From the NCBI GenBank assembly GCA_016933055.1, contig JAFGBS010000009.1:385590-449589 (forward strand): a DNA stretch of 64,000 nt, read 5' to 3'. Source of the stretch: Promethearchaeota archaeon (GTDB taxonomy: Archaea > Asgardarchaeota > Lokiarchaeia > Sigyniarchaeales > Promethearchaeaceae). Shown piece by piece: positions 1-64,000 of this stretch. The notes beneath the pieces are model-generated. The model searched no databases and had not been told where the DNA came from. It was given only the letters and a program-made list of their open reading frames with translations. Both the position numbers and the translations under genes were made by a program. Within the stretch, counting starts at the first letter, position 1. Each line of letters starts with the position of its first letter.

Positions 1-530
1 ATTTGTGTAATATACCTTTGAACAATTGTTTGTGCGATGGATTGGGTATCCATACCTTCAGGAATGTCAAACCCGACCTTTTTCGCTAACGAAACTAATA
101 CATCATAATGCATAAACGGTAAAAGTGCCAATCCTATGGAACAATTGTTAGATTGAATGATTTTAGAAGCAAATTGCATGTGTACCTCGACATTAGAATA
201 GCTGGAAAGCTCCTCTAAATCTACTCCACGTTGCGGATGACGGGCAGCATCATGATTTCCTCCGATAATAATCACAGGGATCTTCGCTTTATATAAAGGG
301 TCAAAAATACGATTTCTCACAATTTTGCGAATTGTGGGGGAGATTATCTTTCGATCGTATACATCTCCTAGAAAAATGACATAATCTGCGTTATTTTGTA
401 TCGCATCCTTGACAATTATCTCACAATTATCAATTACATCCAGATTTCGTTCCGAGATATTCAATTCGTAATTTGATAAATAGGAATATTTCTTCCCGAA
501 ATGGGTATCTCCTATAAAATATAATTTCAT
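1..530 (-). CDS. mre11: Mre11/SbcD-like DNA repair exonuclease, N-terminal part
   Basis: Partial gene: the ATG is at 530 and the reading frame runs off the window start, leaving about 176 residues. The phosphoesterase motifs appear in order: GDTHFGK at residues 7-13, GDVYD near residue 58 and GGNHD near residue 92. These are the metal-binding motifs of Mre11-type nucleases, which with Rad50 process DNA double-strand ends. It starts 16 nt after the HerA stop codon, in the archaeal NurA-HerA-Mre11 arrangement, so Rad50 probably lies beyond the edge. The family assignment rests on both motifs and context; the C-terminal capping domain cannot be seen. Confidence 0.93.
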   Translation of the reverse strand, partial: MKLYFIGDTHFGKKYSYLSNYELNISERNLDVIDNCEIIVKDAIQNNADYVIFLGDVYDRKIISPTIRKIVRNRIFDPLYKAKIPVIIIGGNHDAARHPQRGVDLEELSSYSNVEVHMQFASKIIQSNNCSIGLALLPFMHYDVLVSLAKKVGFDIPEGMDTQSIAQTIVQRYITQ

Positions 531-545
531 TTTACCTTTCAATCC

Positions 546-2159
546 TTATTTGAATAACGCTTTCGCATCTCCTTTCATAATATCATTTTTTACTTCCGCT
601 TGGGTCTTAATCATCTTAAGTGCTTTCTTAAGATCATCTTCTTTATGATAATCCATTATCCGAATGATAGTAGGAACCGTAATTGCATCTCCATAGATCA
701 AGCATTCTCGTTTCAACAAACCCGAAATGATTTTACGATATTCGGTCGGATTCCGAAGTGTTCCTACGGTTTTATCGATATCTCTACTGTCAATCAAATG
801 CATAATAAATCTCGTGGCAACTTGGGACATTACTTCTTCATCAATTTGAGAAGGACGTTGGTCCACAAAAGCAAGCGTTAATTGGAATTTTCGCATTTCT
901 CTAGCGATTCGGTCAAATATGGTGTATCGGATAACACCGGGATGTAGAAATTTGTGAGCTTCTTCCAATACGACTACTAAAGGAGGAAGATCTTCATTTT
1001 CCTCTCGTAGCGAATACATCTGATATAATCGGCGAGTAATAGCGTTTGCTATGAAATAATAGAGAAATTTATCTACACCGTAAGTACCGAAATCAATGAC
1101 AACGGATTTTCCCTTCTGGATTTGTTCAAACATATTCTGAATGCTATCAGGCGTATTGGGAATTTTTGGAACTAGAAAAGAATATTTATGGAAGCGGCTA
1201 ATGCGATTCCGTAATGCGATTAAAGATGATCGAAATATATTTGGTTCTTCTTCTCCATTGTTGTTGATATAATTCAATAAATCTTGACTTTGTTTTGGAT
1301 CACTTCGCATTTTTGTTTCAAGAATATGAAGTGCGTTGATAGATGGTTCTCCCAAAGTCTGGCTGCTTGCGATAATATCGCCGCTGGTAATATTTTCCCG
1401 ATAAAATTTAAACGGCTCGGCATCATCTATGACTTTTTCTTTCTGATTTACATCACCGAGTCGATATATTTGAATCTCATCGTGGAAGTAATGTTTAAGC
1501 CCTTTAGAACGATCTTCTCCGCGGGATACTAACCCATACTCTCCTTGCATATCAAAAATTAGTAATCTCGATACTTTTTGCTTTAAAATGAACAAACAGA
1601 GCAATTTATTCAGTATTGATTTTCCTATCCCCGTTCTACCGAACACTCCAAATGGTTTTTTCACTAAAGTTCCAAAATCAATCGGAATTTTGTAATTAAA
1701 ACCACGAAGCGTGCCAATAGAATCCGAAGTGGGGGTTTCTCCGAAAATAATTTTAATTTCCTCTTCGGTTATTGATCGACATTTCGCAAATACAGGAGGA
1801 ATAGTATCAAATTCTCGCAATTCTTCATTAGTGGTATCGATGGGAATAATTTTCAAACAGTCTAAGTTGGCAAGACCATAAAATTCTTTCCCACGCACAC
1901 CCTCTACTTGACTCGCTGGAATCAAGTTAGTTAAGGAAGTGTTAGCAAATTTCATAACAACATCATTAGGTGGATAAAATAAACGATTGACCATGCTATA
2001 ATACAAAAACTTGTCTGTATCTACAATTATTGGTTGCCCGAGTTTTAATTCATCTGGTCTTTTTTGGATCTTTAATATTATTCCAGTTTCGGTATCTGCA
2101 AGACAGACTTCTCCTATTTTCTCCTTTTCAATTGGAGTGGGTATTTCTTCAAATTTCAT
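546..2159 (-). CDS. herA: HerA-type DNA helicase/translocase ATPase
   Basis: HerA is a hexameric FtsK/HerA-family ATPase that works with NurA and Mre11-Rad50 in resecting DNA ends. An N-terminal HAS-barrel region (about residues 10-120) is followed by a RecA-like motor. Walker A is GRTGIGKS near residue 175, Walker B is VVVLEEAHKF near residue 395, and a DQRPSQ sensor-like motif follows. The chosen start is the ATG at 2159, preceded by a purine-rich AAGGAAGAAG. An in-frame GTG at 2180, with GAGGG before it, would add 7 residues and is an equal alternative. The gene lies between nurA (27-48 nt upstream depending on the start) and mre11 (16 nt downstream), so an operon is likely. Confidence 0.93.
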   Translation of the reverse strand: MKFEEIPTPIEKEKIGEVCLADTETGIILKIQKRPDELKLGQPIIVDTDKFLYYSMVNRLFYPPNDVVMKFANTSLTNLIPASQVEGVRGKEFYGLANLDCLKIIPIDTTNEELREFDTIPPVFAKCRSITEEEIKIIFGETPTSDSIGTLRGFNYKIPIDFGTLVKKPFGVFGRTGIGKSILNKLLCLFILKQKVSRLLIFDMQGEYGLVSRGEDRSKGLKHYFHDEIQIYRLGDVNQKEKVIDDAEPFKFYRENITSGDIIASSQTLGEPSINALHILETKMRSDPKQSQDLLNYINNNGEEEPNIFRSSLIALRNRISRFHKYSFLVPKIPNTPDSIQNMFEQIQKGKSVVIDFGTYGVDKFLYYFIANAITRRLYQMYSLREENEDLPPLVVVLEEAHKFLHPGVIRYTIFDRIAREMRKFQLTLAFVDQRPSQIDEEVMSQVATRFIMHLIDSRDIDKTVGTLRNPTEYRKIISGLLKRECLIYGDAITVPTIIRIMDYHKEDDLKKALKMIKTQAEVKNDIMKGDAKALFK

Positions 2160-2206
2160 ATCTTCTTCCTTTTTTTTCACTATTTTTCCCTCATTTTCAT
2201 ATTATC

Positions 2207-3283
2207 TTATTTTGATAGTTGATCTAACAAATCATGGAAGGAACCGTATTCCCTTCCTTCAAAATCAACTTCTCCCGTAATAAATTCCTCGGGAGAAATT
2301 CCTATTTGTTTTAAATAATCAATTAATTCTCCTTCATATAATCCCTTCAAATCCCGCACGCTTTTTGCCAGCTTATGCGCCTCTATCAAAGGGATAGGAT
2401 ATCCAGGTAAGAGGTGATACTTAGAATATGCACCTAATGCAGAAAATAGTGCCTGTGTATTTTCTGCATCATACCCAATATCCACACGGAACCATTTGGG
2501 TGCAGCTTCGTGTAATTTTGCCAGATATACTTTTCCCCACACATCGTATCGCGTTTGTGTTTTAAAATAATTTTCGGAGATTGGTATATAGCTTGGTTGT
2601 GGAAATCGCCTATTATAAAAGCGAGTTAAGAAGTAATCATCAGTGAAAATATTTTTAAAAAAGCGCATTTGCGTAGATTTAGAGATACCTCCAAACTGAA
2701 TGGCATTTTCCCTGCAATTTTTTAAAATAGGTTCATACATGGATGTTCTCGGTAGTGCTTTATAGGATAATAATGCACCATCCTTCAGAATAATACAATT
2801 GGAACGTTCCTCGGTAATCTTTTCTAAAGCCCTTTGCTCATAATAGGAAAGTAAACTGCTAGCAAAAAGCGAGGCTTTGCGTTCTTGATATTGTACAGTT
2901 CCACTGGCGATCTCTCTATAAATAGAGAGTTGTTGTTTTAAAATATCAGGATGAAAACTGATTACAGTAAGATGATCAAAATATTTTGGAGGAGAATTCT
3001 GAAGATAATGGATTTTGCTATTTTTTCGGGAAATCTTATACTCCATCAAGGCAATTCGAAAAAGCACAATCCATGTATCTGCTCCCAATAAAGAGAATAA
3101 AAATGTGTATGAGCCATCTACTGCGATACATGGAGGTATATTTTCCACATTTATTGGTATTTCAAACTCAATTGCTTTTAATTCGGGTGGAAAAGGTGTT
3201 GTTTTGTCGGAATCTGTTTTGCTAGCTTCGGTCTTAACAGAATTAATTAACTTAATAACCTCATGGATCTCTTCTTTTCGCAT
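2207..3283 (-). CDS. nurA: NurA 5'-3' nuclease
   Basis: NurA is the nuclease partner of HerA in archaeal double-strand-break resection. The protein has 358 residues, within the family's usual range. The N-terminal AVDGS segment (about residues 53-57) matches the acidic metal-binding DGS motif of NurA, an RNase H-like fold. ILKDGALL (about residue 165) fits a second conserved acidic motif. It is the first gene of a minus-strand unit followed by herA and mre11. The ATG at 3283 has a GAGGGA-like stretch upstream and a TATA-like box at 3331-3340. Sequence conservation in NurA is low, so the call leans partly on the neighbours. Confidence 0.88.
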   Translation of the reverse strand: MRKEEIHEVIKLINSVKTEASKTDSDKTTPFPPELKAIEFEIPINVENIPPCIAVDGSYTFLFSLLGADTWIVLFRIALMEYKISRKNSKIHYLQNSPPKYFDHLTVISFHPDILKQQLSIYREIASGTVQYQERKASLFASSLLSYYEQRALEKITEERSNCIILKDGALLSYKALPRTSMYEPILKNCRENAIQFGGISKSTQMRFFKNIFTDDYFLTRFYNRRFPQPSYIPISENYFKTQTRYDVWGKVYLAKLHEAAPKWFRVDIGYDAENTQALFSALGAYSKYHLLPGYPIPLIEAHKLAKSVRDLKGLYEGELIDYLKQIGISPEEFITGEVDFEGREYGSFHDLLDQLSK

Positions 3284-3330
3284 AGGAGTTCAGTTCCCTC
3301 TTTCTAACAAACATGTACAAAATGAATACT

Positions 3331-3340
3331 CTTTATAAAG
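3331..3340 (-). promoter_or_regulatory. TATA-like box upstream of nurA operon
   Basis: A self-complementary CTTTATAAAG lies about 48 nt upstream of the nurA ATG. An archaeal promoter here would start transcription near 3306, giving a short leader with a GAGGGA-like ribosome site. The position is suggestive only. Confidence 0.35.
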
Positions 3341-3439
3341 TTTGTAAGTGCACGCTATTAATGCACAATTAGATAATATTGAAGTTGGTGAGAGAAACAA
3401 AAATAATGAACTGTATGGAAATTATTGTACATTCACTAC

Positions 3440-4243
3440 TCAAGATTTTTTATACTCAGGATTCTGGTAGGCTGCCAGATCTTTGAACACATTCATAAAT
3501 AAGCATTCCTCTCTGGGCATTAGCATCTCCTCTGTCATTATCTTTCGATCGGTAAATGTAACAGGTGCTCCTCGAATAAGAACAATTGGAACTTGTTCAT
3601 TTGCTTCCCCCATCAACAATTCTGCTGCACTCACTAAATCATCTGCAACGGCACGGGTGGTGATCTCGAGAGGGCGCCCGAACAAATCCTTTTTGCCTCG
3701 ACTATCATCAATTGGTTCCATACCAGCCACTGCAATAGCAACCCCAATAACTCCTCGTTTCATAGGTTGCACTCGGGAATCAGCTATGATCACTCCTAAC
3801 TGATTTATACCCGTCTTCTCTTTGATTTCAGAGTGCAAATTGAATACGGTTTCGTGCAAATTTTCTGGGAATAGTTTTATCTTAGTGAATCCTCCCGAAT
3901 TAGACCTATCCGCACCTGCATTTGCTATTAAGATCCCTTCTTTTTGAGTTAATAGAACGGTCTTTACACCCCCAAGAATTACATCGGCTTCGTCTAAGAC
4001 AATTTGAACTACCCGTGGGTCCATAGTGTATTTCTCCGCTAACTCACTTGCCTTTTCGCTAATCTCTTTTACATCATTAAGGTCTACAATCCGATTTTGA
4101 ACAGTTCCTACTACTGTTTCTGCAAAAACGAGGATGTCTTTTTCTTTTAAAGAAAGATTAGCGTTTATAATTGAATCTAAAGTAATTTTTACTAAGTCAT
4201 TTTTAGGATAAATAATCGGAGTACTAATAGGATGTAATTCCAT
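3440..4243 (-). CDS. cofE: Coenzyme F420-0:L-glutamate ligase
   Basis: CofE adds glutamates to F420-0 with GTP, completing the deazaflavin cofactor F420 in the cytoplasm. Family motifs are visible along the length: DILVFAETVVGTVQ near the N-terminus, ANAGADRSN (about residue 110), the IIADSRVQPMKRG segment (about 155) and GKKDLFGRPL (about 182). ATG 4243 is chosen (267 residues) over an in-frame TTG two codons upstream. With the MtdB-like and Hdr-like genes elsewhere in the window it indicates F420-dependent redox chemistry. No other F420 biosynthesis gene is adjacent. Confidence 0.92.
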   Translation of the reverse strand: MELHPISTPIIYPKNDLVKITLDSIINANLSLKEKDILVFAETVVGTVQNRIVDLNDVKEISEKASELAEKYTMDPRVVQIVLDEADVILGGVKTVLLTQKEGILIANAGADRSNSGGFTKIKLFPENLHETVFNLHSEIKEKTGINQLGVIIADSRVQPMKRGVIGVAIAVAGMEPIDDSRGKKDLFGRPLEITTRAVADDLVSAAELLMGEANEQVPIVLIRGAPVTFTDRKIMTEEMLMPREECLFMNVFKDLAAYQNPEYKKS

Positions 4244-4346
4244 AAACAAGTATCAGAGTGGATGGTATTTTTTCTTCTCTTTTTTATTATCTAGATATTA
4301 GTACAATAATATCTAGGTATATCGGAAGGGGTGTGAAATTATGGTT

Positions 4347-5195
4347 TCACGAATTTGGACGTTTTTTATTTATACTGCGAATAGTAATAGTGACAATAGA
4401 ACTGATTGTGATAACTAGTACCACTCCAATAATCCATACCGGTATCCCAGGTATTTTTCCACTTCTACAATCATTATCATAAATATTATTAGTATTTTCA
4501 GGATCTGTAGGATTGTAAATACAGTCTATTTTATTATACAAAAAGATATTATCAAACACCTCATTATAGTAGGATGATTGTAATAACAATCCATACAAGT
4601 TATTTTCAAGAAAGAGATTGTATTGTATTATATTATAATCTGAGTAGTATAACTCTATACCAGATTCGTTATTACTTAATGTAACTACATCGTAAAAGGT
4701 GTTATTATGAGAATTGAATAATGAAATTCCTGATTTTTTACTTAATATGCTGGCAGTTCGATTTGTATGAGTTTTATTTGTATTTTCAAGAAAAATACCA
4801 TAGGAATTGTTCACAAAATGGCAATCGAGAATTGTGATATGCTCTGCATTCAGCAAATACAATCCTTTACTATTTAAAGCTACTTTAAATTCAGATACAT
4901 TAACGTTTTGTATGTTAAGATATCGACTGGTGTTAATGATCATTATCCCATTTTGTGCACCATCATAAAGAATTTCAAAATTTTCAATAACATGCGGATT
5001 TGTCTCTGTACCATCGGTTTCATTTCCCGCACAAAAGGCATCTAATTCTGCATCCCCGTTAATTATAAAACTACCATGATATTGTGGGAGAATTGCCATA
5101 GATTTGGCAGTAGGCACCCCCAAAAATGAGCTACTAATCCATACCATACTACTAATACACATAAGAATAATGATAAGATGATTTCTTCTTAGCAT
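4347..5195 (-). CDS. Membrane-anchored right-handed beta-helix (NosD-like) surface protein
   Basis: Predicted extracytoplasmic protein of 282 residues. An N-terminal hydrophobic signal segment (residues 5-25) is followed by repeated coils of about 22-24 residues of the type GI.L.NS..N.F.......N..GI.L. (about residues 80-235). These are typical of PbH1/NosD parallel beta-helices. A single hydrophobic C-terminal helix (about 253-274) ends in IRSINKKRP, a positive stop-transfer. Several N-x-S/T sequons suggest glycosylation. Such proteins are common at archaeal surfaces and usually bind carbohydrate or structure the envelope. The specific ligand is unknown, and the neighbours give no functional hint. 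Confidence 0.75.
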   Translation of the reverse strand: MLRRNHLIIILMCISSMVWISSSFLGVPTAKSMAILPQYHGSFIINGDAELDAFCAGNETDGTETNPHVIENFEILYDGAQNGIMIINTSRYLNIQNVNVSEFKVALNSKGLYLLNAEHITILDCHFVNNSYGIFLENTNKTHTNRTASILSKKSGISLFNSHNNTFYDVVTLSNNESGIELYYSDYNIIQYNLFLENNLYGLLLQSSYYNEVFDNIFLYNKIDCIYNPTDPENTNNIYDNDCRSGKIPGIPVWIIGVVLVITISSIVTITIRSINKKRPNS

Positions 5196-5270
5196 TTCAA
5201 ACTATAATCATGGTGAGCACTAAAAAAATATTTGGTTACCTAATGAAAGATTTCGTGATAGTAGATTCCG

Positions 5271-6551
5271 TTACGGATTGATTGTATGAAGCGACTTAAC
5301 CTCACGGCTTTTCATCAACACGTCAGAAATCAAAGTGGCGATCTTATCTAACTCCAATTGTTGTCCTTTTAATTTATTTACTAATAACTGGAGCTGTTTT
5401 TCAGTACCAATGAGAATAACCTTCTGATTTTTTTCATATTTTTGATTTTCAGTCGTTACTACATTTTTATGAATTGCAACGTCTCCACCACGCGCCAAGA
5501 GCTCCTGCTTTAAAACTAAAGCTTGAGGGGCGGTGATATTTTCTAGTAGGATTAATTTCGTGATCATTTTGGTATCCATGATACGAGCGCCAGCGGGGGT
5601 GACCCCCATTCTTCGTAAATAATACCGAGCTTCAATCGGTTCGCGAATGCATGATATAAATTCTGCCGTAATTCCATCTAATTCAGAAACGAGCGGATTT
5701 TTCCTAATAGCATATGCCATTGTAACCATCTCTTGTAATTCATCCGTAACGTCATGGGTGCGAATAATATGTGCCCCATTATAGACTGCAATCGTTGTCG
5801 CAGCTAGCGTTCCAATCAACCGATCTTCCGGATCTTTTTTATCCAATACCGAGCCTATAAAGGACTTTCTAGAAATTCCAACTAAAATGGGCTGGAGGAA
5901 TACCCGAAATCGTTCTAGATCATCAATAATCGACAAATCATACTCGAAGGTTTTTTCAGGTACCCATTTGCCAATTCCAGGATCGATAATTAATTTATTC
6001 ATATCATAATTTTTCTGTTCTAAAGTCTGTATACTCTCGAACAAGGATTCGAGAATCGAATCTACGGATAATAAATCTCCTGGTCTTTTATGTGACGCCA
6101 TTAAAATTAAAGGGATATCATGGTCAATAATGGTGTCAATCATATGTGGATCAATCTTCAATCCAGAGACATCGTTAATGATAACTCTCAAATTTTCTTG
6201 TTGCAGTTGAGTTATGCAATATTTTGCTATATCAGAATATTGGGTATCAACTGAAATAATGATATCTTTTGGTAAAGACTCACATAATGTAGAGATATAA
6301 GGTTTCAATCGTTCTAATTCTTCCTCTCGAGTAATAGATATCACGCCAGGTGCTGTAGATCGGGATCCGACATCTAATATCTTCACACCCTTTTTCAAAA
6401 AGTCTTTAACAACACCATTAAAAATATCTGGTTGGATAACACTTCCCTTGTAAAAACTTTCTGGAGACAGATTAAGAATACCTTGAAATAATGGGGGTGT
6501 TTGATCACCGATGAAGAAATCGGGGAAAATATCTCGATGAATTATAACCAT
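5271..6551 (-). CDS. Dihydropteroate synthase-like protein with C-terminal extension
   Basis: The first 275 or so residues form a DHPS TIM barrel. Visible motifs are GILNLSPESF, ILDVGSRSTAPG, IISVDTQ, INDVSG, LIIDPGIG and LVGISRKSFIG. DHPS joins a pterin pyrophosphate to an aminobenzoate. In archaea with methanopterin the substrate may be a ribofuranosyl-aminobenzene instead. About 140 extra residues follow. They resemble a domain attached to some bacterial DHPS proteins (MGV.P.G..IM..K segment, then LKQE.LARGGDVAIH). The gene is divergent from gyrB across 268 bp. The exact pterin substrate cannot be decided from sequence. Confidence 0.82.
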   Translation of the reverse strand: MVIIHRDIFPDFFIGDQTPPLFQGILNLSPESFYKGSVIQPDIFNGVVKDFLKKGVKILDVGSRSTAPGVISITREEELERLKPYISTLCESLPKDIIISVDTQYSDIAKYCITQLQQENLRVIINDVSGLKIDPHMIDTIIDHDIPLILMASHKRPGDLLSVDSILESLFESIQTLEQKNYDMNKLIIDPGIGKWVPEKTFEYDLSIIDDLERFRVFLQPILVGISRKSFIGSVLDKKDPEDRLIGTLAATTIAVYNGAHIIRTHDVTDELQEMVTMAYAIRKNPLVSELDGITAEFISCIREPIEARYYLRRMGVTPAGARIMDTKMITKLILLENITAPQALVLKQELLARGGDVAIHKNVVTTENQKYEKNQKVILIGTEKQLQLLVNKLKGQQLELDKIATLISDVLMKSREVKSLHTINP

Positions 6552-6767
6552 ACACTCAAATTGGTTTACTTAAGTTAAAGAGTTTTTCAAGGGATAAAAA
6601 GCATCGAAATCCAATGACAAATCTTAATCCAGAAAGCGTTTTTACCGACAAAATGGGGATTTTCCTTGCTAATATCAGCCAAAATCCTAACAGTTTTAAG
6701 GTTATCTATTTAAGTCTTAGTTCATTGTAATTATATGTATATTCGAATAAAATCCACTTTAATTTAC

Positions 6768-6775
6768 TTTTAAAA
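6768..6775 (+). promoter_or_regulatory. TATA-like box upstream of gyrB
   Basis: TTTTAAAA lies 45 nt before the gyrB ATG in an otherwise unassigned 268-bp divergent intergenic region shared with the DHPS-like gene. It would give a leader of roughly 20 nt. Weak, position-based call. Confidence 0.3.
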
Positions 6776-6819
6776 TAGAAAATTCTCAGCGTTAGACGAT
6801 TTAATCTTAAAAATTCTGG

Positions 6820-8994
6820 ATGAATACCATGGAAAACTCGAAGGAAACTCCACAATACAAAACCGTTCCAATAAAAAGAAGTTATGATGCATCTGATATT
6901 ATTATCCTCAAGGGATTGGAAGGAATTCGGAAGCGTCCAGCCATGTACATCGGTAGTACTGGGAAGGATGGATGGCATCACTTGCTCTGGGAAGTTGTTG
7001 ACAATTCAATCGATGAGATCATGGCAGGAGGTTGTAATTCTATCAATGTCTCTTTAAATAAGGAAGGTAGTATCACAATTGAGGATAACGGTCGTGGGAT
7101 TCCTATCGAAATACATAAAGAATACAACCGCCCCACATTAGAAGTTATCGTAACAAATCTACATGCGGGAGGAAAATTTAAAAAAGATAGTTACAAAATC
7201 TCGGGAGGTCTTCATGGAGTTGGGCTTTCCGTGGTTGCTGCGTTATCTGAATGGATGTACGTAGAGGTATTTCGTGATGGAAAATACAGTGTACAAAAAT
7301 TTGGAAAAGGAAATACCTTATCCAATTTATTAACTCGTCCTGTCGAGGAATACCAAGAAACTTCTGCTTTTAGGCGTGCTGAGAGACTTAATCTCACAAA
7401 ACGGAATTTTGGAATGGGATCCCAACATAAGAAAAATGGAGAAGGAAAAGTACACAAAAACGGTGACGGTAACGGAAATGGAGAAGAAGAAGACATTAAT
7501 TTTCAGTTTGAACTTGGAATAGAAAATAATTACCATGGAACGAGAATCACTTTTATTCCGGACATTACTATTTTTCCCTCAATGATTGAGGAAGAACAGG
7601 TATTCGATTTTGATTTGATAAACACCAGATTGAGAGAATTAGCTTACCTTAATCCTGATGTTGAAATCCAAATTTATGATGAAATAACTAAAAAATATAA
7701 TGATCACCATTATGAAGGTGGAACAAGCGAGTTTGTATCTTACCTTAATAGCGGGAATAAAGTGTTGTTTGATGAACCTATCTCTATTCACAAGACTGAA
7801 GATGAAGTAGACGTAGAGATTGCAATACAATATAATTACACATATTTAGAGCATATCATCTCTTTTGTAAATAATGTGAGTACACCTGAAGGAGGAACTC
7901 ACGTAACTGGATTTAAATCTTCATTAACTCGAACCATAAATCAGTATTTAACAAAATACCCCAGTAAAAAACTCAAAGACCATAATTTTTCGGGAACGGA
8001 CGTGAGGGAAGGATTGACTGCAATCATTAACGTAAAAGTCCCAGAACCGCAATTTGAAGGTCAAACTAAATCAAAACTAGGCAATATGGAAGTTCAAGGA
8101 ATTGTTAGTAGTGTAGTTACAGAAATGTTGGGGAAATTCCTCGAAGAAAATCCTGGTACGTCGAAATTAATTCTTGATAAATGCTTATTAGCTCAAAAAG
8201 CACGCATTGCATCGAAAAATGCACGTGATCTCACACGAAGAAAATCTGCATTGGACTCTGGTCGTCTTCCGGGAAAATTGGCGGATTGCTCCTCTAAAAA
8301 TGCCGAAGATTCTGAACTATTTATTGTTGAGGGTCCAAGTGCCGGGGGATCCGCTAAACAAGGCAGAAACAGGGAAATACAAGCAGTATTACCCTTACGA
8401 GGAAAAATTCTAAACGTCGAAAAAGCACGACCATTAAAAATCACCGAAAACGCTGAAATTCGTTCATTAATTTTAGCAATCGGAACTGGAATTTATACCA
8501 GTGAGGATTCTGGATTTGACATTGATAATCTACGATATCATAAGATCATCATTATGTGTGATGCTGACATCGATGGGGCTCATATCAAAACTCTACTTTT
8601 GACTTTTTTCTTCCGCTATATGCGACCTCTTATTGAAAATGATAACCTCTATGTCGCGGTACCACCTCTTTATCTCGTTTCGTATAAAAAAACAAAGAAA
8701 TATATTTATGATGATAAAGGGCTCAGTCCGTATTTAGATGAACTAAGAGAGCAATACAATTTAGAAGATAACGAGAGTATTAAGATTCAAAGGTTCAAAG
8801 GTTTAGGAGAGATGAATCCTGAAGAACTATGGGAAACTACTATGGATCCTGAGAACCGTACACTCATCAAGATAGGATTTAATGATTTCACTGAAACCCA
8901 TCAATTATTTAATACCCTAATGGGGGAGGAAGTTTTTCCACGGAAAAAATTCATCATGGACCATTACAAAAATGTTCAAAATCTGGACATATAA
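6820..8994 (+). CDS. gyrB: DNA gyrase subunit B
   Basis: GyrB is the ATPase subunit of the A2B2 gyrase that introduces negative supercoils. GHKL ATPase motifs are present: DNSIDE (residue 61), DNGRGIPI (about 92) and GGLHGVGLS (about 129). The TOPRIM part has EGPSAGGSA, PLRGKILNVEKA and the DADIDGAHI metal-binding motif, and RFKGLGEMN ends the core. A low-complexity Lys/Asn/Gly/Glu insertion at about residues 201-225 sits between the ATPase and transducer parts and is not typical of the family. The ATG at 6820 is kept; a second in-frame Met lies 3 codons later. gyrA follows after 18 nt, so the two are cotranscribed. Confidence 0.97.
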   Translation: MNTMENSKETPQYKTVPIKRSYDASDIIILKGLEGIRKRPAMYIGSTGKDGWHHLLWEVVDNSIDEIMAGGCNSINVSLNKEGSITIEDNGRGIPIEIHKEYNRPTLEVIVTNLHAGGKFKKDSYKISGGLHGVGLSVVAALSEWMYVEVFRDGKYSVQKFGKGNTLSNLLTRPVEEYQETSAFRRAERLNLTKRNFGMGSQHKKNGEGKVHKNGDGNGNGEEEDINFQFELGIENNYHGTRITFIPDITIFPSMIEEEQVFDFDLINTRLRELAYLNPDVEIQIYDEITKKYNDHHYEGGTSEFVSYLNSGNKVLFDEPISIHKTEDEVDVEIAIQYNYTYLEHIISFVNNVSTPEGGTHVTGFKSSLTRTINQYLTKYPSKKLKDHNFSGTDVREGLTAIINVKVPEPQFEGQTKSKLGNMEVQGIVSSVVTEMLGKFLEENPGTSKLILDKCLLAQKARIASKNARDLTRRKSALDSGRLPGKLADCSSKNAEDSELFIVEGPSAGGSAKQGRNREIQAVLPLRGKILNVEKARPLKITENAEIRSLILAIGTGIYTSEDSGFDIDNLRYHKIIIMCDADIDGAHIKTLLLTFFFRYMRPLIENDNLYVAVPPLYLVSYKKTKKYIYDDKGLSPYLDELREQYNLEDNESIKIQRFKGLGEMNPEELWETTMDPENRTLIKIGFNDFTETHQLFNTLMGEEVFPRKKFIMDHYKNVQNLDI

Positions 8995-8995
8995 T

Positions 8996-9000
8996 GAGGT
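8996..9000 (+). promoter_or_regulatory. Ribosome binding site of gyrA
   Basis: GAGGT lies just after the gyrB stop codon and 12 nt before the gyrA ATG. It supports translation of gyrA from 9013 on a shared message. Confidence 0.45.
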
Positions 9001-9012
9001 TAGGTTGATAAT

Positions 9013-12000
9013 ATGACGGAAATTGAAGAAGAAACATCCAAAAAACAAAGAAGTTCTGTAAGGGCTGAATCCATAAATACCCAGATGACACAGTCGTATC
9101 TAGATTACGCTTATTCTGTAATTATTGGTCGTGCGATTCCTGATGTTCGGGACGGTTTAAAACCTGTCCAGAGACGTATAGTGTATTCAATGTACACTAA
9201 TAAATTCACACATACTAATCCTTATCGAAAATGTGCCCGAATCGTGGGTGATGTGTTAGGAAAATACCATCCCCATGGAGACGCTTCCGTATATGATTCT
9301 TTGGTTCGTATGGCCCAAGATTTTTCGTTGCGATATCCATTAATCGATGGTCAAGGTAATTTTGGTTCCATAGACGGGGATCCGCCAGCTGCAATGCGAT
9401 ACTGTATAACAGGTGACTCACTGATTCTTACTGAAAATGGTATTATTCCCATCAAAGAGCTAACAGATTTAACCGATAATAAAACATCTCATTCAGATAA
9501 AGAAAATGGCTATGAGGAGGATATAGACATTGAGATTTTATCAACAGGGAACACCAACAAAGCAAGCAAATTTTTTGATTCTGGAAGTCATGATATAATT
9601 CAAGTTAATACAAATCTTGGTTATTCTATTAAGGGATCAAAGAATCATCCAATTCTATGTTGGGCTCCAGATATTAATGGAAAACCCACTACAATCTGGA
9701 AAACACTAGAAACGCTTTCAATGGATGATGTCGTAGTACTTAACAGAAAAGGATTATTCACCAAACAAAATTATGATACAAAACCTCATATTCCCGAAAT
9801 ATCTGAAAATAGGCGTAGAGTTGAATTTCCAGAAGAAATTACTGAAGAATTAGCCTTTTCTCTAGGAGCTCTTATTGCTGAGGGCAGTGTTTCAGATACA
9901 GAACAGCAAAGACTCTCATTTAACAATAAAGATCACAAATATTACGAAAAAGTCAAAAATGGATTACTAAATTCATTTCCAGGACTTACTGTGAACGAAA
10001 GAGAAGAATATAATGGATGGAAAGAGTTTTCTCTTCATGTGAGAGATGTTCTTGATTTTCTTTATAGCATAGGACTTACTCCAGTCAAATCAGATAAGAA
10101 AGAGATACCATTCTCAGTTTTACGCTCAAGTAAACCAGTTATAGCATCATTTTTAAAAGCATTGTTTGAAGGTGATGGGTCAATTCAAATAAATACAGAT
10201 GCGAGACAGAGAGAGAAAACATCCAATCTAACCTACACATCAAAAAGCGTTAAATTACTTAATCAGTTAAAGAATGTTCTACTTAGTTTTGGAATAACCA
10301 CGAGTCATCTTGTTTCAGATCCAAGAAATGATGTATTCAGAATTGTAATTCTTGGTTTAGAATCCAAGAGGAAATTCTTTGATGAAATCGGTTTCTTTTC
10401 ATCAAGAAAAGCTGAAAGATTTAGAAAAAATAATGAAATAAATACTACTAGACTTAGCAAGACAGACTTTATTCCTTATCTAACTGAATATTTTAGAAAT
10501 AAATACAATAATCGATTTGATGAATTCTTTCAAAAACAGAATATTGATCGATATAACTCACTTCATAGGAAAATTAATCACATTCGTACTTTAGTAGAAA
10601 ATAATGATGCATTGTATCTTAATCAAATATTAGAAGATAATTACTTATATCAGGGAATTTCATCAATTAATCAACTTCCAAAGGAACATGTTTACTCAAT
10701 TCGTGTTGATTCAGATTGCCATTCGTTCACAGCAAATGGTTTCATAAATCATAACACAGAAGCTCGATTGGATGTTATAGCCAGTGAGCTAATTGCTGAC
10801 ATAGAAAAAGATACAGTGGGATTTGTACCTAATTTTGATGAATCTTTGAAAGAACCGGTATTCATGCCTTCAAAAATTCCGAACCTTATGATTAATGGTG
10901 CGAGTGGAATTGCAGTAGGCATGAGTACGAATATGCCTCCCTATAATCTTCGGGAGGTGGTACAAGGGATTATCGCAGTGATTGATAATCCCTACATGTA
11001 TCCGGAAGAATTATCCAAATACATAAAAGGTCCGGATTTTCCAACTAAAGGCATTATTATGGGTCGAAAAGGTATTCGAAACATAATAAATATGGGTAGA
11101 GGGAAAATTACCGTTCGAGGAAGGGTGGAAATTGAAGAAAAATGTATGATCATAACGGAAATCCCTTATCAAGTAAATAAATTGAGACTAGTAGAGAATA
11201 TCGCACGATTAATCAATCATAAAAAAATTCGGGGTGTTTCGGATCTACGGGACGAATCTAACCGAGAAGGAATACGTATCGTATTAGATTTGACTAGGGA
11301 TGCCGATCCGAATGCTATAAAGTATCAATTATTCAGCATGACGCGATTGCAATCCTCTTATAGTATTCTCAATCGGGTACTTGTTGATAATAATGGTTTA
11401 CAGCCTGCAATTTTAAACATAATGGCCTTAATCAAGGCTCACATAGACAATCGAGAACAAATCATCATACGTAGAACCCAATATGATTTAGATCAAGCAA
11501 AAAAAAGACTGCATATTGCTGATGGGTTGTTAATTGCAATCCAAAATATCGACGAAGTAATACAAGTCATTAAAAAATCATCCGATACAACTGACGCACG
11601 GCAAGCCTTGATGACCACCTTTTCCTTAACGGAGATACAAACAGATGCGATTTTAGAAATGCCACTCCGACGATTAACAAGTTTACAGACAAAAAAACTT
11701 CAAGATGAAAAAATAACCATCATAGAGAATATTCAGTTATGTGAGCAGATCCTAACAGATAAAAAAATGCGAATGACTATTATCAAAGAAGAATTGCACG
11801 AAATTGATAAAAAATATGGTGATGATCGTCTAACCGAGATTGAAGATGCACCAGAAGAGGCAGATGACCCTGAAGAAGAACAACTTAAGGTTATCCCTGA
11901 AGAAACTTGTGTAATAATTCTTACGGAGAATCAGTACATCAAGCGTATGACACTAAAGACATATCAAGCGCAAAATCGTGGGGGGAAAGGCAAAAAAGGT

Positions 12001-12930
12001 ATTAATAAGCGTGAAGAAGATATCATTCGCGATGTGTACGTTGTTTCCAGTCATGATAAAGTATTATTATTTACGAAGATGGGTCGTGTATATTCTAAAT
12101 ACGCTTATGAAATTCCTTTAATGAGTCGTACTTCTCGCGGAAAAGCCTTTGTAAATTTTGTGGGATTAAAACCGGACGAACAGATTGTACACATAGTTCC
12201 CGTTGCAGATTTTTTCCAAGAGGATTTTCTGATATTCGTAACCAAGCGAGGAATGGTGAAAAGGACAAATATTCGAGAATTCAAGAATATTCGCAAAACT
12301 GGTATATTGGCCATAAATTTACGCGAGAATGATGAATTGGTCAATGTGAAATTATCTGAAGAGGATTATTATATTTTAATCGCTACTGAAAATGGATACG
12401 CTATTAAATTTTCGGATTTAGAAGTTCGTCCTTTAAGTAGGAAAGCGATGGGGGTTGTAGGGATTCGGTTACGCGAAGAAGATAGCGTTGTAGATATGGT
12501 CATTGGAGATAATGAAACAGATGTAATTACAATTACTAAAAATGGTTATGGAAAACGCTCAAAAGTGGAACTCTATCGGGAAACTCGTCGAGGAGGAAAA
12601 GGCGTAATTAATATTAAATTCCATGATCCGGATGACTGTGTAACGGCAATAAAAGCAGCTACCGATGAAGATTTGTTAATTGCTACTACCAATGGAATTC
12701 TCATCCGTGTACCATCCCTGAGTTTGCGCTCACTCAGTAGAAGTGCAAAAGGAGTAAAAGTAATTGAACTAAATGAAGATGATTTTGTTTCCAGTGTTGC
12801 CCTTTGTGAGCATGCTTATGAAGATTATGAGGGAGATCTAGAGGACCAAAACAATGAATCTGAAGAAGATGAAGAATCTGACGAAGAATCTGATGAAGCA
12901 AACGAAGGGGCGCCACAAACAGAGAAATAA
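9013..12930 (+). CDS. gyrA: DNA gyrase subunit A containing an intein
   Basis: GyrA is the DNA-cleaving subunit of gyrase. The 1305-residue precursor contains a 451-residue intein at residues 131-581; removing it leaves about 854 residues, a normal GyrA length. The N-extein carries RPALPDV-like and GKYHPHGD motifs and ends at catalytic Tyr130 (AAMRY). The C-extein resumes with TEARLD. The C-terminal DNA-wrapping domain has a GyrA box near residue 987 ([10 protein letters not shown]), which marks a true supercoiling gyrase rather than topoisomerase IV. A very acidic tail (about residues 1275-1300) follows the beta-propeller. No activity is possible until splicing restores the Tyr-Thr junction. 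Confidence 0.97.
9403..10755 (+). other. GyrA intein with LAGLIDADG homing endonuclease
   Basis: In-frame protein intron within gyrA. It starts at Cys131 (block A CITGDSLI) and has a block-B-like GSKNHPILC. It ends with block F (HSFTANGF) and the terminal His-Asn pair; Thr582 is the +1 nucleophile. All splicing residues look intact. Two LAGLIDADG-type helices lie about 100 residues apart: LGALIAEGS (residue 284) and LFEGDGS (residue 384). Both keep an acidic residue, so the endonuclease may be active. The site, between the catalytic Tyr and the following Thr, is the one known from mycobacterial GyrA inteins. Arginine codons here are mostly AGA/AGG, whereas the flanking exteins mostly use CGN. 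Confidence 0.95.
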
Positions 12931-13130
12931 TAGTTCTATTCTTAATGTTTTTGTATTGTTTTCCTTGCCAATATGAAGAAAAATTGATGATAGAGAATAC
13001 TCATCTCTTCATTCCTAAATTTCTAAGGAATGAAAGGAATACTACATAAAAACCGCTTATGTTTTTTGAAAAAGAATATAGGAAAGGTTACAGTAATTAA
13101 AAATATAAGCTAAGAATTGCATGCTTAGAT

Positions 13131-13153
13131 ATAGCAATTTTTTGCTATAAAAA
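13131..13153 (+). promoter_or_regulatory. Inverted repeat overlapping TATA-like box of the GTPase gene
   Basis: ATAGCAA (13131-13137) and TTGCTAT (13142-13148) form a perfect 7-bp inverted repeat around TTTT. The second arm runs into CTATAAAAAA (13145-13153), about 32 nt before the ATG at 13177. A TATA box here would give an almost leaderless message, and the palindrome could be an operator occluding it. This is inference from position; nothing else is seen in the 246-bp gap. Confidence 0.4.
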
Positions 13154-13176
13154 ACACAAAAGGAAATCGATCACAC

Positions 13177-13797
13177 ATGCCATCTAGACGCGGGGATAAT
13201 TCATTAGTCTTCAAGATCGTCTTTTATGGTCCAACTATGGGAGGAAAAACAACCGCTCTTGAATGGATCTATAAGAAAGAGGGTCTAGCAAGCGGTAAAT
13301 TGCAGAGCATCGCCGATCCGACTGGAAGAACACTTTTTTTTGATCGCGTTGTTGCGCGCGTATCAAACGTAGTTTTCCAATGTTTTACTGTAGCTGGCCA
13401 ACGACGTCATAAATACCAAAGGAAGACTGTGATCAAGGGTGCCGACGCCATTATATTCGTTTGGGACTCTAGCCCTGATATGTGGGAAGAAAACATCTGG
13501 AGCTTCAAGGAGCTGATGCAATTCTATGGTCCAAAGTTGCTACCAGGTGAAGACGGACAGAGCGAAATTCCGTTAGTTATGTGCGCCAACAAGCGAGATT
13601 TACCAAATGTTACACCAGTCGATAAAGTAAAAGAAGTCTTAACCAAAGCTGGGTTAGGAAATACCTTAATTTATGAAACCATAGCAATTACTGGAGTTAA
13701 TGTCAAACGAGCGTTTGTTTATGGGGCACGGGAAGCCGTTCTGAAGCACTATTTGAAACTCAAAGGCTCGGGATCGGAACAAGCCACTGCATACTAA
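13177..13797 (+). CDS. MglA/Arf-like small GTPase
   Basis: Small Ras-superfamily GTPase of 206 residues. G1 is GPTMGGKTT (residues 18-26), a switch-I-like DPTGRTLFFD follows, G3 is TVAGQ, and G4 is NKRDLP (about 138-143). The GRTLFFD segment and the T.AGQ form of G3, where Asp is replaced, are characteristic of the MglA branch. That branch controls polarity in bacteria and is expanded in Asgard archaea. No lipid-attachment cysteine is seen at the C-terminus. No GAP or roadblock partner is adjacent. It converges on nagB, and the intervening stretch is T-rich. Confidence 0.88.
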   Translation: MPSRRGDNSLVFKIVFYGPTMGGKTTALEWIYKKEGLASGKLQSIADPTGRTLFFDRVVARVSNVVFQCFTVAGQRRHKYQRKTVIKGADAIIFVWDSSPDMWEENIWSFKELMQFYGPKLLPGEDGQSEIPLVMCANKRDLPNVTPVDKVKEVLTKAGLGNTLIYETIAITGVNVKRAFVYGAREAVLKHYLKLKGSGSEQATAY

Positions 13798-13840
13798 GCT
13801 TGTATAAAGAATAGTCGAGATCACGACCCATTTTTTCTTT

Positions 13841-14593
13841 TTATTTCTCGTTTTCAGAAAATAACAATTTTGCTGAATCAAAATCGAGATAAACATCAGT
13901 ATTTTTATGGATTTTAAACACCGAAGCTGGCACCTCTGGGGTAATTGGCATATCAGGATGTAGTGCATCATACACGGCTTTCTGTTTTCGTTTGTCCGGA
14001 CAAATGCATATTATATGTTCTGCCTTTAAAATCTGCCTTATGGAAATGGAAATTGCATGAGTGGGCACTTCTTCGAAGGTACGAAACCATCCCTCTCCAA
14101 CTTGTTGTCGCCGACATTTTTCATCCAATTCTACGATAATATAAGGTGCTTCCGTCTCAAAATCAGCTGGAGGATCATTAAACGCAATGTGCCCATTCTC
14201 CCCGATACCAACAAATATAACATCAATTGGTGCCATGTTTAACAAATTTCCTATCCTTTTGCATTCTTGTTCAGAATCTGGTGGATCTCCTTGGATCAGG
14301 TGCGTATTTGGGTGATGAACAACATCGATAAATCGATCTTTAAGGAATTTCTCAAAGCTTGCAGGATGATCCTCACCAATACCAAGGTATTGATCCAGAT
14401 GAAACATCTCGGTTTTTTCCCACGGAATATCCATAGCAACTAAGTTCTCTAGAAAATCGTATTGAGATATACCAGTTGCCATAACAAAGCGTGTACAATC
14501 TTTTTCTTGAATACTATTAAGGATTATTTCTGCGGCTTTTTTCGCCGCTTCTTTCCCCATTTTCTTCTTATCAGAAAAGATATGAATATTCAT
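13841..14593 (-). CDS. nagB: Glucosamine-6-phosphate deaminase
   Basis: NagB converts glucosamine 6-phosphate to fructose 6-phosphate and ammonia in the cytoplasm. The 250-residue length fits the family. Diagnostic segments are MATGISQY (phosphate loop), HLDQYLG with the catalytic Asp, and VGIGENGHIAFNDPP containing the ring-opening His. A C-terminal KQKAVYDAL motif is also present. The ATG is at 14593. No amino-sugar transporter or deacetylase is adjacent. The only other glycoconjugate genes in the window are the beta-mannosidase and sulfatase near 55-60 kb. Confidence 0.92.
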   Translation of the reverse strand: MNIHIFSDKKKMGKEAAKKAAEIILNSIQEKDCTRFVMATGISQYDFLENLVAMDIPWEKTEMFHLDQYLGIGEDHPASFEKFLKDRFIDVVHHPNTHLIQGDPPDSEQECKRIGNLLNMAPIDVIFVGIGENGHIAFNDPPADFETEAPYIIVELDEKCRRQQVGEGWFRTFEEVPTHAISISIRQILKAEHIICICPDKRKQKAVYDALHPDMPITPEVPASVFKIHKNTDVYLDFDSAKLLFSENEK

Positions 14594-14645
14594 GTATGAA
14601 AAAAAATCAGTTCTAATGGTAAATAAACGTGTTTTTTGTGACTTA

Positions 14646-15059
14646 TCACATCAAAAAATCATCTTCAATATTCATCTCTTCTTTCAAAATAAGGTAACGG
14701 AATCGATTCATGGTACGTTTTCGGATTATACCGATTATTTTTCCATCTTCATTAATGATCCCATATCGCTCATGAGGAAGTTCTTTTGCATCTTCCCATG
14801 CGTCCAATATATGAGTTTCTTCGTGAATCAACGGGAATTTCTGCACGAATTGTTCTACTTTAAGGTCGTTTGGATTTTTTTTCTCAGAAATCAATTTTAG
14901 AATACTTTTATCATCCACAAAGCCTACAATTTCACCCTCAACTGTTATAACTATGGAACCAATGTTGTTTTTCAACATTAATTCAGCGAGATTTCCAAAA
15001 CTCGTATCTATATCTGCTTTTATTAGGTTTGTACGGGCAAAATCTATGATCTTGGGCAT
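14646..15059 (-). CDS. Stand-alone CBS-domain pair protein
   Basis: A 137-residue protein made almost entirely of two CBS motifs. The first spans about residues 10-60 (LMLKNNIGSIVITVEGEIVGFVDDKSIL); the second spans about 68-120 (ERYGIINEDGKIIGIIRKR). CBS pairs bind adenosine nucleotides or S-adenosylmethionine and act as energy or metabolite sensors, usually by binding a partner protein. No effector domain is present and the partner is not evident. The ATG at 15059 is clear. It shares orientation with nagB (52 nt gap), but a functional link is not implied. Confidence 0.82.
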   Translation of the reverse strand: MPKIIDFARTNLIKADIDTSFGNLAELMLKNNIGSIVITVEGEIVGFVDDKSILKLISEKKNPNDLKVEQFVQKFPLIHEETHILDAWEDAKELPHERYGIINEDGKIIGIIRKRTMNRFRYLILKEEMNIEDDFLM

Positions 15060-15138
15060 ATAGGTTTCAAAATGCCTTAGAACCTAAATACAATACGCAC
15101 CAAACCTTGGATTAATCGCAAAAATCTTTTACATATTC

Positions 15139-15774
15139 TTATAGTTTCATTGATGAACCAAATAGACACACTATATGATGCTCATATTTTGGAATAAGTT
15201 CAGAAGATTTTTGGGAAAACCGAATCGCATCCTTCACAATCCGTGGGAAGTTCTCGCAACAGATATAATCTATACTATATGATCTAATTGATTTAATATC
15301 ATTTTTATCAATCAAAGAGGTAAGTTTCTCACGAATAACTTTCGGAGACTCAATTTTTGGACAGATCGTTAAAATTATGTGAGAACTTGTAATCTCATCA
15401 AAAGTTCGATAAACAGCAGGAACACAATCAGCACATATGGCTATATCCGCATTTTTAAACTGAGGATGGGTTTCCTTAATTATATGTAGTTTAATTGGCC
15501 AGTTTTTGACAAAAGGTTCTTTTTGTATAAATTGTGTGACATCATCGATGGGTTGCCCATTATAAAGAATTGCTCCCATAGGGCAATTTTGGATGCAGTA
15601 ACCTAATCCATCACAAAAATCTTTCTTTATTACTCGAGCTTTTCCATTAATTACTTTAAAACCACCATTCGGACACGCAATCACGCAAGATCCACATCCG
15701 ATACATTTCTTCAAATCAATGCTTATCTTTTCGTCTAGTATTCTTTCTTCTTGACTAGTATCTAATTTATCCAT
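15139..15774 (-). CDS. Two-cluster 4Fe-4S ferredoxin-like protein with unique C-terminal domain
   Basis: Residues 20-75 form a bacterial-type ferredoxin domain. The first motif is CIGCGSCVIACP. The second, CDGLGYCIQNCP, has a widened spacing before its second Cys, as in several archaeal 2[4Fe-4S] proteins. The remaining 130 or so residues include CADCVPA and YICCENFP, extra cysteines that could bind a further cluster or metal. Proteins of this layout in anaerobes are annotated only as 4Fe-4S binding proteins. It probably carries electrons for an unidentified oxidoreductase. Nothing in the neighbouring genes names the partner. Confidence 0.78.
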   Translation of the reverse strand: MDKLDTSQEERILDEKISIDLKKCIGCGSCVIACPNGGFKVINGKARVIKKDFCDGLGYCIQNCPMGAILYNGQPIDDVTQFIQKEPFVKNWPIKLHIIKETHPQFKNADIAICADCVPAVYRTFDEITSSHIILTICPKIESPKVIREKLTSLIDKNDIKSIRSYSIDYICCENFPRIVKDAIRFSQKSSELIPKYEHHIVCLFGSSMKL

Positions 15775-15916
15775 CCCAGATGCTACAAGTTTTACAGAAA
15801 AAAAATCTTTATCATTTCAATTTCTATGCAATAAAGTTAAATTTTTGAGATTAAGTCTTAAGGATATCAAGAATACATTGATTCTATACAAGACATTATG
15901 TTCTCTATATGAAAGA

Positions 15917-16792
15917 ATGGATTGGGTGACCTTGAAACATTTATGGATAATTGATGATCTTTCCTCTACTGCAGTGTTTTATAAAAACTATAGTGCAATG
16001 GATATCGACCAAGATTTAGTCTCAGGATTATTATCTGCTTTACATAATTTTTCCGAAGTGGAATTAAAGCAACACGGTATTGAAAGCATAAATATGGGGG
16101 GTTTAAGTTTTTCTTATGTTGATAGTAAATCCTACAATCTATTACTTATAGCTGCAGATGATAAGGATGCTGATCCCAAAACGATGAAATTCCGGTTGGA
16201 AAGGATTTTTGATGCGTTTATTCAAAGATACGAACTGACCCCAGAAAAGTGGAGGGAAATCTGGAATGGAAATGTGAGTAAATTCATAGATTTTTATGAG
16301 ATAACTGATGAATATATTTCCCAATGGAAACAAGCGGAAGAAGTTCTATCATCCGCAGCTTTGATTGATCTAATGGGTGTCGCCCAACAAATACTTAATC
16401 TCTTCACAAATGTAATAAAAAATGTTTTCACATCCCGAAAAGAAAGGGAGATACACTTTCAAATTTTAAAAGGCATAAGCAAAATTTTAAAAGATCCAGA
16501 ATATCAGAAAGACTCCGAAATCCAGAAAATCACGTTCGCTCAAGACTTTGAATGGAATATTATCAGTATTAATCCCACTAAGGTCAATGGGGAACTCCTA
16601 AATCGTTTTTTACTAAAAATAATCAACGAAATCAAGGTAATTTTCTTAAAATATTTCAATGTACCGATGTATTACGAACAAATGAGTCAAGAAATCTTCC
16701 CATATTTAATTTCAAGTTGGAGTTTATTACGAAAGTTGGATATAGATAAAAAATTAATGACAATTCTACTTTCAACCAAAATATCAAATTAA
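15917..16792 (+). CDS. Unknown Asgard-type protein, possible longin/roadblock-like N-terminal domain
   Basis: No family recognised with certainty. The N-terminal 120 or so residues begin LWIIDDLSSTAVFYKNY and continue through a helix-rich segment to SFSYVDSKSYNLLLIAADD. This alternation resembles the longin/roadblock-type sensor fold that often partners small GTPases in Asgard genomes. The rest is helical with no motif. ATG 15917 is used (291 residues). A TTG at 15845 would extend it by 24 residues, but the homologous-looking start LWIIDD lies just after the ATG. The function is not assignable; a GTPase-regulatory role is only a hypothesis. Confidence 0.6.
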   Translation: MDWVTLKHLWIIDDLSSTAVFYKNYSAMDIDQDLVSGLLSALHNFSEVELKQHGIESINMGGLSFSYVDSKSYNLLLIAADDKDADPKTMKFRLERIFDAFIQRYELTPEKWREIWNGNVSKFIDFYEITDEYISQWKQAEEVLSSAALIDLMGVAQQILNLFTNVIKNVFTSRKEREIHFQILKGISKILKDPEYQKDSEIQKITFAQDFEWNIISINPTKVNGELLNRFLLKIINEIKVIFLKYFNVPMYYEQMSQEIFPYLISSWSLLRKLDIDKKLMTILLSTKISN

Positions 16793-16807
16793 TCACGCTA
16801 GCAAAGC

Positions 16808-16828
16808 ATTATAAATTATAAATTATAA
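16808..16828 (+). promoter_or_regulatory. Triple ATTATAA tandem repeat at the Lrp/AsnC-gene promoter
   Basis: Three perfect head-to-tail copies of ATTATAA end 10 nt before the ATG at 16839. The first copy sits 25-31 nt upstream, the distance expected for a TATA box of a leaderless message. The extra copies could be alternative TATA boxes or an autoregulatory site. Confidence 0.45.
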
Positions 16829-16838
16829 AAAATAAGTC

Positions 16839-17390
16839 ATGATAAGTGAGAATTTTGGTTTGGATGATATTGATAGATCAATAATTACTCTACTTCAAAA
16901 ACATCCAAATATTACCCATTCAGAAATTGCAAAGAGAATTGGAAGAAGCCAGCCTGCTGTTGGATCTAGAATCCATCGTTTGGAGGAAAAGGGCGTAATT
17001 TCGTCTCAATATGGTATCAATTTTAAAAACGCGGATATTATTTTGGCGAAAGTTGAATTATCCACTTCGGATCCCGATGATATCATTGAAATGGGGAAAT
17101 ATTGCCCATTTGTTGTCAATTGTATGCGTTTAAGTGGGAAGAATAACATTTTATTACTACTCGCTTCTTCTTCCATGAAAAAAATAGATAACGTGGTTGA
17201 CTGTCACTTTCGGAATCACGAACATATCAGAAATGTCAGGCTAGATATTATAACTGGTTTTGTTAAAGATTTTATTCTTCCCATTGATTTCGAAATGGAA
17301 AACCATGACCCAGATCCTATTGAAGGATGTGGTGATAACTGCGCCCGAAAAATAGCTCTCGAAGCTGCAAGAGAAAAAGCAAAATCATAA
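16839..17390 (+). CDS. Lrp/AsnC-family transcription regulator with C-terminal cysteine motif
   Basis: An N-terminal winged helix-turn-helix (residues 8-60; HSEIAKRIGRSQPAVGSRI) is followed by a RAM-like ligand domain (about 65-145). Lrp/AsnC proteins sense amino acids and regulate metabolism. The C-terminal tail has GCGDNC, and KYCPFV lies inside the core. Both are also present in the paralogue at 50663 (GGCGRDGC and KCPFV), which suggests conserved metal or redox chemistry not typical of Lrp. The gene directly follows the possible longin-fold gene on the same strand and precedes superoxide reductase by 140 bp. The target is unknown. Confidence 0.85.
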   Translation: MISENFGLDDIDRSIITLLQKHPNITHSEIAKRIGRSQPAVGSRIHRLEEKGVISSQYGINFKNADIILAKVELSTSDPDDIIEMGKYCPFVVNCMRLSGKNNILLLLASSSMKKIDNVVDCHFRNHEHIRNVRLDIITGFVKDFILPIDFEMENHDPDPIEGCGDNCARKIALEAAREKAKS

Positions 17391-17497
17391 ACTTATCCAC
17401 TTTTATTGAATGAAATATTTCCCCTTTTTATCTTTATCAAGTTGATTTAGTGTTTTAACCTTAATATTTATTAATGCTGGAATGAACTTGGATCGTG

Positions 17498-17507
17498 ATT
17501 TTTAAAT
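17498..17507 (+). promoter_or_regulatory. TATA-like box of the superoxide reductase gene
   Basis: ATTTTTAAAT lies 24-33 nt before the ATG at 17531, the spacing expected for a leaderless archaeal message. Confidence 0.35.
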
Positions 17508-17530
17508 CGATTAACTGATGTGAAAAATAT

Positions 17531-17923
17531 ATGGTAGATATGAATGAATTTTATCAATCTGCAGATTGGAAATCAGAAAAACATGTACCAGTCCTAAGTA
17601 TTGAAGGTCCAGTTAAAAAAGGAGAATGGGTAAAAGTAAGTGCACAAATTGGGAAGGAAATCGGTCATCCCAATAAAACGGAGCATCATATTGCGTGGAT
17701 TAAATTATTCTTTCATCCTAAAGGGGAAAAATATCCCTATGAAATTGGACAAGCAAATTTTAATGCGCATGGTGCATCTGTACAAGGTCCGGATACGAGT
17801 TCTATCTATACTCATCATCAAGCTTTATTTATGTTCAAAACTGACAAACCTGGAACCTTAATTGCAGAAAGCTACTGTAATATTCATGGCGTGTGGAAAA
17901 ACGAACACGAAATAAGCTTTTAA
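17531..17923 (+). CDS. sor: Superoxide reductase (neelaredoxin type)
   Basis: Reduces superoxide to peroxide at a mononuclear Fe(His4Cys) centre without producing oxygen. All ligands can be placed: His18 in SEKHVPVL, His46 and His52 in GHPNKTEHH, and Cys116 and His119 in CNIHGVW. The Glu16-Lys17 pair that guides superoxide is kept. At 130 residues it lacks the N-terminal desulforedoxin domain, so it is the one-iron class. Electrons would come from rubredoxin; one is encoded at 29173 and a candidate rubredoxin reductase at 34028. A T-tract follows the gene. Confidence 0.95.
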   Translation: MVDMNEFYQSADWKSEKHVPVLSIEGPVKKGEWVKVSAQIGKEIGHPNKTEHHIAWIKLFFHPKGEKYPYEIGQANFNAHGASVQGPDTSSIYTHHQALFMFKTDKPGTLIAESYCNIHGVWKNEHEISF

Positions 17924-17931
17924 CTTTTCTA

Positions 17932-17941
17932 TTTTTTTTTT
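17932..17941 (+). terminator. T-tract terminator after superoxide reductase
   Basis: Ten consecutive T residues lie 8 nt after the stop codon, within a wider T-rich stretch, the usual intrinsic termination signal of archaeal RNA polymerase. Confidence 0.5.
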
Positions 17942-18071
17942 CAATACAATTATCCTCCTCGTTCTATGTAAGTATTCTAGGAATGAATGTGCTTGAATAA
18001 AAAATAAAATCATATCAGGCAGTTCTATAGATAAAGAAGCTTTTTTTTATTACATAATCCAACCAGTAACT

Positions 18072-19733
18072 ATGCAGAAAAATACAAAAAAAACACTGAT
18101 TGGTTATTTTGGCACTGTTTTTTTAATAGTAACATGCGTTAGCATCGGAATTCTGTACTTTAATGACAGATCAGTAATAAATAGAGAGCAACTAACTTTT
18201 GAAAGTCCAACTGGAGTCACATTGAAAGGATTTTATTATCCAGGAAATTTGGATGCTGGAGTCATGTTGCTGGAGGGATTTAGTGCTGATCAGTTTATGT
18301 TGAAAGGTTTTGCATTAGAATTTTGGAAATTAGGGTTCCATGTGCTTACATTTGATTTCACAGGGCATGGTTTATCATTTGGATCAATCGGATTTGATAA
18401 TGCTGCTACAGATGTGTTAGCTAAGCAGGTGCTGAAAGCAGAGGAAATTTTTAAGTCCGAATCGGGGTTGTTGGATTCTCAAATCCTATATATGGGACAT
18501 AGTATGGGTTCACGTGTGGCCCTACAAGCCGCGACAATGGATGACTCCCTAGCTGGTTTAATACTTGTTGGTACTTCTATCAATTTGGATTTGAATCTGC
18601 AATCTGATTTCTTCACTGGTGTAAGGGATTCTGATTTGGAGTGGATTCAGAACTTAAATGGAACTAATCCGGAAACTCCGGTATTGCTGATGTCTGGAGC
18701 TTGGGATGATATTTTGACTCCCTCTGCCGCAAATTTATTATTCGAACAATTAGGCGGAGAAGGTGCACCAAATGCCAGAGAATTGATCATTTTCGATTAT
18801 ATGTTTCATAATTATGAGGTATATTCTCCACGGGTAATTTCTTATGCTTTAAACTGGGCGATTAATACTTTAGGGCTGGGATTGAATCCCTTATCCCCTT
18901 CTACAATGGTAATTCGAAAGATTTTCTGGGCAGTTGGTGTAAGTAGTTTATTTTTAACCTTGATTTTCTTCAACCTTTATCTCGAGTTAAAAAATGTGGG
19001 ATTTGATAAATTAATGAATTCCGACCCTTCAATAAATATTACCAATACCCAAAAATTTCTATGGGTTAAACTAGCTTTGTGGATACTATCCTTGCCCTTA
19101 TGTGTGATAGTTGCTGGTGTGCTTTCTTTAATCCCGATTGGAATCCCAGTGTTCAACATGATTTATGTGGGATTTATAGCAGGATATGGGATCTTTATGG
19201 TGTTGATATATCAATTCCGGAAGAAAAAGCTAATCCCTGGATTAGAAGGAACATTCGACTTGAAGGATATGAAGCATACTTCGGTGAAAAAAATACTTAA
19301 GGGTACTTGTATTGTATTGGGACTCTTGATTTTAAGTACTTTATTTGCACGGAGTGGTCTATATGCCCTATTCCCTCTAAATTATCGTTTGATATGGTTG
19401 ATTCTTTTTACTCTGATTACCATTCCCGCTTTTTACATAACACTGAAAGAACAAGAATGGATCGTAAAAACTAAGCGAAAAAGATTAGTATCCTTTGTTC
19501 ATACAGTAATTGGATATGTCCCTTTTATTCTCTTAACGATTTTATATCTAGTTCTCCGATCAATTTCTGGGATGATTGGGGCAATTCATGGATTAATTAT
19601 TATTGCTCTAGTTACCATTACGGGTAATCTGCTCGGAAAAATCGTTCAAAATCAGTTGTTTATTTCTATAATTCAATCTTTCTTGTTATATTATTTGGTT
19701 CTCCCACAAACAGCTTTATTTGTGTTCTTCTAA
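18072..19733 (+). CDS. Alpha/beta hydrolase fused to a polytopic membrane domain
   Basis: A 553-residue protein. One N-terminal membrane helix (residues 9-30) is followed by an alpha/beta hydrolase domain (about 45-265). It has the nucleophile elbow GHSMGS with Ser144, an Asp in SGAWDD (212/213) and His246 in MFHNYE. DFTGHG (95-100) resembles the lysophospholipase/dienelactone hydrolase group. About seven hydrophobic helices fill residues 280-550. The hydrolase domain is predicted outside the membrane. Lipid or ester hydrolysis at the membrane is plausible, but the substrate is unknown. I do not recognise the membrane part. It is monocistronic. Confidence 0.78.
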   Translation: MQKNTKKTLIGYFGTVFLIVTCVSIGILYFNDRSVINREQLTFESPTGVTLKGFYYPGNLDAGVMLLEGFSADQFMLKGFALEFWKLGFHVLTFDFTGHGLSFGSIGFDNAATDVLAKQVLKAEEIFKSESGLLDSQILYMGHSMGSRVALQAATMDDSLAGLILVGTSINLDLNLQSDFFTGVRDSDLEWIQNLNGTNPETPVLLMSGAWDDILTPSAANLLFEQLGGEGAPNARELIIFDYMFHNYEVYSPRVISYALNWAINTLGLGLNPLSPSTMVIRKIFWAVGVSSLFLTLIFFNLYLELKNVGFDKLMNSDPSINITNTQKFLWVKLALWILSLPLCVIVAGVLSLIPIGIPVFNMIYVGFIAGYGIFMVLIYQFRKKKLIPGLEGTFDLKDMKHTSVKKILKGTCIVLGLLILSTLFARSGLYALFPLNYRLIWLILFTLITIPAFYITLKEQEWIVKTKRKRLVSFVHTVIGYVPFILLTILYLVLRSISGMIGAIHGLIIIALVTITGNLLGKIVQNQLFISIIQSFLLYYLVLPQTALFVFF

Positions 19734-19875
19734 CGCAAATTTTATTTTTTCTTTCTTTTTCTGTAAAAAAATTTCAAAACAAAAGCAAAACCCCATTATA
19801 TCCTTTATTTTCTAATCCTTAGGATTATGTATGTTATTCAATTGGTATACTTAAACAATGATTTAAGTGAAAAAA

Positions 19876-20235
19876 ATGACAGAAGAACATAAAGAAAAAA
19901 AACGAACACATAAACATAAAAGACAAGTTTGGGTTAATGCAAATAGTCCTAATGATTGTGGTTGCCAAGATCCTGATGATGAATTAATGATATTAAATTA
20001 TGAAATTCCTGGAGCGAATAAAGAAAAGATCCATCTTCATGTTGTGGAAAATGGCCTACGTTTGGTTGCACCGAGATCAGATGAAGACTATGATTATGTC
20101 AGCACCTATAGTTTTACTTGTCCTGCAGATCCCAAAAATGTCAAAGCTAAGTATAATGATGGTATTTTAGAGGTTCACATACCATACAATTGCCCAAATC
20201 CGTATAAAGATATACCACCTGTAACCATAGAATAG
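19876..20235 (+). CDS. Hsp20/alpha-crystallin-like small heat shock protein
   Basis: ATP-independent holdase fold. The alpha-crystallin domain (about residues 30-112 from this ATG) shows a LNYEIPGANKEKIHLHV start, the VSTYSFTCP strand and the closing A.YNDGILEVHIPY that matches the A-x-x-x-G-V-L signature. The N-terminal arm is short and very basic (KEKKRTHKHKRQ), and three cysteines flank it. That is unusual for Hsp20 and may give nucleic acid or metal binding. A GTG at 19867 would add three residues. The C-terminal IPPVTIE resembles the I-x-I/V tail used in oligomer assembly. Confidence 0.8.
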   Translation: MTEEHKEKKRTHKHKRQVWVNANSPNDCGCQDPDDELMILNYEIPGANKEKIHLHVVENGLRLVAPRSDEDYDYVSTYSFTCPADPKNVKAKYNDGILEVHIPYNCPNPYKDIPPVTIE

Positions 20236-20734
20236 TATTCCAATTATTTTTTATCTTTATGTATAGGTACAACCCCCTTATAAAATTCGAAAAATTGTAT
20301 TTGATTAATCAACATCTATCCCATATCCTCCACGCTTGTTTATGGTCCATCTATGTTATTTTTTTCTATACACCCTATTTCTACGGTAAATTGTTCCTTT
20401 TCACACCTATCCCTATTGGTCCCATGAATTGGAATTTGTATCCCGTGAATGAAATGTTATCCGAACACCCTATACCCGCATGGTCCCTCTCATTTTAATA
20501 CCAAGTTTTTCATGTAAAGTTAGCTAAAAGGGACTTTTTGGGATTTTGGCCATTGCATGATAATTAATCCTTACTAACGTTACAAATGTGAAAGAGAACG
20601 GTATGAGTTAGGTTGAAAATAGTAGGATATGTGTTGACTAATTTAATTCTTTTCCATAATACGATAAAATTGTATTTTTATTTCGATTTTCTGTATCACT
20701 ATCGTTCTTCATTATTATTTACTAATTAAAGAGG
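20236..20734. other. Intergenic region without recognisable gene
   Basis: About 500 bp between hsp20 and the first MtdB-like gene. The plus strand is pyrimidine-rich with repeated CCCTAT-like runs between about 20330 and 20480. The only open frame of note (20259-20498) is hydrophobic and unlike any family. No tRNA, hairpin array or strong promoter is seen. AAAGAGG abuts the TTG at 20735. Confidence 0.6.
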
Positions 20735-22423
20735 TTGATTCAGACGAGTTTAGAATTTAGTCGAATAGATGGAAAAAATGTCCACTTTTTTTTAATCGAA
20801 CCAGAATATCCCATAGAATTTGAGTTCAATTCTGTTAATGAAACAAAATTGCACTATCCATGGAGAAATGGAGTTGATTCCCCCTACATAGCCCAACTGG
20901 AGCAAAATCTTAAGAAAGTTCGAAAAAAGACTCCAGCGACATTACTATTTATGGAAAGAGGAACTTCCCCACATCCTGATTTTCAACACGTAAGTATTGA
21001 AAATCTTGCATATACTATTGGAATACCCTTTAGATATATTGATCTACCAACAGATCTGATGGAAACTCAATTTTTAAGTTTAAAAAGACAATTGGACTAT
21101 ATTCAAAAATTGGAGAGTAAACGATCATCATTTCAAAATAAGGAAGGATATGAGGTTGAGGTCAGAAATTTAGATGCGTTAATTTTAGATGCTCGAGATT
21201 CTTTGAAGAAAGATCATTCCGAACTTGTTGGGAACAAGCGCCCACTATGGATTATGTTTCAAATAATAGAGATATTACGTCAATGGGATTCCAAAGAAAT
21301 AAGCTGTATTCTCATTATTTCCAAAATAATGCACAAGGCAATATTAAAGATTGCAAATCAATTAGAATTGCAAACTGATCAATATTGTTTGTATCGAGAC
21401 GTAATAGAATCTGTGGATGTATCAAATTTTACGAACGCCATTGAAAATAAGGATTTAATTCAGTATTCTCTTAAAAAAGAGAAAAAAAAGCAAGATAAAA
21501 AATACTTACTCTATATGGTCGATACAGATCCAATTGCAACACCTTATGATATTACTATGGCTTATGATGCAGGATATGACGCAGTGATCCATTTTGAAGA
21601 TGTAAAACCAGAAGAAACCACCGGTTTAATACAAGATCTTGTGTTTTCTCGCAGAAATAATAAATATACTACACTGTTTTTAAACGGAAGGCATGAGAAT
21701 GTGTTTTTTGAAGTATTAGACCGGGTCAAAAAATCAATGTTTGGTCCCTTTAAGGTATCTACAGTAATCGATCCCCGGGGAGCATGTTCAGGAGCGGGTG
21801 CTGCAGTTGCACTTATTGAAGATCTGGTATATACACGAAGATTAGGAAAAATTGAGAATAAGTCAGTGGTAGTATTTGGTGGAACGGGACCTTTCGGACA
21901 CCTAATAGCGACATTGTTGTACAAAGATGGATGCGACGTATGTATTGTAGAAACATGGAATCAACGAGACAAGAAATTTTTAAAGGAATTTCTAGATTAT
22001 ACGAAAAAAACCTATAATGTACGTCTTACAGGTGCACTTGCTTTTGATGAGGAATCGAAACTTCATCTTGCTCAAAATGCTGATGTTATTATCTCAACTG
22101 CTGCTCCTGGAATTCAAATTCTGGATAAAAATATCATGCAACAAATTCCTAAAGGAAAACTAGCGATTGATACCAATATGGTCATACCAGCAGGTATTGA
22201 AGGTATTTCAGAGGACATGGATGGGCAAGAGATTTATCCAGGAATTTTTGCAATTGGTGCATTGACTATCGGGGCTCTTAAATACAAAGTAGAAATGAAA
22301 ATGTTGAAAGACGCGAAAAATGCAAAATCAGGATTTTTTGACTTATATTACGCAGTAAAAGCAGCAAAAAGAATCTTGAATTTACCCGAGAAGAAAAAAA
22401 GATTAGATGAACGCTTAAAATAA
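20735..22423 (+). CDS. MtdB-like methylene-H4MPT dehydrogenase fused to an unknown N-terminal domain (paralogue 1)
   Basis: Residues 255-555 match MtdA/MtdB-type NAD(P)-dependent methylene-tetrahydromethanopterin dehydrogenase: YMVDTDPIATPYD, YDAGYDAV, VIDPRG, then a Rossmann GGTGPFG and late IGALTIGALK. The end of the second Rossmann strand is VETWNQ; an acidic Glu there predicts NAD over NADP. The first 240 or so residues are an extra domain not found in MtdB. It has FMERGTSPHP and a Lys-rich linker, and I do not recognise it. The start is TTG 20735 directly after AAAGAGG; there is no in-frame ATG nearby. Paralogue 2 follows after 2 nt. Confidence 0.82.
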   Translation: MIQTSLEFSRIDGKNVHFFLIEPEYPIEFEFNSVNETKLHYPWRNGVDSPYIAQLEQNLKKVRKKTPATLLFMERGTSPHPDFQHVSIENLAYTIGIPFRYIDLPTDLMETQFLSLKRQLDYIQKLESKRSSFQNKEGYEVEVRNLDALILDARDSLKKDHSELVGNKRPLWIMFQIIEILRQWDSKEISCILIISKIMHKAILKIANQLELQTDQYCLYRDVIESVDVSNFTNAIENKDLIQYSLKKEKKKQDKKYLLYMVDTDPIATPYDITMAYDAGYDAVIHFEDVKPEETTGLIQDLVFSRRNNKYTTLFLNGRHENVFFEVLDRVKKSMFGPFKVSTVIDPRGACSGAGAAVALIEDLVYTRRLGKIENKSVVVFGGTGPFGHLIATLLYKDGCDVCIVETWNQRDKKFLKEFLDYTKKTYNVRLTGALAFDEESKLHLAQNADVIISTAAPGIQILDKNIMQQIPKGKLAIDTNMVIPAGIEGISEDMDGQEIYPGIFAIGALTIGALKYKVEMKMLKDAKNAKSGFFDLYYAVKAAKRILNLPEKKKRLDERLK

Positions 22424-22425
22424 GG

Positions 22426-23433
22426 GTGGGCTTCTTGCAAATCGACGAAAATATATATAAAAAAGTGATGTTACAGAATAATTTGAATAATTGTTCCGAA
22501 ACAATCCTCAAAATAAAGGATAAACGCAAAAAATATCTGCTGTTTATGATAGATACGGATCCTAAAGCTTCCCCCTTTGACATCAATATGGCATATGAAT
22601 CAGGTTACGATATGTGTGTGCATTTTGCAGGTTTGACCCCTGAACAAGCTATGGGATTTATGTTAGATCTCTATTATGCGCGTTCAGAAAAAAACCATAA
22701 ATATACAACGATGTTTCTGAACGGAAAAGATTTTGATAAAGTGTATGATGCATTCCATAAGGCGAAAATTGCAATGGGAGGAGATATACGGATTCCCTTA
22801 GTGATCGATCCAAGAGGAGCTGCAACGACTGCAGCCTCCTTAGTCGCAAAAATGAAAAATGTCTTTTTACAAAAAGGGGAACAACTAAAAAATCAAAAAA
22901 TTACGATTCTCGGAGGTACAGGTCCCGTGGGACGTATTGCAGGTGCTTTATGCAATAGAGAAGGGGCAGATACATATATAATTGAAACTTGGGATCAACG
23001 TAATCAAGAATGGCTTGATAATTTCATCCATAAATTCAATCAAGAATATGATGTGGCACTGAAAAGTTTGTTATTGACTAATGAAACAAAACGCTTGGAG
23101 CACTGTATGGATACAGACTTGATCATATCTTGTGGTGCAGCCGGTATTGAATTACTTGGTACAAATTCGATGGAAATTCTTTCTCAGAAAGCTCCAGGAA
23201 AGCAATGTGTAGATATCAATTTGGTTCCCCCTCCCGGTATTAATGGGATTAAACCAGATTCAGATGGAGGAGAAATTTTTCCCGGTATTTACGGATATGG
23301 TCCATTAAATATCGGACAAATTAAATTTCAAACGGAAATCGCGATTTTAGAAGAAGCTCGAAAAGCGGAATATGGTATTTTTGATTTTAATCGAGCCTAT
23401 GAAATAGCAAAAAAAATGATAAAAATAGATTAA
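22426..23433 (+). CDS. MtdB-like methylene-H4MPT dehydrogenase (paralogue 2)
   Basis: Catalyses, by family, oxidation of methylene-H4MPT to methenyl-H4MPT with a nicotinamide cofactor. After an N-terminal tail of about 35 residues come FMIDTDPKASPFD, AYESGYD, VIDPRGAATTAASLVA, the Rossmann GGTGPVG and YGPLNIGQIK. The residues after the second Rossmann strand are IETWDQ, so NAD is the likelier cofactor, as in paralogue 1. The GTG at 22426 lies just after the TAA of the upstream gene. A TTG at 22435 or ATG near 22468 are alternatives. It converges on paralogue 3, with stops 17 nt apart. Confidence 0.87.
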   Translation: MGFLQIDENIYKKVMLQNNLNNCSETILKIKDKRKKYLLFMIDTDPKASPFDINMAYESGYDMCVHFAGLTPEQAMGFMLDLYYARSEKNHKYTTMFLNGKDFDKVYDAFHKAKIAMGGDIRIPLVIDPRGAATTAASLVAKMKNVFLQKGEQLKNQKITILGGTGPVGRIAGALCNREGADTYIIETWDQRNQEWLDNFIHKFNQEYDVALKSLLLTNETKRLEHCMDTDLIISCGAAGIELLGTNSMEILSQKAPGKQCVDINLVPPPGINGIKPDSDGGEIFPGIYGYGPLNIGQIKFQTEIAILEEARKAEYGIFDFNRAYEIAKKMIKID

Positions 23434-23449
23434 ATCGGATTTCCTTGTC

Positions 23450-24370
23450 TTACTCCTTCGATTTTTTCTTATTTTTTTTTCTTTCAATAATTTCTTTCGC
23501 AAAATCATAATATTCAAGGAAAGAAAAAATTTCAAAACCCGATGCATCCATCATTTCTTGCAGAACCGTTTTTTCTACTTTTAATTTAACCTGACCAGTA
23601 GAGAGTGCACCAAAAATATAAGAATTCTCATATTCTACTCCCTTCCACATAGGTTCGATTCCCTCTATACCCAACGGAGGTACGGCATTTGCATCTGCAT
23701 AGATTTTATTTTCAGGAATTTTTTGTAAAGTAGTCGCTGAAATCAGTTGTACACCAGGGGCACCACATGTGAATACAAGATTTTTGTCTTCGCATAATTC
23801 CACTCGATGTATTTCATCTCCCATGGCTTCGGGTTTAATATCCACTCGATACGTCATATTCAATTCATTTGCTGCTCTTTCTGCTCTTTCTTGCGAACGG
23901 GATAATAGAGTTGTTTCTGCTCCTCCTTTAGCGCACAATACCGATACAGTCTGTCCTACCATGCCTGTTCCTGCAAAGATAATCACTTTGCAGTCTTTAA
24001 GGGATTTTTTTTCTATTAGGTGGAGATAAGCTTCTACTTGAGCAACCAAAGTGGCTCCCGTTGTATATCCTCCTCTTGGATCAATGCAAGTAGTCAATTC
24101 AAAACCTGGTATCATACTTTCTCTTGCAATGTCTAAAATTCTCTTTAGTTGGGCGTGATTTGACCCATTTAAAAAGATTTTTGTATTTTTTGCCCCCTTT
24201 TCGCCTCTGGAAAACATAGCATCTTCAATTATTCGCACTATATTCCATTCATTAATCCCTCCCATTGGGACAACAATATCATATCCCGCATCATATGCAA
24301 CATTGATGTCGAACGGAGAGGGTAATGGATCTGTATCTAAGAGGTACAGAATCATTTTTTTATCAGACAT
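23450..24370 (-). CDS. mtdB: MtdB-like methylene-H4MPT dehydrogenase (paralogue 3)
   Basis: This copy is closest in length (306 residues) and motif pattern to characterised MtdB. It has YLLDTDPLPSPFD, YDAGYDIVVPMGG, DAMFSRGEKG, CIDPRGGYTTGATLVA, AGTGMVG, CGAPG and FGALSTGQVK. Unlike paralogues 1 and 2, the second Rossmann strand ends LLSRSQER, where Ser and Arg could hold the 2'-phosphate of NADP. It is therefore the likely NADP-linked enzyme. Its opposite orientation means it can be regulated separately from the other pair. A Lys-rich tail ends the protein. The exact C1 carrier (H4MPT or H4F) is not provable from sequence. Confidence 0.9.
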   Translation of the reverse strand: MSDKKMILYLLDTDPLPSPFDINVAYDAGYDIVVPMGGINEWNIVRIIEDAMFSRGEKGAKNTKIFLNGSNHAQLKRILDIARESMIPGFELTTCIDPRGGYTTGATLVAQVEAYLHLIEKKSLKDCKVIIFAGTGMVGQTVSVLCAKGGAETTLLSRSQERAERAANELNMTYRVDIKPEAMGDEIHRVELCEDKNLVFTCGAPGVQLISATTLQKIPENKIYADANAVPPLGIEGIEPMWKGVEYENSYIFGALSTGQVKLKVEKTVLQEMMDASGFEIFSFLEYYDFAKEIIERKKNKKKSKE

Positions 24371-24436
24371 TTGAACATCATAAAAAATCTAAAGCAATTC
24401 CTTTTAAACTTGAACGAATTTTTTGTGAGGAAAAAA

Positions 24437-25066
24437 CTAAAGGCAAATAGTCATCCAATTTAAATATAAACCTGAGAGATACCGATTAAATATAACCAAA
24501 TTTAATAACCCTAGGCATAATCCCATTAACATTCCTACAATAACATCACTTAGAAAATGTACACCTAGATGAATTCTCGACACGAAAAGGAAAGGTAAAA
24601 GGGCAAGAAAGGGTAATAATGCCCAAAACCCAAAATAAAAATAGAAAAAAATACTTTCCATTACCCAAAAATACATATGGCCGGATGGAAAAGATTCTTG
24701 TCTCTTGGAAATATAAGGTTCACGATTTATGAACTCTTGTCGGGCAAACACCCGCAATTTTTCATCCATATAAGGACGTTTTCGTCGGATAATTCGTTTT
24801 AAAACCGAAATTGTTAATAAGGAACCTATAATACCCGTAAACAGTAAAACTGAGAAATTCTCGATATTTTGATCGAAAAAAATCCCATAAATAAATAGTA
24901 TCAAACTAAATAATGCCCAAAATTGAATGGTACCTAGTAAAGAAATAATTTTAAGCGGTAAAGTAAGTTTAGGATTCAAGTTGTAAAACCATTTCGCACT
25001 TTTATAATCCGTATCAATAATCCATTGGAGTATCTGGTTAGCATGCGATGTATGGTTATTTTTCAT
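24437..25066 (-). CDS. PAP2-family membrane phosphatase
   Basis: Integral membrane phosphatase of 209 residues acting on lipid phosphates or pyrophosphates. The three PAP2 signature motifs are complete: KRIIRRKRP, PSGH, and SRIHLGVHFLSD, which fits SRxxxxxHxxxD. Five or six hydrophobic helices surround them. Candidate substrates in an archaeon are polyprenyl pyrophosphate or archaetidyl phosphates; the sequence does not decide. The ATG is at 25066. It lies 33 nt downstream of the HAD phosphatase gene on the same strand. Confidence 0.88.
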   Translation of the reverse strand: MKNNHTSHANQILQWIIDTDYKSAKWFYNLNPKLTLPLKIISLLGTIQFWALFSLILFIYGIFFDQNIENFSVLLFTGIIGSLLTISVLKRIIRRKRPYMDEKLRVFARQEFINREPYISKRQESFPSGHMYFWVMESIFFYFYFGFWALLPFLALLPFLFVSRIHLGVHFLSDVIVGMLMGLCLGLLNLVIFNRYLSGLYLNWMTICL

Positions 25067-25099
25067 TTAATGGATGTAATTTTATGAAGTTTTTTAAAT

Positions 25100-25789
25100 T
25101 TAAGTAAGATCTAAAATCGAAAAGAGCTGTTCCAAATTATCTATGATATAATCTGGTTTGTGCTCCCAATGTTTATGGGATTTTTCCCATCTTTTTACCC
25201 AAATCGAGTTGATTTTCGCATTCTTTCCCGCAGATATGTCAAATGGGCTATCTCCTACGATGTAAACGTCCCTTTTATCAAATTTATAATCCTTTGATAA
25301 TCGTTGCAATGTCAGCAATATTTGTCCAGGGTTTGGTTTACATTCTTCTTGACTATCACCTAAAGCTAATATTTCTTGAAAGTAAAAGTCTAATCCAAAA
25401 GCGTCTAATTCAAATCTGGCAATCTTTAACGATGAATTTGTGATTAAAAGCAAGTAGGTATTGCCAAGTTCTTTTAGTTTAACTAAGGTAGGTATAACAT
25501 CCCCAAATAACCGAAGATCCCCTTGAGCATGAAGTATTTTTCGCTGTTCTAAATCAAGTTTGTCAAAGCTTATCCAAAATTTCACGGGATCTAAGAAATT
25601 CCACGATCTTAATAGTTGTTTGTAATCAGAGTTCCGCCACAACCGATCTCTTTCCTCTTTAACGGGTGGGGGGATGTTAAATTCATTAAAAACTTGAACA
25701 ATGATATTGTCGAAGAAATTATGACTGTTCTTAATATGAACTAGAGTATTATCTAAATCAAAAAATATAATAGCTTGAAGAAATTTCAT
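25100..25789 (-). CDS. HAD-superfamily phosphatase
   Basis: The HAD core motifs are intact: FFDLDNT with Asp11 and Asp13, LLITNSS (motif II), a motif III Lys region, and VGDSPFDISAGKNA (motif IV acidic pair). A helical cap lies between motifs I and II. It resembles the phosphoglycolate phosphatase/Gph group, but cap-domain specificity cannot be read by eye. The ATG at 25789 (229 residues) is preferred. A TTG at 25828 would overlap the end of the upstream gene by 14 nt and add 13 residues. Confidence 0.83.
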   Translation of the reverse strand: MKFLQAIIFFDLDNTLVHIKNSHNFFDNIIVQVFNEFNIPPPVKEERDRLWRNSDYKQLLRSWNFLDPVKFWISFDKLDLEQRKILHAQGDLRLFGDVIPTLVKLKELGNTYLLLITNSSLKIARFELDAFGLDFYFQEILALGDSQEECKPNPGQILLTLQRLSKDYKFDKRDVYIVGDSPFDISAGKNAKINSIWVKRWEKSHKHWEHKPDYIIDNLEQLFSILDLT

Positions 25790-25814
25790 AGGAATCGTCC
25801 AATAAGTCGATAAA

Positions 25815-26168
25815 TTAAAAATAACCAATGAATCCTAGATCTTTACCTTTTTCATCATATATATATGCCGTTCCCATAATTGACCCCTTTCCAACAACCG
25901 ATTTTGGTGGATATATTAATTTTAGACCAAAATGGAAAACTCCATTGCAAACATCGCATTTCATCTTTACACGAGTATACTCAAAATATGATCCATCATC
26001 GAGCGGTTCAGATTTCATATATTCTTTTTCCAAGGGGTGCAATTTTTTACTATCATGATTATCACATCCTTCCAAGAAACACTGTTCGCTTGTGATTGCT
26101 TCTTGACCACTTCGACCCAATGCAATATAAAAATCGGAAGGAATTTCATCCCATAAATCTTCTTGCAT
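25815..26168 (-). CDS. Unknown small protein with cysteine pairs
   Basis: 117 residues, not recognised. Visible features are an acidic N-terminus (QEDLWDEIPSDF), CFLEGC, and CDVC followed by beta-rich sequence ending GTAYIYDEKGKDLGFIGYF. CFLEGC and CDVC together could bind one metal ion, suggesting a small zinc-stabilised beta protein. It sits directly upstream of the HAD phosphatase gene (26 nt) on the same strand and may be cotranscribed. No function is proposed. Confidence 0.6.
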   Translation of the reverse strand: MQEDLWDEIPSDFYIALGRSGQEAITSEQCFLEGCDNHDSKKLHPLEKEYMKSEPLDDGSYFEYTRVKMKCDVCNGVFHFGLKLIYPPKSVVGKGSIMGTAYIYDEKGKDLGFIGYF

Positions 26169-26405
26169 ATTTGTCCTAAGGGTAGTTGTATTTTAAAATT
26201 TCAGATCTTATTTCATAAAATTCCAGAGGTATTTGAGCTCAATACTAAATCTACTACTAATTATACAATTAAAAAATGCCATTCTAAAAGTTCTCTATAA
26301 ATTCTATACGCAGACATTACATAGTTTTTTGATGGTCTTTGTAGACTCTCTTTTTTGTCGGATATTACTAGGATAATACTTGACAATAAAGAGTGCAAAA
26401 AACCT

Positions 26406-26780
26406 ATGTCCACATTAAAGGTTGTTCTTAGCCATTCCTATCCATTCGATGTGCAGAATATGAGGTGTACAGAAAACATAAGAGAAATTGATTATTATAA
26501 TGAAATCCTATATTATTTTGAAAAGACAACGGGACATAATGTTTTTGTGTTTGATCAAAATGATAAATGGGCTGATTATAGTTATATACGATTAATGAAT
26601 GAGTTGAAAAACAATAAGGTACTATTAGATGCTGATATTGGAGATGTTACGAGGAATTGTCTGATTCTTATATTGAGTTTGATTGAAATGCGGCAAAGAC
26701 CTACAGGAACTCCCTATGAATGTTGCAGTAATGAACAGCAAGCAGCAATAAAAAAATCTCTGATTAATGTAATTGCTTAA
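26406..26780 (+). CDS. Unknown small protein
   Basis: 124 residues from the ATG at 26406 (MSTLKVVL); a TTG at 26355 would add 17 residues. It contains a helical central region (YYNEILYYFEKTTGHN), CTEN, and a PYECCSNEQQAAIKKSL tail. I recognise no family. It is isolated, with about 240 bp of featureless AT-rich sequence upstream and a convergent gene 21 nt downstream. Moderate confidence that it is a real gene. Confidence 0.5.
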   Translation: MSTLKVVLSHSYPFDVQNMRCTENIREIDYYNEILYYFEKTTGHNVFVFDQNDKWADYSYIRLMNELKNNKVLLDADIGDVTRNCLILILSLIEMRQRPTGTPYECCSNEQQAAIKKSLINVIA

Positions 26781-26801
26781 TCCATAAAATAATTCTTTTA
26801 C

Positions 26802-27413
26802 TTAATTTTTCTTGTTCAATTCTAATACATGGATTCTATAGATAATAGGTGTGTACCGCAAATTAATCCCTAATTCTGAAATAGTATTATACCCAAAAGA
26901 ATAACATCGGCTTCTTCTTAGCCCAGGTTGATACCGATCGTCATACCCATCTCCAGCTACAGCATCCTGATGAAAATCCACGTCAGGTATAGGAACTAAA
27001 TCATCTACACAACGAGGTAACCACAACCTTTCTCTTATTGAACCATTTTCCATTCCAATTAATTGATCCCATAACCCGTAAGGGATTCCAGTTTCATTCG
27101 CAGTCTCTTCTATTGTAAAGGTTTGATCCCCTTTTGTATTATTCCAAACAATACCAGTAATGTTATTTCCGTTATCATCAGCAATCCAGATAAACAATTC
27201 AACAGTTATTTTATCCCCAATTTGTATATGTGTTAAAACCCATTCATCATAGCTGAATTTTCCAACGAAGATCCCAGCCAGACTAACTCCAATTACTATT
27301 GCAATAATGCCTAAAGTAATGATCTTTTTGTTTCTCTGATATTTATTAGCTTGTTTGGTGGGAGGGATTGAATTTTTCCGTTTTTTGTGTTTGGGATTAT
27401 ATTTGGGTGTCAC
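26802..27413 (-). CDS. Membrane-anchored FKBP-like protein
   Basis: 203 residues. A basic cytoplasmic N-terminus (residues 1-30, rich in Lys and Asn) leads to one membrane helix (about 31-50). A soluble outer domain follows and reads like a divergent FKBP fold: IQIGDKITVELFIWIADDNGN, a GLWDQLIGMENGSIRERLWLP segment (matching the G...A..GM..G....I.IP core) and a closing YRIHVLEL strand. Catalytic aromatic residues of FKBP are not clearly kept. It may be a chaperone without isomerase activity. The start codon is GTG. The functional call is inference. Confidence 0.55.
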   Translation of the reverse strand: MTPKYNPKHKKRKNSIPPTKQANKYQRNKKIITLGIIAIVIGVSLAGIFVGKFSYDEWVLTHIQIGDKITVELFIWIADDNGNNITGIVWNNTKGDQTFTIEETANETGIPYGLWDQLIGMENGSIRERLWLPRCVDDLVPIPDVDFHQDAVAGDGYDDRYQPGLRRSRCYSFGYNTISELGINLRYTPIIYRIHVLELNKKN

Positions 27414-27525
27414 TGTCGTTCCTCTAAGGCTTTACATATAGATGAAGTTTTTTCTCCTTAAAAGACCTTTTAAAAAATAAGGAGTTTATTTTTCATGTTT
27501 TCGTCTAGACAAAAATAAGCAAGAT

Positions 27526-27535
27526 AATTATAAAA
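27526..27535 (+). promoter_or_regulatory. TATA-like box of the rubrerythrin gene
   Basis: AATTATAAAA lies 26-35 nt before the GTG start at 27561, consistent with a leaderless message. Confidence 0.4.
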
Positions 27536-27560
27536 TGTACGTGCAAAACAGTGATTTATT

Positions 27561-28073
27561 GTGACAAAAACATCTGAAAATTTGATGACAGCTTTTGCTG
27601 GAGAAAGTCAAGCGAATCGAAAATACCTTGCCTATGCAGAAAAAGCAGAGAAGGATGGATTTCTGCAAATAGCAAAGGTTTTTCGAGCAGCTGCAGTTGC
27701 TGAATCAATCCATGCACAAAACCACTTCCGTACGGGTGGTCATGTAAACAATACGGTAGAAAACTTAATTGATGCGATTTCAGGGGAACACTACGAATTT
27801 ACTTCTATGTATCCTGATTTTTTAACTATGGCGATTCAAGAGGGCAATAAAAAAGCTGAAAAGAGTTTTCATTGGGCTAATGAAGTTGAAAAAATGCATC
27901 ATCGGCTGTATACAGAAGCACTCAGTGTAGCTAAATCTGAAAAAGATTTAGAAGAAAAGGAGATGTGGGTTTGCTCGATTTGTGGGGCCACCTTTGAAGG
28001 TAATCATGAAGATCTGGAAGAAATATGCCCTGTTTGCCAAACCAAGAAAGATAAATACATAAAAATTGATTAA
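27561..28073 (+). CDS. rbr: Rubrerythrin
   Basis: Non-haem di-iron peroxidase that reduces hydrogen peroxide with electrons from rubredoxin. The ferritin-like four-helix domain (residues 1-135) carries the ligand segments FAGESQANRKY, AAVAESIHAQNH and ANEVEKMHH. The C-terminal rubredoxin domain has CSICG and CPVC. The length of 170 fits. The start is GTG 27561. In this window it belongs functionally with superoxide reductase, the rubredoxin at 29173, the flavodiiron protein and the rubredoxin-reductase-like protein. A run of eight T residues at 28091 probably terminates it. Confidence 0.95.
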   Translation: MTKTSENLMTAFAGESQANRKYLAYAEKAEKDGFLQIAKVFRAAAVAESIHAQNHFRTGGHVNNTVENLIDAISGEHYEFTSMYPDFLTMAIQEGNKKAEKSFHWANEVEKMHHRLYTEALSVAKSEKDLEEKEMWVCSICGATFEGNHEDLEEICPVCQTKKDKYIKID

Positions 28074-28090
28074 AATCGACCGTTTTCTGG

Positions 28091-28098
28091 TTTTTTTT
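28091..28098 (+). terminator. T-tract terminator after rubrerythrin
   Basis: An uninterrupted run of eight T residues lies 17 nt past the stop codon. The next plus-strand gene is over 1 kb away, so termination here is sensible. Confidence 0.45.
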
Positions 28099-28104
28099 CT
28101 ATCT

Positions 28105-29010
28105 TTATATATATAATTGATTTTGATCCTTATGTGGGTGGTATGTAGATTGAATTTCACCTGCGCCTTGTATTTTATCTGTAATATGCTTAATGAAGAA
28201 ATCAATTGCAAATACAATGGACAAATATTTTTGTTTGAAATGCTCAAAATCCAGATCAGGTGGAATATCAGCTTCTGCCCAAATGCTTTTTCCCTCAGGA
28301 TCTAAAGAGTATGTGACGTCATTGAGGATAAAATTCGCTTTTAGTAATTCTACAAAAATCTGGCTAGCAACATGTGGTGCAACTTCGGTTAATTCCATTA
28401 TCGATGCCTTAACGATAAACCAATCACTACCAACTATTATATGGGATAAAAATTGATATGATTCATATTCAAAGGGTACAATAATGATACTTTTTTTAGG
28501 ATCAATGTTCATATCTTGAATCCCTAATTTCTCTAAATATACATGAGCTTTTGCCATATTCTTTCGAATTTTTCGGCGTTCTTCAGCATCAGTTAGTTTA
28601 TTATAATCTAGGGTGTCTTCATCTATAATATGATCCTCAATTGAGGATTCAAAGGTATATCCCCCATAACTATCTGCACTCCTTTGGTAGATCTCTTCTT
28701 TTTCCATCTTCTCTCGCATTTCAATTAGATCTCTTTTATAATCCTCCATAATTTCCATTTCTTCATCGGTTAGATAGTGTTTTTCTTCTTCTTCTTCTTC
28801 TTCGTTTTCAGTGGTTTCTCTTTCTTCTTCTGTCTTTTTCGATTCATTTGGTGGATCAATTAAACCTAATTCTTTTTTCTTTTTCTTCAACCATTCTGTA
28901 TAAGCTTTTGTCCTTTTTCCTCCCCAAATTGCTTTCTTTCCAGTATTCTGTTCATATAGTTCTTGGAAATCTTCTTCTGTATATTCTTTTGGCTTTTTTT
29001 TGGCTACCAA
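28105..29010 (-). CDS. Acidic coiled-coil protein with YbjN/type III secretion chaperone-like domain
   Basis: 301 residues. The first 150 are charged and probably disordered or coiled-coil, with a run of seven Glu near residue 73 and many KKK stretches. The C-terminal part (about residues 170-285) alternates strands and helices as in the YbjN/CesT chaperone fold: SHIIVGSDWFIVKASIMEL, then AEADIPPDLDFEHFKQKYLSIVFAID. This fold occurs in Asgard proteins of unknown role. The start is TTG 29010; the next Met is far inside. No catalytic motif is seen. The fold call is inference from pattern. Confidence 0.55.
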   Translation of the reverse strand: MVAKKKPKEYTEEDFQELYEQNTGKKAIWGGKRTKAYTEWLKKKKKELGLIDPPNESKKTEEERETTENEEEEEEEKHYLTDEEMEIMEDYKRDLIEMREKMEKEEIYQRSADSYGGYTFESSIEDHIIDEDTLDYNKLTDAEERRKIRKNMAKAHVYLEKLGIQDMNIDPKKSIIIVPFEYESYQFLSHIIVGSDWFIVKASIMELTEVAPHVASQIFVELLKANFILNDVTYSLDPEGKSIWAEADIPPDLDFEHFKQKYLSIVFAIDFFIKHITDKIQGAGEIQSTYHPHKDQNQLYI

Positions 29011-29172
29011 CCTAATTTACCACTTTTTTCTGTATAATTTTGGTATTGAGTATTAACATAAATGCTTTTTTATGAATCATGACCAAAGTCCTATCTATCT
29101 ATCTATCGTATATTTTGTGAGAAAACTTTTTTAATTTCTACATTAACTTTTATCTATCAATTTTAAAGTTGA

Positions 29173-29316
29173 ATGGTCGAAAAAATGGCAGCTACAAGAT
29201 GGTTGTGTCTGGTTTGTGGATGGGAAACGGAAGAAAAATACGAAGAATTACCCGATGATTTTGAGTGTCCATTATGCGGAGCTGGAAAAGAAGATTTCGA
29301 GCGAATAGAAGAATAA
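29173..29316 (+). CDS. rub: Rubredoxin
   Basis: A 47-residue single-iron electron carrier. The iron site is formed by CLVCG (Cys12 and Cys15) and CPLCG (Cys32 and Cys35). The aromatic and acidic core typical of the family is present (W10, W17, Y23, LPDDFECP). In anaerobes rubredoxin donates electrons to superoxide reductase, rubrerythrin and flavodiiron proteins, all encoded within 17 kb. ATG 29173 is chosen; Met5 is an alternative. The gene stands alone in a gap between two minus-strand genes. Confidence 0.93.
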   Translation: MVEKMAATRWLCLVCGWETEEKYEELPDDFECPLCGAGKEDFERIEE

Positions 29317-29332
29317 AAAACAATTTCAATTT

Positions 29333-29665
29333 TTATCTTTTTTCTTTATTGGGCAGAACCGATTTTAGGAGTCTGAGATATCGAATAGCTTCGCTTCGTT
29401 CTTCTGTATGTATGCCATGGAAGATTTTCTTTAGAATTCCTATTTTTTGGATACTGCTAAAATGAACATTTAAGAAATCATCCAGATTTTGTTCATTATT
29501 CATCCAAAAAATAGTGTTTTCAATTATAATACTGATTTTATTATTTTTATGCAACTCTAAGATCTTCCCAGAACATTCAACAATAGGAAGTTTATATCCT
29601 TGATTTGAAGGAAGTGGAGAAACATCATCAATAAATGAATGTAAACCAATTACTGTTTCTACCAT
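29333..29665 (-). CDS. Unknown small protein
   Basis: 110 residues from ATG 29665; no family recognised. The N-terminal half appears beta-rich (TVIGLHSFID, LPIVECSGKILEL, KISIIIENTIFWMN). The C-terminal half is helical and basic (HTEERSEAIRYLRLLKSVLPNKEK). It converges on the rubredoxin gene with 16 nt between stops. The acidic-to-basic organisation could mean a small nucleic-acid-associated or regulatory protein, but there is no direct evidence. Confidence 0.5.
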   Translation of the reverse strand: MVETVIGLHSFIDDVSPLPSNQGYKLPIVECSGKILELHKNNKISIIIENTIFWMNNEQNLDDFLNVHFSSIQKIGILKKIFHGIHTEERSEAIRYLRLLKSVLPNKEKR

Positions 29666-29806
29666 AATTTTTCACTCCATTAGCTTGTAGTTATAAAAAA
29701 AGAATACCATATAAAAAGCGCATGTGTGCGTACAGATTAAATCTAATATATCTACTGTATTCATTTATCTGGGTTTTTTAAAATAAAAATAAAATGGGAA
29801 AAAACT

Positions 29807-30118
29807 TCAATGTAGATGGTCTTCAATTTCTAATAATTTATTTATGGTGTAGAATCGTTTAAAATCCATCAAATCTTCTCCAAAATAATATTCTCCCGTT
29901 TCCGCCAAACGAATTGCAGGTAAATCTGAGTAGCATTCTTCTATATTACAGAATTTTTTAGCAAACTTGGGATCCTGTAGTAAACGTTTAACTACAGCTT
30001 CATCTTCTACATTCCATACCTCAAATTCACCAACTTTTGACTGAAGATACTTAGATACGAATTCACAATTTTTGCAGCCCGGTTTAATTAGTAAAGCAAA
30101 TTTTTTCAGATTATTCAC
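29807..30118 (-). CDS. Thioredoxin-fold (glutaredoxin-like) protein
   Basis: 103 residues. The redox motif PGCKNCEF lies at residues 13-20, right after the first strand, as in glutaredoxin or NrdH. DLPAIRL (about 65-71) supplies the cis-proline loop. The active-site sequence CKNC is not one of the classical CGPC/CPYC types, so redox potential and partner are open. Extra cysteines FCNIEEC (about 56-62) follow. The start is GTG 30118. It may serve the oxygen-defence proteins encoded on either side, but no operon supports this. Confidence 0.7.
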   Translation of the reverse strand: MNNLKKFALLIKPGCKNCEFVSKYLQSKVGEFEVWNVEDEAVVKRLLQDPKFAKKFCNIEECYSDLPAIRLAETGEYYFGEDLMDFKRFYTINKLLEIEDHLH

Positions 30119-30616
30119 CCACTTTTTGTTTCAAACATACTATATTTAAAAACGTTTCAATAAATCACTAATATGAAATAGTGTGTTTTTTGACATAAAT
30201 CCAACTATTCATTTTTCAAATTAGTTCCATATTACTGATTATATGATATAACTTTTATTGATTTTTGATTACATTTTATAATAGTTAATTAATAGCCGTG
30301 TCATTTTCCACTGGATTAGGAATATGATCTAGTTTATTCTAGTGAACTAGATGTTCTGGTTCATAGTGCCGTTACCTATCCTATCGGATAGTCAAACTAT
30401 ACAACAGCCTATCACCATGGTTTTATGAATTTTTACAGTGATTGGTAGCATAATAGCGGCTTATACTCTATTTAGTTTTCAACTTTCCAATTCAGTTAAA
30501 TTTTATGATATAATTAAGTGTTTGGGGCATCTGCTTGACCGAATCGATCGATTAAATGTCGAATACTCAAAGAAAAATAACAAAAAGTGTTTGAAATTAC
30601 TATTACGATAAGATAA
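30119..30616. other. Intergenic region with several palindromes, no gene recognised
   Basis: About 500 AT-rich bases without a credible reading frame. Palindromes are ATCTAGTT/AACTAGAT (30327-30352), CTATCC/GGATAG (30376-30391) and AATCGATCGATT (30542-30553). It lies beyond the stop of the acyl-CoA dehydrogenase and before the GTG of the thioredoxin-like gene. Confidence 0.6.
30327..30391. repeat. Two adjacent inverted repeats
   Basis: ATCTAGTT at 30327-30334 pairs with AACTAGAT at 30345-30352 (10-nt loop). CTATCC at 30376-30381 pairs with GGATAG at 30386-30391 (4-nt loop). Either could be a protein-binding site or a small structured RNA; no promoter-like element fixes a direction. Confidence 0.45.
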
Positions 30617-31957
30617 TTATTTGGGCCAGACTTTTTTGAAGGCAGTTTTAGGGAAAAAACAGTATGGACAATGATCTGGAGGCTCTTCTCCATAATGTAC
30701 ATAGCCACAGATCCTACATCTCCACGCAGTTTGCTCTTTCATTCCCTCACGTGCAGCCTGTTCTGCATTGTCTGCTTTTAGCCTTGGGAGTTCATCCAAT
30801 GGAGGCATAACCGGTTTCATCTTAGATAAGTAGCGATACACTACCAACCTTTGAACTTCTGATGTCCCTTCATATATAGTTAATACCCGAATGTCTCGCA
30901 GTAATTTCTCAATGGGATAAAATCTAGTATAACCATACCCGCCAAAAATCTGCAACGCATCATTGAGAACTTGTTGAGCGACTTCAGTAGTGTAAAATTT
31001 CGTGATTGACGCTGATAAGGTATTATCCATGCCTCGATCAGCCTCCCATGCAGATTTCCAGATCATGAGGCGTGAGGCTTCGATTTTTTGATACATTTCT
31101 GCTATTTTGAACTGAATCGCTTGAAATTCCGATAGTTTCATCGTAAAAGCTCTTCTTTTATTTGCATAATCCATAGCGAATTCCATAGCAGATCTGGCAG
31201 CACCAACTGCAAAAGAACCAATAATGGGTCTAGTTGATGAAAATGTTTTCATTGCTAATAAAAATCCTGTACCTGGAATTGCAATCACGTTTTTTGCAGG
31301 AACATGCACATTATCGAAATGCACCGCCGTTGTACTAGATACTCTTTGACCAAGTTTTGGTATATGCTCCCCCACTGTTATTCCATCCCAATCCATCTCC
31401 ACAAAGAAAGCACATAAACCTTTATGTCGTAATTTCGGATCTACAGTAGCAAAGATACTAGCATAATCTGCATATCCACCATTCGTCACCCAATATTTCG
31501 TTCCGTTTAAGATGTAGTCTTCACCATTTTTTTCCGCCTTGCAACGAATACCCGCAACATCCGATCCCATACCGGGTTCACTTGTTGCAAAAGACACAAT
31601 CTTAGGTTCTCTCACACAAGCAGAAAGATACTTTTCTTTCGCCCCCTCATTTCCTGATAAGATCAAAGGTTCTTGTCCAAGGGAATTACCAAATATTGAT
31701 GTTCCCATTGCAGGACATGCTGCAGCAACCTCTTCTACAACTATTGATGCATCTAATAAATTATAGCCATGACCGCCATACTCTTTTGGAATACCCAAAT
31801 TATTCAATCCAGCAGCATGTGCTTTTTGTAATAAGAATTTTGGTGGAACGTCCATCTCATCGAAATAATTCACAACGGGGAGAATTTCATCTAAAGCAAA
31901 TTTACGAGCTTTCTTTTGAAGTTTTTTTTGTTCTAAGGAAAGTGTGAAATCTATCAT
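30617..31957 (-). CDS. Acyl-CoA dehydrogenase with C-terminal rubredoxin domain
   Basis: Residues 1-385 are a complete acyl-CoA dehydrogenase: SEPGMGSD and YWVTNGGYAD flavin-side motifs, RRAFTMKLSEFQ, LQIFGGYGYTR, and IYEGTSEVQ with the catalytic Glu. It would oxidise acyl-CoA using FAD. Residues 405-446 add a rubredoxin-like iron site, CRICGY and CPYC. The fusion suggests that reducing equivalents leave through iron to rubredoxin-linked acceptors rather than through electron-transfer flavoprotein. Chain length of the substrate is not predictable. The ATG is at 31957. Confidence 0.92.
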   Translation of the reverse strand: MIDFTLSLEQKKLQKKARKFALDEILPVVNYFDEMDVPPKFLLQKAHAAGLNNLGIPKEYGGHGYNLLDASIVVEEVAAACPAMGTSIFGNSLGQEPLILSGNEGAKEKYLSACVREPKIVSFATSEPGMGSDVAGIRCKAEKNGEDYILNGTKYWVTNGGYADYASIFATVDPKLRHKGLCAFFVEMDWDGITVGEHIPKLGQRVSSTTAVHFDNVHVPAKNVIAIPGTGFLLAMKTFSSTRPIIGSFAVGAARSAMEFAMDYANKRRAFTMKLSEFQAIQFKIAEMYQKIEASRLMIWKSAWEADRGMDNTLSASITKFYTTEVAQQVLNDALQIFGGYGYTRFYPIEKLLRDIRVLTIYEGTSEVQRLVVYRYLSKMKPVMPPLDELPRLKADNAEQAAREGMKEQTAWRCRICGYVHYGEEPPDHCPYCFFPKTAFKKVWPK

Positions 31958-32177
31958 TTTTTAACCAACATTTTTATGATAATCCTAAATTGAAAAAATC
32001 AAATATGAGTTTTCTGATCCGAATTACTTATAAAAAAAAAGGTAATTTAAACTCGTTAAACTGAATAAGAATTTCGTATAATCTTAATAGTAACCAATAA
32101 TTTTTATGATTACAGAAAATTAATGCATCTGATGATTTCAGTAACCGCAAATGCTTTAAAGAGCCAAAGCAAAGCAA

Positions 32178-32186
32178 CTTTATAGA
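32178..32186 (+). promoter_or_regulatory. TATA-like box of the FKBP gene
   Basis: CTTTATAGA lies 23-31 nt before the ATG at 32209. A second candidate, TTTAAA at 32155-32160, is preceded by a purine-rich BRE-like stretch. Confidence 0.3.
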
Positions 32187-32208
32187 ATTAGTAACAAGTG
32201 ATAGAATA

Positions 32209-32658
32209 ATGGCACCAATTAAATTAGGGGATACAGTTACAGTTCACTATCGTGGAACTCTGGATAATGGGGATAAATTTGCTGATTCCGAAGAACAAGG
32301 TCCTATCGAATTTGTGGTGGGAGATCATCTCGTCATTTTTGAAAATGCTGTCATTGGAAAAGAAATTGGAGAAGATTTTACGATTATGATTTCTGCTGAA
32401 GACGCCTATGGGGAGTATGATGAAGAAAATCAGCAAGAATTCGAAAAAGCCGAATTAGATCTCGATAAATATGAAGTTGGTATGCAATTAGCATTCCAAC
32501 AGGGTTGCGACGAGGAAGATCCAGAAGAATGTGACCAAATTCATGAAATTGTAGGGGAGATCGTAGAAGTCAAGAAAGATTCCGTCATAATTGACTTCAA
32601 TCACCCGCTAGCTGGCCAGAATTTGAATTTTTGGATAAAAATTGAGGATGTAAAATAA
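32209..32658 (+). CDS. SlyD-like FKBP-type peptidyl-prolyl isomerase
   Basis: Cytoplasmic prolyl isomerase and chaperone of 149 residues. The FKBP core begins GDTVTVHYRGTLDNGDKFADS and includes FVVGDHLVIFENAVIGKEIGE and AEDAYGEYDEE. A flap (insert-in-flap) segment follows (about 80-125), then DFNHPLAGQNL, the SlyD closing motif. The flap holds an acidic Cys-containing loop, GCDEEDPEECDQIH, that could bind metal. Archaeal FKBPs of this type assist protein folding. It is monocistronic and converges on the flavodiiron gene. Confidence 0.92.
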   Translation: MAPIKLGDTVTVHYRGTLDNGDKFADSEEQGPIEFVVGDHLVIFENAVIGKEIGEDFTIMISAEDAYGEYDEENQQEFEKAELDLDKYEVGMQLAFQQGCDEEDPEECDQIHEIVGEIVEVKKDSVIIDFNHPLAGQNLNFWIKIEDVK

Positions 32659-32669
32659 AAAAATTGGGA

Positions 32670-33905
32670 TTATGAGATTAATTTTTTAGGTATCTCTTTG
32701 ATACTTCGTGCAAATTCTGCAGCTTTTTCTTCTGCTATTCTTAAATCTTCATTAGTTGGTCCCCCTTGAAATTCTAGAATTGAATCAACATCCCAGTTTA
32801 GATTTTTGATACGTTCTTCAAAGCCTTTTTCCGCTCCCCCAACCCAACCATAGGAACCAAATCGCATGACTTTTTTGTGCTTGAATCTTTTTAGTTTCAT
32901 TAAATCCAAAACATAAGCCATAGGCGGAAATACAGAATATTCATAGGTAGGCATTCCAATCACAATACCTGCTGATCTCCAGGCAGACGCAAGAACATTT
33001 GACACATGCGTCTCTGGTACTTTATGAATAGTAACTTTAACCCCCTCCTTGGCAATTCCTCTAAGGATAGCTCTGAGCATCACTTCCGTATTACTGTACA
33101 TGGATCCCCAAATAACGGTGATCTCGGGCTCTCCATAATCATTTGCGTAATTTGCATATCGTTGATACCGTTCAATGATTTCCATTGGATTTCTCCAGAT
33201 TAGACCATGGGATGGAGCAATGATTTTAATTTTATCTAATAAACTGCCCAGTTTATCAATAGCTTTAAGTACAAATGCAGAGAAAGCTGCGACAATGTTC
33301 GCATAGTAACGTAGTGTTTCGCCCTCAAAGAATGCTATATCTTCCTTGGGAATCTCGTCTGCGAATATAGTACCTTTGAATGCTCCAAAAGAACCAAAGG
33401 CATCACAACTAAATAAGACTCCGGTAGATTCTTCAAAAGTTACCATAGTTTCCGGCCAGTGCACATTGGGAATATCGTAGAAGTGTAATATTTTCCCCTT
33501 CCCTAAATCGAGGGTATCCCCATCTCCCACTCCCCGAATATTTTCTGAGATATGATAAAATGCCTCTACTAATTTGACTCCTTTTTTACTAGTGATAATT
33601 TCCGCGTTAGGGCAGTATTTGTGAAGTACAGGAAGAAATCCCGTATGATCTGGTTCTAAATGATTTAAAATTATATAATCAATATGTTCAGGTTCAATCC
33701 CTACACTCTTAAACTGTTGATTCAGACTAGCAGAAGATCCTCCTCCGCTCGATTTCACTATATCAATGATTGCGGTTTTATCTCCTCGAACAATGTAGGA
33801 ATTGATTGTAACTCCATCTGGAATTGGCCAGATTCCTTCAAACAAATCGTTCGTATAATCATTAACACCTGTCCAATAAACTTCCTCAGCTATTTTTTGT
33901 GCCAT
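32670..33905 (-). CDS. fprA: Flavodiiron protein (A-type flavoprotein)
   Basis: Reduces oxygen to water, or nitric oxide, at a di-iron site. The metallo-beta-lactamase-like domain carries HLEPDH (His82, Glu84, Asp86, His87), the later FSCDAFGSFG ligand region and HGLIWR. The C-terminal flavodoxin domain (from about residue 255) begins VIWGSMYSNTE for FMN. In F420-containing archaea this family can be an F420H2 oxidase; in others rubredoxin supplies electrons. Both are possible here. It is divergent from the rubredoxin-reductase-like gene across 122 bp, which suggests shared control. Confidence 0.95.
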   Translation of the reverse strand: MAQKIAEEVYWTGVNDYTNDLFEGIWPIPDGVTINSYIVRGDKTAIIDIVKSSGGGSSASLNQQFKSVGIEPEHIDYIILNHLEPDHTGFLPVLHKYCPNAEIITSKKGVKLVEAFYHISENIRGVGDGDTLDLGKGKILHFYDIPNVHWPETMVTFEESTGVLFSCDAFGSFGAFKGTIFADEIPKEDIAFFEGETLRYYANIVAAFSAFVLKAIDKLGSLLDKIKIIAPSHGLIWRNPMEIIERYQRYANYANDYGEPEITVIWGSMYSNTEVMLRAILRGIAKEGVKVTIHKVPETHVSNVLASAWRSAGIVIGMPTYEYSVFPPMAYVLDLMKLKRFKHKKVMRFGSYGWVGGAEKGFEERIKNLNWDVDSILEFQGGPTNEDLRIAEEKAAEFARSIKEIPKKLIS

Positions 33906-34027
33906 ATATTTTCACTCTCATCATAAATACTTTATATTTTCCAATTTAGTAGATAAGTTTAAAATTTTTATATTTATCAAAATAAGCGAGAATTGTCATA
34001 ATTCGTTCTAGAATAGGTTTTGTATCC

Positions 34028-35224
34028 ATGAAAGTAATTATCGTGGGAAATGGAGTCGCTGGACAGACCTTGGCTGAAACCATCCGACGTAATAACAAAG
34101 AGATGGATATTACCCTCTTTACTGAGGAAAGTCATCCTTATTATTCACGGATTCTTTTACCCCATTTTGTTGCTGGGAACCGTACATTAGAAAATTTATA
34201 CGTACGGAAAAAAGAATGGTATAGTGATCAAAGTATTCGATTCATTAATGCTACTAAAATCACTAAAATTGACTTAGGAGAGAAAAAAATCTCGAGTGCG
34301 GAAGGTGATTCGTTTCCATATGATAAGCTTGTTCTATCAGTAGGTAGTTCCCCCCGTAAACTTGATTTCGGAAATCCTAATGTAAATCTACAAGGGAATT
34401 TTGCTTTACGTTCAATATCCGATGCTGAACAAATCCAACACTATGCAAAAAAGAAGCCGGTTAAACGGGCATTTATCGTTGGAGGAGGACTTTTAGGGAT
34501 TGAACTAGGATTTCATTTGAGAAAGATGGTAGATCAAGTACAAATTTGTGAGATTGCCCCTTATCTACTTCCTCGTCAGTTAGATAGGGAAACGTCAAAA
34601 ATCCTGCAGACATATTTGGAAGACCAAGGATTGCAATTTATTCTTGGGGATTCCGTTGAGAAAATTTTGGGGAACAACTCGTTGGAGGCTATTAGATTGC
34701 AGAGTGGTAAAGAAATAGAAACTGATATGATTCTCCAACAGCTCGGAATTATTCCTAACACGGAATTGGCACAAGAAAGTAGATTAAATTCACAAAAAGG
34801 AATTATTGTGAATGAATTCATGCAAACGTCAGATCGTGATGTTTATGCGGCAGGAGATTGTATTCAATTTGAAGATAAGATTTGGGGTATCATTCCTGCA
34901 AGTATCGAACAAGCAAAACAAGCTGCAGCACACATTCTTAATGAGAATCCCGAACCTTATACTCCATCAATATGGAATACTCGTCTAAAAGTCGCTGGGA
35001 TTGATCTCACTTGCATTGGACTTTCATCACCAGAAGCAGAAGAAGGAGCAACTCTTTATGAATATCGAAGACAGGATACCTATACATGTCGTAAGGTCAT
35101 TATTCGGGATAATGTTCTCACTAATGCTATCCTCCTAGGACCCGGGGCAGACTCGAAATTCTTTCTGAAAAAAGCAGGGAAAGAAGTTGATCCTCAAGAA
35201 GTAAAAGAAAAAGTCAAAGAATAA
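34028..35224 (+). CDS. FAD-dependent NADH:rubredoxin-type oxidoreductase
   Basis: 398 residues of the pyridine nucleotide-disulfide family. The FAD-binding GNGVAGQT (about residue 7), a second Rossmann GGGLLGIELG (about 153) for NAD(P)H, and the C-terminal YAAGDC FAD motif (about 273) are all visible. There is no redox-active CxxC pair, as in rubredoxin reductases and nitrite reductase-type reductases. Its divergent arrangement with a flavodiiron protein and the presence of rubredoxin at 29173 support an NADH-to-rubredoxin role in oxygen removal. Substrate specificity remains inference. Confidence 0.85.
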   Translation: MKVIIVGNGVAGQTLAETIRRNNKEMDITLFTEESHPYYSRILLPHFVAGNRTLENLYVRKKEWYSDQSIRFINATKITKIDLGEKKISSAEGDSFPYDKLVLSVGSSPRKLDFGNPNVNLQGNFALRSISDAEQIQHYAKKKPVKRAFIVGGGLLGIELGFHLRKMVDQVQICEIAPYLLPRQLDRETSKILQTYLEDQGLQFILGDSVEKILGNNSLEAIRLQSGKEIETDMILQQLGIIPNTELAQESRLNSQKGIIVNEFMQTSDRDVYAAGDCIQFEDKIWGIIPASIEQAKQAAAHILNENPEPYTPSIWNTRLKVAGIDLTCIGLSSPEAEEGATLYEYRRQDTYTCRKVIIRDNVLTNAILLGPGADSKFFLKKAGKEVDPQEVKEKVKE

Positions 35225-35323
35225 GACAACTTCTTAGGAAATTTATTCAAATAGTTGGAACAAAGTTATAAAAAGACAAAGATCCCTCTATTTACTAACT
35301 ACATTTTAGTGAGGAATACTATA

Positions 35324-36790
35324 ATGCCAGAAAATACGGAAAATGAGTTTATAATAGAGGAACGCAATAAATTTGGTAAACCAAAAATGAGTCCGAATAC
35401 TCCAGGAAAGCTGAAGTATGGTCGAACATTTTTAATCGGTTTAGCCTTTTTTACATGTTCCTTAGCATGGACTTATTATAATAATATAATGCCTTTGATT
35501 TTAAGAGAATATATGGAAGCAATGGGATTAGGGAATGAAATTGATGTACTTGTAGGCGTTATAATGGTCTTGGATAATATAGTAGCAATATTCTTGCTAC
35601 CGGTATTTGGAAGCTTATCCGATCGGATGAAATCCAAATATGGAAAGCGGACTCCATTTATTGTGATTGGAGTCATTAGTGCAATGACCGCATTTTATGG
35701 ATTAGGAATAATTTATAATTTTCCTGGAGTTGCAGCTTTCTGGGCTTTAATATTAGTAATTATGTGGTTCAATATTTCAATGGCATTCTTTAGAAGCCCG
35801 GCTGTAGCATTAATGCCAGATATGACCGACCCAAATGTTCGATCCACAGGTAATGCGATCATTAATTTAATGGGAGCCGTAGCAATGGTTTTTGGAACAC
35901 TAACACCCACCATTGCTAGATTTTTATATGGACCCGCCAATCAACGCACAGGGGGATTTTTCATCGTTGTGTTTATCACCATAATTGGGTTTGTGATATT
36001 CTATTTGACTATAAAAGAAACTCCAACGGGTGATAAATTTATGAGAATTGGTGATAATAGTATTGCACTGGATCCCGTAACCCTCGAATATATTGGGGAA
36101 AAGAAAACTGAAAAACGAGAACCACTTCTCGAGGCTTTAAAAAATATATTCATCGGAAAAGAACGAAGCGCATTATTTATGCTACTCGTGATATTCACTT
36201 GGTTCTTTGGATATAATGCTATCAATACTTGGTACTCTACGTATGCTACTGCATATTTAGGTTGGGAAGAAGCCGATGCGATACGTGCTTTGTCACTTGC
36301 ACCTATAGCTATGATTATTACCGCTATTTTTGCAGGAAAAATTGCTGAATGGATTGGACGAAGACTAACAATCTTTATTGGATTAGTTGGCCTTGCGCTG
36401 GGTTTTGGAGCTGTTATGTTTATAAGAGATCCTGAACCTCAAGGTATGCTACTTACTGTTCTTTTTATCATCATTGGGATTTTTTATGGACTCGTTAATA
36501 TCAATACAATTGTGATAATTTGGGAAATGGCACCGAAGAATAAGATTGGTTCATATACAGGCGCATATTACTTTTTCTCCCAAATGAGTGATACTTTAAG
36601 TCCAGTCGTTGCAGGTGGACTTTTCAGTCTTTATAAAGCGATATCAGGTGTAGCACAAGGTCAACAATACGTTCTCTTATTTCCTTACGCAATATTTTGT
36701 CTATTGGTCGCTATGATCTTTTTAAGCAGAGTAAAAAGAGGAGAATCTGCACAATATTACGAAAGGAAAGAACGCAGAAAAAATAAATAG
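35324..36790 (+). CDS. Major facilitator superfamily transporter (GPH/sugar-like)
   Basis: A 488-residue protein with about 12 membrane helices. The loop after helix 2 reads GSLSDRMKSKYGKRTPF, the signature of GPH-type sugar:cation symporters and sucrose transporters. A second-half equivalent is GKIAEWIGRRL. The start chosen is ATG 35324, preceded by GTGAGGA at good distance. A TTG at 35255 would add 23 residues. The substrate is probably a sugar or glycoside, but no sugar-metabolism gene is adjacent. The upstream reductase ends 99 nt before. Confidence 0.85.
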   Translation: MPENTENEFIIEERNKFGKPKMSPNTPGKLKYGRTFLIGLAFFTCSLAWTYYNNIMPLILREYMEAMGLGNEIDVLVGVIMVLDNIVAIFLLPVFGSLSDRMKSKYGKRTPFIVIGVISAMTAFYGLGIIYNFPGVAAFWALILVIMWFNISMAFFRSPAVALMPDMTDPNVRSTGNAIINLMGAVAMVFGTLTPTIARFLYGPANQRTGGFFIVVFITIIGFVIFYLTIKETPTGDKFMRIGDNSIALDPVTLEYIGEKKTEKREPLLEALKNIFIGKERSALFMLLVIFTWFFGYNAINTWYSTYATAYLGWEEADAIRALSLAPIAMIITAIFAGKIAEWIGRRLTIFIGLVGLALGFGAVMFIRDPEPQGMLLTVLFIIIGIFYGLVNINTIVIIWEMAPKNKIGSYTGAYYFFSQMSDTLSPVVAGGLFSLYKAISGVAQGQQYVLLFPYAIFCLLVAMIFLSRVKRGESAQYYERKERRKNK

Positions 36791-36819
36791 TTTGAATAAA
36801 ACCGAAATATAATATTCCA

Positions 36820-36834
36820 TTTTTTCTTTTTTTT
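36820..36834 (+). terminator. T-rich terminator between convergent genes
   Basis: Fourteen T in 15 bases lie 30 nt after the transporter stop, reaching the end of the convergent GTPase gene. Confidence 0.45.
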
Positions 36835-37477
36835 ATATGGTTGCGCTAATTGTCACTGGATCATTCCCTATGATGGAATCTTCATTGTCTTTGACAATTC
36901 TCATAATCATTTCTGCAGCAGCCTTGTTATATACTTTATATTCATCGATATCCTCTGCACAAGTCACGTAGTAATCTTGAACTTTTATTCGTCGTTTTTC
37001 AAAATATCTTTGCACTTTTTTCTCCCATTCTTCTGCTTTCTCAATACCCCCTTTTTTATCTACGAGATCAAATTTATTAAAACATACATAAATGTCTCGT
37101 GGAATATGCCGGACGGAGCTGAAAAATTCGAGTTGGTCATCTAAATCTTGATCTAAGGAGAAGACTGCCACGATTTGTTTGGCTATTCTACTTATCGTTA
37201 TTATGCCCATTCTTACCACTGCTCTTTCTTTATCTCCACCTGGGGCAAATAAGGTATGGTTATGACTGTCCTTATCTGAAAAATATACTCGGTTGGGGTG
37301 AATCGTCTTTGTGGTTACCGGGATATCTTGATCATATGCAGTGCTTTCCCCACTAAAATCACTCTTAAGTACGGTACATGTTTTTTTCAAGGTTTTGTGT
37401 TGACAGTAGTCGACAAATAATCTGAGTAAGCTGGTTTTCCCAGCATTAACACTCCCTAAGAATCCGATCGTTGTCAT
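36833..37477 (-). CDS. Small GTPase with atypical G3 motif
   Basis: 214 residues. G1 is GSVNAGKTS (residues 7-15) and G4 is NKFDLVD (about 138-144). The G3 region reads TLFAPGGDKER instead of DTAGQ: the metal-coordinating Asp is replaced, as in MglA-like proteins (T-x-PGQ). The preceding segment, TTKTIHPNRVYFSDKD, fits switch I. The protein is probably a regulatory GTPase with altered hydrolysis. No lipidation motif is seen. The neighbours (methylglyoxal synthase, peptidase-VWA) do not specify a pathway. Confidence 0.83.
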   Translation of the reverse strand: MTTIGFLGSVNAGKTSLLRLFVDYCQHKTLKKTCTVLKSDFSGESTAYDQDIPVTTKTIHPNRVYFSDKDSHNHTLFAPGGDKERAVVRMGIITISRIAKQIVAVFSLDQDLDDQLEFFSSVRHIPRDIYVCFNKFDLVDKKGGIEKAEEWEKKVQRYFEKRRIKVQDYYVTCAEDIDEYKVYNKAAAEMIMRIVKDNEDSIIGNDPVTISATI

Positions 37478-37574
37478 CTGCTAATGCTTCCTAAATGAGT
37501 TATCTTACTATAATTCGAATATCCAAGATACATCCTATTGAATTAACCCTTAAAATCACGATATTATGGTGATG

Positions 37575-37967
37575 TTACGATTTTTTCAAGGATTTCACAA
37601 TCAGATGAGCTGTTTGATTATTCAAGGCAATAGGTACATCTTTAATAACACAGATACGGATCAGGCTACTAATATCAACTTCGTGACCAAATGGGGTTTC
37701 CATATCAATAAAAAAGAACAAGACTAATATCTCTCCATCCAACACTTTATTTGCCAGTCGTATATCTCCACCATCTGGTCCATGATCCAGTGGAATAACA
37801 TTCAATCCCGTTTTTTCACTTATGATTCGAGCAGTACCCTCCGTACCAATCAACAAATGTTGGGACAGAAATTCTTTATGTTCTTGAGCAAACATACAAA
37901 TTTCGTCTTTTTTCGCATTATGGGCAATCAATGCGATCTTCTTTCCATTCATAAGCATAAATTGCAT
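37575..37967 (-). CDS. mgsA: Methylglyoxal synthase
   Basis: Converts dihydroxyacetone phosphate to methylglyoxal and phosphate. The 130-residue MGS fold is recognisable from IALIAHN, LLIGTEGTARIISEKTGL, the DHGPDGGD loop and FFFIDMETPFGHEVD. Catalytic Asp71 of E. coli corresponds to Asp68 here, and Asp91 to Asp88. The first active-site Asp (AHD) is Asn17 here, a possible change in activity. The family is unusual in archaea and suggests transfer from bacteria. The gene lies between a GTPase and the peptidase-VWA gene. Confidence 0.85.
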   Translation of the reverse strand: MQFMLMNGKKIALIAHNAKKDEICMFAQEHKEFLSQHLLIGTEGTARIISEKTGLNVIPLDHGPDGGDIRLANKVLDGEILVLFFFIDMETPFGHEVDISSLIRICVIKDVPIALNNQTAHLIVKSLKKS

Positions 37968-38024
37968 TCCATATATAAAAGTATGAGTTTAGAAATGATA
38001 AGAGAAGTGTGTATTGCTTTTTAT

Positions 38025-39947
38025 CTAATAGTCATATACAGTTTGCACTTCCTTAATTACCAGTCCCACTAAGTCTTGTATTTTGGAGATTGGATGAAAA
38101 ATCGCTCCTAAAGAGATCAACTCTTTGAAATGGGGGGAATTCAAGTCGGATTTGTGCCCTCCAATAAAAAAACAGACCAATTTATTACCCATGTTCAATA
38201 ATTCTAGAATATCTGGATATGCGATTTCCCAATTTTGGATTTCGAAATCAGTAATCAATAACACAACAGAATTTCGTTCTCCCTTTCTGCACATTTGTCT
38301 GATTTCACGAGTAGGTAATTGAGTACCCATTCCTTGATATTTCAATAATATATCTTCAATCAATCGTGGTTCTGTTGTCCAATTTTGGTTGGAGGAAAAA
38401 TCACTGAAATTAATTGCTGCAATTTTAATGCCTTTTTTTATTCCATAATGAAGTGCAGCGAACGATGCGACTAATGCAAGATGGTAAGAACTCTTATTTT
38501 TTTTACCGCTAGAGACTGTCCATTCCATGGAACCCGATGAATCTATAACAATCATCATATCAGGTAAACGTTTGTCAATTTCTATTCCCGGTCCTTCACG
38601 ATAAATCCACTTCCGAGTGGTAATATTAGGGATGATCTTAGGAGAAACTAACATAGACTGGAGGATGTCAAGTTTTTCTATGGGGTCACCAATGATCCAA
38701 GGCTCAATTCCTATAGGAATAGAACCTGTGGGTCGTTTACTCACAATTTTGAATTCTACAAGATTTTTAGACAACCCTCTATAGTATGTTGCAATTACAT
38801 CTCTATTAGGAATGAAACCCATTACTTGATTTACTCTGATAAATTCTTCCAAAGTCATTTCATTTGCAAGTTCCTCTGCATTTTTTACATCTTCACTGTC
38901 TGGTTCTTTTTTATTCCATTTATTTGTATTTTGAGGATTTTTTGGTCCCACTTTTATTTCCAAGGGATTACCGCTTGTCACTTGGACATCTAAAGGTATC
39001 AAAACGGGAAACTGAGCGCTCTCGGAACCCGGAACTGTTGGGACATCAGAATATTCTCCTATCTTTACCTTTATAGTAGCCTTAGGAAAATCCTCTTCAA
39101 TAATTCCCTTCAGCAATTTAGCAATTGCATATATTTTTTTTTCCCACACCGATTCATTTTCAAAATCATGTAAAATTATTGAAGATATTTGCTTAGCAAG
39201 CGGTGTTATCTCCTCGTATTCTTCTTTGGACAAGTTCAAGTTTAAGTCCCACATACATTCGTAGCATTTAATTAAAATTTTGTAGAATTTACTATGTTGA
39301 GGATTCTCTTTTGATTTACCAACAGAATCACTCATTTTCATCGTTTCTCGTAATTGAAACACCATTTCTTTTGGCTTTTTTTGATATAATTTGTAATCCA
39401 CTACAAGGTCTGCAAAGAAATTGACTACGATTGGACTAAGTCTGTAATGAATATGCTTTAAAGTTGCTTTAATAAGGCGAGCGTTAGTGAGTGCATCATA
39501 CGGACAGACAATATAATGGCTTATCTCATGAAGTGATAATACATTATAAAAATCAAAAAGTTGGTCCTTAAACAAAAGTGTAGGCGCATTAGACAAATTT
39601 AGTATGGTTTTCCATGTATCTAACTCAATGAAAAATCCGATTAATTTGGATTTATCAAATACAAATGAAGGATCGGGAATTGCAGGTGTATGAAAATGCG
39701 AGATCGCCTTATCCCATGCCTCTTTACCGATCAACAGGCTTGATTCATCTGTTTCAGACAGACAGATATCTATTTTTCCATTGAAATAATCATCTATTTC
39801 AGTGTATTCTATGAATATAACATCTTTTCCATAATTAACAGGTTTTTTTTTGGTACCTTTCTCCCTTGTGGGATACCAACGTCTTTTTCCTTTGCTTCTC
39901 CCTAATTGTGGTAGAAAGAGAGGTCGTTTTCTGTCGTTCTCTGACAT
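38025..39947 (-). CDS. Putative metallopeptidase fused to a von Willebrand factor A domain
   Basis: A 640-residue protein. An N-terminal HEISHY motif (about residue 136) followed by NFFADLVVDYKLY about 50 residues later is the HExxH plus downstream acidic helix of zinc peptidases of the DUF2201 type. The C-terminal VWA domain (about residues 470-635) has the MIDAS DSSGSM and a later TDFEI Asp. Such VWA-peptidases pair with MoxR ATPases; here the MoxR gene precedes it by 9 nt. The pair probably remodels or processes a protein target. The target is not evident. It is soluble, with no signal peptide. Confidence 0.82.
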   Translation of the reverse strand: MSENDRKRPLFLPQLGRSKGKRRWYPTREKGTKKKPVNYGKDVIFIEYTEIDDYFNGKIDICLSETDESSLLIGKEAWDKAISHFHTPAIPDPSFVFDKSKLIGFFIELDTWKTILNLSNAPTLLFKDQLFDFYNVLSLHEISHYIVCPYDALTNARLIKATLKHIHYRLSPIVVNFFADLVVDYKLYQKKPKEMVFQLRETMKMSDSVGKSKENPQHSKFYKILIKCYECMWDLNLNLSKEEYEEITPLAKQISSIILHDFENESVWEKKIYAIAKLLKGIIEEDFPKATIKVKIGEYSDVPTVPGSESAQFPVLIPLDVQVTSGNPLEIKVGPKNPQNTNKWNKKEPDSEDVKNAEELANEMTLEEFIRVNQVMGFIPNRDVIATYYRGLSKNLVEFKIVSKRPTGSIPIGIEPWIIGDPIEKLDILQSMLVSPKIIPNITTRKWIYREGPGIEIDKRLPDMMIVIDSSGSMEWTVSSGKKNKSSYHLALVASFAALHYGIKKGIKIAAINFSDFSSNQNWTTEPRLIEDILLKYQGMGTQLPTREIRQMCRKGERNSVVLLITDFEIQNWEIAYPDILELLNMGNKLVCFFIGGHKSDLNSPHFKELISLGAIFHPISKIQDLVGLVIKEVQTVYDY

Positions 39948-39956
39948 ATTTCCATT

Positions 39957-41966
39957 TCAACTATTTTTTAAGATGTCATCCACTAGTTTATCGACTTCCG
40001 AATCACCCTGTTCGGATTCTTCCCGATTTTTTTCTGATGAACTACTAACAGGAGTAGATGAAACAGGTTGATTAAAAGAACTAATAAACTCTTCAGTTGT
40101 GAGCATTACATCGTAATTTTCTTTAGGATAAGTTTCTTCTAGGAGTTTCTTTAATGCAAGTGCTTTTCTACCCCCGTGGCAATTGATTTGCACTAAAGAA
40201 TTAGGTGTTGTGCCCGTAACATTTATTTGTAAAAATAAATCTGCTTCTCTAAGTTGAATAGTACTTTGTTTTTTTGTACTCTCTTCCAATGCTTTGGAAA
40301 ACCTTATGAAATTGCTGGATATGGTATAACGAACCACATCCCAGTATTGAAATCGAAATTCTCGCGCCCAATACGTTAATTCTTTCAGTGCATTTCCGAT
40401 CATATTTATCAACTCACCTCGATTAGGGAAGGTGAGATTTGTTTGAAGCATCTCGTTAATTTCTACTAACTTGTCTAAATTTTGCCCATTATGATATTTT
40501 TGGATTAATTTTACGGTACGTTTGTAATCCGCATTGTTTAAAGACTCAACCAATGGAATTAGGTCTAATTTTGTGATAAGATCACTCGATTCGAACCCTT
40601 TAAGATACTCCCAATCCTTCTCCGTTCCTTTTCCTTCTCGAAACTTATCTAAAATTTCATAGCATTTTTCTCGGTTAACAAATCTCTTTTTTGCTTTCTC
40701 CACAAGATCTTCAGTAAACTTGAATTTATTTCCCCAGTAAGGTTTATCATTTAGTTCCCGATTCACAAATTTTACACGATGAGAGATCACATATGGTGCA
40801 ATAGGAGCAATTAATTCAATGGGGACTTCAGAAAATCCTAATAACCAAGATAACGCTTTAGAATATCTAAGTAAATCCTTTGCGACACGAACAGATAAAA
40901 TAGAGGTGACTTTATTGCATACTAATTTTGTTAAGTTGAAATGGCACCCGGTACACAATCCGGTTTCAGGAGTTAAATAATCGGAATTTCCTTTATCGAT
41001 TCGATCACATAATGTAAATTCCCGGATAATTGAATGAATAAAATTTTCTGCCGATTTTCCGACTTGTACTTTGTCAACAAGGAACCAAATACTTAAAAGC
41101 TGCTCTTTGGTTAAAATTCCAGGCACTTGTACCAACTCATCATATCCCAGCAATTTATCGTCCTTACTTTCCAATATAATGGATAGGTCATGCGTAGTTG
41201 GCATACTGATATATACTGATATTGAAAATCTGTCGAGAAATGGAGGAGACATCTCGAATGTACCCACATCTCCGGGATTTAATGTAGCAAACATAACGTA
41301 TTTATCTGTAGGATAGATTTTATCGTAGTATTTAACCTTTCCTTCCGCTAACATAGAAAGAAGCATGTTCTGTGCATAAGGTGATAATCGATTAACTTCA
41401 TCCAAGATCTTCCAAAAGGAGGTTGTAAAGGTTCTCCAAAGCACTTCCTCTTCTCCGGATTGCAATAATTTAGCGATATTGAGAGTTGCAATCATTTTTT
41501 CTTCTGTTAATTGAGGATGGGCACGAATAATACATTCCTCTGTGGCAGCCATAGATAAACCTGTAAACATTCTTCCAAGGTGCTTTACTAATGTGCTTTT
41601 CCCTCCACCATGACCTCCAATGAGAAGCATTGCAGAATTTGGTACCAATGCATTTAATATTGTAATTGTAAGTATCTGAGGTAGTTCAAGAATAAGCATC
41701 TTCGACTGTTTTGAGGCATCCATATTATCATTAGTATCCTCGGGAAGATGAGTTTCTTCTATTTTTAATTTGTTTGATTTAAAATATTTCCGAATCTTGG
41801 ATATGAAATCATCATTCTGGAATAAAATTGGAATACTTTCTACGTTCATCCCTTGCGTATTGATCTTAAACTTCATTACAGAGGAATGCACATATAGTTG
41901 ATTTGCTTGAATCGTGTTTAATATTTCCCAAACCTTTGATCTAAGAATATTTTCATTATTATTCAT
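39957..41966 (-). CDS. MoxR-family AAA+ ATPase
   Basis: A 669-residue chaperone-like ATPase. Walker A is IGGHGGGKST (about residue 117), Walker B is KILDEVNRL (about 187), sensor 1 is FATLNPGD and the arginine-finger region is PPFLDRF. An insertion carries CTGCHF followed by a further Cys about 8 residues later (about 340-355), which could bind zinc. A long helical C-terminal half and a Ser-rich acidic tail (about 635-660) are additions to the usual 330-residue MoxR core. It is cotranscribed with the peptidase-VWA gene, the standard MoxR-VWA arrangement. Confidence 0.88.
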   Translation of the reverse strand: MNNNENILRSKVWEILNTIQANQLYVHSSVMKFKINTQGMNVESIPILFQNDDFISKIRKYFKSNKLKIEETHLPEDTNDNMDASKQSKMLILELPQILTITILNALVPNSAMLLIGGHGGGKSTLVKHLGRMFTGLSMAATEECIIRAHPQLTEEKMIATLNIAKLLQSGEEEVLWRTFTTSFWKILDEVNRLSPYAQNMLLSMLAEGKVKYYDKIYPTDKYVMFATLNPGDVGTFEMSPPFLDRFSISVYISMPTTHDLSIILESKDDKLLGYDELVQVPGILTKEQLLSIWFLVDKVQVGKSAENFIHSIIREFTLCDRIDKGNSDYLTPETGLCTGCHFNLTKLVCNKVTSILSVRVAKDLLRYSKALSWLLGFSEVPIELIAPIAPYVISHRVKFVNRELNDKPYWGNKFKFTEDLVEKAKKRFVNREKCYEILDKFREGKGTEKDWEYLKGFESSDLITKLDLIPLVESLNNADYKRTVKLIQKYHNGQNLDKLVEINEMLQTNLTFPNRGELINMIGNALKELTYWAREFRFQYWDVVRYTISSNFIRFSKALEESTKKQSTIQLREADLFLQINVTGTTPNSLVQINCHGGRKALALKKLLEETYPKENYDVMLTTEEFISSFNQPVSSTPVSSSSEKNREESEQGDSEVDKLVDDILKNS

Positions 41967-42051
41967 GAACTTGACCTAAAATTTATCCTAGAAAGAAGAG
42001 GTGTGGTGAATATTTAAGTGTATTGCAGTGTAATAGAGGGGAAATTTCTCA

Positions 42052-42600
42052 TCATACTTCCGACAAAATATAATCTAACATCGATTTTGCAGCTTCCTTT
42101 AAATCCCCACGATTATCTACAATAAAATCTGCATCTGATAAATATTGGTTTTTAAGTGCCCGAGTTAACCTTTTTTGCATTGCCTTGGGATCTTCCCGTC
42201 CACGTTCCTTTAATCGTACTACCGTTATTTCAAATGGAACATGTACGAAAATCACACGCAAGTTATGGAATTGTTTGCGTGCTTCTTCAATTATTTTTCT
42301 ACTCACATTGACGACTACGGGATGACCTTTTTTTATCCACTCGAGGATTTCAGTTCTAATTCCATAATGCAGACCGTAAATATACCATGAAAAAATGAAT
42401 TTTCCCTCGCTTTCCCATTTAAGAAAAGTGTTCTCATCTACTGACTCAAAAATTTCGGTTTCGGGTGAAAGGGGTCGAGTAATTACTCTTGTGGGAATTT
42501 TTATAGATTTTTGATTTTTCGGATACATTTTTTCCACCTCTTGTATCAACGAATCCTTTCCTGAACCAGAATTTCCCACAACAAAAAATAATTTACTCAC
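42052..42600 (-). CDS. phnN: Guanylate kinase-like, probable ribose 1,5-bisphosphate phosphokinase
   Basis: 182 residues. The P-loop is GNSGSGKDS (residues 8-16). RVITRPLSPETEIFESV and FSWYIYGLHYGI are the substrate-side motifs that distinguish PhnN from guanylate kinase, and VVVNVSRKII also matches PhnN. The enzyme phosphorylates ribose 1,5-bisphosphate to PRPP. In archaea it could connect ribose bisphosphate (AMP phosphorylase pathway) with nucleotide synthesis. The start is GTG 42600, 12 nt after the JAMM gene, so the two are probably cotranscribed. No phosphonate gene is nearby. Confidence 0.8.
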   Translation of the reverse strand: MSKLFFVVGNSGSGKDSLIQEVEKMYPKNQKSIKIPTRVITRPLSPETEIFESVDENTFLKWESEGKFIFSWYIYGLHYGIRTEILEWIKKGHPVVVNVSRKIIEEARKQFHNLRVIFVHVPFEITVVRLKERGREDPKAMQKRLTRALKNQYLSDADFIVDNRGDLKEAAKSMLDYILSEV

Positions 42601-42612
42601 TTGAATGACCTT

Positions 42613-43572
42613 TTAATAGCGAGTTTTTAATTTCTGGAAATCCTCCTTTATCTGTGTGGTAAAATCATTCCATTCTTTCATTAAGAGATTCATACCATTA
42701 ATACTCTTCCCGCGTTCCTTATATTCTACATATCGCATCAATTCTGATAATTGTCTAAAATCATTATCCATGGGTAAAATCAAACGTTCCATATCTTTTC
42801 GTTGACTTTCGATAACCGATTCAATACGTGAAATTTCTCCCTTCTTAACCAATGTCTTGATATAGGCTTCAGTTCCTGTATAAATCTCTGTTACTTTTGC
42901 CTTTTGTTGTTCCATATTTTCTTTTGTGAATTGTACAAGATCACCAGTTGGTAATAATCGTGTTACATCTCCCACAAAGTTTTTCGCCTCTTCAATAAAT
43001 TCTGGAGTAATTGAGACATCTTGTATCTCAAAATCCACCTCTACATATGAAGCTTGAGTCCCTTTACTCGGATCTTTTAATCGAAATATTTTAAATCCGA
43101 CGTCATTTTTTAGAGGGATTTCAGGATCTCCTTTTCGCAGTGCAATTTCTACCTGACGAAGTAAGCGTACATGATTGAACACTATCCCAAAAGCATACGG
43201 ATTATTAGTCTGAAAGCCTAATTGATTACGGATATCATCGGAACTGAACATTACTTTTATTCCTGGATGGGAATGAAACCATCCTACAATGAATTGGGGC
43301 GGATCCCGGGTATAAGCATCTTCTTCGATCAGTGCAGCATCTACATAATCGGGATTATCATAACTCACTTTCAATAGGAATTGTTTTTGCATCGTATGAG
43401 TAATCGGATAAGCTTCGGTGATTATGATGTTCTTGTGCTTATCGATATATCCTATTAATATCCCATAAATCTCTCCCCATTCTTCCTCTGGGATGCGTGC
43501 ATTTGCGAATCTAACACACGATGCTAGAATAAGACGGTAAATTGCGCGGTTTAAAATCACTTTTCCTGCCAT
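42613..43572 (-). CDS. JAMM/MPN+ metalloprotease (Rpn11/CSN5-like)
   Basis: The MPN+ zinc site is complete: Glu34 in GEIYGILIG, His100-x-His102 in GWFHSHP, Ser110 and Asp113, fitting HxH-x7-S-x2-D. These residues define active deubiquitinases such as Rpn11 and CSN5, and related Asgard proteins act in ubiquitin-like pathways. The C-terminal half (about 180-319) is helical coiled-coil, as in eukaryotic MPN proteins. No ubiquitin, E1 or E2 gene is in this window, so the substrate is open. It is the first gene of a probable pair with phnN. Confidence 0.9.
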   Translation of the reverse strand: MAGKVILNRAIYRLILASCVRFANARIPEEEWGEIYGILIGYIDKHKNIIITEAYPITHTMQKQFLLKVSYDNPDYVDAALIEEDAYTRDPPQFIVGWFHSHPGIKVMFSSDDIRNQLGFQTNNPYAFGIVFNHVRLLRQVEIALRKGDPEIPLKNDVGFKIFRLKDPSKGTQASYVEVDFEIQDVSITPEFIEEAKNFVGDVTRLLPTGDLVQFTKENMEQQKAKVTEIYTGTEAYIKTLVKKGEISRIESVIESQRKDMERLILPMDNDFRQLSELMRYVEYKERGKSINGMNLLMKEWNDFTTQIKEDFQKLKTRY

Positions 43573-43733
43573 GGTTAATTGTCCACCAAAAATAATTGGA
43601 ATCTTGTCGTACTTTGCAAGAAAAATTATTTTTATTATCGTAAATAAAAATCGATCACTACTCGTTTAGGTATAGTTATATTATTATGTCTATAGTTGTA
43701 TTAAATTCAAAACTAAGTACATGGAGAGAAAAA

Positions 43734-44303
43734 ATGACTGATTTTGTAGCTTTATCAAGTCCTCTTGGTATCCCCGGATCCTCGTATATGGTTCAGTTAG
43801 GAAAGGTCGGGAATGTTTGGGCTGTTCGATTAGCCAAAGGAAATGACATATTAGACAGTAAAGCTTTTCACGAAAATACAGGTGATGATCCTCCGAATGC
43901 AAATTCTTTAGTAGCATGGGTGATCTCTACATTACCGATTCCCAATTTAAATCCCTATCAGATAGCAAAAAGCGTAGGGTTTATTCGTCAAGAAGCAATC
44001 CGAAGAAATGAGGATATGAAGAGAAAACCATCTGTGCCCATGAAAGAAGTCATGGAAGTCAAACTAACTGAAGCTCCCAAAGAGAATAAACCTGTTGCTT
44101 CACCTGGCTGGGTTAAAGAAGATGACGCAGCTGAACAGAAAAAACATGCACATAGAATTCTTCCTCAAATACCCACTGATGGAGCGGGTGGGGCACCTGC
44201 AAGTTCGGGATCAAAAGTATCGGCAACATCCACCGGGCACCCAGTTTGTGGTCACTGTGGGACAGAATTTAGATATTGTCCCTATTGTGGAAAACCTTTG
44301 TAA
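43734..44303 (+). CDS. Zinc-ribbon protein of unknown function
   Basis: 189 residues from the ATG at 43734, which has GGAGAG six nt upstream; an ATG at 43686 would add 16 residues. The N-terminal 80 or so residues (MTDFVALSSPLGIPGSSYMVQLGKVGN start) look folded but are not recognised. The middle is Pro/Lys/Glu-rich and probably disordered. The C-terminus has a zinc ribbon, CGHCGTEFRYCPYCG. Many Asgard proteins end this way. It is divergent from the JAMM gene across 161 bp, which may mean joint control. Confidence 0.65.
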   Translation: MTDFVALSSPLGIPGSSYMVQLGKVGNVWAVRLAKGNDILDSKAFHENTGDDPPNANSLVAWVISTLPIPNLNPYQIAKSVGFIRQEAIRRNEDMKRKPSVPMKEVMEVKLTEAPKENKPVASPGWVKEDDAAEQKKHAHRILPQIPTDGAGGAPASSGSKVSATSTGHPVCGHCGTEFRYCPYCGKPL

Positions 44304-44327
44304 TTTTTTCGATTTTCTTTTATTTTT
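44304..44327 (+). terminator. T-rich stretch after zinc-ribbon gene
   Basis: The sequence after the stop is interrupted runs of T (ATTTTTTCGATTTTCTTTTA), ending about 24 nt before the nadA ATG. It may terminate part of the transcription. Confidence 0.3.
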
Positions 44328-44350
44328 GGATGCATTGGTTAAAATACAAG

Positions 44351-45328
44351 ATGGATCCTTCAAGTGAGTACTTTATAAGAAAGCTGCCCGAAATCGATCA
44401 AGAATTAATTTATCAAATCCTCGAACTAAAAAAGGAGAAAAATGTACTAATCCTAGCACACAACTATCAATGCGAAGGAGTACAGCTTGTTGCAGATTTA
44501 TTAGGAGATTCTTTAGGATTAGCAAAGAAAGTCATAAAAGCTACTCAAAACGATATTATTTTTGCGGGTGTGCGATTTATGGCAGAAACTGCAAAGGTAT
44601 TAAATCCAAACAAACGTATTCATTTTCCCGCTACTGGTTCTTTGTGTGATATGGCTGCTTATCTTAAAGCTGATATGATCCGAGAATATAAACTTAAGAA
44701 TCCTGGAATTCCAGTCGTATTGTATATCAATTCCACAGCAGAATCAAAAACTCTGGCAGATATAGTATGCACAAGCTCTAATGCTGTAAATATTGTGAAA
44801 TATATTCAACAACAAACCAACGCCCCGAAAATTGCCTTTGGACCAGATAAAAATTTAGGAGCATATATCTGTAAAATGTCTGGTATTCCCATAGACATAA
44901 TCCCACCGCATGGAAATTGTTACGTACATGACAAATATACCATAAAAGACGTATCTAAAGCTAGAAAGCAACATCCTGAAGCTACCCTCCTTATACATCC
45001 TGAAGCTCCCTTAGAAGTACTTGATCTAGCAGATTATATAGGTTCAACAAGTATGATCATTCATTATCCGGTGGAACATCCTCAGATTACTTCATACATA
45101 ATTGGAACGGAAATTGGAGTGACTGAACAGTTGCGTAGGAATCATCCTGAAAAAACATTTTCTCCTTTAAATGAAAATGCAATTTGCACAGCAATGAAGA
45201 GCATTACATTGAAATCTATTCTGGATTGCATAAAAAATATTGATTCAGATAAATTTATCGTTGAAATACAAGAAGATATTATGAAGAAATCACAAGATGC
45301 GATAAATAAAATGATAGAAGTTAGGTAA
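44351..45328 (+). CDS. nadA: Quinolinate synthase
   Basis: NadA condenses iminoaspartate with dihydroxyacetone phosphate to quinolinate in NAD biosynthesis, using a 4Fe-4S cluster. Motifs are ILAHNYQCEGVQ, FAGVRFMAETAKVLNP, a GSLCDMA Cys, VCTSSNAVNI, PDKNLG, HPEAPLEV and the closing NAICTAMK Cys. The three cysteines are in the expected order. ATG 44351 (325 residues) is the natural start; the frame is open further upstream but overlaps the preceding gene. NadB and NadC are not nearby. Confidence 0.93.
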   Translation: MDPSSEYFIRKLPEIDQELIYQILELKKEKNVLILAHNYQCEGVQLVADLLGDSLGLAKKVIKATQNDIIFAGVRFMAETAKVLNPNKRIHFPATGSLCDMAAYLKADMIREYKLKNPGIPVVLYINSTAESKTLADIVCTSSNAVNIVKYIQQQTNAPKIAFGPDKNLGAYICKMSGIPIDIIPPHGNCYVHDKYTIKDVSKARKQHPEATLLIHPEAPLEVLDLADYIGSTSMIIHYPVEHPQITSYIIGTEIGVTEQLRRNHPEKTFSPLNENAICTAMKSITLKSILDCIKNIDSDKFIVEIQEDIMKKSQDAINKMIEVR

Positions 45329-45331
45329 TTA

Positions 45332-46810
45332 TTAGTTTTTAAATTTCCATATAGTTTTTTCACCTAGATCATCAAGTTCTATTCCCATTTCAGTAAGCTT
45401 TTCCCGTATCTTATCAGATACATCAAACATTTTCTTCTTTCGAAGAGTGCTACGTATATCAATCAGCAATTCTATGAGTTGAGACATGATTTGTTCCTGT
45501 TCTTTTGTTGAAGGTTGATGAGATTTTGTAATAAAGTCATCCAAATCTTGATTATCACTCAATATCACCCCAAATATTTTCGAATAGTCATCAAGAAATT
45601 TTAGAAGTTCAGATTGAGTTCGTTTAGTAATGTCCTTGCGTTTTTCGATTATCCATGTATTAATTATTTTCATGATCTGATAAATCTCAGACACTGCCTT
45701 TGTTGTATTAATATCATCATCCAGGGCTTTTTTGAAGTTGTTATAGGATTCTTTTACATTCTCAAAGAGCTCACTATCATTTACAGTGTCCAAAGTTTTT
45801 AGATGATAGATAAACCCATAGAAATCTCTAATTTTTTCAAAATTTTGCTTTGCTTCTTCTAAACCTTCTACTGAATAATTTATCGGGGAGCGATAATTAA
45901 CAGACGTCAAATAAAACCTAATCACCATGCTATCATACAGTTTTAACACTTCGGATATGGTAGTGAAATTTTTCAACGATTTTGACATCTTTTCTCCTTT
46001 TAAATTCACAAATCCATTATGTAACCAATAATTTGCCAGAGTTGTGCCTACTGCTGCAAGAGTTTGAGCAATTTCATTAGTGTGATGAGGGAATATCAGA
46101 TCTTTACCACCCCCATGAATATCAATGAGATCACCCATGTATTTTCGAATCATACTACTACATTCAATATGCCATCCTGGTCTTCCTTCCCCCCAAGGAG
46201 CCTCCCATTTAGGTTCTCCGGGTTTCGATTTTTTCCAAAGAGCAAAATCTTTTTCTCCTTTCTTTTCATCTTCATATTCATTGAGCGCCATTGTGTCTTG
46301 ATCATGAATCTCATCTTGTGAGGATTTTTTCGTGAATTTTCGGGGAAATATAGTTTCATATCCCTCTAATTTATCTACATAAAAATACACACTTCCATTG
46401 GACTCATAGGCATACCCGTTTTTCATTATTAATTGAATAAACTCTATAATCTCTTGAATCGTTTCAGTGGCTCGTGGACTAATATCGCAAGGCAACACAT
46501 TAAGTTCGTTCATTGCGGCCTCATAAGCCGAGATTAATTCATCAGCTAATTCATATATTGTGATGTCCTGTTCATTTGCGGTTTTAATCATGTTGTCGTC
46601 CACATCTGTATAATTCGATACATAAGTTACTTTATATTTCTTGAATAAGAAATAGCGACGTAAAACATCAAATGCTATGGCGGCGCGTGCGTGACCAATA
46701 TGGGCTTGATCGTATACCGTGGGTCCACATACATAAATTGAGACCTTTCTTTTCGTTATCGGTTTAAAAATTTCCTTCTTTTTCAATAAATCATTGTATA
46801 ATTTGAGCAT
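45332..46810 (-). CDS. cysS: Cysteinyl-tRNA synthetase
   Basis: Class I aminoacyl-tRNA synthetase of 492 residues. YVCGPTVYDQAHIGHARAAI contains the zinc Cys and the HIGH motif. WHIECSSM and HHTNEIAQ supply the remaining zinc ligands. KMSKSLKNF (about residue 275) is the second ATP motif. The C-terminal DALR helical bundle follows. Its presence means Cys-tRNA can be made directly, although the SepRS/SepCysS route cannot be excluded elsewhere. It converges on nadA with 3 nt between stops. Confidence 0.97.
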   Translation of the reverse strand: MLKLYNDLLKKKEIFKPITKRKVSIYVCGPTVYDQAHIGHARAAIAFDVLRRYFLFKKYKVTYVSNYTDVDDNMIKTANEQDITIYELADELISAYEAAMNELNVLPCDISPRATETIQEIIEFIQLIMKNGYAYESNGSVYFYVDKLEGYETIFPRKFTKKSSQDEIHDQDTMALNEYEDEKKGEKDFALWKKSKPGEPKWEAPWGEGRPGWHIECSSMIRKYMGDLIDIHGGGKDLIFPHHTNEIAQTLAAVGTTLANYWLHNGFVNLKGEKMSKSLKNFTTISEVLKLYDSMVIRFYLTSVNYRSPINYSVEGLEEAKQNFEKIRDFYGFIYHLKTLDTVNDSELFENVKESYNNFKKALDDDINTTKAVSEIYQIMKIINTWIIEKRKDITKRTQSELLKFLDDYSKIFGVILSDNQDLDDFITKSHQPSTKEQEQIMSQLIELLIDIRSTLRKKKMFDVSDKIREKLTEMGIELDDLGEKTIWKFKN

Positions 46811-46980
46811 GTTCTTGTTTCCAAATTACATCTTCTACATTATTAGATCCCTAAACACCCAATATTTTTTAAAATAACTAAACCAGTTGGGGAGAAATGT
46901 AAAATTCGATTCTTTAAGGTTTTTTTGTGGAGCCTAACGATTGTATATTGAAAGTCATAAATAAAACCAATGGAAAAAAA

Positions 46981-48432
46981 ATGGCAAATCAAGAATACGC
47001 AATTTCAGCAAAACACTTCAACACCGAAGAAATTCTCAAAAAATTAGATAATCTTGTAAATATTCCGATGAGACCTTTGAAAAAAAATGCGATGCAAGAA
47101 TATCTGAATTACTATGAGAAAAAATGTGTAAAATCGAAAGAGTTAAATGAAAAAGCAAAAAAACTGATTCCTGGAGGAGTCCAGCATAATTTAGCATTTA
47201 ATTATCCCTTCCCTTTGTGTATAGAGAAAACAAAAGATGCCTATTTATGGGATGTGGATGGCAATAGATATATTGACTTTCTTCAAGCAGGAGGTCCTAC
47301 TCTATTAGGAAACAACTATGCACCTTTACGAGAAAAAGTTTTTGAAGTTGTTACTGAATGTGGACCCGTAACTGGATTATTTCATGAATATGAATACAAA
47401 TTGGCGGAGATAATCAACCAATATATGCCTGCAGTGGAAATGTTTCGTTCATTGGGAACAGGTACTGAATCCAATATGGTTGCTATTCGATTAGCCCGTA
47501 CATTTACCGGTAATAAGAAAATCATCAAAGTCGGGGGGGCTTATCATGGATGGAGCGATCAATTATTATTTGGTCTTCACGTCCCTGGAACTGGAAGCAT
47601 GGAAGCGGTGGGAATCCCAAGAGGATGCCTGAAAGATACTCAAGAGTTTCATCCAAATGATATTGAAGCACTAGAAAAATTACTGAAGAAAAATAAAGAA
47701 AAAGGCGGTACTGCTTGTGTCTTACTAGAACCTGTAGGTCCAGAAAGTGGTACACGTCCCATCTACAAGGATTTCAATAAACAAGTTCGAGAATTATGCA
47801 CGCAATATGACTCCTTATTAGTATTTGATGAAGTAGTCACGGGATTCCGCTTAGGTATGGGTGGAGGGCAAGGATATTTCAAAATAATACCAGATATAAC
47901 TACTTTTGGTAAAATTGTGGCAGGCGGGTATCCTATGGCGGGTGGAATCGGTGGAAGGGCCGATATCATTAAATATCTGGCAGCAGGTGTAGAAACGGGG
48001 AAAAAACGTGCATATTGCGGTGGAACTCTTTCTGCAAATCCATTATCATGTGCAGCTGGATATTGGGCTATTCGATATATAGCAGAAACTAAAGCATATT
48101 TGCAAGCAGGAAAAATGGGGGACCTTTTAACCAAGGGATTAAGTTCATTGATAGAACAATATAAATTACCCTATGTCGCCTATAACCAAGCCAGTCTTGT
48201 ACATTTGGAGTCTTCAGGGGCTATGCTTGTTGATATCACACAACCTGGCGCATTAAAGCAAGCCTTTGAGCGAAAACAAATGATGGAAGAAATGGGTGCA
48301 GCATATACTGCAAATGGAATGATTACAATCGGGGGAAGCAGAATATATACCAATATGATGGATACTAAAGAAATTATCGAAACTGCCTTGGAAGGATTTG
48401 ATTCTATCTTCCAAAATGTAAGAAAACGCTAA
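46981..48432 (+). CDS. Class III PLP-dependent aminotransferase, HemL-like
   Basis: 483 residues from ATG 46981; a GTG at 46927 would add 18. The fold resembles glutamate-1-semialdehyde aminomutase: IPGGVQHN, DVDGNRYIDFL, SLGTGTESNMVAIRLAR, YHGWSD, LLVFDEVVTGFR and TTFGKIVAGGYPM with the PLP lysine. It is longer than HemL at the N-terminus and lacks a nearby haem gene, so an omega-amino acid or amino-sugar transaminase is equally possible. The active site looks intact. It overlaps the convergent methyltransferase gene by 4 nt. Confidence 0.83.
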   Translation: MANQEYAISAKHFNTEEILKKLDNLVNIPMRPLKKNAMQEYLNYYEKKCVKSKELNEKAKKLIPGGVQHNLAFNYPFPLCIEKTKDAYLWDVDGNRYIDFLQAGGPTLLGNNYAPLREKVFEVVTECGPVTGLFHEYEYKLAEIINQYMPAVEMFRSLGTGTESNMVAIRLARTFTGNKKIIKVGGAYHGWSDQLLFGLHVPGTGSMEAVGIPRGCLKDTQEFHPNDIEALEKLLKKNKEKGGTACVLLEPVGPESGTRPIYKDFNKQVRELCTQYDSLLVFDEVVTGFRLGMGGGQGYFKIIPDITTFGKIVAGGYPMAGGIGGRADIIKYLAAGVETGKKRAYCGGTLSANPLSCAAGYWAIRYIAETKAYLQAGKMGDLLTKGLSSLIEQYKLPYVAYNQASLVHLESSGAMLVDITQPGALKQAFERKQMMEEMGAAYTANGMITIGGSRIYTNMMDTKEIIETALEGFDSIFQNVRKR

Positions 48433-50594
48433 TTCTCTTTTTTTAAAAATTTCTTCACTATTTCTATTTCATTTTTATCTAATCCATATAATTTAAACAT
48501 TATTTGGTTTAATTGCTCAAAACTCTGAGATATTTCCATTTTCCTGACTTTCTTCTCTCCTTTTATAATTTTTTTTACGCATTCTTGAATTGCAGAATGA
48601 ATTTCCAAGCTGGGTCTAATCAAGGGAATAGCGATAATATTTTCAATAAGGATTCTTGGGAATACTTGCTTTTCACGAAAAATTGCTTGATAATAAAATT
48701 GAATAATATCAGAATTGAGTAATCCTACGATGAATTCATTAGAGATCGAGGGGCTTGTGGATATGAGATTATAAACCGTCTGAACGGTAACGTATTCTCC
48801 ATATTCATCAAATGCAGCCTTAATATGATCATCTAACTGTCGAACCATTACTTTTGGGTTGAAATAATATGCATTTTTCTTCTGAATAGAATTGAGTTGT
48901 ATAAACTGATGTTCTTTTGTGATTTTGAATTTTTTAATATTCTCACCGAATAATATGGGTGTACATCTCGGTTTGGGCCTAGATAAGATTAAATTCGATT
49001 TTTTTCCAATTTCCTCTCCTCGATGTATTTTGATATAAGAGCCTAAAGGAACGGCATCTTGTTGTATTTTGCCAATAATATTCCGAATTTCTGGGGGAAG
49101 GCATAAAATTTTCGAATTTTCTAACCGGGAACAATAATTTTGAGAAATAGAAACACCTGACCCGGAATCCATAATAAAATGCTCTTCATCTGTGTATTGA
49201 ACCATGTCAAATGTGTCCTCTTGATTATTAGGGCTTTTTTTACTAAAATACAGAATGATATTGGATATAGATTTGCTGGGAAAAGCCCCTTGGATGTTTT
49301 CAATCTTTAAAATTTTTGTTGATTTCAACAGCATTTTTCTGCTTTCAGTGAAACTACTTCTTCCTAAATAGGATTCTGGGATAATATAACCAAACAAGCC
49401 ATCCTGATCGAGTAAATACCATGCGAGTTCAATAAAAATTGAATACAAGTCAAATTGATGTACGGCTGTTCTATATAATCTTCGTAGCAACTCTTTATAT
49501 TCAAATGCGAGATCCTTCGAGCTTACGTAGGGTGGATTTCCAAGAATTATGGAAAAACATGCAGGATCACTTGCTGCTAGGTGGGGAAAATATTTTACCA
49601 AGAATGAAGTTTTAGTTGAGATATTCGGGTCAATATTCCCGATTCTATCTAATTTTTCTTTTAGACTAAATGATTCGTTTTTCCAAATATCAGGATCTAT
49701 GGGTATATATTGTAATGAATCTCCAACAATGATATTTTTTTCCAATATAGAAAAAATTTGGGGTGAAAGAGAGGTAAGGGAAAATTCTACTCCATATCGC
49801 ATTAAAAACTTAAGTATTCTTAGCCATAAATTAATTCGTGCACAAATTATAGCCGTGTAATCGATATCAATTCCATAACACTGAGACAATGCAAAGCTTA
49901 GAATGGATTGAGTAATTTTACTGTTCTTGTCCGGATTGTTCCCATCGGGTTTGATATTTTGTTTTAAAACATTTGGATTCATATCATTTATGCATCTTTC
50001 ACACAAATATTCAAATGATTTCGCTAAAAAAGAACCAGAACCGCATGCAGGATCCAATATGGTGAGAGTTTCTAGTCGTTCTAGCATATCTAAATTAGTA
50101 AAATCATCTTTCTTCTTGTTTTCTCCATCCCAATATGTGAAGATTTGAGAACAAATATGGTTAATTATCGATTTTGGAGTATAAACAACTCCTTTTTTAG
50201 ATTTTCTTTTTTCTTGAATAAATTGACCTAAAAAATCATTGTCCAAGTCTGAAAGCATTTTTGTGGTGCTTGAAGAATATAATCGATCTATCAAATCCTT
50301 TATTTCATATTGAGAAATTTTCCCAACAACGATCATCTTATTGAATTTCAATCCATCTGTTAAATTTGATGGTACGGCGCAATAATCGTTTAGGATTATA
50401 TCCAAATCCCGTTTGAAAGATCTATACTGAGTAATGTTCATTTTTTCAAGAAGGGCAGCTAAAAAACCATCGGGGATAGCGTTAATGGTCTCCAAAATAC
50501 GAGTTATCACCATCTTAATAAGGATGCCAAAGGGTATTTTTAAGCTGAGTAAAAATTTCGTGAATTCGCTTGGTTTTTGTAGTTCTACGCTCAC
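48429..50594 (-). CDS. Type II-like N6-adenine DNA methyltransferase, orphan
   Basis: 721 residues. Motif I is LDPACGSGSFL (about residue 183) and motif IV is LGNPPYVS (about 350), defining a gamma-class adenine methyltransferase like Eco57I or TaqI. A C-terminal target-recognition region (about 500-690) includes QLNSIQKKNAYYFNPKVMVRQL. The first 130 residues are helical and show no PD-(D/E)xK nuclease. No restriction gene is adjacent. It may act in epigenetic marking or be half of a split system. The start is ATG 50594. Confidence 0.87.
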   Translation of the reverse strand: MSVELQKPSEFTKFLLSLKIPFGILIKMVITRILETINAIPDGFLAALLEKMNITQYRSFKRDLDIILNDYCAVPSNLTDGLKFNKMIVVGKISQYEIKDLIDRLYSSSTTKMLSDLDNDFLGQFIQEKRKSKKGVVYTPKSIINHICSQIFTYWDGENKKKDDFTNLDMLERLETLTILDPACGSGSFLAKSFEYLCERCINDMNPNVLKQNIKPDGNNPDKNSKITQSILSFALSQCYGIDIDYTAIICARINLWLRILKFLMRYGVEFSLTSLSPQIFSILEKNIIVGDSLQYIPIDPDIWKNESFSLKEKLDRIGNIDPNISTKTSFLVKYFPHLAASDPACFSIILGNPPYVSSKDLAFEYKELLRRLYRTAVHQFDLYSIFIELAWYLLDQDGLFGYIIPESYLGRSSFTESRKMLLKSTKILKIENIQGAFPSKSISNIILYFSKKSPNNQEDTFDMVQYTDEEHFIMDSGSGVSISQNYCSRLENSKILCLPPEIRNIIGKIQQDAVPLGSYIKIHRGEEIGKKSNLILSRPKPRCTPILFGENIKKFKITKEHQFIQLNSIQKKNAYYFNPKVMVRQLDDHIKAAFDEYGEYVTVQTVYNLISTSPSISNEFIVGLLNSDIIQFYYQAIFREKQVFPRILIENIIAIPLIRPSLEIHSAIQECVKKIIKGEKKVRKMEISQSFEQLNQIMFKLYGLDKNEIEIVKKFLKKEN

Positions 50595-50662
50595 ATGAGT
50601 CCCCCATTAGATTAAATAATCTTAATATAAGCTGAGAACAAATAAAATATAATTGATGAAAA

Positions 50663-51274
50663 ATGGCAAGTATGGATCAAACTAATTTTAATGAGAGATT
50701 AAAAATTGATGAAATTGATAAGGAAATTATCCAATTATTGCAAGAAAATCCAGATATGACTCATTCAGAAATTTCTGAGAAAGTTCATAAGAGCCAACCC
50801 GCTGTTGGTGCACGTATCATAAAGTTACGCCGTAAAAACTTGCTAAATACACAAATTGGGGTGAATTTCAAAAAAGTAGACATTAAACTTGCCAAGGTAG
50901 AAATGTTTGTTAAAAATGTCGGTGAGATTCTTAAAAGCATAGAAAAATGTCCTTTCGTACTCCACGCATTCAAGATCACTGGGAATACCAATTTAATGGT
51001 ATTAATTTCTGCTCCTGACATTCGGACTGTAGATAAAATGGTAGATAAGTGTTTTCGCACGCACCCCGATGTAATCACTGTTAATACAAGTTATGTGATT
51101 TCGTCTGTAAAAGATCTAATTTTACCCGTAAATTTTGACATTGAATTCTTTGATGAATATGGTGGATGTGGTCGAGATGGTTGTTTGATTCATAAAGGAG
51201 AAGAAAACACATTAAAAAATTTAATTCGAGAAAGCCGGAAAAAAGCTATTGAAAAGAAATCTTCAAATAGTTGA
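50663..51274 (+). CDS. Lrp/AsnC-family regulator (paralogue of the 16.8-kb gene)
   Basis: Winged helix-turn-helix at residues 18-70 (HSEISEKVHKSQPAVGARI), then a RAM-like domain (about 75-155) with KCPFV. The C-terminal part holds GGCGRDGC and a basic tail ending KKAIEKKSSNS. The cysteine pattern is shared with the 16839 gene although the tails differ, supporting a functional metal or thiol site. The gene is convergent with the glutamate dehydrogenase pair (18 nt between stops). An amino-acid-sensing role for these genes is plausible but unproven. Confidence 0.85.
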   Translation: MASMDQTNFNERLKIDEIDKEIIQLLQENPDMTHSEISEKVHKSQPAVGARIIKLRRKNLLNTQIGVNFKKVDIKLAKVEMFVKNVGEILKSIEKCPFVLHAFKITGNTNLMVLISAPDIRTVDKMVDKCFRTHPDVITVNTSYVISSVKDLILPVNFDIEFFDEYGGCGRDGCLIHKGEENTLKNLIRESRKKAIEKKSSNS

Positions 51275-51292
51275 AAAAAAATAAAAAAAGGA

Positions 51293-52540
51293 TTAGGGAT
51301 ATAAACCCCTTAACGTTTTCGCTTTTAGCACTTTGGAAATCGCAACCATCAGTGCAGCTCTTCGGTAACTTATAGCATTTTTTTCCTTCATTCGATAGAT
51401 CTCATCGAATGCATTTAGAATCACTCGTTCTAATTCTTTTGAGACTCGGGAAGCTGTCCACCGTAATTGAGAAATATCTTGTACCCATTCAAAATATCCG
51501 ATAATAGCACCACCCGAATTCGCCACAATATCGGGGATAACTGTGATATCTCCTCTCTCTTCCAATATTCGATCTGCTTTATAGGTTACAGGACTATGGG
51601 CACCTTCAATAATAAGCTCACATTGAAGTTTATCAACGTTTAATCCTCGGATCTGGCTTTCACGCGCACATGGAACTAATGCATAACAGGGCAGTGTTAA
51701 CATTTCTTCATTTGTTATTGCATCAGCACGTTCATACCCAACAAGTGATCCGTGGGTTTCCTTGAAATGGATTACATCGTTGATATCTAAACCATTTGGG
51801 TTATATACACCAGTTTTACTATCGGAAATTGCGATTATTTTTGCACCAAATTGATTAATTGTTCGAGCAAAATTCTTTCCTACATGTCCAATTCCTTGAA
51901 TAACAACTGAATCATCTCGTAGGTCCTTTTCGGGATCACGGCGAACAACTTCGCGTAAAACATCAGCAATCCCCCATCCGATCGCTTGCTCATTTCCCAC
52001 AATTCCACCAGTTTCAATTGGTTTTCCTGTACATACACTAGGTGTTGTTCTTCCTACCCCCATACTGTATGTATCAAACACCCACGCCATAGTTCGCTGT
52101 CCTGTTCCCAAATCGGGTGAAATGATGTCTCGCTCTGGACCAATTATGTTAATAATCGAAGATATATACCGACGTATTAATCGCTCTCTTTCGGAATCCG
52201 ATAAAAGATACCTATCTGCAATGATAGCACCATGAGAACCTCCCATTGGAATACCAGAAAGTGCTGAAGACCAGCTGTTAATCATAGATAATGCTTGAAT
52301 GCATTGAATAGTAGAATTTGGGTCCATTCGTAATCCTCCCCGTCCAGGTCCCATGCTATTTTGATGCAGAACTTTATACCCTTTGAACATACGCAATGTT
52401 CCGTCATCCATTCGTACTGGCATATTTACAATGACAGTTCGAGCAGGTTTACTTAATATTCGTATGTAATCTTCACTTACTCCCATAATTTTCGCAGTGG
52501 TCACAAGTTGGTCTGTTACTTGATCTAATAATGTTGGCAT
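51293..52540 (-). CDS. Glutamate dehydrogenase-like protein lacking catalytic lysines
   Basis: A 415-residue GDH fold, parallel to the neighbour at 52560. The three lysines that bind and activate glutamate are replaced: GPGKGG becomes GPGRGG, TWK becomes SWS, and GGAKGG becomes GGSHGA. The catalytic-site Asp (SPDLGTG) and the Rossmann core (VIQGIGHVGK) are kept. It is therefore probably a non-catalytic, regulatory subunit, like the GdhA subunit of Thermus hetero-oligomeric GDH. It is translated from a strong SD 7 nt before the ATG, 19 nt after the catalytic gene. Confidence 0.87.
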   Translation of the reverse strand: MPTLLDQVTDQLVTTAKIMGVSEDYIRILSKPARTVIVNMPVRMDDGTLRMFKGYKVLHQNSMGPGRGGLRMDPNSTIQCIQALSMINSWSSALSGIPMGGSHGAIIADRYLLSDSERERLIRRYISSIINIIGPERDIISPDLGTGQRTMAWVFDTYSMGVGRTTPSVCTGKPIETGGIVGNEQAIGWGIADVLREVVRRDPEKDLRDDSVVIQGIGHVGKNFARTINQFGAKIIAISDSKTGVYNPNGLDINDVIHFKETHGSLVGYERADAITNEEMLTLPCYALVPCARESQIRGLNVDKLQCELIIEGAHSPVTYKADRILEERGDITVIPDIVANSGGAIIGYFEWVQDISQLRWTASRVSKELERVILNAFDEIYRMKEKNAISYRRAALMVAISKVLKAKTLRGLYP

Positions 52541-52547
52541 GATAATT

Positions 52548-52555
52548 CCTCCTTA
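52548..52555 (-). promoter_or_regulatory. Strong Shine-Dalgarno of the GDH-like gene
   Basis: TAAGGAGG, read on the minus strand, sits 7 nt before the ATG at 52540. It is one of the best matches to the 16S anti-SD in the window and fixes the start. Confidence 0.6.
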
Positions 52556-52559
52556 TTTT

Positions 52560-53819
52560 TTACGGAAAAAACCCCCTATATTCAACAGCTTTAGCGACTC
52601 TCTGAACGGCAATGAGATAAGCAGCAAGCCGAAAACTGATTTTTTTCTTATTTTCTTTCATTACATAGACTTGATCAAAAGCATCCAGCATGATTTTTTC
52701 TAATTCTTCATTCACTTGCTCTAAAGACCAACGTAATGCACTAAGATCTTGTACCCATTCGAAATATGAGCACGTGACACCGCCTGCATTAGCTAATATA
52801 TCGGGAATTATTTCAATTCCTTTATTAAATAAAATTTTATCTGCTTCGGGCGTTGTTGGACCGTTAGCTCCTTCCACGATGAATTTACATTTAAGTTTCC
52901 CTGCATTTTCTGCGGTAATTTGATTTTCCAATGCAGCGGGGATGAGGAAATCGCACTCCAATTCCAATATTTCAGCATTGCTGATTTTCTTCACTTTTTT
53001 GTCTGGATAATTCTCTAAAATTCGGTGTTTTTGTACATATTCAAACATCTTTTCGATGTTTAATCCTTCTGGATTATAATAACCCCCAGAAATATCAGAA
53101 ACTGCTATAATTTTAGCACCCCACTCATTTAAGGTCTTTGCTGCCCATGAACCCACATTTCCAAAACCTTGGACGACTACCGTTGTCTTCTTTAAATCTA
53201 TCTTTTTACGCTTTGCGAGTTCACGTACCATGAAAGAAACACCCATTCCAGTTGCACTATTTCTCCCCAAAGAACCACCAATTTCTATGGGTTTACCCGT
53301 TACGACACCTGGAACGGTTTTCCCTACCCCCATACTATAGGTGTCCATAATCCAAGCCATCTCTTGTGGTCCCGTGTTCATATCAGGTGCTGGAATGTCG
53401 ATTTGAGGACCTATCACTTCTATAATTGAAGAAGTGAATCTTCTTGTTAACTTTTCTACTTCTCTTGGAGACAATTTCGTTGGATCACACGTAACACCAC
53501 CCTTTGCGCCACCTAAAGGGAGATTTACCACTGCGCATTTCCACGTCATCCACATTGCAAGGGCCATTACTTCATCCATGTCAACCTTTGAGTCGTAACG
53601 AATGCCTCCCTTCCCCGGTCCCCGGGCATTGGAGTGGAGAACTCGATATCCTTCAAAAACTTCTATTTTTCCATTGTCCATTCGAACTGGAATACTTACG
53701 GAAACTATTTGTTGCGGATTGCTGAGGAAATTGTAAATGTTTTCTTCAACGCCTAAATAATCACATGCAAGCCTCAATTGCTCCAAAGCATTAGTGAATG
53801 GACTTTTTGCTTTTGTCAT
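52560..53819 (-). CDS. gdhA: Glutamate dehydrogenase, catalytic
   Basis: Interconverts glutamate and 2-oxoglutarate plus ammonia with NAD(P). A 419-residue hexameric GDH. All catalytic residues are present: GPGKGG (K89 of the Clostridium enzyme), MTWK (K113), LPLGGAKGG (K125) and PAPDMNTGP (D165). The Rossmann motif is VVQGFGNVGSW, followed by VSDISGGYYNP, where Asp after the second strand suggests NAD. It precedes the lysine-less paralogue by 19 nt, so both are cotranscribed. A TATA-like box lies at 53861-53868. Confidence 0.95.
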   Translation of the reverse strand: MTKAKSPFTNALEQLRLACDYLGVEENIYNFLSNPQQIVSVSIPVRMDNGKIEVFEGYRVLHSNARGPGKGGIRYDSKVDMDEVMALAMWMTWKCAVVNLPLGGAKGGVTCDPTKLSPREVEKLTRRFTSSIIEVIGPQIDIPAPDMNTGPQEMAWIMDTYSMGVGKTVPGVVTGKPIEIGGSLGRNSATGMGVSFMVRELAKRKKIDLKKTTVVVQGFGNVGSWAAKTLNEWGAKIIAVSDISGGYYNPEGLNIEKMFEYVQKHRILENYPDKKVKKISNAEILELECDFLIPAALENQITAENAGKLKCKFIVEGANGPTTPEADKILFNKGIEIIPDILANAGGVTCSYFEWVQDLSALRWSLEQVNEELEKIMLDAFDQVYVMKENKKKISFRLAAYLIAVQRVAKAVEYRGFFP

Positions 53820-53860
53820 CTTAAAATTACACTTCCGTAGTGATATGATAACACTTAACC

Positions 53861-53868
53861 TATATAAA
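53861..53868 (-). promoter_or_regulatory. TATA-like box of the GDH operon
   Basis: TTTATATA on the minus strand, about 45 nt upstream of the gdhA ATG, within an otherwise featureless 136-bp gap. Confidence 0.35.
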
Positions 53869-53955
53869 CATTAGAGGTAGAAAAGGATAAAAATTCACCG
53901 ATATTAAGAAATGGGAATATAAAACCATACATGGGAACGAGGTGGGCTTTAAAGA

Positions 53956-54252
53956 TCATTTTATCAAATGTGTCACTTTATCAACGAGTTTATCCCATTT
54001 TTTAAGGGAGATTTTATCCTTTTTACTGGGTATATAGGAATCTTCCTTAATCGTTATGAGTTTTATACATTCCTTGACGTGTTTTTCGTACTTGTTTCTA
54101 TCTGTTCCTAAAAGACTCCATTTATTCGGTTCCGTTATAGATTGTTCTCCTATGATTGCCACATTCGGGGCGTTATCTATTGCTCGAAACACCGCTTTTA
54201 TGACATTATCGGTTTTTAAGCGTAGATCTTCTACAGTTAGTTTCTCTTTCAT
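53956..54252 (-). CDS. Unknown small protein
   Basis: 98 residues from ATG 54252, no family recognised. It is mixed alpha/beta and charged: the central VAIIGEQSITEPNKWSLLG looks like a core strand-turn, and the C-terminus is Lys-rich (SKKDKISLKKWDKLVDKV). It could be a tail fragment of a larger family or a small regulator. It is divergent from the DUF1028 gene with about 60 bp between starts. Reality of the gene is moderate. Confidence 0.5.
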   Translation of the reverse strand: MKEKLTVEDLRLKTDNVIKAVFRAIDNAPNVAIIGEQSITEPNKWSLLGTDRNKYEKHVKECIKLITIKEDSYIPSKKDKISLKKWDKLVDKVTHLIK

Positions 54253-54312
54253 ATGATGAGTAAAATACGATCATATATAAATCGAAAGATGTTTAGAGAA
54301 AGATGTAGAAAA

Positions 54313-55200
54313 ATGACGTTTTCAATTGTTGCTTATAACCCAAAAAATGGAGATTTTGGAATAGCGGTTCAAAGTAAATTTATTTGTGTGGGTTCAATAG
54401 TTCCGTGGGCGAAAGCAAATATTGGTGCTGTAGCAACGCAAGCTATGGCAAATACAACCTTCGGTCCACGTGGTTTAGAATTACTTGGAAAAGGATATAC
54501 TTCAGAAGAAGTCATAGTTGAATTACTGAAAGATGATCAGTTGAAAGATCAACGTCAAGTTGCTGTGATTGATAAAACAGGTAAAGCCGCAGCTTGGACG
54601 GGTAAAGATTGCTTTTATTGGGCGGGTCATAAGATTGGGAAAAACTATAGTTGTCAAGGAAACATTTTAGTGAGTGAAGATACTATCAACGAAATGGCTA
54701 AGGCATTCGAATCTTCAAAAGGTGATCTTGCAGATAAACTTATAGCAACTTTAGCTTCTGTAGATGAATTTCCGAAATATGGGGATGTACGTGGAAAACA
54801 ATCTGCTGCATTATTGATTGTTCGAGAGAAAGGTGGTTATGGAGGATATACCGATAAATGGATAGATATTCGGGTGGATGAACACTCCGAGCCAATTCAG
54901 GAACTCCACCGCATATTTAATCTCTATTCAATGATTTTCTTAGAACGTGAGGATGAATCTAACTTATGGGATATTGAAGGAGAAATAGAACATAACATTA
55001 AAGATGTACTAATTGAGCTCAATTATCTTAAAACCGAAGCAGTGTCCAGAGAAGAACTACAAACTGCATTGGAAAATTGGACGGGTATCAACAATTTCGA
55101 GAATAAATTGGTTGAAAATAAAATATGGAAATCGGTTTATGATTATATGATGGAAGTGAAAGGGACTCCTATGGTATCTCTCCGGAAAATGTCAGAATAA
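54313..55200 (+). CDS. DUF1028 Ntn-hydrolase-like protein
   Basis: 295 residues beginning MTFSIVAYNPKNGDFGIAVQSKF, the DUF1028 N-terminus, with Thr2 in the position of an Ntn nucleophile after Met removal. The family core follows: GAVATQAMANTTFGPRGLELL, RQVAVIDKTGKAAAWTGKDC, CQGNILVSEDTI, RGKQSAALLIV and IDIRVDEHSEPIQEL. The usual extra C-terminal peptidoglycan-binding domain is replaced by an acidic helical tail. ATG 54313 is chosen; the frame is open for 20 more codons upstream with an ATG at 54253. The substrate is unknown. Confidence 0.85.
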   Translation: MTFSIVAYNPKNGDFGIAVQSKFICVGSIVPWAKANIGAVATQAMANTTFGPRGLELLGKGYTSEEVIVELLKDDQLKDQRQVAVIDKTGKAAAWTGKDCFYWAGHKIGKNYSCQGNILVSEDTINEMAKAFESSKGDLADKLIATLASVDEFPKYGDVRGKQSAALLIVREKGGYGGYTDKWIDIRVDEHSEPIQELHRIFNLYSMIFLEREDESNLWDIEGEIEHNIKDVLIELNYLKTEAVSREELQTALENWTGINNFENKLVENKIWKSVYDYMMEVKGTPMVSLRKMSE

Positions 55201-55209
55201 TACATATGT

Positions 55210-57807
55210 TCATGAATCTCGAAGATCCCATAACGATTTTATCCTTAGTGAATCAAAGATTTCTCTCGTAGTAGTTTCTGTTTTTTGAAGAAATGGATTC
55301 AGTTTGATCTCAATTGTTTTTTCATAATTTGGTTCCATCAAAAAGAAATTGTCCGAAGGAATGAGATCAAATTTAGTAGATTCAATAAAAACATAAGGTG
55401 CTACCTTATCGGTCATAATGTGAATCCTACATGAATTTTTTCTCGACTTATCTGCAATCAATTCTACTCGAAAATCAGGTTTTTGGAGTTGAAGATCTTT
55501 AGGACGACCGAGTAAATGAAAATTCTCGTATATTTTCCCCTCATCGTCTTTCATTCTCACGATTATCATCAGCTGATTTTTATTTCTTGGTTTATTTTTG
55601 AATTCTTGAATTAGAATCAATTTTGATGATAGTGCTGGAATTAAATGACTTTCTTCTGTAGATTCTTTATTCCTTGATAGGATGATTCCTTTAGAATCAC
55701 ATATGCAATATGAGATTGCCAACATTTGTTCCGATTTTGTGTCATTTACAACCCAGAATTCTACATTATTACTCTGATCTAATATAATAGGTAATAAGGG
55801 AGCGTAAAATCGTCGTGCAAAAAAGTGAAGCGCTTTCCATCGTCCAAAATAATCCAAAGAACTCCAACTAGCGACAGGCCAACAGTCGTTCAATTGCCAG
55901 TAGAGTGACCCCATACAACGCAAATCATTTCTATAGCGTCTCCAGTGTTCCACACCATATTTCATGGCTTCCGCTTGGGTAATTTGGGATAAAATTACTT
56001 GCTTCTCAAACTCCTTTGGCATTGAAAAACGCTTTCTCATGTAATTAAGGATTTTCTTATTACCTGCAGAATTTTTTTGGTGATTTTCCATGATAGGAGA
56101 AAATATATTCATTTGGTCTTTGGGACAGAATTCTTGAATCGTGTGTATATTAGGAAAACTTTCGAATCCATATTCTGACATGAAACGAGAATGTTGTTTT
56201 CGGTAGGAAGAAAATGGTCTTCCACCATGCCATACTCCCCAATAGTGCCTATCTCCATAATTATTTTTGTTTAAACTTAAAGGACTTGCTTTAATTTTAC
56301 CTGAAAAACCACCCTTCGATGGAGAGCTAGGCCAGTAATCATGTTGGGGATCATACTGGTTGATGATTTGAGGAAGAATTTTTTCAAAAAATTCAATATA
56401 ACTTCTTTTATATTTGCGCTTTTTTAAGATAACCCTTGAAAGAACCAATAACACATCAAAAAGAGCCTCGATTTCATTGTTTCCGCACCATAATGCCAAA
56501 CATGCATGATGACGTAATCGAATAATGTTTTCAATGGTTTCCTCTTTAATGTTAGCCAAGAAGTCTGGATCGAAAAGGGGATATAAGGCGCATGCGAAGG
56601 GGAAATCCTGCCATATTAATAGTCCAAGGTGATCACATAAATCATAAAATTCATCATCTTCGTAAATTCCTCCCCCCCATACTCTAATAAGGTTAAAATT
56701 CGCTTCTTTTGCGAATTGAAGATTCATTTGGTATAGATGACGCTTCTTTCCCCGTGAAATAAAACTATCTATGGGAATCCAATTTGCTCCTTTTCCAAAA
56801 ATAGGAATTCCATTCAATCGAAAATAAAAAGTTTCTCCCCATTTATCTGCATTTCTTATTAATTGTATATCTCTTAACCCAAGTGTGAGAGTTTTGGTAT
56901 CTATTATTGTATAATTATCGGCAAGGGACACCTCTAAGGTATAAAGAGAAGGTTCACCTAAATCATGACACCACCAGAGTTCCGGGTCCTCGATCAATAA
57001 TTCAAAAATTTCTTCGCTCTTGACGGTCACCTTATTTTTCTGGTATTCCTTTCCGAGAGGAGAGAATAGTCGAACTTGGAGAACATAGTTATGCAAATCC
57101 CGACTATCAATAACGGTGTCGATCTCAAGTTTAACCAACTTGATTGTGGGGTAATTTTTATTCCCGTCTTCAAATTGCTTATCATAATAAAAGTAAGATC
57201 GAGGATGAATACTCTGAATAGAAACATTATCTGAGAATATAAGTTCGATTGGTTTCCATATCCCGATATCTGGTAATTTTGGTCCCCAATCCCATCCGAA
57301 ACTATATTGCGCTTTCCTAATATACGGAATTCCTTCAATTGCAGTATCTTTACGACCTGTTGTGAGTCGATCTTTCGATTTACATATCTTATATCTCGCA
57401 ATTTTTGTAGGGCTTGTAAATTCCACCATTAGATGATTATCAGTCGATTTAATAAGGGGTTTTACATCAAATTCATATCTACGGAACATATTTTGAGTTT
57501 TTCCAAGAAGTTCTCCGTTCAATCTTATTTCAACAATGGTATCCAGCCCGTAAAATCGAAGTATAATTGTAGAATAGGATAACAATTTGGGATCGACATC
57601 GAACCACTTTTCATAAATCCAATCACTTTCGTAAACCCAGTCGGCATTTTTTTCCTCGAGTCCATAAAATGGATCTGGGATTATGTTTCTTTCGATGAGT
57701 GCTTCAAAAACCGTGGTGGGAACTGAACAATTGAGAATTAAATTTCTTTCTTTCTGAATTAACTGCCACTCATCATTTAATGGAAGTTTCCTAACGGGTT
57801 TAATCAT
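55210..57807 (-). CDS. GH2 beta-mannosidase
   Basis: An 865-residue exo-acting glycoside hydrolase. N-terminal jelly-roll and beta-sandwich domains precede a TIM barrel. The barrel has LWCGNNEIEA, whose Glu (about residue 442) is the acid/base, and FMSEYGFESFP, whose Glu (about 546) is the nucleophile. KGANWIPIDSF and RVWGGGIYEDDEFYDLCD are typical of mannosidases rather than galactosidases. No signal peptide is seen, so it acts on imported oligosaccharides. ATG 57807 is used instead of a TTG three codons upstream. It is divergent from the ceramidase-sulfatase-macrodomain unit. Confidence 0.92.
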   Translation of the reverse strand: MIKPVRKLPLNDEWQLIQKERNLILNCSVPTTVFEALIERNIIPDPFYGLEEKNADWVYESDWIYEKWFDVDPKLLSYSTIILRFYGLDTIVEIRLNGELLGKTQNMFRRYEFDVKPLIKSTDNHLMVEFTSPTKIARYKICKSKDRLTTGRKDTAIEGIPYIRKAQYSFGWDWGPKLPDIGIWKPIELIFSDNVSIQSIHPRSYFYYDKQFEDGNKNYPTIKLVKLEIDTVIDSRDLHNYVLQVRLFSPLGKEYQKNKVTVKSEEIFELLIEDPELWWCHDLGEPSLYTLEVSLADNYTIIDTKTLTLGLRDIQLIRNADKWGETFYFRLNGIPIFGKGANWIPIDSFISRGKKRHLYQMNLQFAKEANFNLIRVWGGGIYEDDEFYDLCDHLGLLIWQDFPFACALYPLFDPDFLANIKEETIENIIRLRHHACLALWCGNNEIEALFDVLLVLSRVILKKRKYKRSYIEFFEKILPQIINQYDPQHDYWPSSPSKGGFSGKIKASPLSLNKNNYGDRHYWGVWHGGRPFSSYRKQHSRFMSEYGFESFPNIHTIQEFCPKDQMNIFSPIMENHQKNSAGNKKILNYMRKRFSMPKEFEKQVILSQITQAEAMKYGVEHWRRYRNDLRCMGSLYWQLNDCWPVASWSSLDYFGRWKALHFFARRFYAPLLPIILDQSNNVEFWVVNDTKSEQMLAISYCICDSKGIILSRNKESTEESHLIPALSSKLILIQEFKNKPRNKNQLMIIVRMKDDEGKIYENFHLLGRPKDLQLQKPDFRVELIADKSRKNSCRIHIMTDKVAPYVFIESTKFDLIPSDNFFLMEPNYEKTIEIKLNPFLQKTETTTREIFDSLRIKSLWDLRDS

Positions 57808-57902
57808 ACATATCAATCCGTATGTTCTTATTAGAATATTTCCTCAAACATAATTGAGTTAGTAGTGAAACGATTAATAATATTCAACACTTAGTTTTAT
57901 TC

Positions 57903-59306
57903 ATGAAAGCTGCATTTGGAAGAGTTAACATAACACCGAAAGACTATAAAGGAAGGACTCTAGCGGGATATACTCCCATCCCCCTCTGTTCTGGTAAATT
58001 AGATGATATTTTCGCATCAGTATTCCTTTTTGAAGATAAGAAAGAGTATCTTATCCTCATTACCGCAGACTTTCTCAAGCTCCCAATTGCCTTCACCAAT
58101 TATATTAAATTTAAGATCAATGAGATATTTGACATTCCTCCTAAGAATGTGTTAATTCATGCAACTCACACCCACAAAAGTTTTGATCAAGGGGGAGAGT
58201 TTCAGTTCAGTGGTGGGTGGGCAGGTGTTATGAAAGGTGTTATGTTTGGTGCTTATTATGCTGATGACAAATATAATGTATGGATTACAAGTAAATTACT
58301 CACCCTACTGCAAGGACTGAAAAAGAATCTTAGGAAATGCAAGATTGCATGGAAGAAACAAACAATTGAGGATGACTTGATTATTAATAGAAGACATCCC
58401 ACTCGAATGTCGAAATCTGATTTAGGATTAATCGTTATCAATGAAATCAACTCTCCAACCAATATAGGAACCATCGTTACCTTCTCTTCACATCCCACAA
58501 CTCTAAACTTTAGCATTGATAAACTATCTGCTGATTATCCAGGGCAATTAGTTCATCATCTGGAAGAAATTTCTAATGGTAAACTCAATGTTGCATTTTT
58601 TACAGCTCCCTGTGCTGACCTAAATCCCATAACCACCTGTGGAACTGAATTTGAGAAATTATCAAAAAATCCCAATAGTCAATTCAATGAAAATGAGATC
58701 TATCAGCAATATGGGACGTATGAACACACTAAAAAACTCGGATTTACACTTGCTGAAAAAGCACATGAACTATTCCTATCTTTGAAAGAAGACGAATTTA
58801 TTGAAAACTTCACTTTTTCTGCATATTTACGAACTTTTTATATGCCAATGAAGGATTTCACCAATTACAAATCTAAGGTATGGTTATCTAACCGATTGAA
58901 ATTTATGTTTAAAAGGTGGTTGCTTATCCAAATTCCACTCGTTATGGCAAATTCCAAAAAACCAAACTTTCCTGGATTCTCCATACAGCGTGGAAAAGGA
59001 GAAGTAGTGGCGGAAACTGCAGTTCAAATCCTAAAAATCGAAACTAATAAAAAGCAGTTATTAATTACGGGTATTCCGGGAGAACTTTTTGAGGATATTG
59101 CAAGAGAATTCTATGAAACCTCCCCTTTAGGCCGAGAAAACACATTTATATTTCAGAACTCGAATGATTGGATCGGATATCTTCTTCCATTGGAGGAATA
59201 TGTACAAGAAGGTGGTTATGAAGCATTCACAAGTTTTAGCCCCTTAGCAGGTGAATACGTCCGCAAAAATTATTATGAATTGTTGAAGGAAGCAGAACAC
59301 GTATGA
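57903..59306 (+). CDS. Neutral/alkaline ceramidase-like hydrolase
   Basis: 467 residues. The start, AAFGRVNITPKDYKGRTLAGY, and the ILITADFLKLP and VLIHATHTHKSFD segments match the neutral ceramidase family. HATHTH supplies a zinc pair and a later GELFEDI region the C-terminal part. It has no signal peptide and lacks the immunoglobulin-like C-terminal domain of secreted ceramidases. The true substrate in an archaeon is unlikely to be ceramide; an amide or ester of a glycoconjugate is more likely. Its stop overlaps the sulfatase start by ATGA, so the two are translationally coupled. Confidence 0.8.
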   Translation: MKAAFGRVNITPKDYKGRTLAGYTPIPLCSGKLDDIFASVFLFEDKKEYLILITADFLKLPIAFTNYIKFKINEIFDIPPKNVLIHATHTHKSFDQGGEFQFSGGWAGVMKGVMFGAYYADDKYNVWITSKLLTLLQGLKKNLRKCKIAWKKQTIEDDLIINRRHPTRMSKSDLGLIVINEINSPTNIGTIVTFSSHPTTLNFSIDKLSADYPGQLVHHLEEISNGKLNVAFFTAPCADLNPITTCGTEFEKLSKNPNSQFNENEIYQQYGTYEHTKKLGFTLAEKAHELFLSLKEDEFIENFTFSAYLRTFYMPMKDFTNYKSKVWLSNRLKFMFKRWLLIQIPLVMANSKKPNFPGFSIQRGKGEVVAETAVQILKIETNKKQLLITGIPGELFEDIAREFYETSPLGRENTFIFQNSNDWIGYLLPLEEYVQEGGYEAFTSFSPLAGEYVRKNYYELLKEAEHV

Positions 59307-60673
59307 AGTCCCTTCCTAATATAATTTTTATTATTACTCATGATACAGGAAATTATTTTGGATGCTATGGATATTCCGTAAAAACCCCCAATATAGATCG
59401 TCTTGCGAATGAGGGGGTAATTTTCCTAAATCATTTCAGTTGTGCACCACAATGCACCCCCAGTAGAGGAGGAATATTGACCGGTAAGTTACCCCATTCC
59501 AATGGTTTGATGGGATTAACTAATATGGGATGGGATTTGCCCGATCATAATAAAACAATCCCTCAACTCCTAAAAAAAGCCGGATATAGTACTCATCTTG
59601 TGGGATTACAGCATACTCATCATCATCCCAAAAAACTCGGATATGATACTATCAGTCCACGAACTGATTTTCCCTATATGGCTTCAACAGTAGTGAGAAG
59701 ATTTAAGAAATTTATAAAGCATGTAGATCAAGGAGAGATTAAGCAACCTTTTTTCTGTTCCGTGGGATTTTTTGAAACACATAGGCACTATGGATTCACA
59801 AGGGATGGTTCAAGTCCATTTAACACTTCCAAGACAAGATTTCCGGCAGAACCAGAAGAAATCCAAATACCTTCATATCTTCCTACTGATTCATCTGCAG
59901 TTAAAAATGACATCTCTGATTTTGTTTCAAGTGTTAAAGAAGTTGATTATTATATTGGAAAAATACGAAAATCGATCGACAATTCTCTCATAAAAGAAAA
60001 CACGATAATAATATTTACTGTAGACCATGGAATCCCTCTTCCGAGGTCGAAATGCACCTTATATGATCCTGGGATCTCTGTTCCTCTCATTATACACATG
60101 CCTTCAGAGATAAAGGCAAAAAAAGTCGACGATTTAGTATCAAACGTTGATATCTTACCCACTTTATTAGATCTGGTAGGATTAGATTTCCCAGAAGATC
60201 TACATGGTAATAGCTTAACAGGATTACTGATAGAGGATAGTAATAATAAATATAATTCCCGGAATCACATATATGCTGAACTAACATTTCATGATAACGG
60301 ATTCAATCCCATTCGGTGTCTACGTACTAAAAAATGGAAATATATACGAAATCTGGTTCCATGGGGGTGCTTATTCGAGATACCGAATGATGTATTCCAT
60401 TCTTTGTCTGGAAAAGCATTCCTTGAAGCGCACCCCGAATTCTATAGTCCACGAGCGACAGAAGAACTGTATGATCTAGAATTAGATCCTTTCGAGATGA
60501 ACAATCTTGCGAAAGATCAAAAATATTCAGCGGTGAAACACGATTTAAGTACTCACTTAATGAAATTTCTGAAAAATACCGAAGATCCCGCACTTCATGG
60601 AGAGATTCTGGAACCAGAAGTGCCTGAAGAAGGCCCCCAAAAATATATATATGATCTCGAGACGGAATCATGA
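59303..60673 (+). CDS. Type I sulfatase
   Basis: A 456-residue alkaline-phosphatase-superfamily sulfatase. CTPSRGG (Cys51 to Gly57) is the formylglycine motif C-x-P-S-R; Cys51 must be oxidised by a formylglycine-generating enzyme, not seen here. NIIFIITHDTGNYFGCYGY is the metal-binding start and TVDHG (about 240) the second metal region. Removal of sulfate from glycans is expected, consistent with the neighbouring beta-mannosidase and ceramidase-like genes. No signal peptide, so a cytoplasmic substrate. It overlaps the genes on both sides by 4 nt. Confidence 0.92.
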   Translation: MKSLPNIIFIITHDTGNYFGCYGYSVKTPNIDRLANEGVIFLNHFSCAPQCTPSRGGILTGKLPHSNGLMGLTNMGWDLPDHNKTIPQLLKKAGYSTHLVGLQHTHHHPKKLGYDTISPRTDFPYMASTVVRRFKKFIKHVDQGEIKQPFFCSVGFFETHRHYGFTRDGSSPFNTSKTRFPAEPEEIQIPSYLPTDSSAVKNDISDFVSSVKEVDYYIGKIRKSIDNSLIKENTIIIFTVDHGIPLPRSKCTLYDPGISVPLIIHMPSEIKAKKVDDLVSNVDILPTLLDLVGLDFPEDLHGNSLTGLLIEDSNNKYNSRNHIYAELTFHDNGFNPIRCLRTKKWKYIRNLVPWGCLFEIPNDVFHSLSGKAFLEAHPEFYSPRATEELYDLELDPFEMNNLAKDQKYSAVKHDLSTHLMKFLKNTEDPALHGEILEPEVPEEGPQKYIYDLETES

Positions 60674-61098
60674 AGTATGCCGAAATTCAGCACGATTTGT
60701 TCACTGTCGATCCTGACTATCATTTAGCGCATTGTATTAGTAGTGATATTGCAGTAGATAAGGGAATTGCCGTTCTTTTCAACCAAAAATTCAATTTAAA
60801 AGCCCGATTATTGAATATATCACCTAAAGACTTAGAACACCCCACTTGTGTTAAAATTGAGGGAACTCGTGTATTTAATCTCATCACTAAAGAATTGTAT
60901 TATCATATTCCTACCTATAATTCAGTTAGACAGTCTCTTCTTAAAATGAGAAAACAAATTGAGGACGAACAGATAACTAAACTTGCAATGCCGAAAATCG
61001 CTTCTGGCTTGGATAGAAAAAAATGGGAAAAGATAAGGGATATAATTCACAATGTGTTTAAAGATACAGATATTGAGATTTTAATATGCTATCTCTAA
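60670..61098 (+). CDS. TARG1/OARD1-type macrodomain, ADP-ribosyl hydrolase
   Basis: 142 residues, a bare macrodomain. The start resembles GDLF-type macrodomains (QHDLFTVD, LAHCISSDIAVDKGIA). The second half follows human TARG1 closely: LITKELYYHIPTY holds Lys74 at the position of catalytic Lys84, and LAMPKIASGLDRKKWEKI holds Asp115 at the position of Asp125. TARG1 removes ADP-ribose from glutamate and O-acetyl-ADP-ribose. It is coupled to the sulfatase gene by ATGA, an odd partnership. The role in this organism, perhaps ADP-ribosyl reversal or toxin defence, is inference. Confidence 0.9.
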   Translation: MKYAEIQHDLFTVDPDYHLAHCISSDIAVDKGIAVLFNQKFNLKARLLNISPKDLEHPTCVKIEGTRVFNLITKELYYHIPTYNSVRQSLLKMRKQIEDEQITKLAMPKIASGLDRKKWEKIRDIIHNVFKDTDIEILICYL

Positions 61099-61110
61099 TA
61101 TTTGAAGAAA

Positions 61111-61557
61111 TTATTTGTAAAAACCTAATTTCTTTATATTTTTAGAAAAATCTTCCAATTTTTCGGGTAATAAATTAACTGGAGAATCATCATCTTCAAA
61201 GATAAAAATTCTGGATTTGTCATAGCCAAGAATATCTAATAATTCAATAGTATTTTGAAATCTAATTCGAGCTAAGTCAATTCCCCCCTTATACCGACAT
61301 TGCTCTGCATTACAAATACCAATAAAAATCCCATCCACTTTTTCTTGGACACATTTCAATAACATACCGCGATCTATTCGAGATGCACACATCACTCGTA
61401 AAAAGTGAATATCGGTTGCATATTTCTTGGAAAGTAAATCTACTGGTTTATGCTTGTTTTTACTTTGCCAGTTACAAATAAAGGCAACAATTTTGGGATT
61501 TTTCTCTACAGTAGAAGCTTCTGTGATGGATTGTGTTTTCCGACTTTTTCGAGCCAT
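61111..61557 (-). CDS. MvhD/HdrA-associated 2Fe-2S subunit, divergent
   Basis: 148 residues of the MvhD family, which passes electrons from a hydrogenase or dehydrogenase to HdrA. VAFICNW (Cys28), RVMCASR (Cys57) and GICNAEQCRY (Cys82, Cys87) are four of the five usual cluster cysteines. The second Cys of CNWC is Gln31 here, so the 2Fe-2S site may be altered. The ATG overlaps the stop of the upstream FAD/Fe-S gene by one base. It is the last gene of the HdrD-like, GltD-like, MvhD-like operon. Confidence 0.85.
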   Translation of the reverse strand: MARKSRKTQSITEASTVEKNPKIVAFICNWQSKNKHKPVDLLSKKYATDIHFLRVMCASRIDRGMLLKCVQEKVDGIFIGICNAEQCRYKGGIDLARIRFQNTIELLDILGYDKSRIFIFEDDDSPVNLLPEKLEDFSKNIKKLGFYK

Positions 61558-63347
61558 CAGTTACCATCTCCTGCAAATTTGGCTATTTCCTCAAAATATA
61601 ATTCATCTGACCAGTTTATTGTGGAAATTGCGTTTACTGGGCATTCAGATAAACACATTCCACAACATTCACATAACCTTGTATCTACTACTGCTTTCCG
61701 AATCTTGTAATCTCCAAAAACATAGTGTATCATATTAATATCAAAGGAAATTGCCTGAATTGGACAAGTTTTAATGCACGTTCCACAGCCTATGCATCGA
61801 TCTCGATCAATTTGCATGATAGCACATCCGATACATCGCGTTGTTTCCATCTGGCCAGACTTATCACTTAATCCTAAGGACACTTCCTTAAATGTAGTAT
61901 CTCGCTCCCGTTCTGGTATTTCATCTACATATTGTCTTTTGGTTGACCAGTTTCTCGGATCTAAGGGCGGTAATGGGATTGTCACATCATCCTTTGTATA
62001 TAAACGCCCCGTACCTCCGAGATACATATCAATTGATTGCGCAGCAGTTCTACCGTGCCCAATAGCTTCAATCATCAGACCCGGCTTGATGAGATCTCCA
62101 CCCGCAAACACTCCTGACAAGCTTGTTTTTTGTGTATGAGGTTCAACGCTTAACCAACGATCTTTTCGAAACCAGTTCAATCCCTTAATTTCTTTCAAAT
62201 ATGATACATCTGGACTCTGTCCAATTGCCATGATGATTGTGTCTGCTTCGTATTCTATGTTTATATCTTCACAATATTGAGGACTAAATCTACCCGAATT
62301 ATCAAATACCTCGGTACACTGTTTAAACACAATTTTGCGAACATGGTTTTCCTTATCAGTTAAAATAGCTTCTGGTCCCCAGCCATTGTTAATTCCTATA
62401 TCCTCATCAACACATGCAGCAATTTCATGATCCCATGCAGGCATTTCCTCCCTTTGTTCTAAACAAACCAGTGTCAATTCTTTAGCGCCAAGACGTTTAG
62501 CAGAACGGACCGCGTCGACTGCTACATTTCCTCCTCCCACTACTACTACGCGTTCCCCAACTTCGGGGAGTTTTGTATTATTATAAATCGCAAGCTTCAA
62601 ATCCTTAAGGAAATCTACTGCTTGGTAGACCTCGATTGCATGCTCTCCTTCGATTCCAATATAATTTCCTTTGGGCAATCCCGTGGATAAGAAAACTGCC
62701 TCATGCTTGGACTGAACCTCTTTAAAACTAATATCTCTACCGACGGTGGTGTTTGTGAGAATCTTTACTCCCAGTTTTTCAATCAATCCTATTTCCCATA
62801 AGATTACTTTCATTGGTAATCGGTATTCTGGAATACCAACAGTAGCCATACCTCCTGGAACGGGATTTGATTCATACATTGTTACATCATGCCCCAATCG
62901 CCGTAAAAAATAAGCACAAGTTAAACCTGCTGGACCTGCTCCAATAATTCCAACGGATTTTCTCGTTGATGGCAAACAATCCTCATTTAATCCATCCGAT
63001 TTCATTACTTTATCCGCAGCATAACTTTTCAAAACACAAATATTTACCGCATTTTCTTTGTCAAGTTCTGCTCTCCGACATTGATCTTCGCAAGGATGAG
63101 GGCAAACACGACCGCATATAGAGGAAAGAGGATTGTTTCTCCGCATAACTTTATACGCATCCAAATTTTCACCTCTAGCTATTAAGGCTAAAAATCCCGG
63201 TATATTAATGCCAGCGGGACAAGCATTGGCGCAGGGAGATATATATTTTTGATCTATAATATTATATACTTCTACTTTCTCACTGCTATGCTTGAGTAGT
63301 TTCCTTTCTTCCTTATCATTTAATTTTGGAGATTCAGATATTGTCAT
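61557..63347 (-). CDS. GltD-like FAD/NAD(P) oxidoreductase with ferredoxin domains
   Basis: 596 residues. The N-terminal Fe-S region (CANACPAG, CGRVCPHPCEDQC) precedes FAD-binding GIIGAGPAGLTCAY and NAD(P)-binding VVVGGGNVAVD. FAGGDLI is the second FAD motif. The C-terminus adds CIGCAIM, CIGCGTCIKTCP and CECCGMCLSECP, two or more 4Fe-4S clusters. It resembles the small subunit of glutamate synthase joined to a ferredoxin. With the MvhD- and HdrD-like neighbours it probably moves electrons between NAD(P)H, ferredoxin and a disulfide. ATG 63347 is chosen; the frame is open upstream but overlaps the HdrD-like gene. Confidence 0.9.
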   Translation of the reverse strand: MTISESPKLNDKEERKLLKHSSEKVEVYNIIDQKYISPCANACPAGINIPGFLALIARGENLDAYKVMRRNNPLSSICGRVCPHPCEDQCRRAELDKENAVNICVLKSYAADKVMKSDGLNEDCLPSTRKSVGIIGAGPAGLTCAYFLRRLGHDVTMYESNPVPGGMATVGIPEYRLPMKVILWEIGLIEKLGVKILTNTTVGRDISFKEVQSKHEAVFLSTGLPKGNYIGIEGEHAIEVYQAVDFLKDLKLAIYNNTKLPEVGERVVVVGGGNVAVDAVRSAKRLGAKELTLVCLEQREEMPAWDHEIAACVDEDIGINNGWGPEAILTDKENHVRKIVFKQCTEVFDNSGRFSPQYCEDINIEYEADTIIMAIGQSPDVSYLKEIKGLNWFRKDRWLSVEPHTQKTSLSGVFAGGDLIKPGLMIEAIGHGRTAAQSIDMYLGGTGRLYTKDDVTIPLPPLDPRNWSTKRQYVDEIPERERDTTFKEVSLGLSDKSGQMETTRCIGCAIMQIDRDRCIGCGTCIKTCPIQAISFDINMIHYVFGDYKIRKAVVDTRLCECCGMCLSECPVNAISTINWSDELYFEEIAKFAGDGN

Positions 63348-63369
63348 GCTATTGTTCCTATGATTTGCT

Positions 63370-64000
63370 CTAGATTTTTTGAGTATATTTTGCAATAAAG
63401 GCTGCGAGGTCCATAACTTTGATACTTTCTGGTTTTTCATTACCCTCATCATCAGTCTCATTCAAATAACAATTAAAGTGAGTGATACACTTTGGACAAG
63501 TAGTTATAAGATATTCTGCGTCCGTATCTATTGCTTCATTAATTCTATTTTCCCGTAATATTTTTGTATTCGAATTGCATGAACGAAATGTAGATACACC
63601 ACAGCAATTTGCGTCATCCCGAATTGCTTTCATTTCAATCAATTCAATTCCTGGAATGCTTTTTAGCACTTTACGGGGGGCATCGTATACTTTTCCCCCT
63701 AATCGTCCTAATCGGCATGGATCATGATATGTCACCCTTGCTTTTACGGGGAATCGAGGTCCTAATAGGTGTAACAGATCTTGTTCGATAAGAAATTCAG
63801 AGAAGTGTTTTACTTCAAAATCACAATTATCAACAAGTTTGGGATAATCAAACTTCCACATTCGATATCCCTCTGCGCACTCGACTATAATGGTTTTTAC
63901 TCCCGACTTCTTATATTGGTTCACGTTATATTGGGCTAATTTTTTGGCAGTTTCGATATCACCAACCCAATAATTATCGTGCCCACAACATTTAGTTTCA
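63370..64000 (-). CDS. HdrD/GlcF-like CCG-domain protein, C-terminal part
   Basis: Partial: the frame continues past the window end, where ETKCCGHDNYWVGD shows the first CCG motif. Further in are ECAEGYRMWK, YHDPCRLGRLGG and NCCGVSTFR, then CPKC. These are the cysteine-rich repeats of heterodisulfide reductase subunits B/D and glycolate oxidase GlcF. They bind the unusual 4Fe-4S clusters that reduce disulfides. An internal GTG at 63924 is not the real start. It is cotranscribed with the GltD-like and MvhD-like genes. Confidence 0.88.
   Translation of the reverse strand, partial: ETKCCGHDNYWVGDIETAKKLAQYNVNQYKKSGVKTIIVECAEGYRMWKFDYPKLVDNCDFEVKHFSEFLIEQDLLHLLGPRFPVKARVTYHDPCRLGRLGGKVYDAPRKVLKSIPGIELIEMKAIRDDANCCGVSTFRSCNSNTKILRENRINEAIDTDAEYLITTCPKCITHFNCYLNETDDEGNEKPESIKVMDLAAFIAKYTQKI

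Follow-up and report, generated by a model that had tools for sequence, protein, structure and literature searches.

The window, a 64,000-nucleotide stretch of a Lokiarchaeal genome, carries three neighbouring genes of MtdA/MtdB type (copies 1–3), which we read, with a probability of about 0.6, as the methylene-tetrahydromethanopterin (methylene-H4MPT) dehydrogenase step of the Lokiarchaeal Wood–Ljungdahl/C1 pathway, served by MtdA/MtdB-type NAD(P) enzymes instead of F420-dependent Mtd, with copy 2 using NAD(H) and copy 3 using NADP(H). F420-dependent Mtd is the carrier step that archaeal pathway maps normally show. In the proposed mechanism, copy 2, together with copy 1 if it is active, would pass hydride to and from NAD(H), and copy 3 would do so with NADP(H). 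The methylene/methenyl-H4MPT couple would thereby be tied to both nucleotide pools, with NAD+ favouring C1 oxidation and NADPH favouring the reduction of methenyl-H4MPT. The link of the Wood–Ljungdahl pathway to electron carriers in Asgard archaea is central to syntrophy models of the origin of eukaryotes. Our search of the open-access literature found no paper naming MtdB in Lokiarchaeota.

An ORF check confirms the layout proposed in an earlier sequence-only reading of this DNA, namely three MtdB-like genes of which two are cotranscribed and the third is convergent, together with their positions and strands (Table 1). The stop codon of copy 1 and the GTG start codon of copy 2 are 2 bp apart, and the stops of the convergent copies 2 and 3 are separated by 16 bp. 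Pairwise identity is only 39% between copies 1 and 2, 32% between copies 1 and 3, and 35% between copies 2 and 3. Therefore, the three genes are old paralogues.

Table 1 Coordinates of the three MtdA/MtdB-type genes and their features in the window
Feature	Position	Strand	Description	Evidence
Copy 1	20735..22423	+	562 aa; unnamed N-terminal domain fused to ETW (NAD-type) MtdA/MtdB dehydrogenase domain	ORF, Mpt_N, MtdA match, model
N-terminal domain of copy 1 (aa 1-252)	20735..21490	+	alpha/beta with long helical hairpin; no Pfam family; at best distantly TraB-like	
MtdA/MtdB domain of copy 1 (aa 256-551)	21500..22387	+		Pfam, MtdA match, model
S352-G353 of copy 1	21788..21793	+	in place of near-invariant T101-T102 (MtdA numbering)	alignment
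E406 of copy 1	21950..21952	+	NAD-type acidic residue closing Rossmann strand 2	model
Copy 2	22426..23433	+	335 aa; ETW (NAD-type) MtdA/MtdB-family dehydrogenase	
E187 of copy 2	22984..22986	+	acidic residue ending strand 2	
Copy 3	23450..24370	-	306 aa; MtdA/MtdB-family dehydrogenase of SR (NADP) type; transcribed towards copies 1 and 2	
S157-R158 of copy 3	23897..23902	-	in line with MtdA G151-R152	alignment

On every sequence test, except for three altered near-invariant residues in copy 1, the copies classify as members of the MtdA/MtdB family. The Pfam domain Mpt_N (PF09176) is matched with 77.8, 52.3, and 74.1 bits by copies 1, 2, and 3, respectively, against a curated cut-off of 27 bits, and Methylorubrum extorquens MtdA (PDB 6tlk/6tge/1lu9) is matched with E-values of 9e-33, 6e-32, and 4e-46. 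The whole genome assembly (3.76 Mb, 91% complete) yields no PF09176 matches beyond these three, which all lie within the window. The structure model of copy 1 has a mean pLDDT of 86, with most of the MtdB region at 90–97, and its MtdB part superimposes on 6tlk with a target-normalised TM-score of 0.92. The MtdA-like two-domain fold with a C-terminal Rossmann domain is thus seen in the model for copy 1; for copies 2 and 3, it is indicated by full-length sequence alignment only. Conservation was scored across ~115 relatives. In MtdA numbering, residues D19, R53, G67, D95, G98, G228, G248, G253, and K256 are invariant in the family and kept in all three copies, as are D220 and N222, which are 99% conserved.

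The copies differ at the end of the second Rossmann strand. In copy 3, L-S-R-S aligns gap-free with C-G-R-K of MtdA; copies 1 and 2 read E-T-W there and carry a 4-residue insertion relative to MtdA. In particular, E406 of copy 1 lies in CIVETW, E187 of copy 2 in YIIETW, and S157-R158 of copy 3 in LLSRSQER, and in the structure model strand 401-406 ends with E406. The alignment and the copy 1 model therefore bear out the strand ends that had been assigned from the letters. In Rossmann folds, NAD is favoured by a Glu closing strand 2, and NADP by a small residue followed by Arg. The acidic, NAD-type mark closes strand 2 in copies 1 and 2, not in copy 3, and the small residue plus Arg, the NADP-specific mark of MtdA, closes it in copy 3, not in copies 1 and 2. 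The split between ETW and SR motifs most plausibly separates NAD-type from NADP-type copies, a reading that is well supported as a pattern and moderately supported as a function; MtdA (NADP) is the alignment's single calibrator with a known cofactor. The bacterial MtdB enzymes that have been characterised reportedly accept both NAD and NADP, and the motif may therefore shift the preference rather than fix it.

The split recurs in relatives. Both ETW and SR types are present in every genome that has at least two typed copies (15/15, the window genome counted). An MtdA/MtdB tree computed with the motif columns removed places copies 1 and 2 with the related genome G001 and copy 3 with the SR copy of the related genome G002, each with support of 100/99. 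A tree that joins the ETW copies of the window to those of the other Lokiarchaeota and Helarchaeota can be rejected (AU p 0.0004), as can the corresponding grouping for SR (AU p 0.001). The window paralogues are thus ruled out as orthologues of the main Lokiarchaeal ETW and SR clades, indicating that the split arose at least twice. A single lineage-specific radiation of the window-family copies is compatible with the data (AU p 0.21). Bacterial relatives from NC10, Acidobacteria, and Gammaproteobacteria nest inside the tree.

The sequence-only reading knew of no described organism with such a local triplet, but another Lokiarchaeal genome, G024 (JAFGOA01), also has one, with SR, ETW, and ET copies on the same strand. 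A third independent split in G024 is unsupported; joining its copies to the main clades was not rejected.

Gene neighbourhoods in relatives follow the motif. NfnA and FrhB-NfnB fusion genes adjoin 9/24 SR copies versus 0/43 ETW copies (Fisher 3e-5), whereas HdrA-type genes lie within 3.5 kb of 27/43 ETW copies versus 3/24 SR copies (p 9e-5), in counts over genomes that share ancestry and hence are not phylogenetically independent. Both arrangements occur on one contig of G026, with the SR copy beside Nfn and the ETW copy beside HdrA-MvhGA. Nfn enzymes act on NADP(H). The adjoining Nfn genes therefore lend independent support to SR as the NADP type. Copies 1–3 of the window have neither an Nfn nor an Hdr neighbourhood alongside; such contexts belong to other families. 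At L038:2748-5531 (- strand), beside an NADP-type MtdB, a 928-aa FrhB-NfnB fusion adjoins NfnA, and this arrangement suggests that FrhB-NfnB and NfnA form one complex joining F420, ferredoxin, and NADP(H). At L081:1887-4430 (- strand), an HdrA-MvhD fusion with an N-terminal DUF7347 domain adjoins the MvhG and MvhA genes.

The NAD/NADP split predicted by the sequence-only reading is thus supported by motif position, recurrence, and gene context; we infer cofactor use from these. Recurrence, gene context, and the structure model also rule out the motif as chance or misreading. It is plausible that one cell can couple the methylene step to both cofactors. Alternatively, all copies may be promiscuous NAD(P) enzymes with no useful cofactor difference, duplicated for dosage or for condition-specific expression. 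The motif reading is indeed anchored by a single characterised enzyme, and copies 1 and 2 lie on the opposite strand from copy 3 and hence on a separate transcript. However, the split is recurrent, with at least two origins, and tracks gene context, and the ETW loop also bears the 4-residue insertion, so we consider this alternative unlikely.

Copy 1 alone among the three departs from the family at T101S, T102G, and P225I, positions that are 95–99% conserved in relatives; T101, T102, and P225 are all intact in copies 2 and 3. The sequence-only reading had named the loss of pterin-binding residues from copies 1 and 2 as evidence against itself, and such a loss is seen in part in copy 1, through these three changes, with copy 2 intact. 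Because near-invariant residues are altered, it is doubtful that copy 1 is active as a dehydrogenase, and its substrate may have changed or the enzyme may be weakened. A tentative possibility that we take seriously is that copy 1 is no longer a dehydrogenase but a degenerate partner, the fused protein regulating or scaffolding copy 2 or another C1 enzyme. In accordance, its counterpart in the congener G001 has the same S-G change, so that the change is fixed, as well as Ala at the P225 position, and copy 1 is cotranscribed with a complete copy 2. Against this, copy 1 retains the ETW motif, the K256 equivalent, and all family-invariant residues, and its MtdB domain is 85% identical to the G001 counterpart, indicating constraint. 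A degenerate copy 1 concerns that copy only and is therefore compatible with the assignment of copies 2 and 3 to NAD(H) and NADP(H).

The altered T101/T102 loop of copy 1 lies outside the Rossmann motif, as would be expected if the copies were divided by pterin carrier (H4MPT versus H4F), instead of or besides nucleotide. Bacterial MtdA works with either H4F or H4MPT (PMC9012536). Nevertheless, T101, T102, and P225 are kept in copies 2 and 3 alike, a FolD homologue is already there for H4F, and H4MPT-type Mch and Ftr are encoded, making a division by pterin carrier improbable.

The MtdB part of copy 1 starts only near residue 255 and is preceded by an N-terminal domain of ~250 aa. This domain (residues 1-252) matches no Pfam family, and the model of its homologue L055 (pLDDT 88.5) matches no fold in the PDB. 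A glutaredoxin match (E 0.012) looked like chance and was rejected. There is a weak profile similarity to TraB (PF01963; 63% over the C-terminal half, 0.6% for an unrelated control) with no Pfam TraB match, and we treat TraB kinship as a lead only. Fusion of the domain to MtdB is seen in the majority of Asgard long forms as well as in Bathyarchaeota, and several Lokiarchaeal genomes encode it separately, as a gene of ~243 aa immediately before an MtdB of ~335 aa. Because relatives either fuse it to MtdB or encode it just upstream, the domain probably serves interaction or regulation. Its profile has one match in the window genome, copy 1, and among relatives the domain is nearly limited to MtdB-bearing genomes (64 versus 65 of 117). 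A shorter homologue of ~209 aa with no Pfam family, exemplified by L084:4878-5504 (+ strand), often lies directly upstream of the domain in relatives.

The window genome encodes Mch, Ftr, an MTHFR-family protein, CdhD (CODH/ACS), FolD, and an F420 ligase. No match to F420-dependent Mtd (PF01993) was found anywhere in this genome (G000); completeness of only 91% could make this absence a gap, yet G001 and G002 also lack a match. The same search gave no match in G012 and G024, and found Mtd in 89/117 relatives. Within the family of the window genome, Mch and MtdB occur together in G000-G002, and neither occurs in G003-G007. Since Mtd is undetected though Mch, Ftr, CODH/ACS, and the F420 ligase are present, MtdB-type enzymes probably replace it at the methylene-H4MPT step in the window genome and its two MtdB-bearing family members. 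F420-Mtd is undetected in both genomes with a local triplet, the window genome and G024. The window genome also encodes a homologue of NfnB (61% identity), through which electrons could pass between the pools of NADH and NADPH and ferredoxin.

Despite the undetected F420-Mtd, F420 is probably still made: the window encodes F420-0:gamma-glutamyl ligase (CofE, PF01996, 224 bits) at 3440-4249 (- strand), and loss of F420 itself is therefore unsupported. Near CofE, at 5271-6551 (- strand), lies a gene for a 426-aa pterin-binding (PF00809) protein, which could serve pterin biosynthesis or be a methyltransferase gene.

A broader picture, which we offer as speculative and think unlikely, casts archaeal MtdB as the C1 terminus of an assembly for electron transfer. 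The NAD-type and NADP-type forms of MtdB would be docked by the N-terminal domain to HdrA/Mvh-like and Nfn-FrhB complexes, respectively, so that two parallel branches, each specific for one nucleotide, would couple C1 oxidation to ferredoxin, F420, or H2; the Lokiarchaeal family would have dropped F420-Mtd and would live on the paired NAD and NADP enzymes. With a recurrent NAD/NADP split of MtdB, a co-inherited domain, and replacement of F420-Mtd in one lineage, electron flow becomes testable with a few purified proteins.

Other genes of the window include a bacterial-type DNA gyrase B and A pair (6820-12930, + strand), here in an archaeon, whose 1305-aa GyrA carries a LAGLIDADG-domain intein, and an acyl-CoA dehydrogenase with a C-terminal rubredoxin-like domain fused to it (30617-31957, - strand). 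Two proteins are of eukaryotic-signature types common in Asgard archaea: an Arf/Ras-like small GTPase (13177-13797, + strand) and a JAB/MPN-domain protein (42613-43572, - strand).

Among known systems, the three copies share with the NADP-dependent MtdA of M. extorquens (PDB 1lu9, 6tge, 6tlk, 6tm3) the fold, the PF09176 N-terminal domain, and the invariant residues including K256, and copy 3 also shares the small-residue/Arg motif. They differ from it in having about one third identity, in the Glu-Thr-Trp motif and 4-residue insertion of copies 1 and 2, in the extra domain of copy 1, and in their archaeal H4MPT Wood–Ljungdahl setting. MtdB of bacterial methylotrophs, an NAD(P)-dependent methylene-H4MPT dehydrogenase, belongs to the same Pfam family and presumably catalyses the same reaction, but the bacterial loci found here have neither such an N-terminal domain nor a local set split by cofactor motif. 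FolD (PF02882) carries out NAD(P)-dependent methylene-pterin oxidation on H4F; it is of a different family and is encoded by a separate gene on contig C27. F420-dependent Mtd (PF01993) comes from an unrelated family but catalyses the methylene-H4MPT reaction of methanogens and of most Lokiarchaeal relatives.
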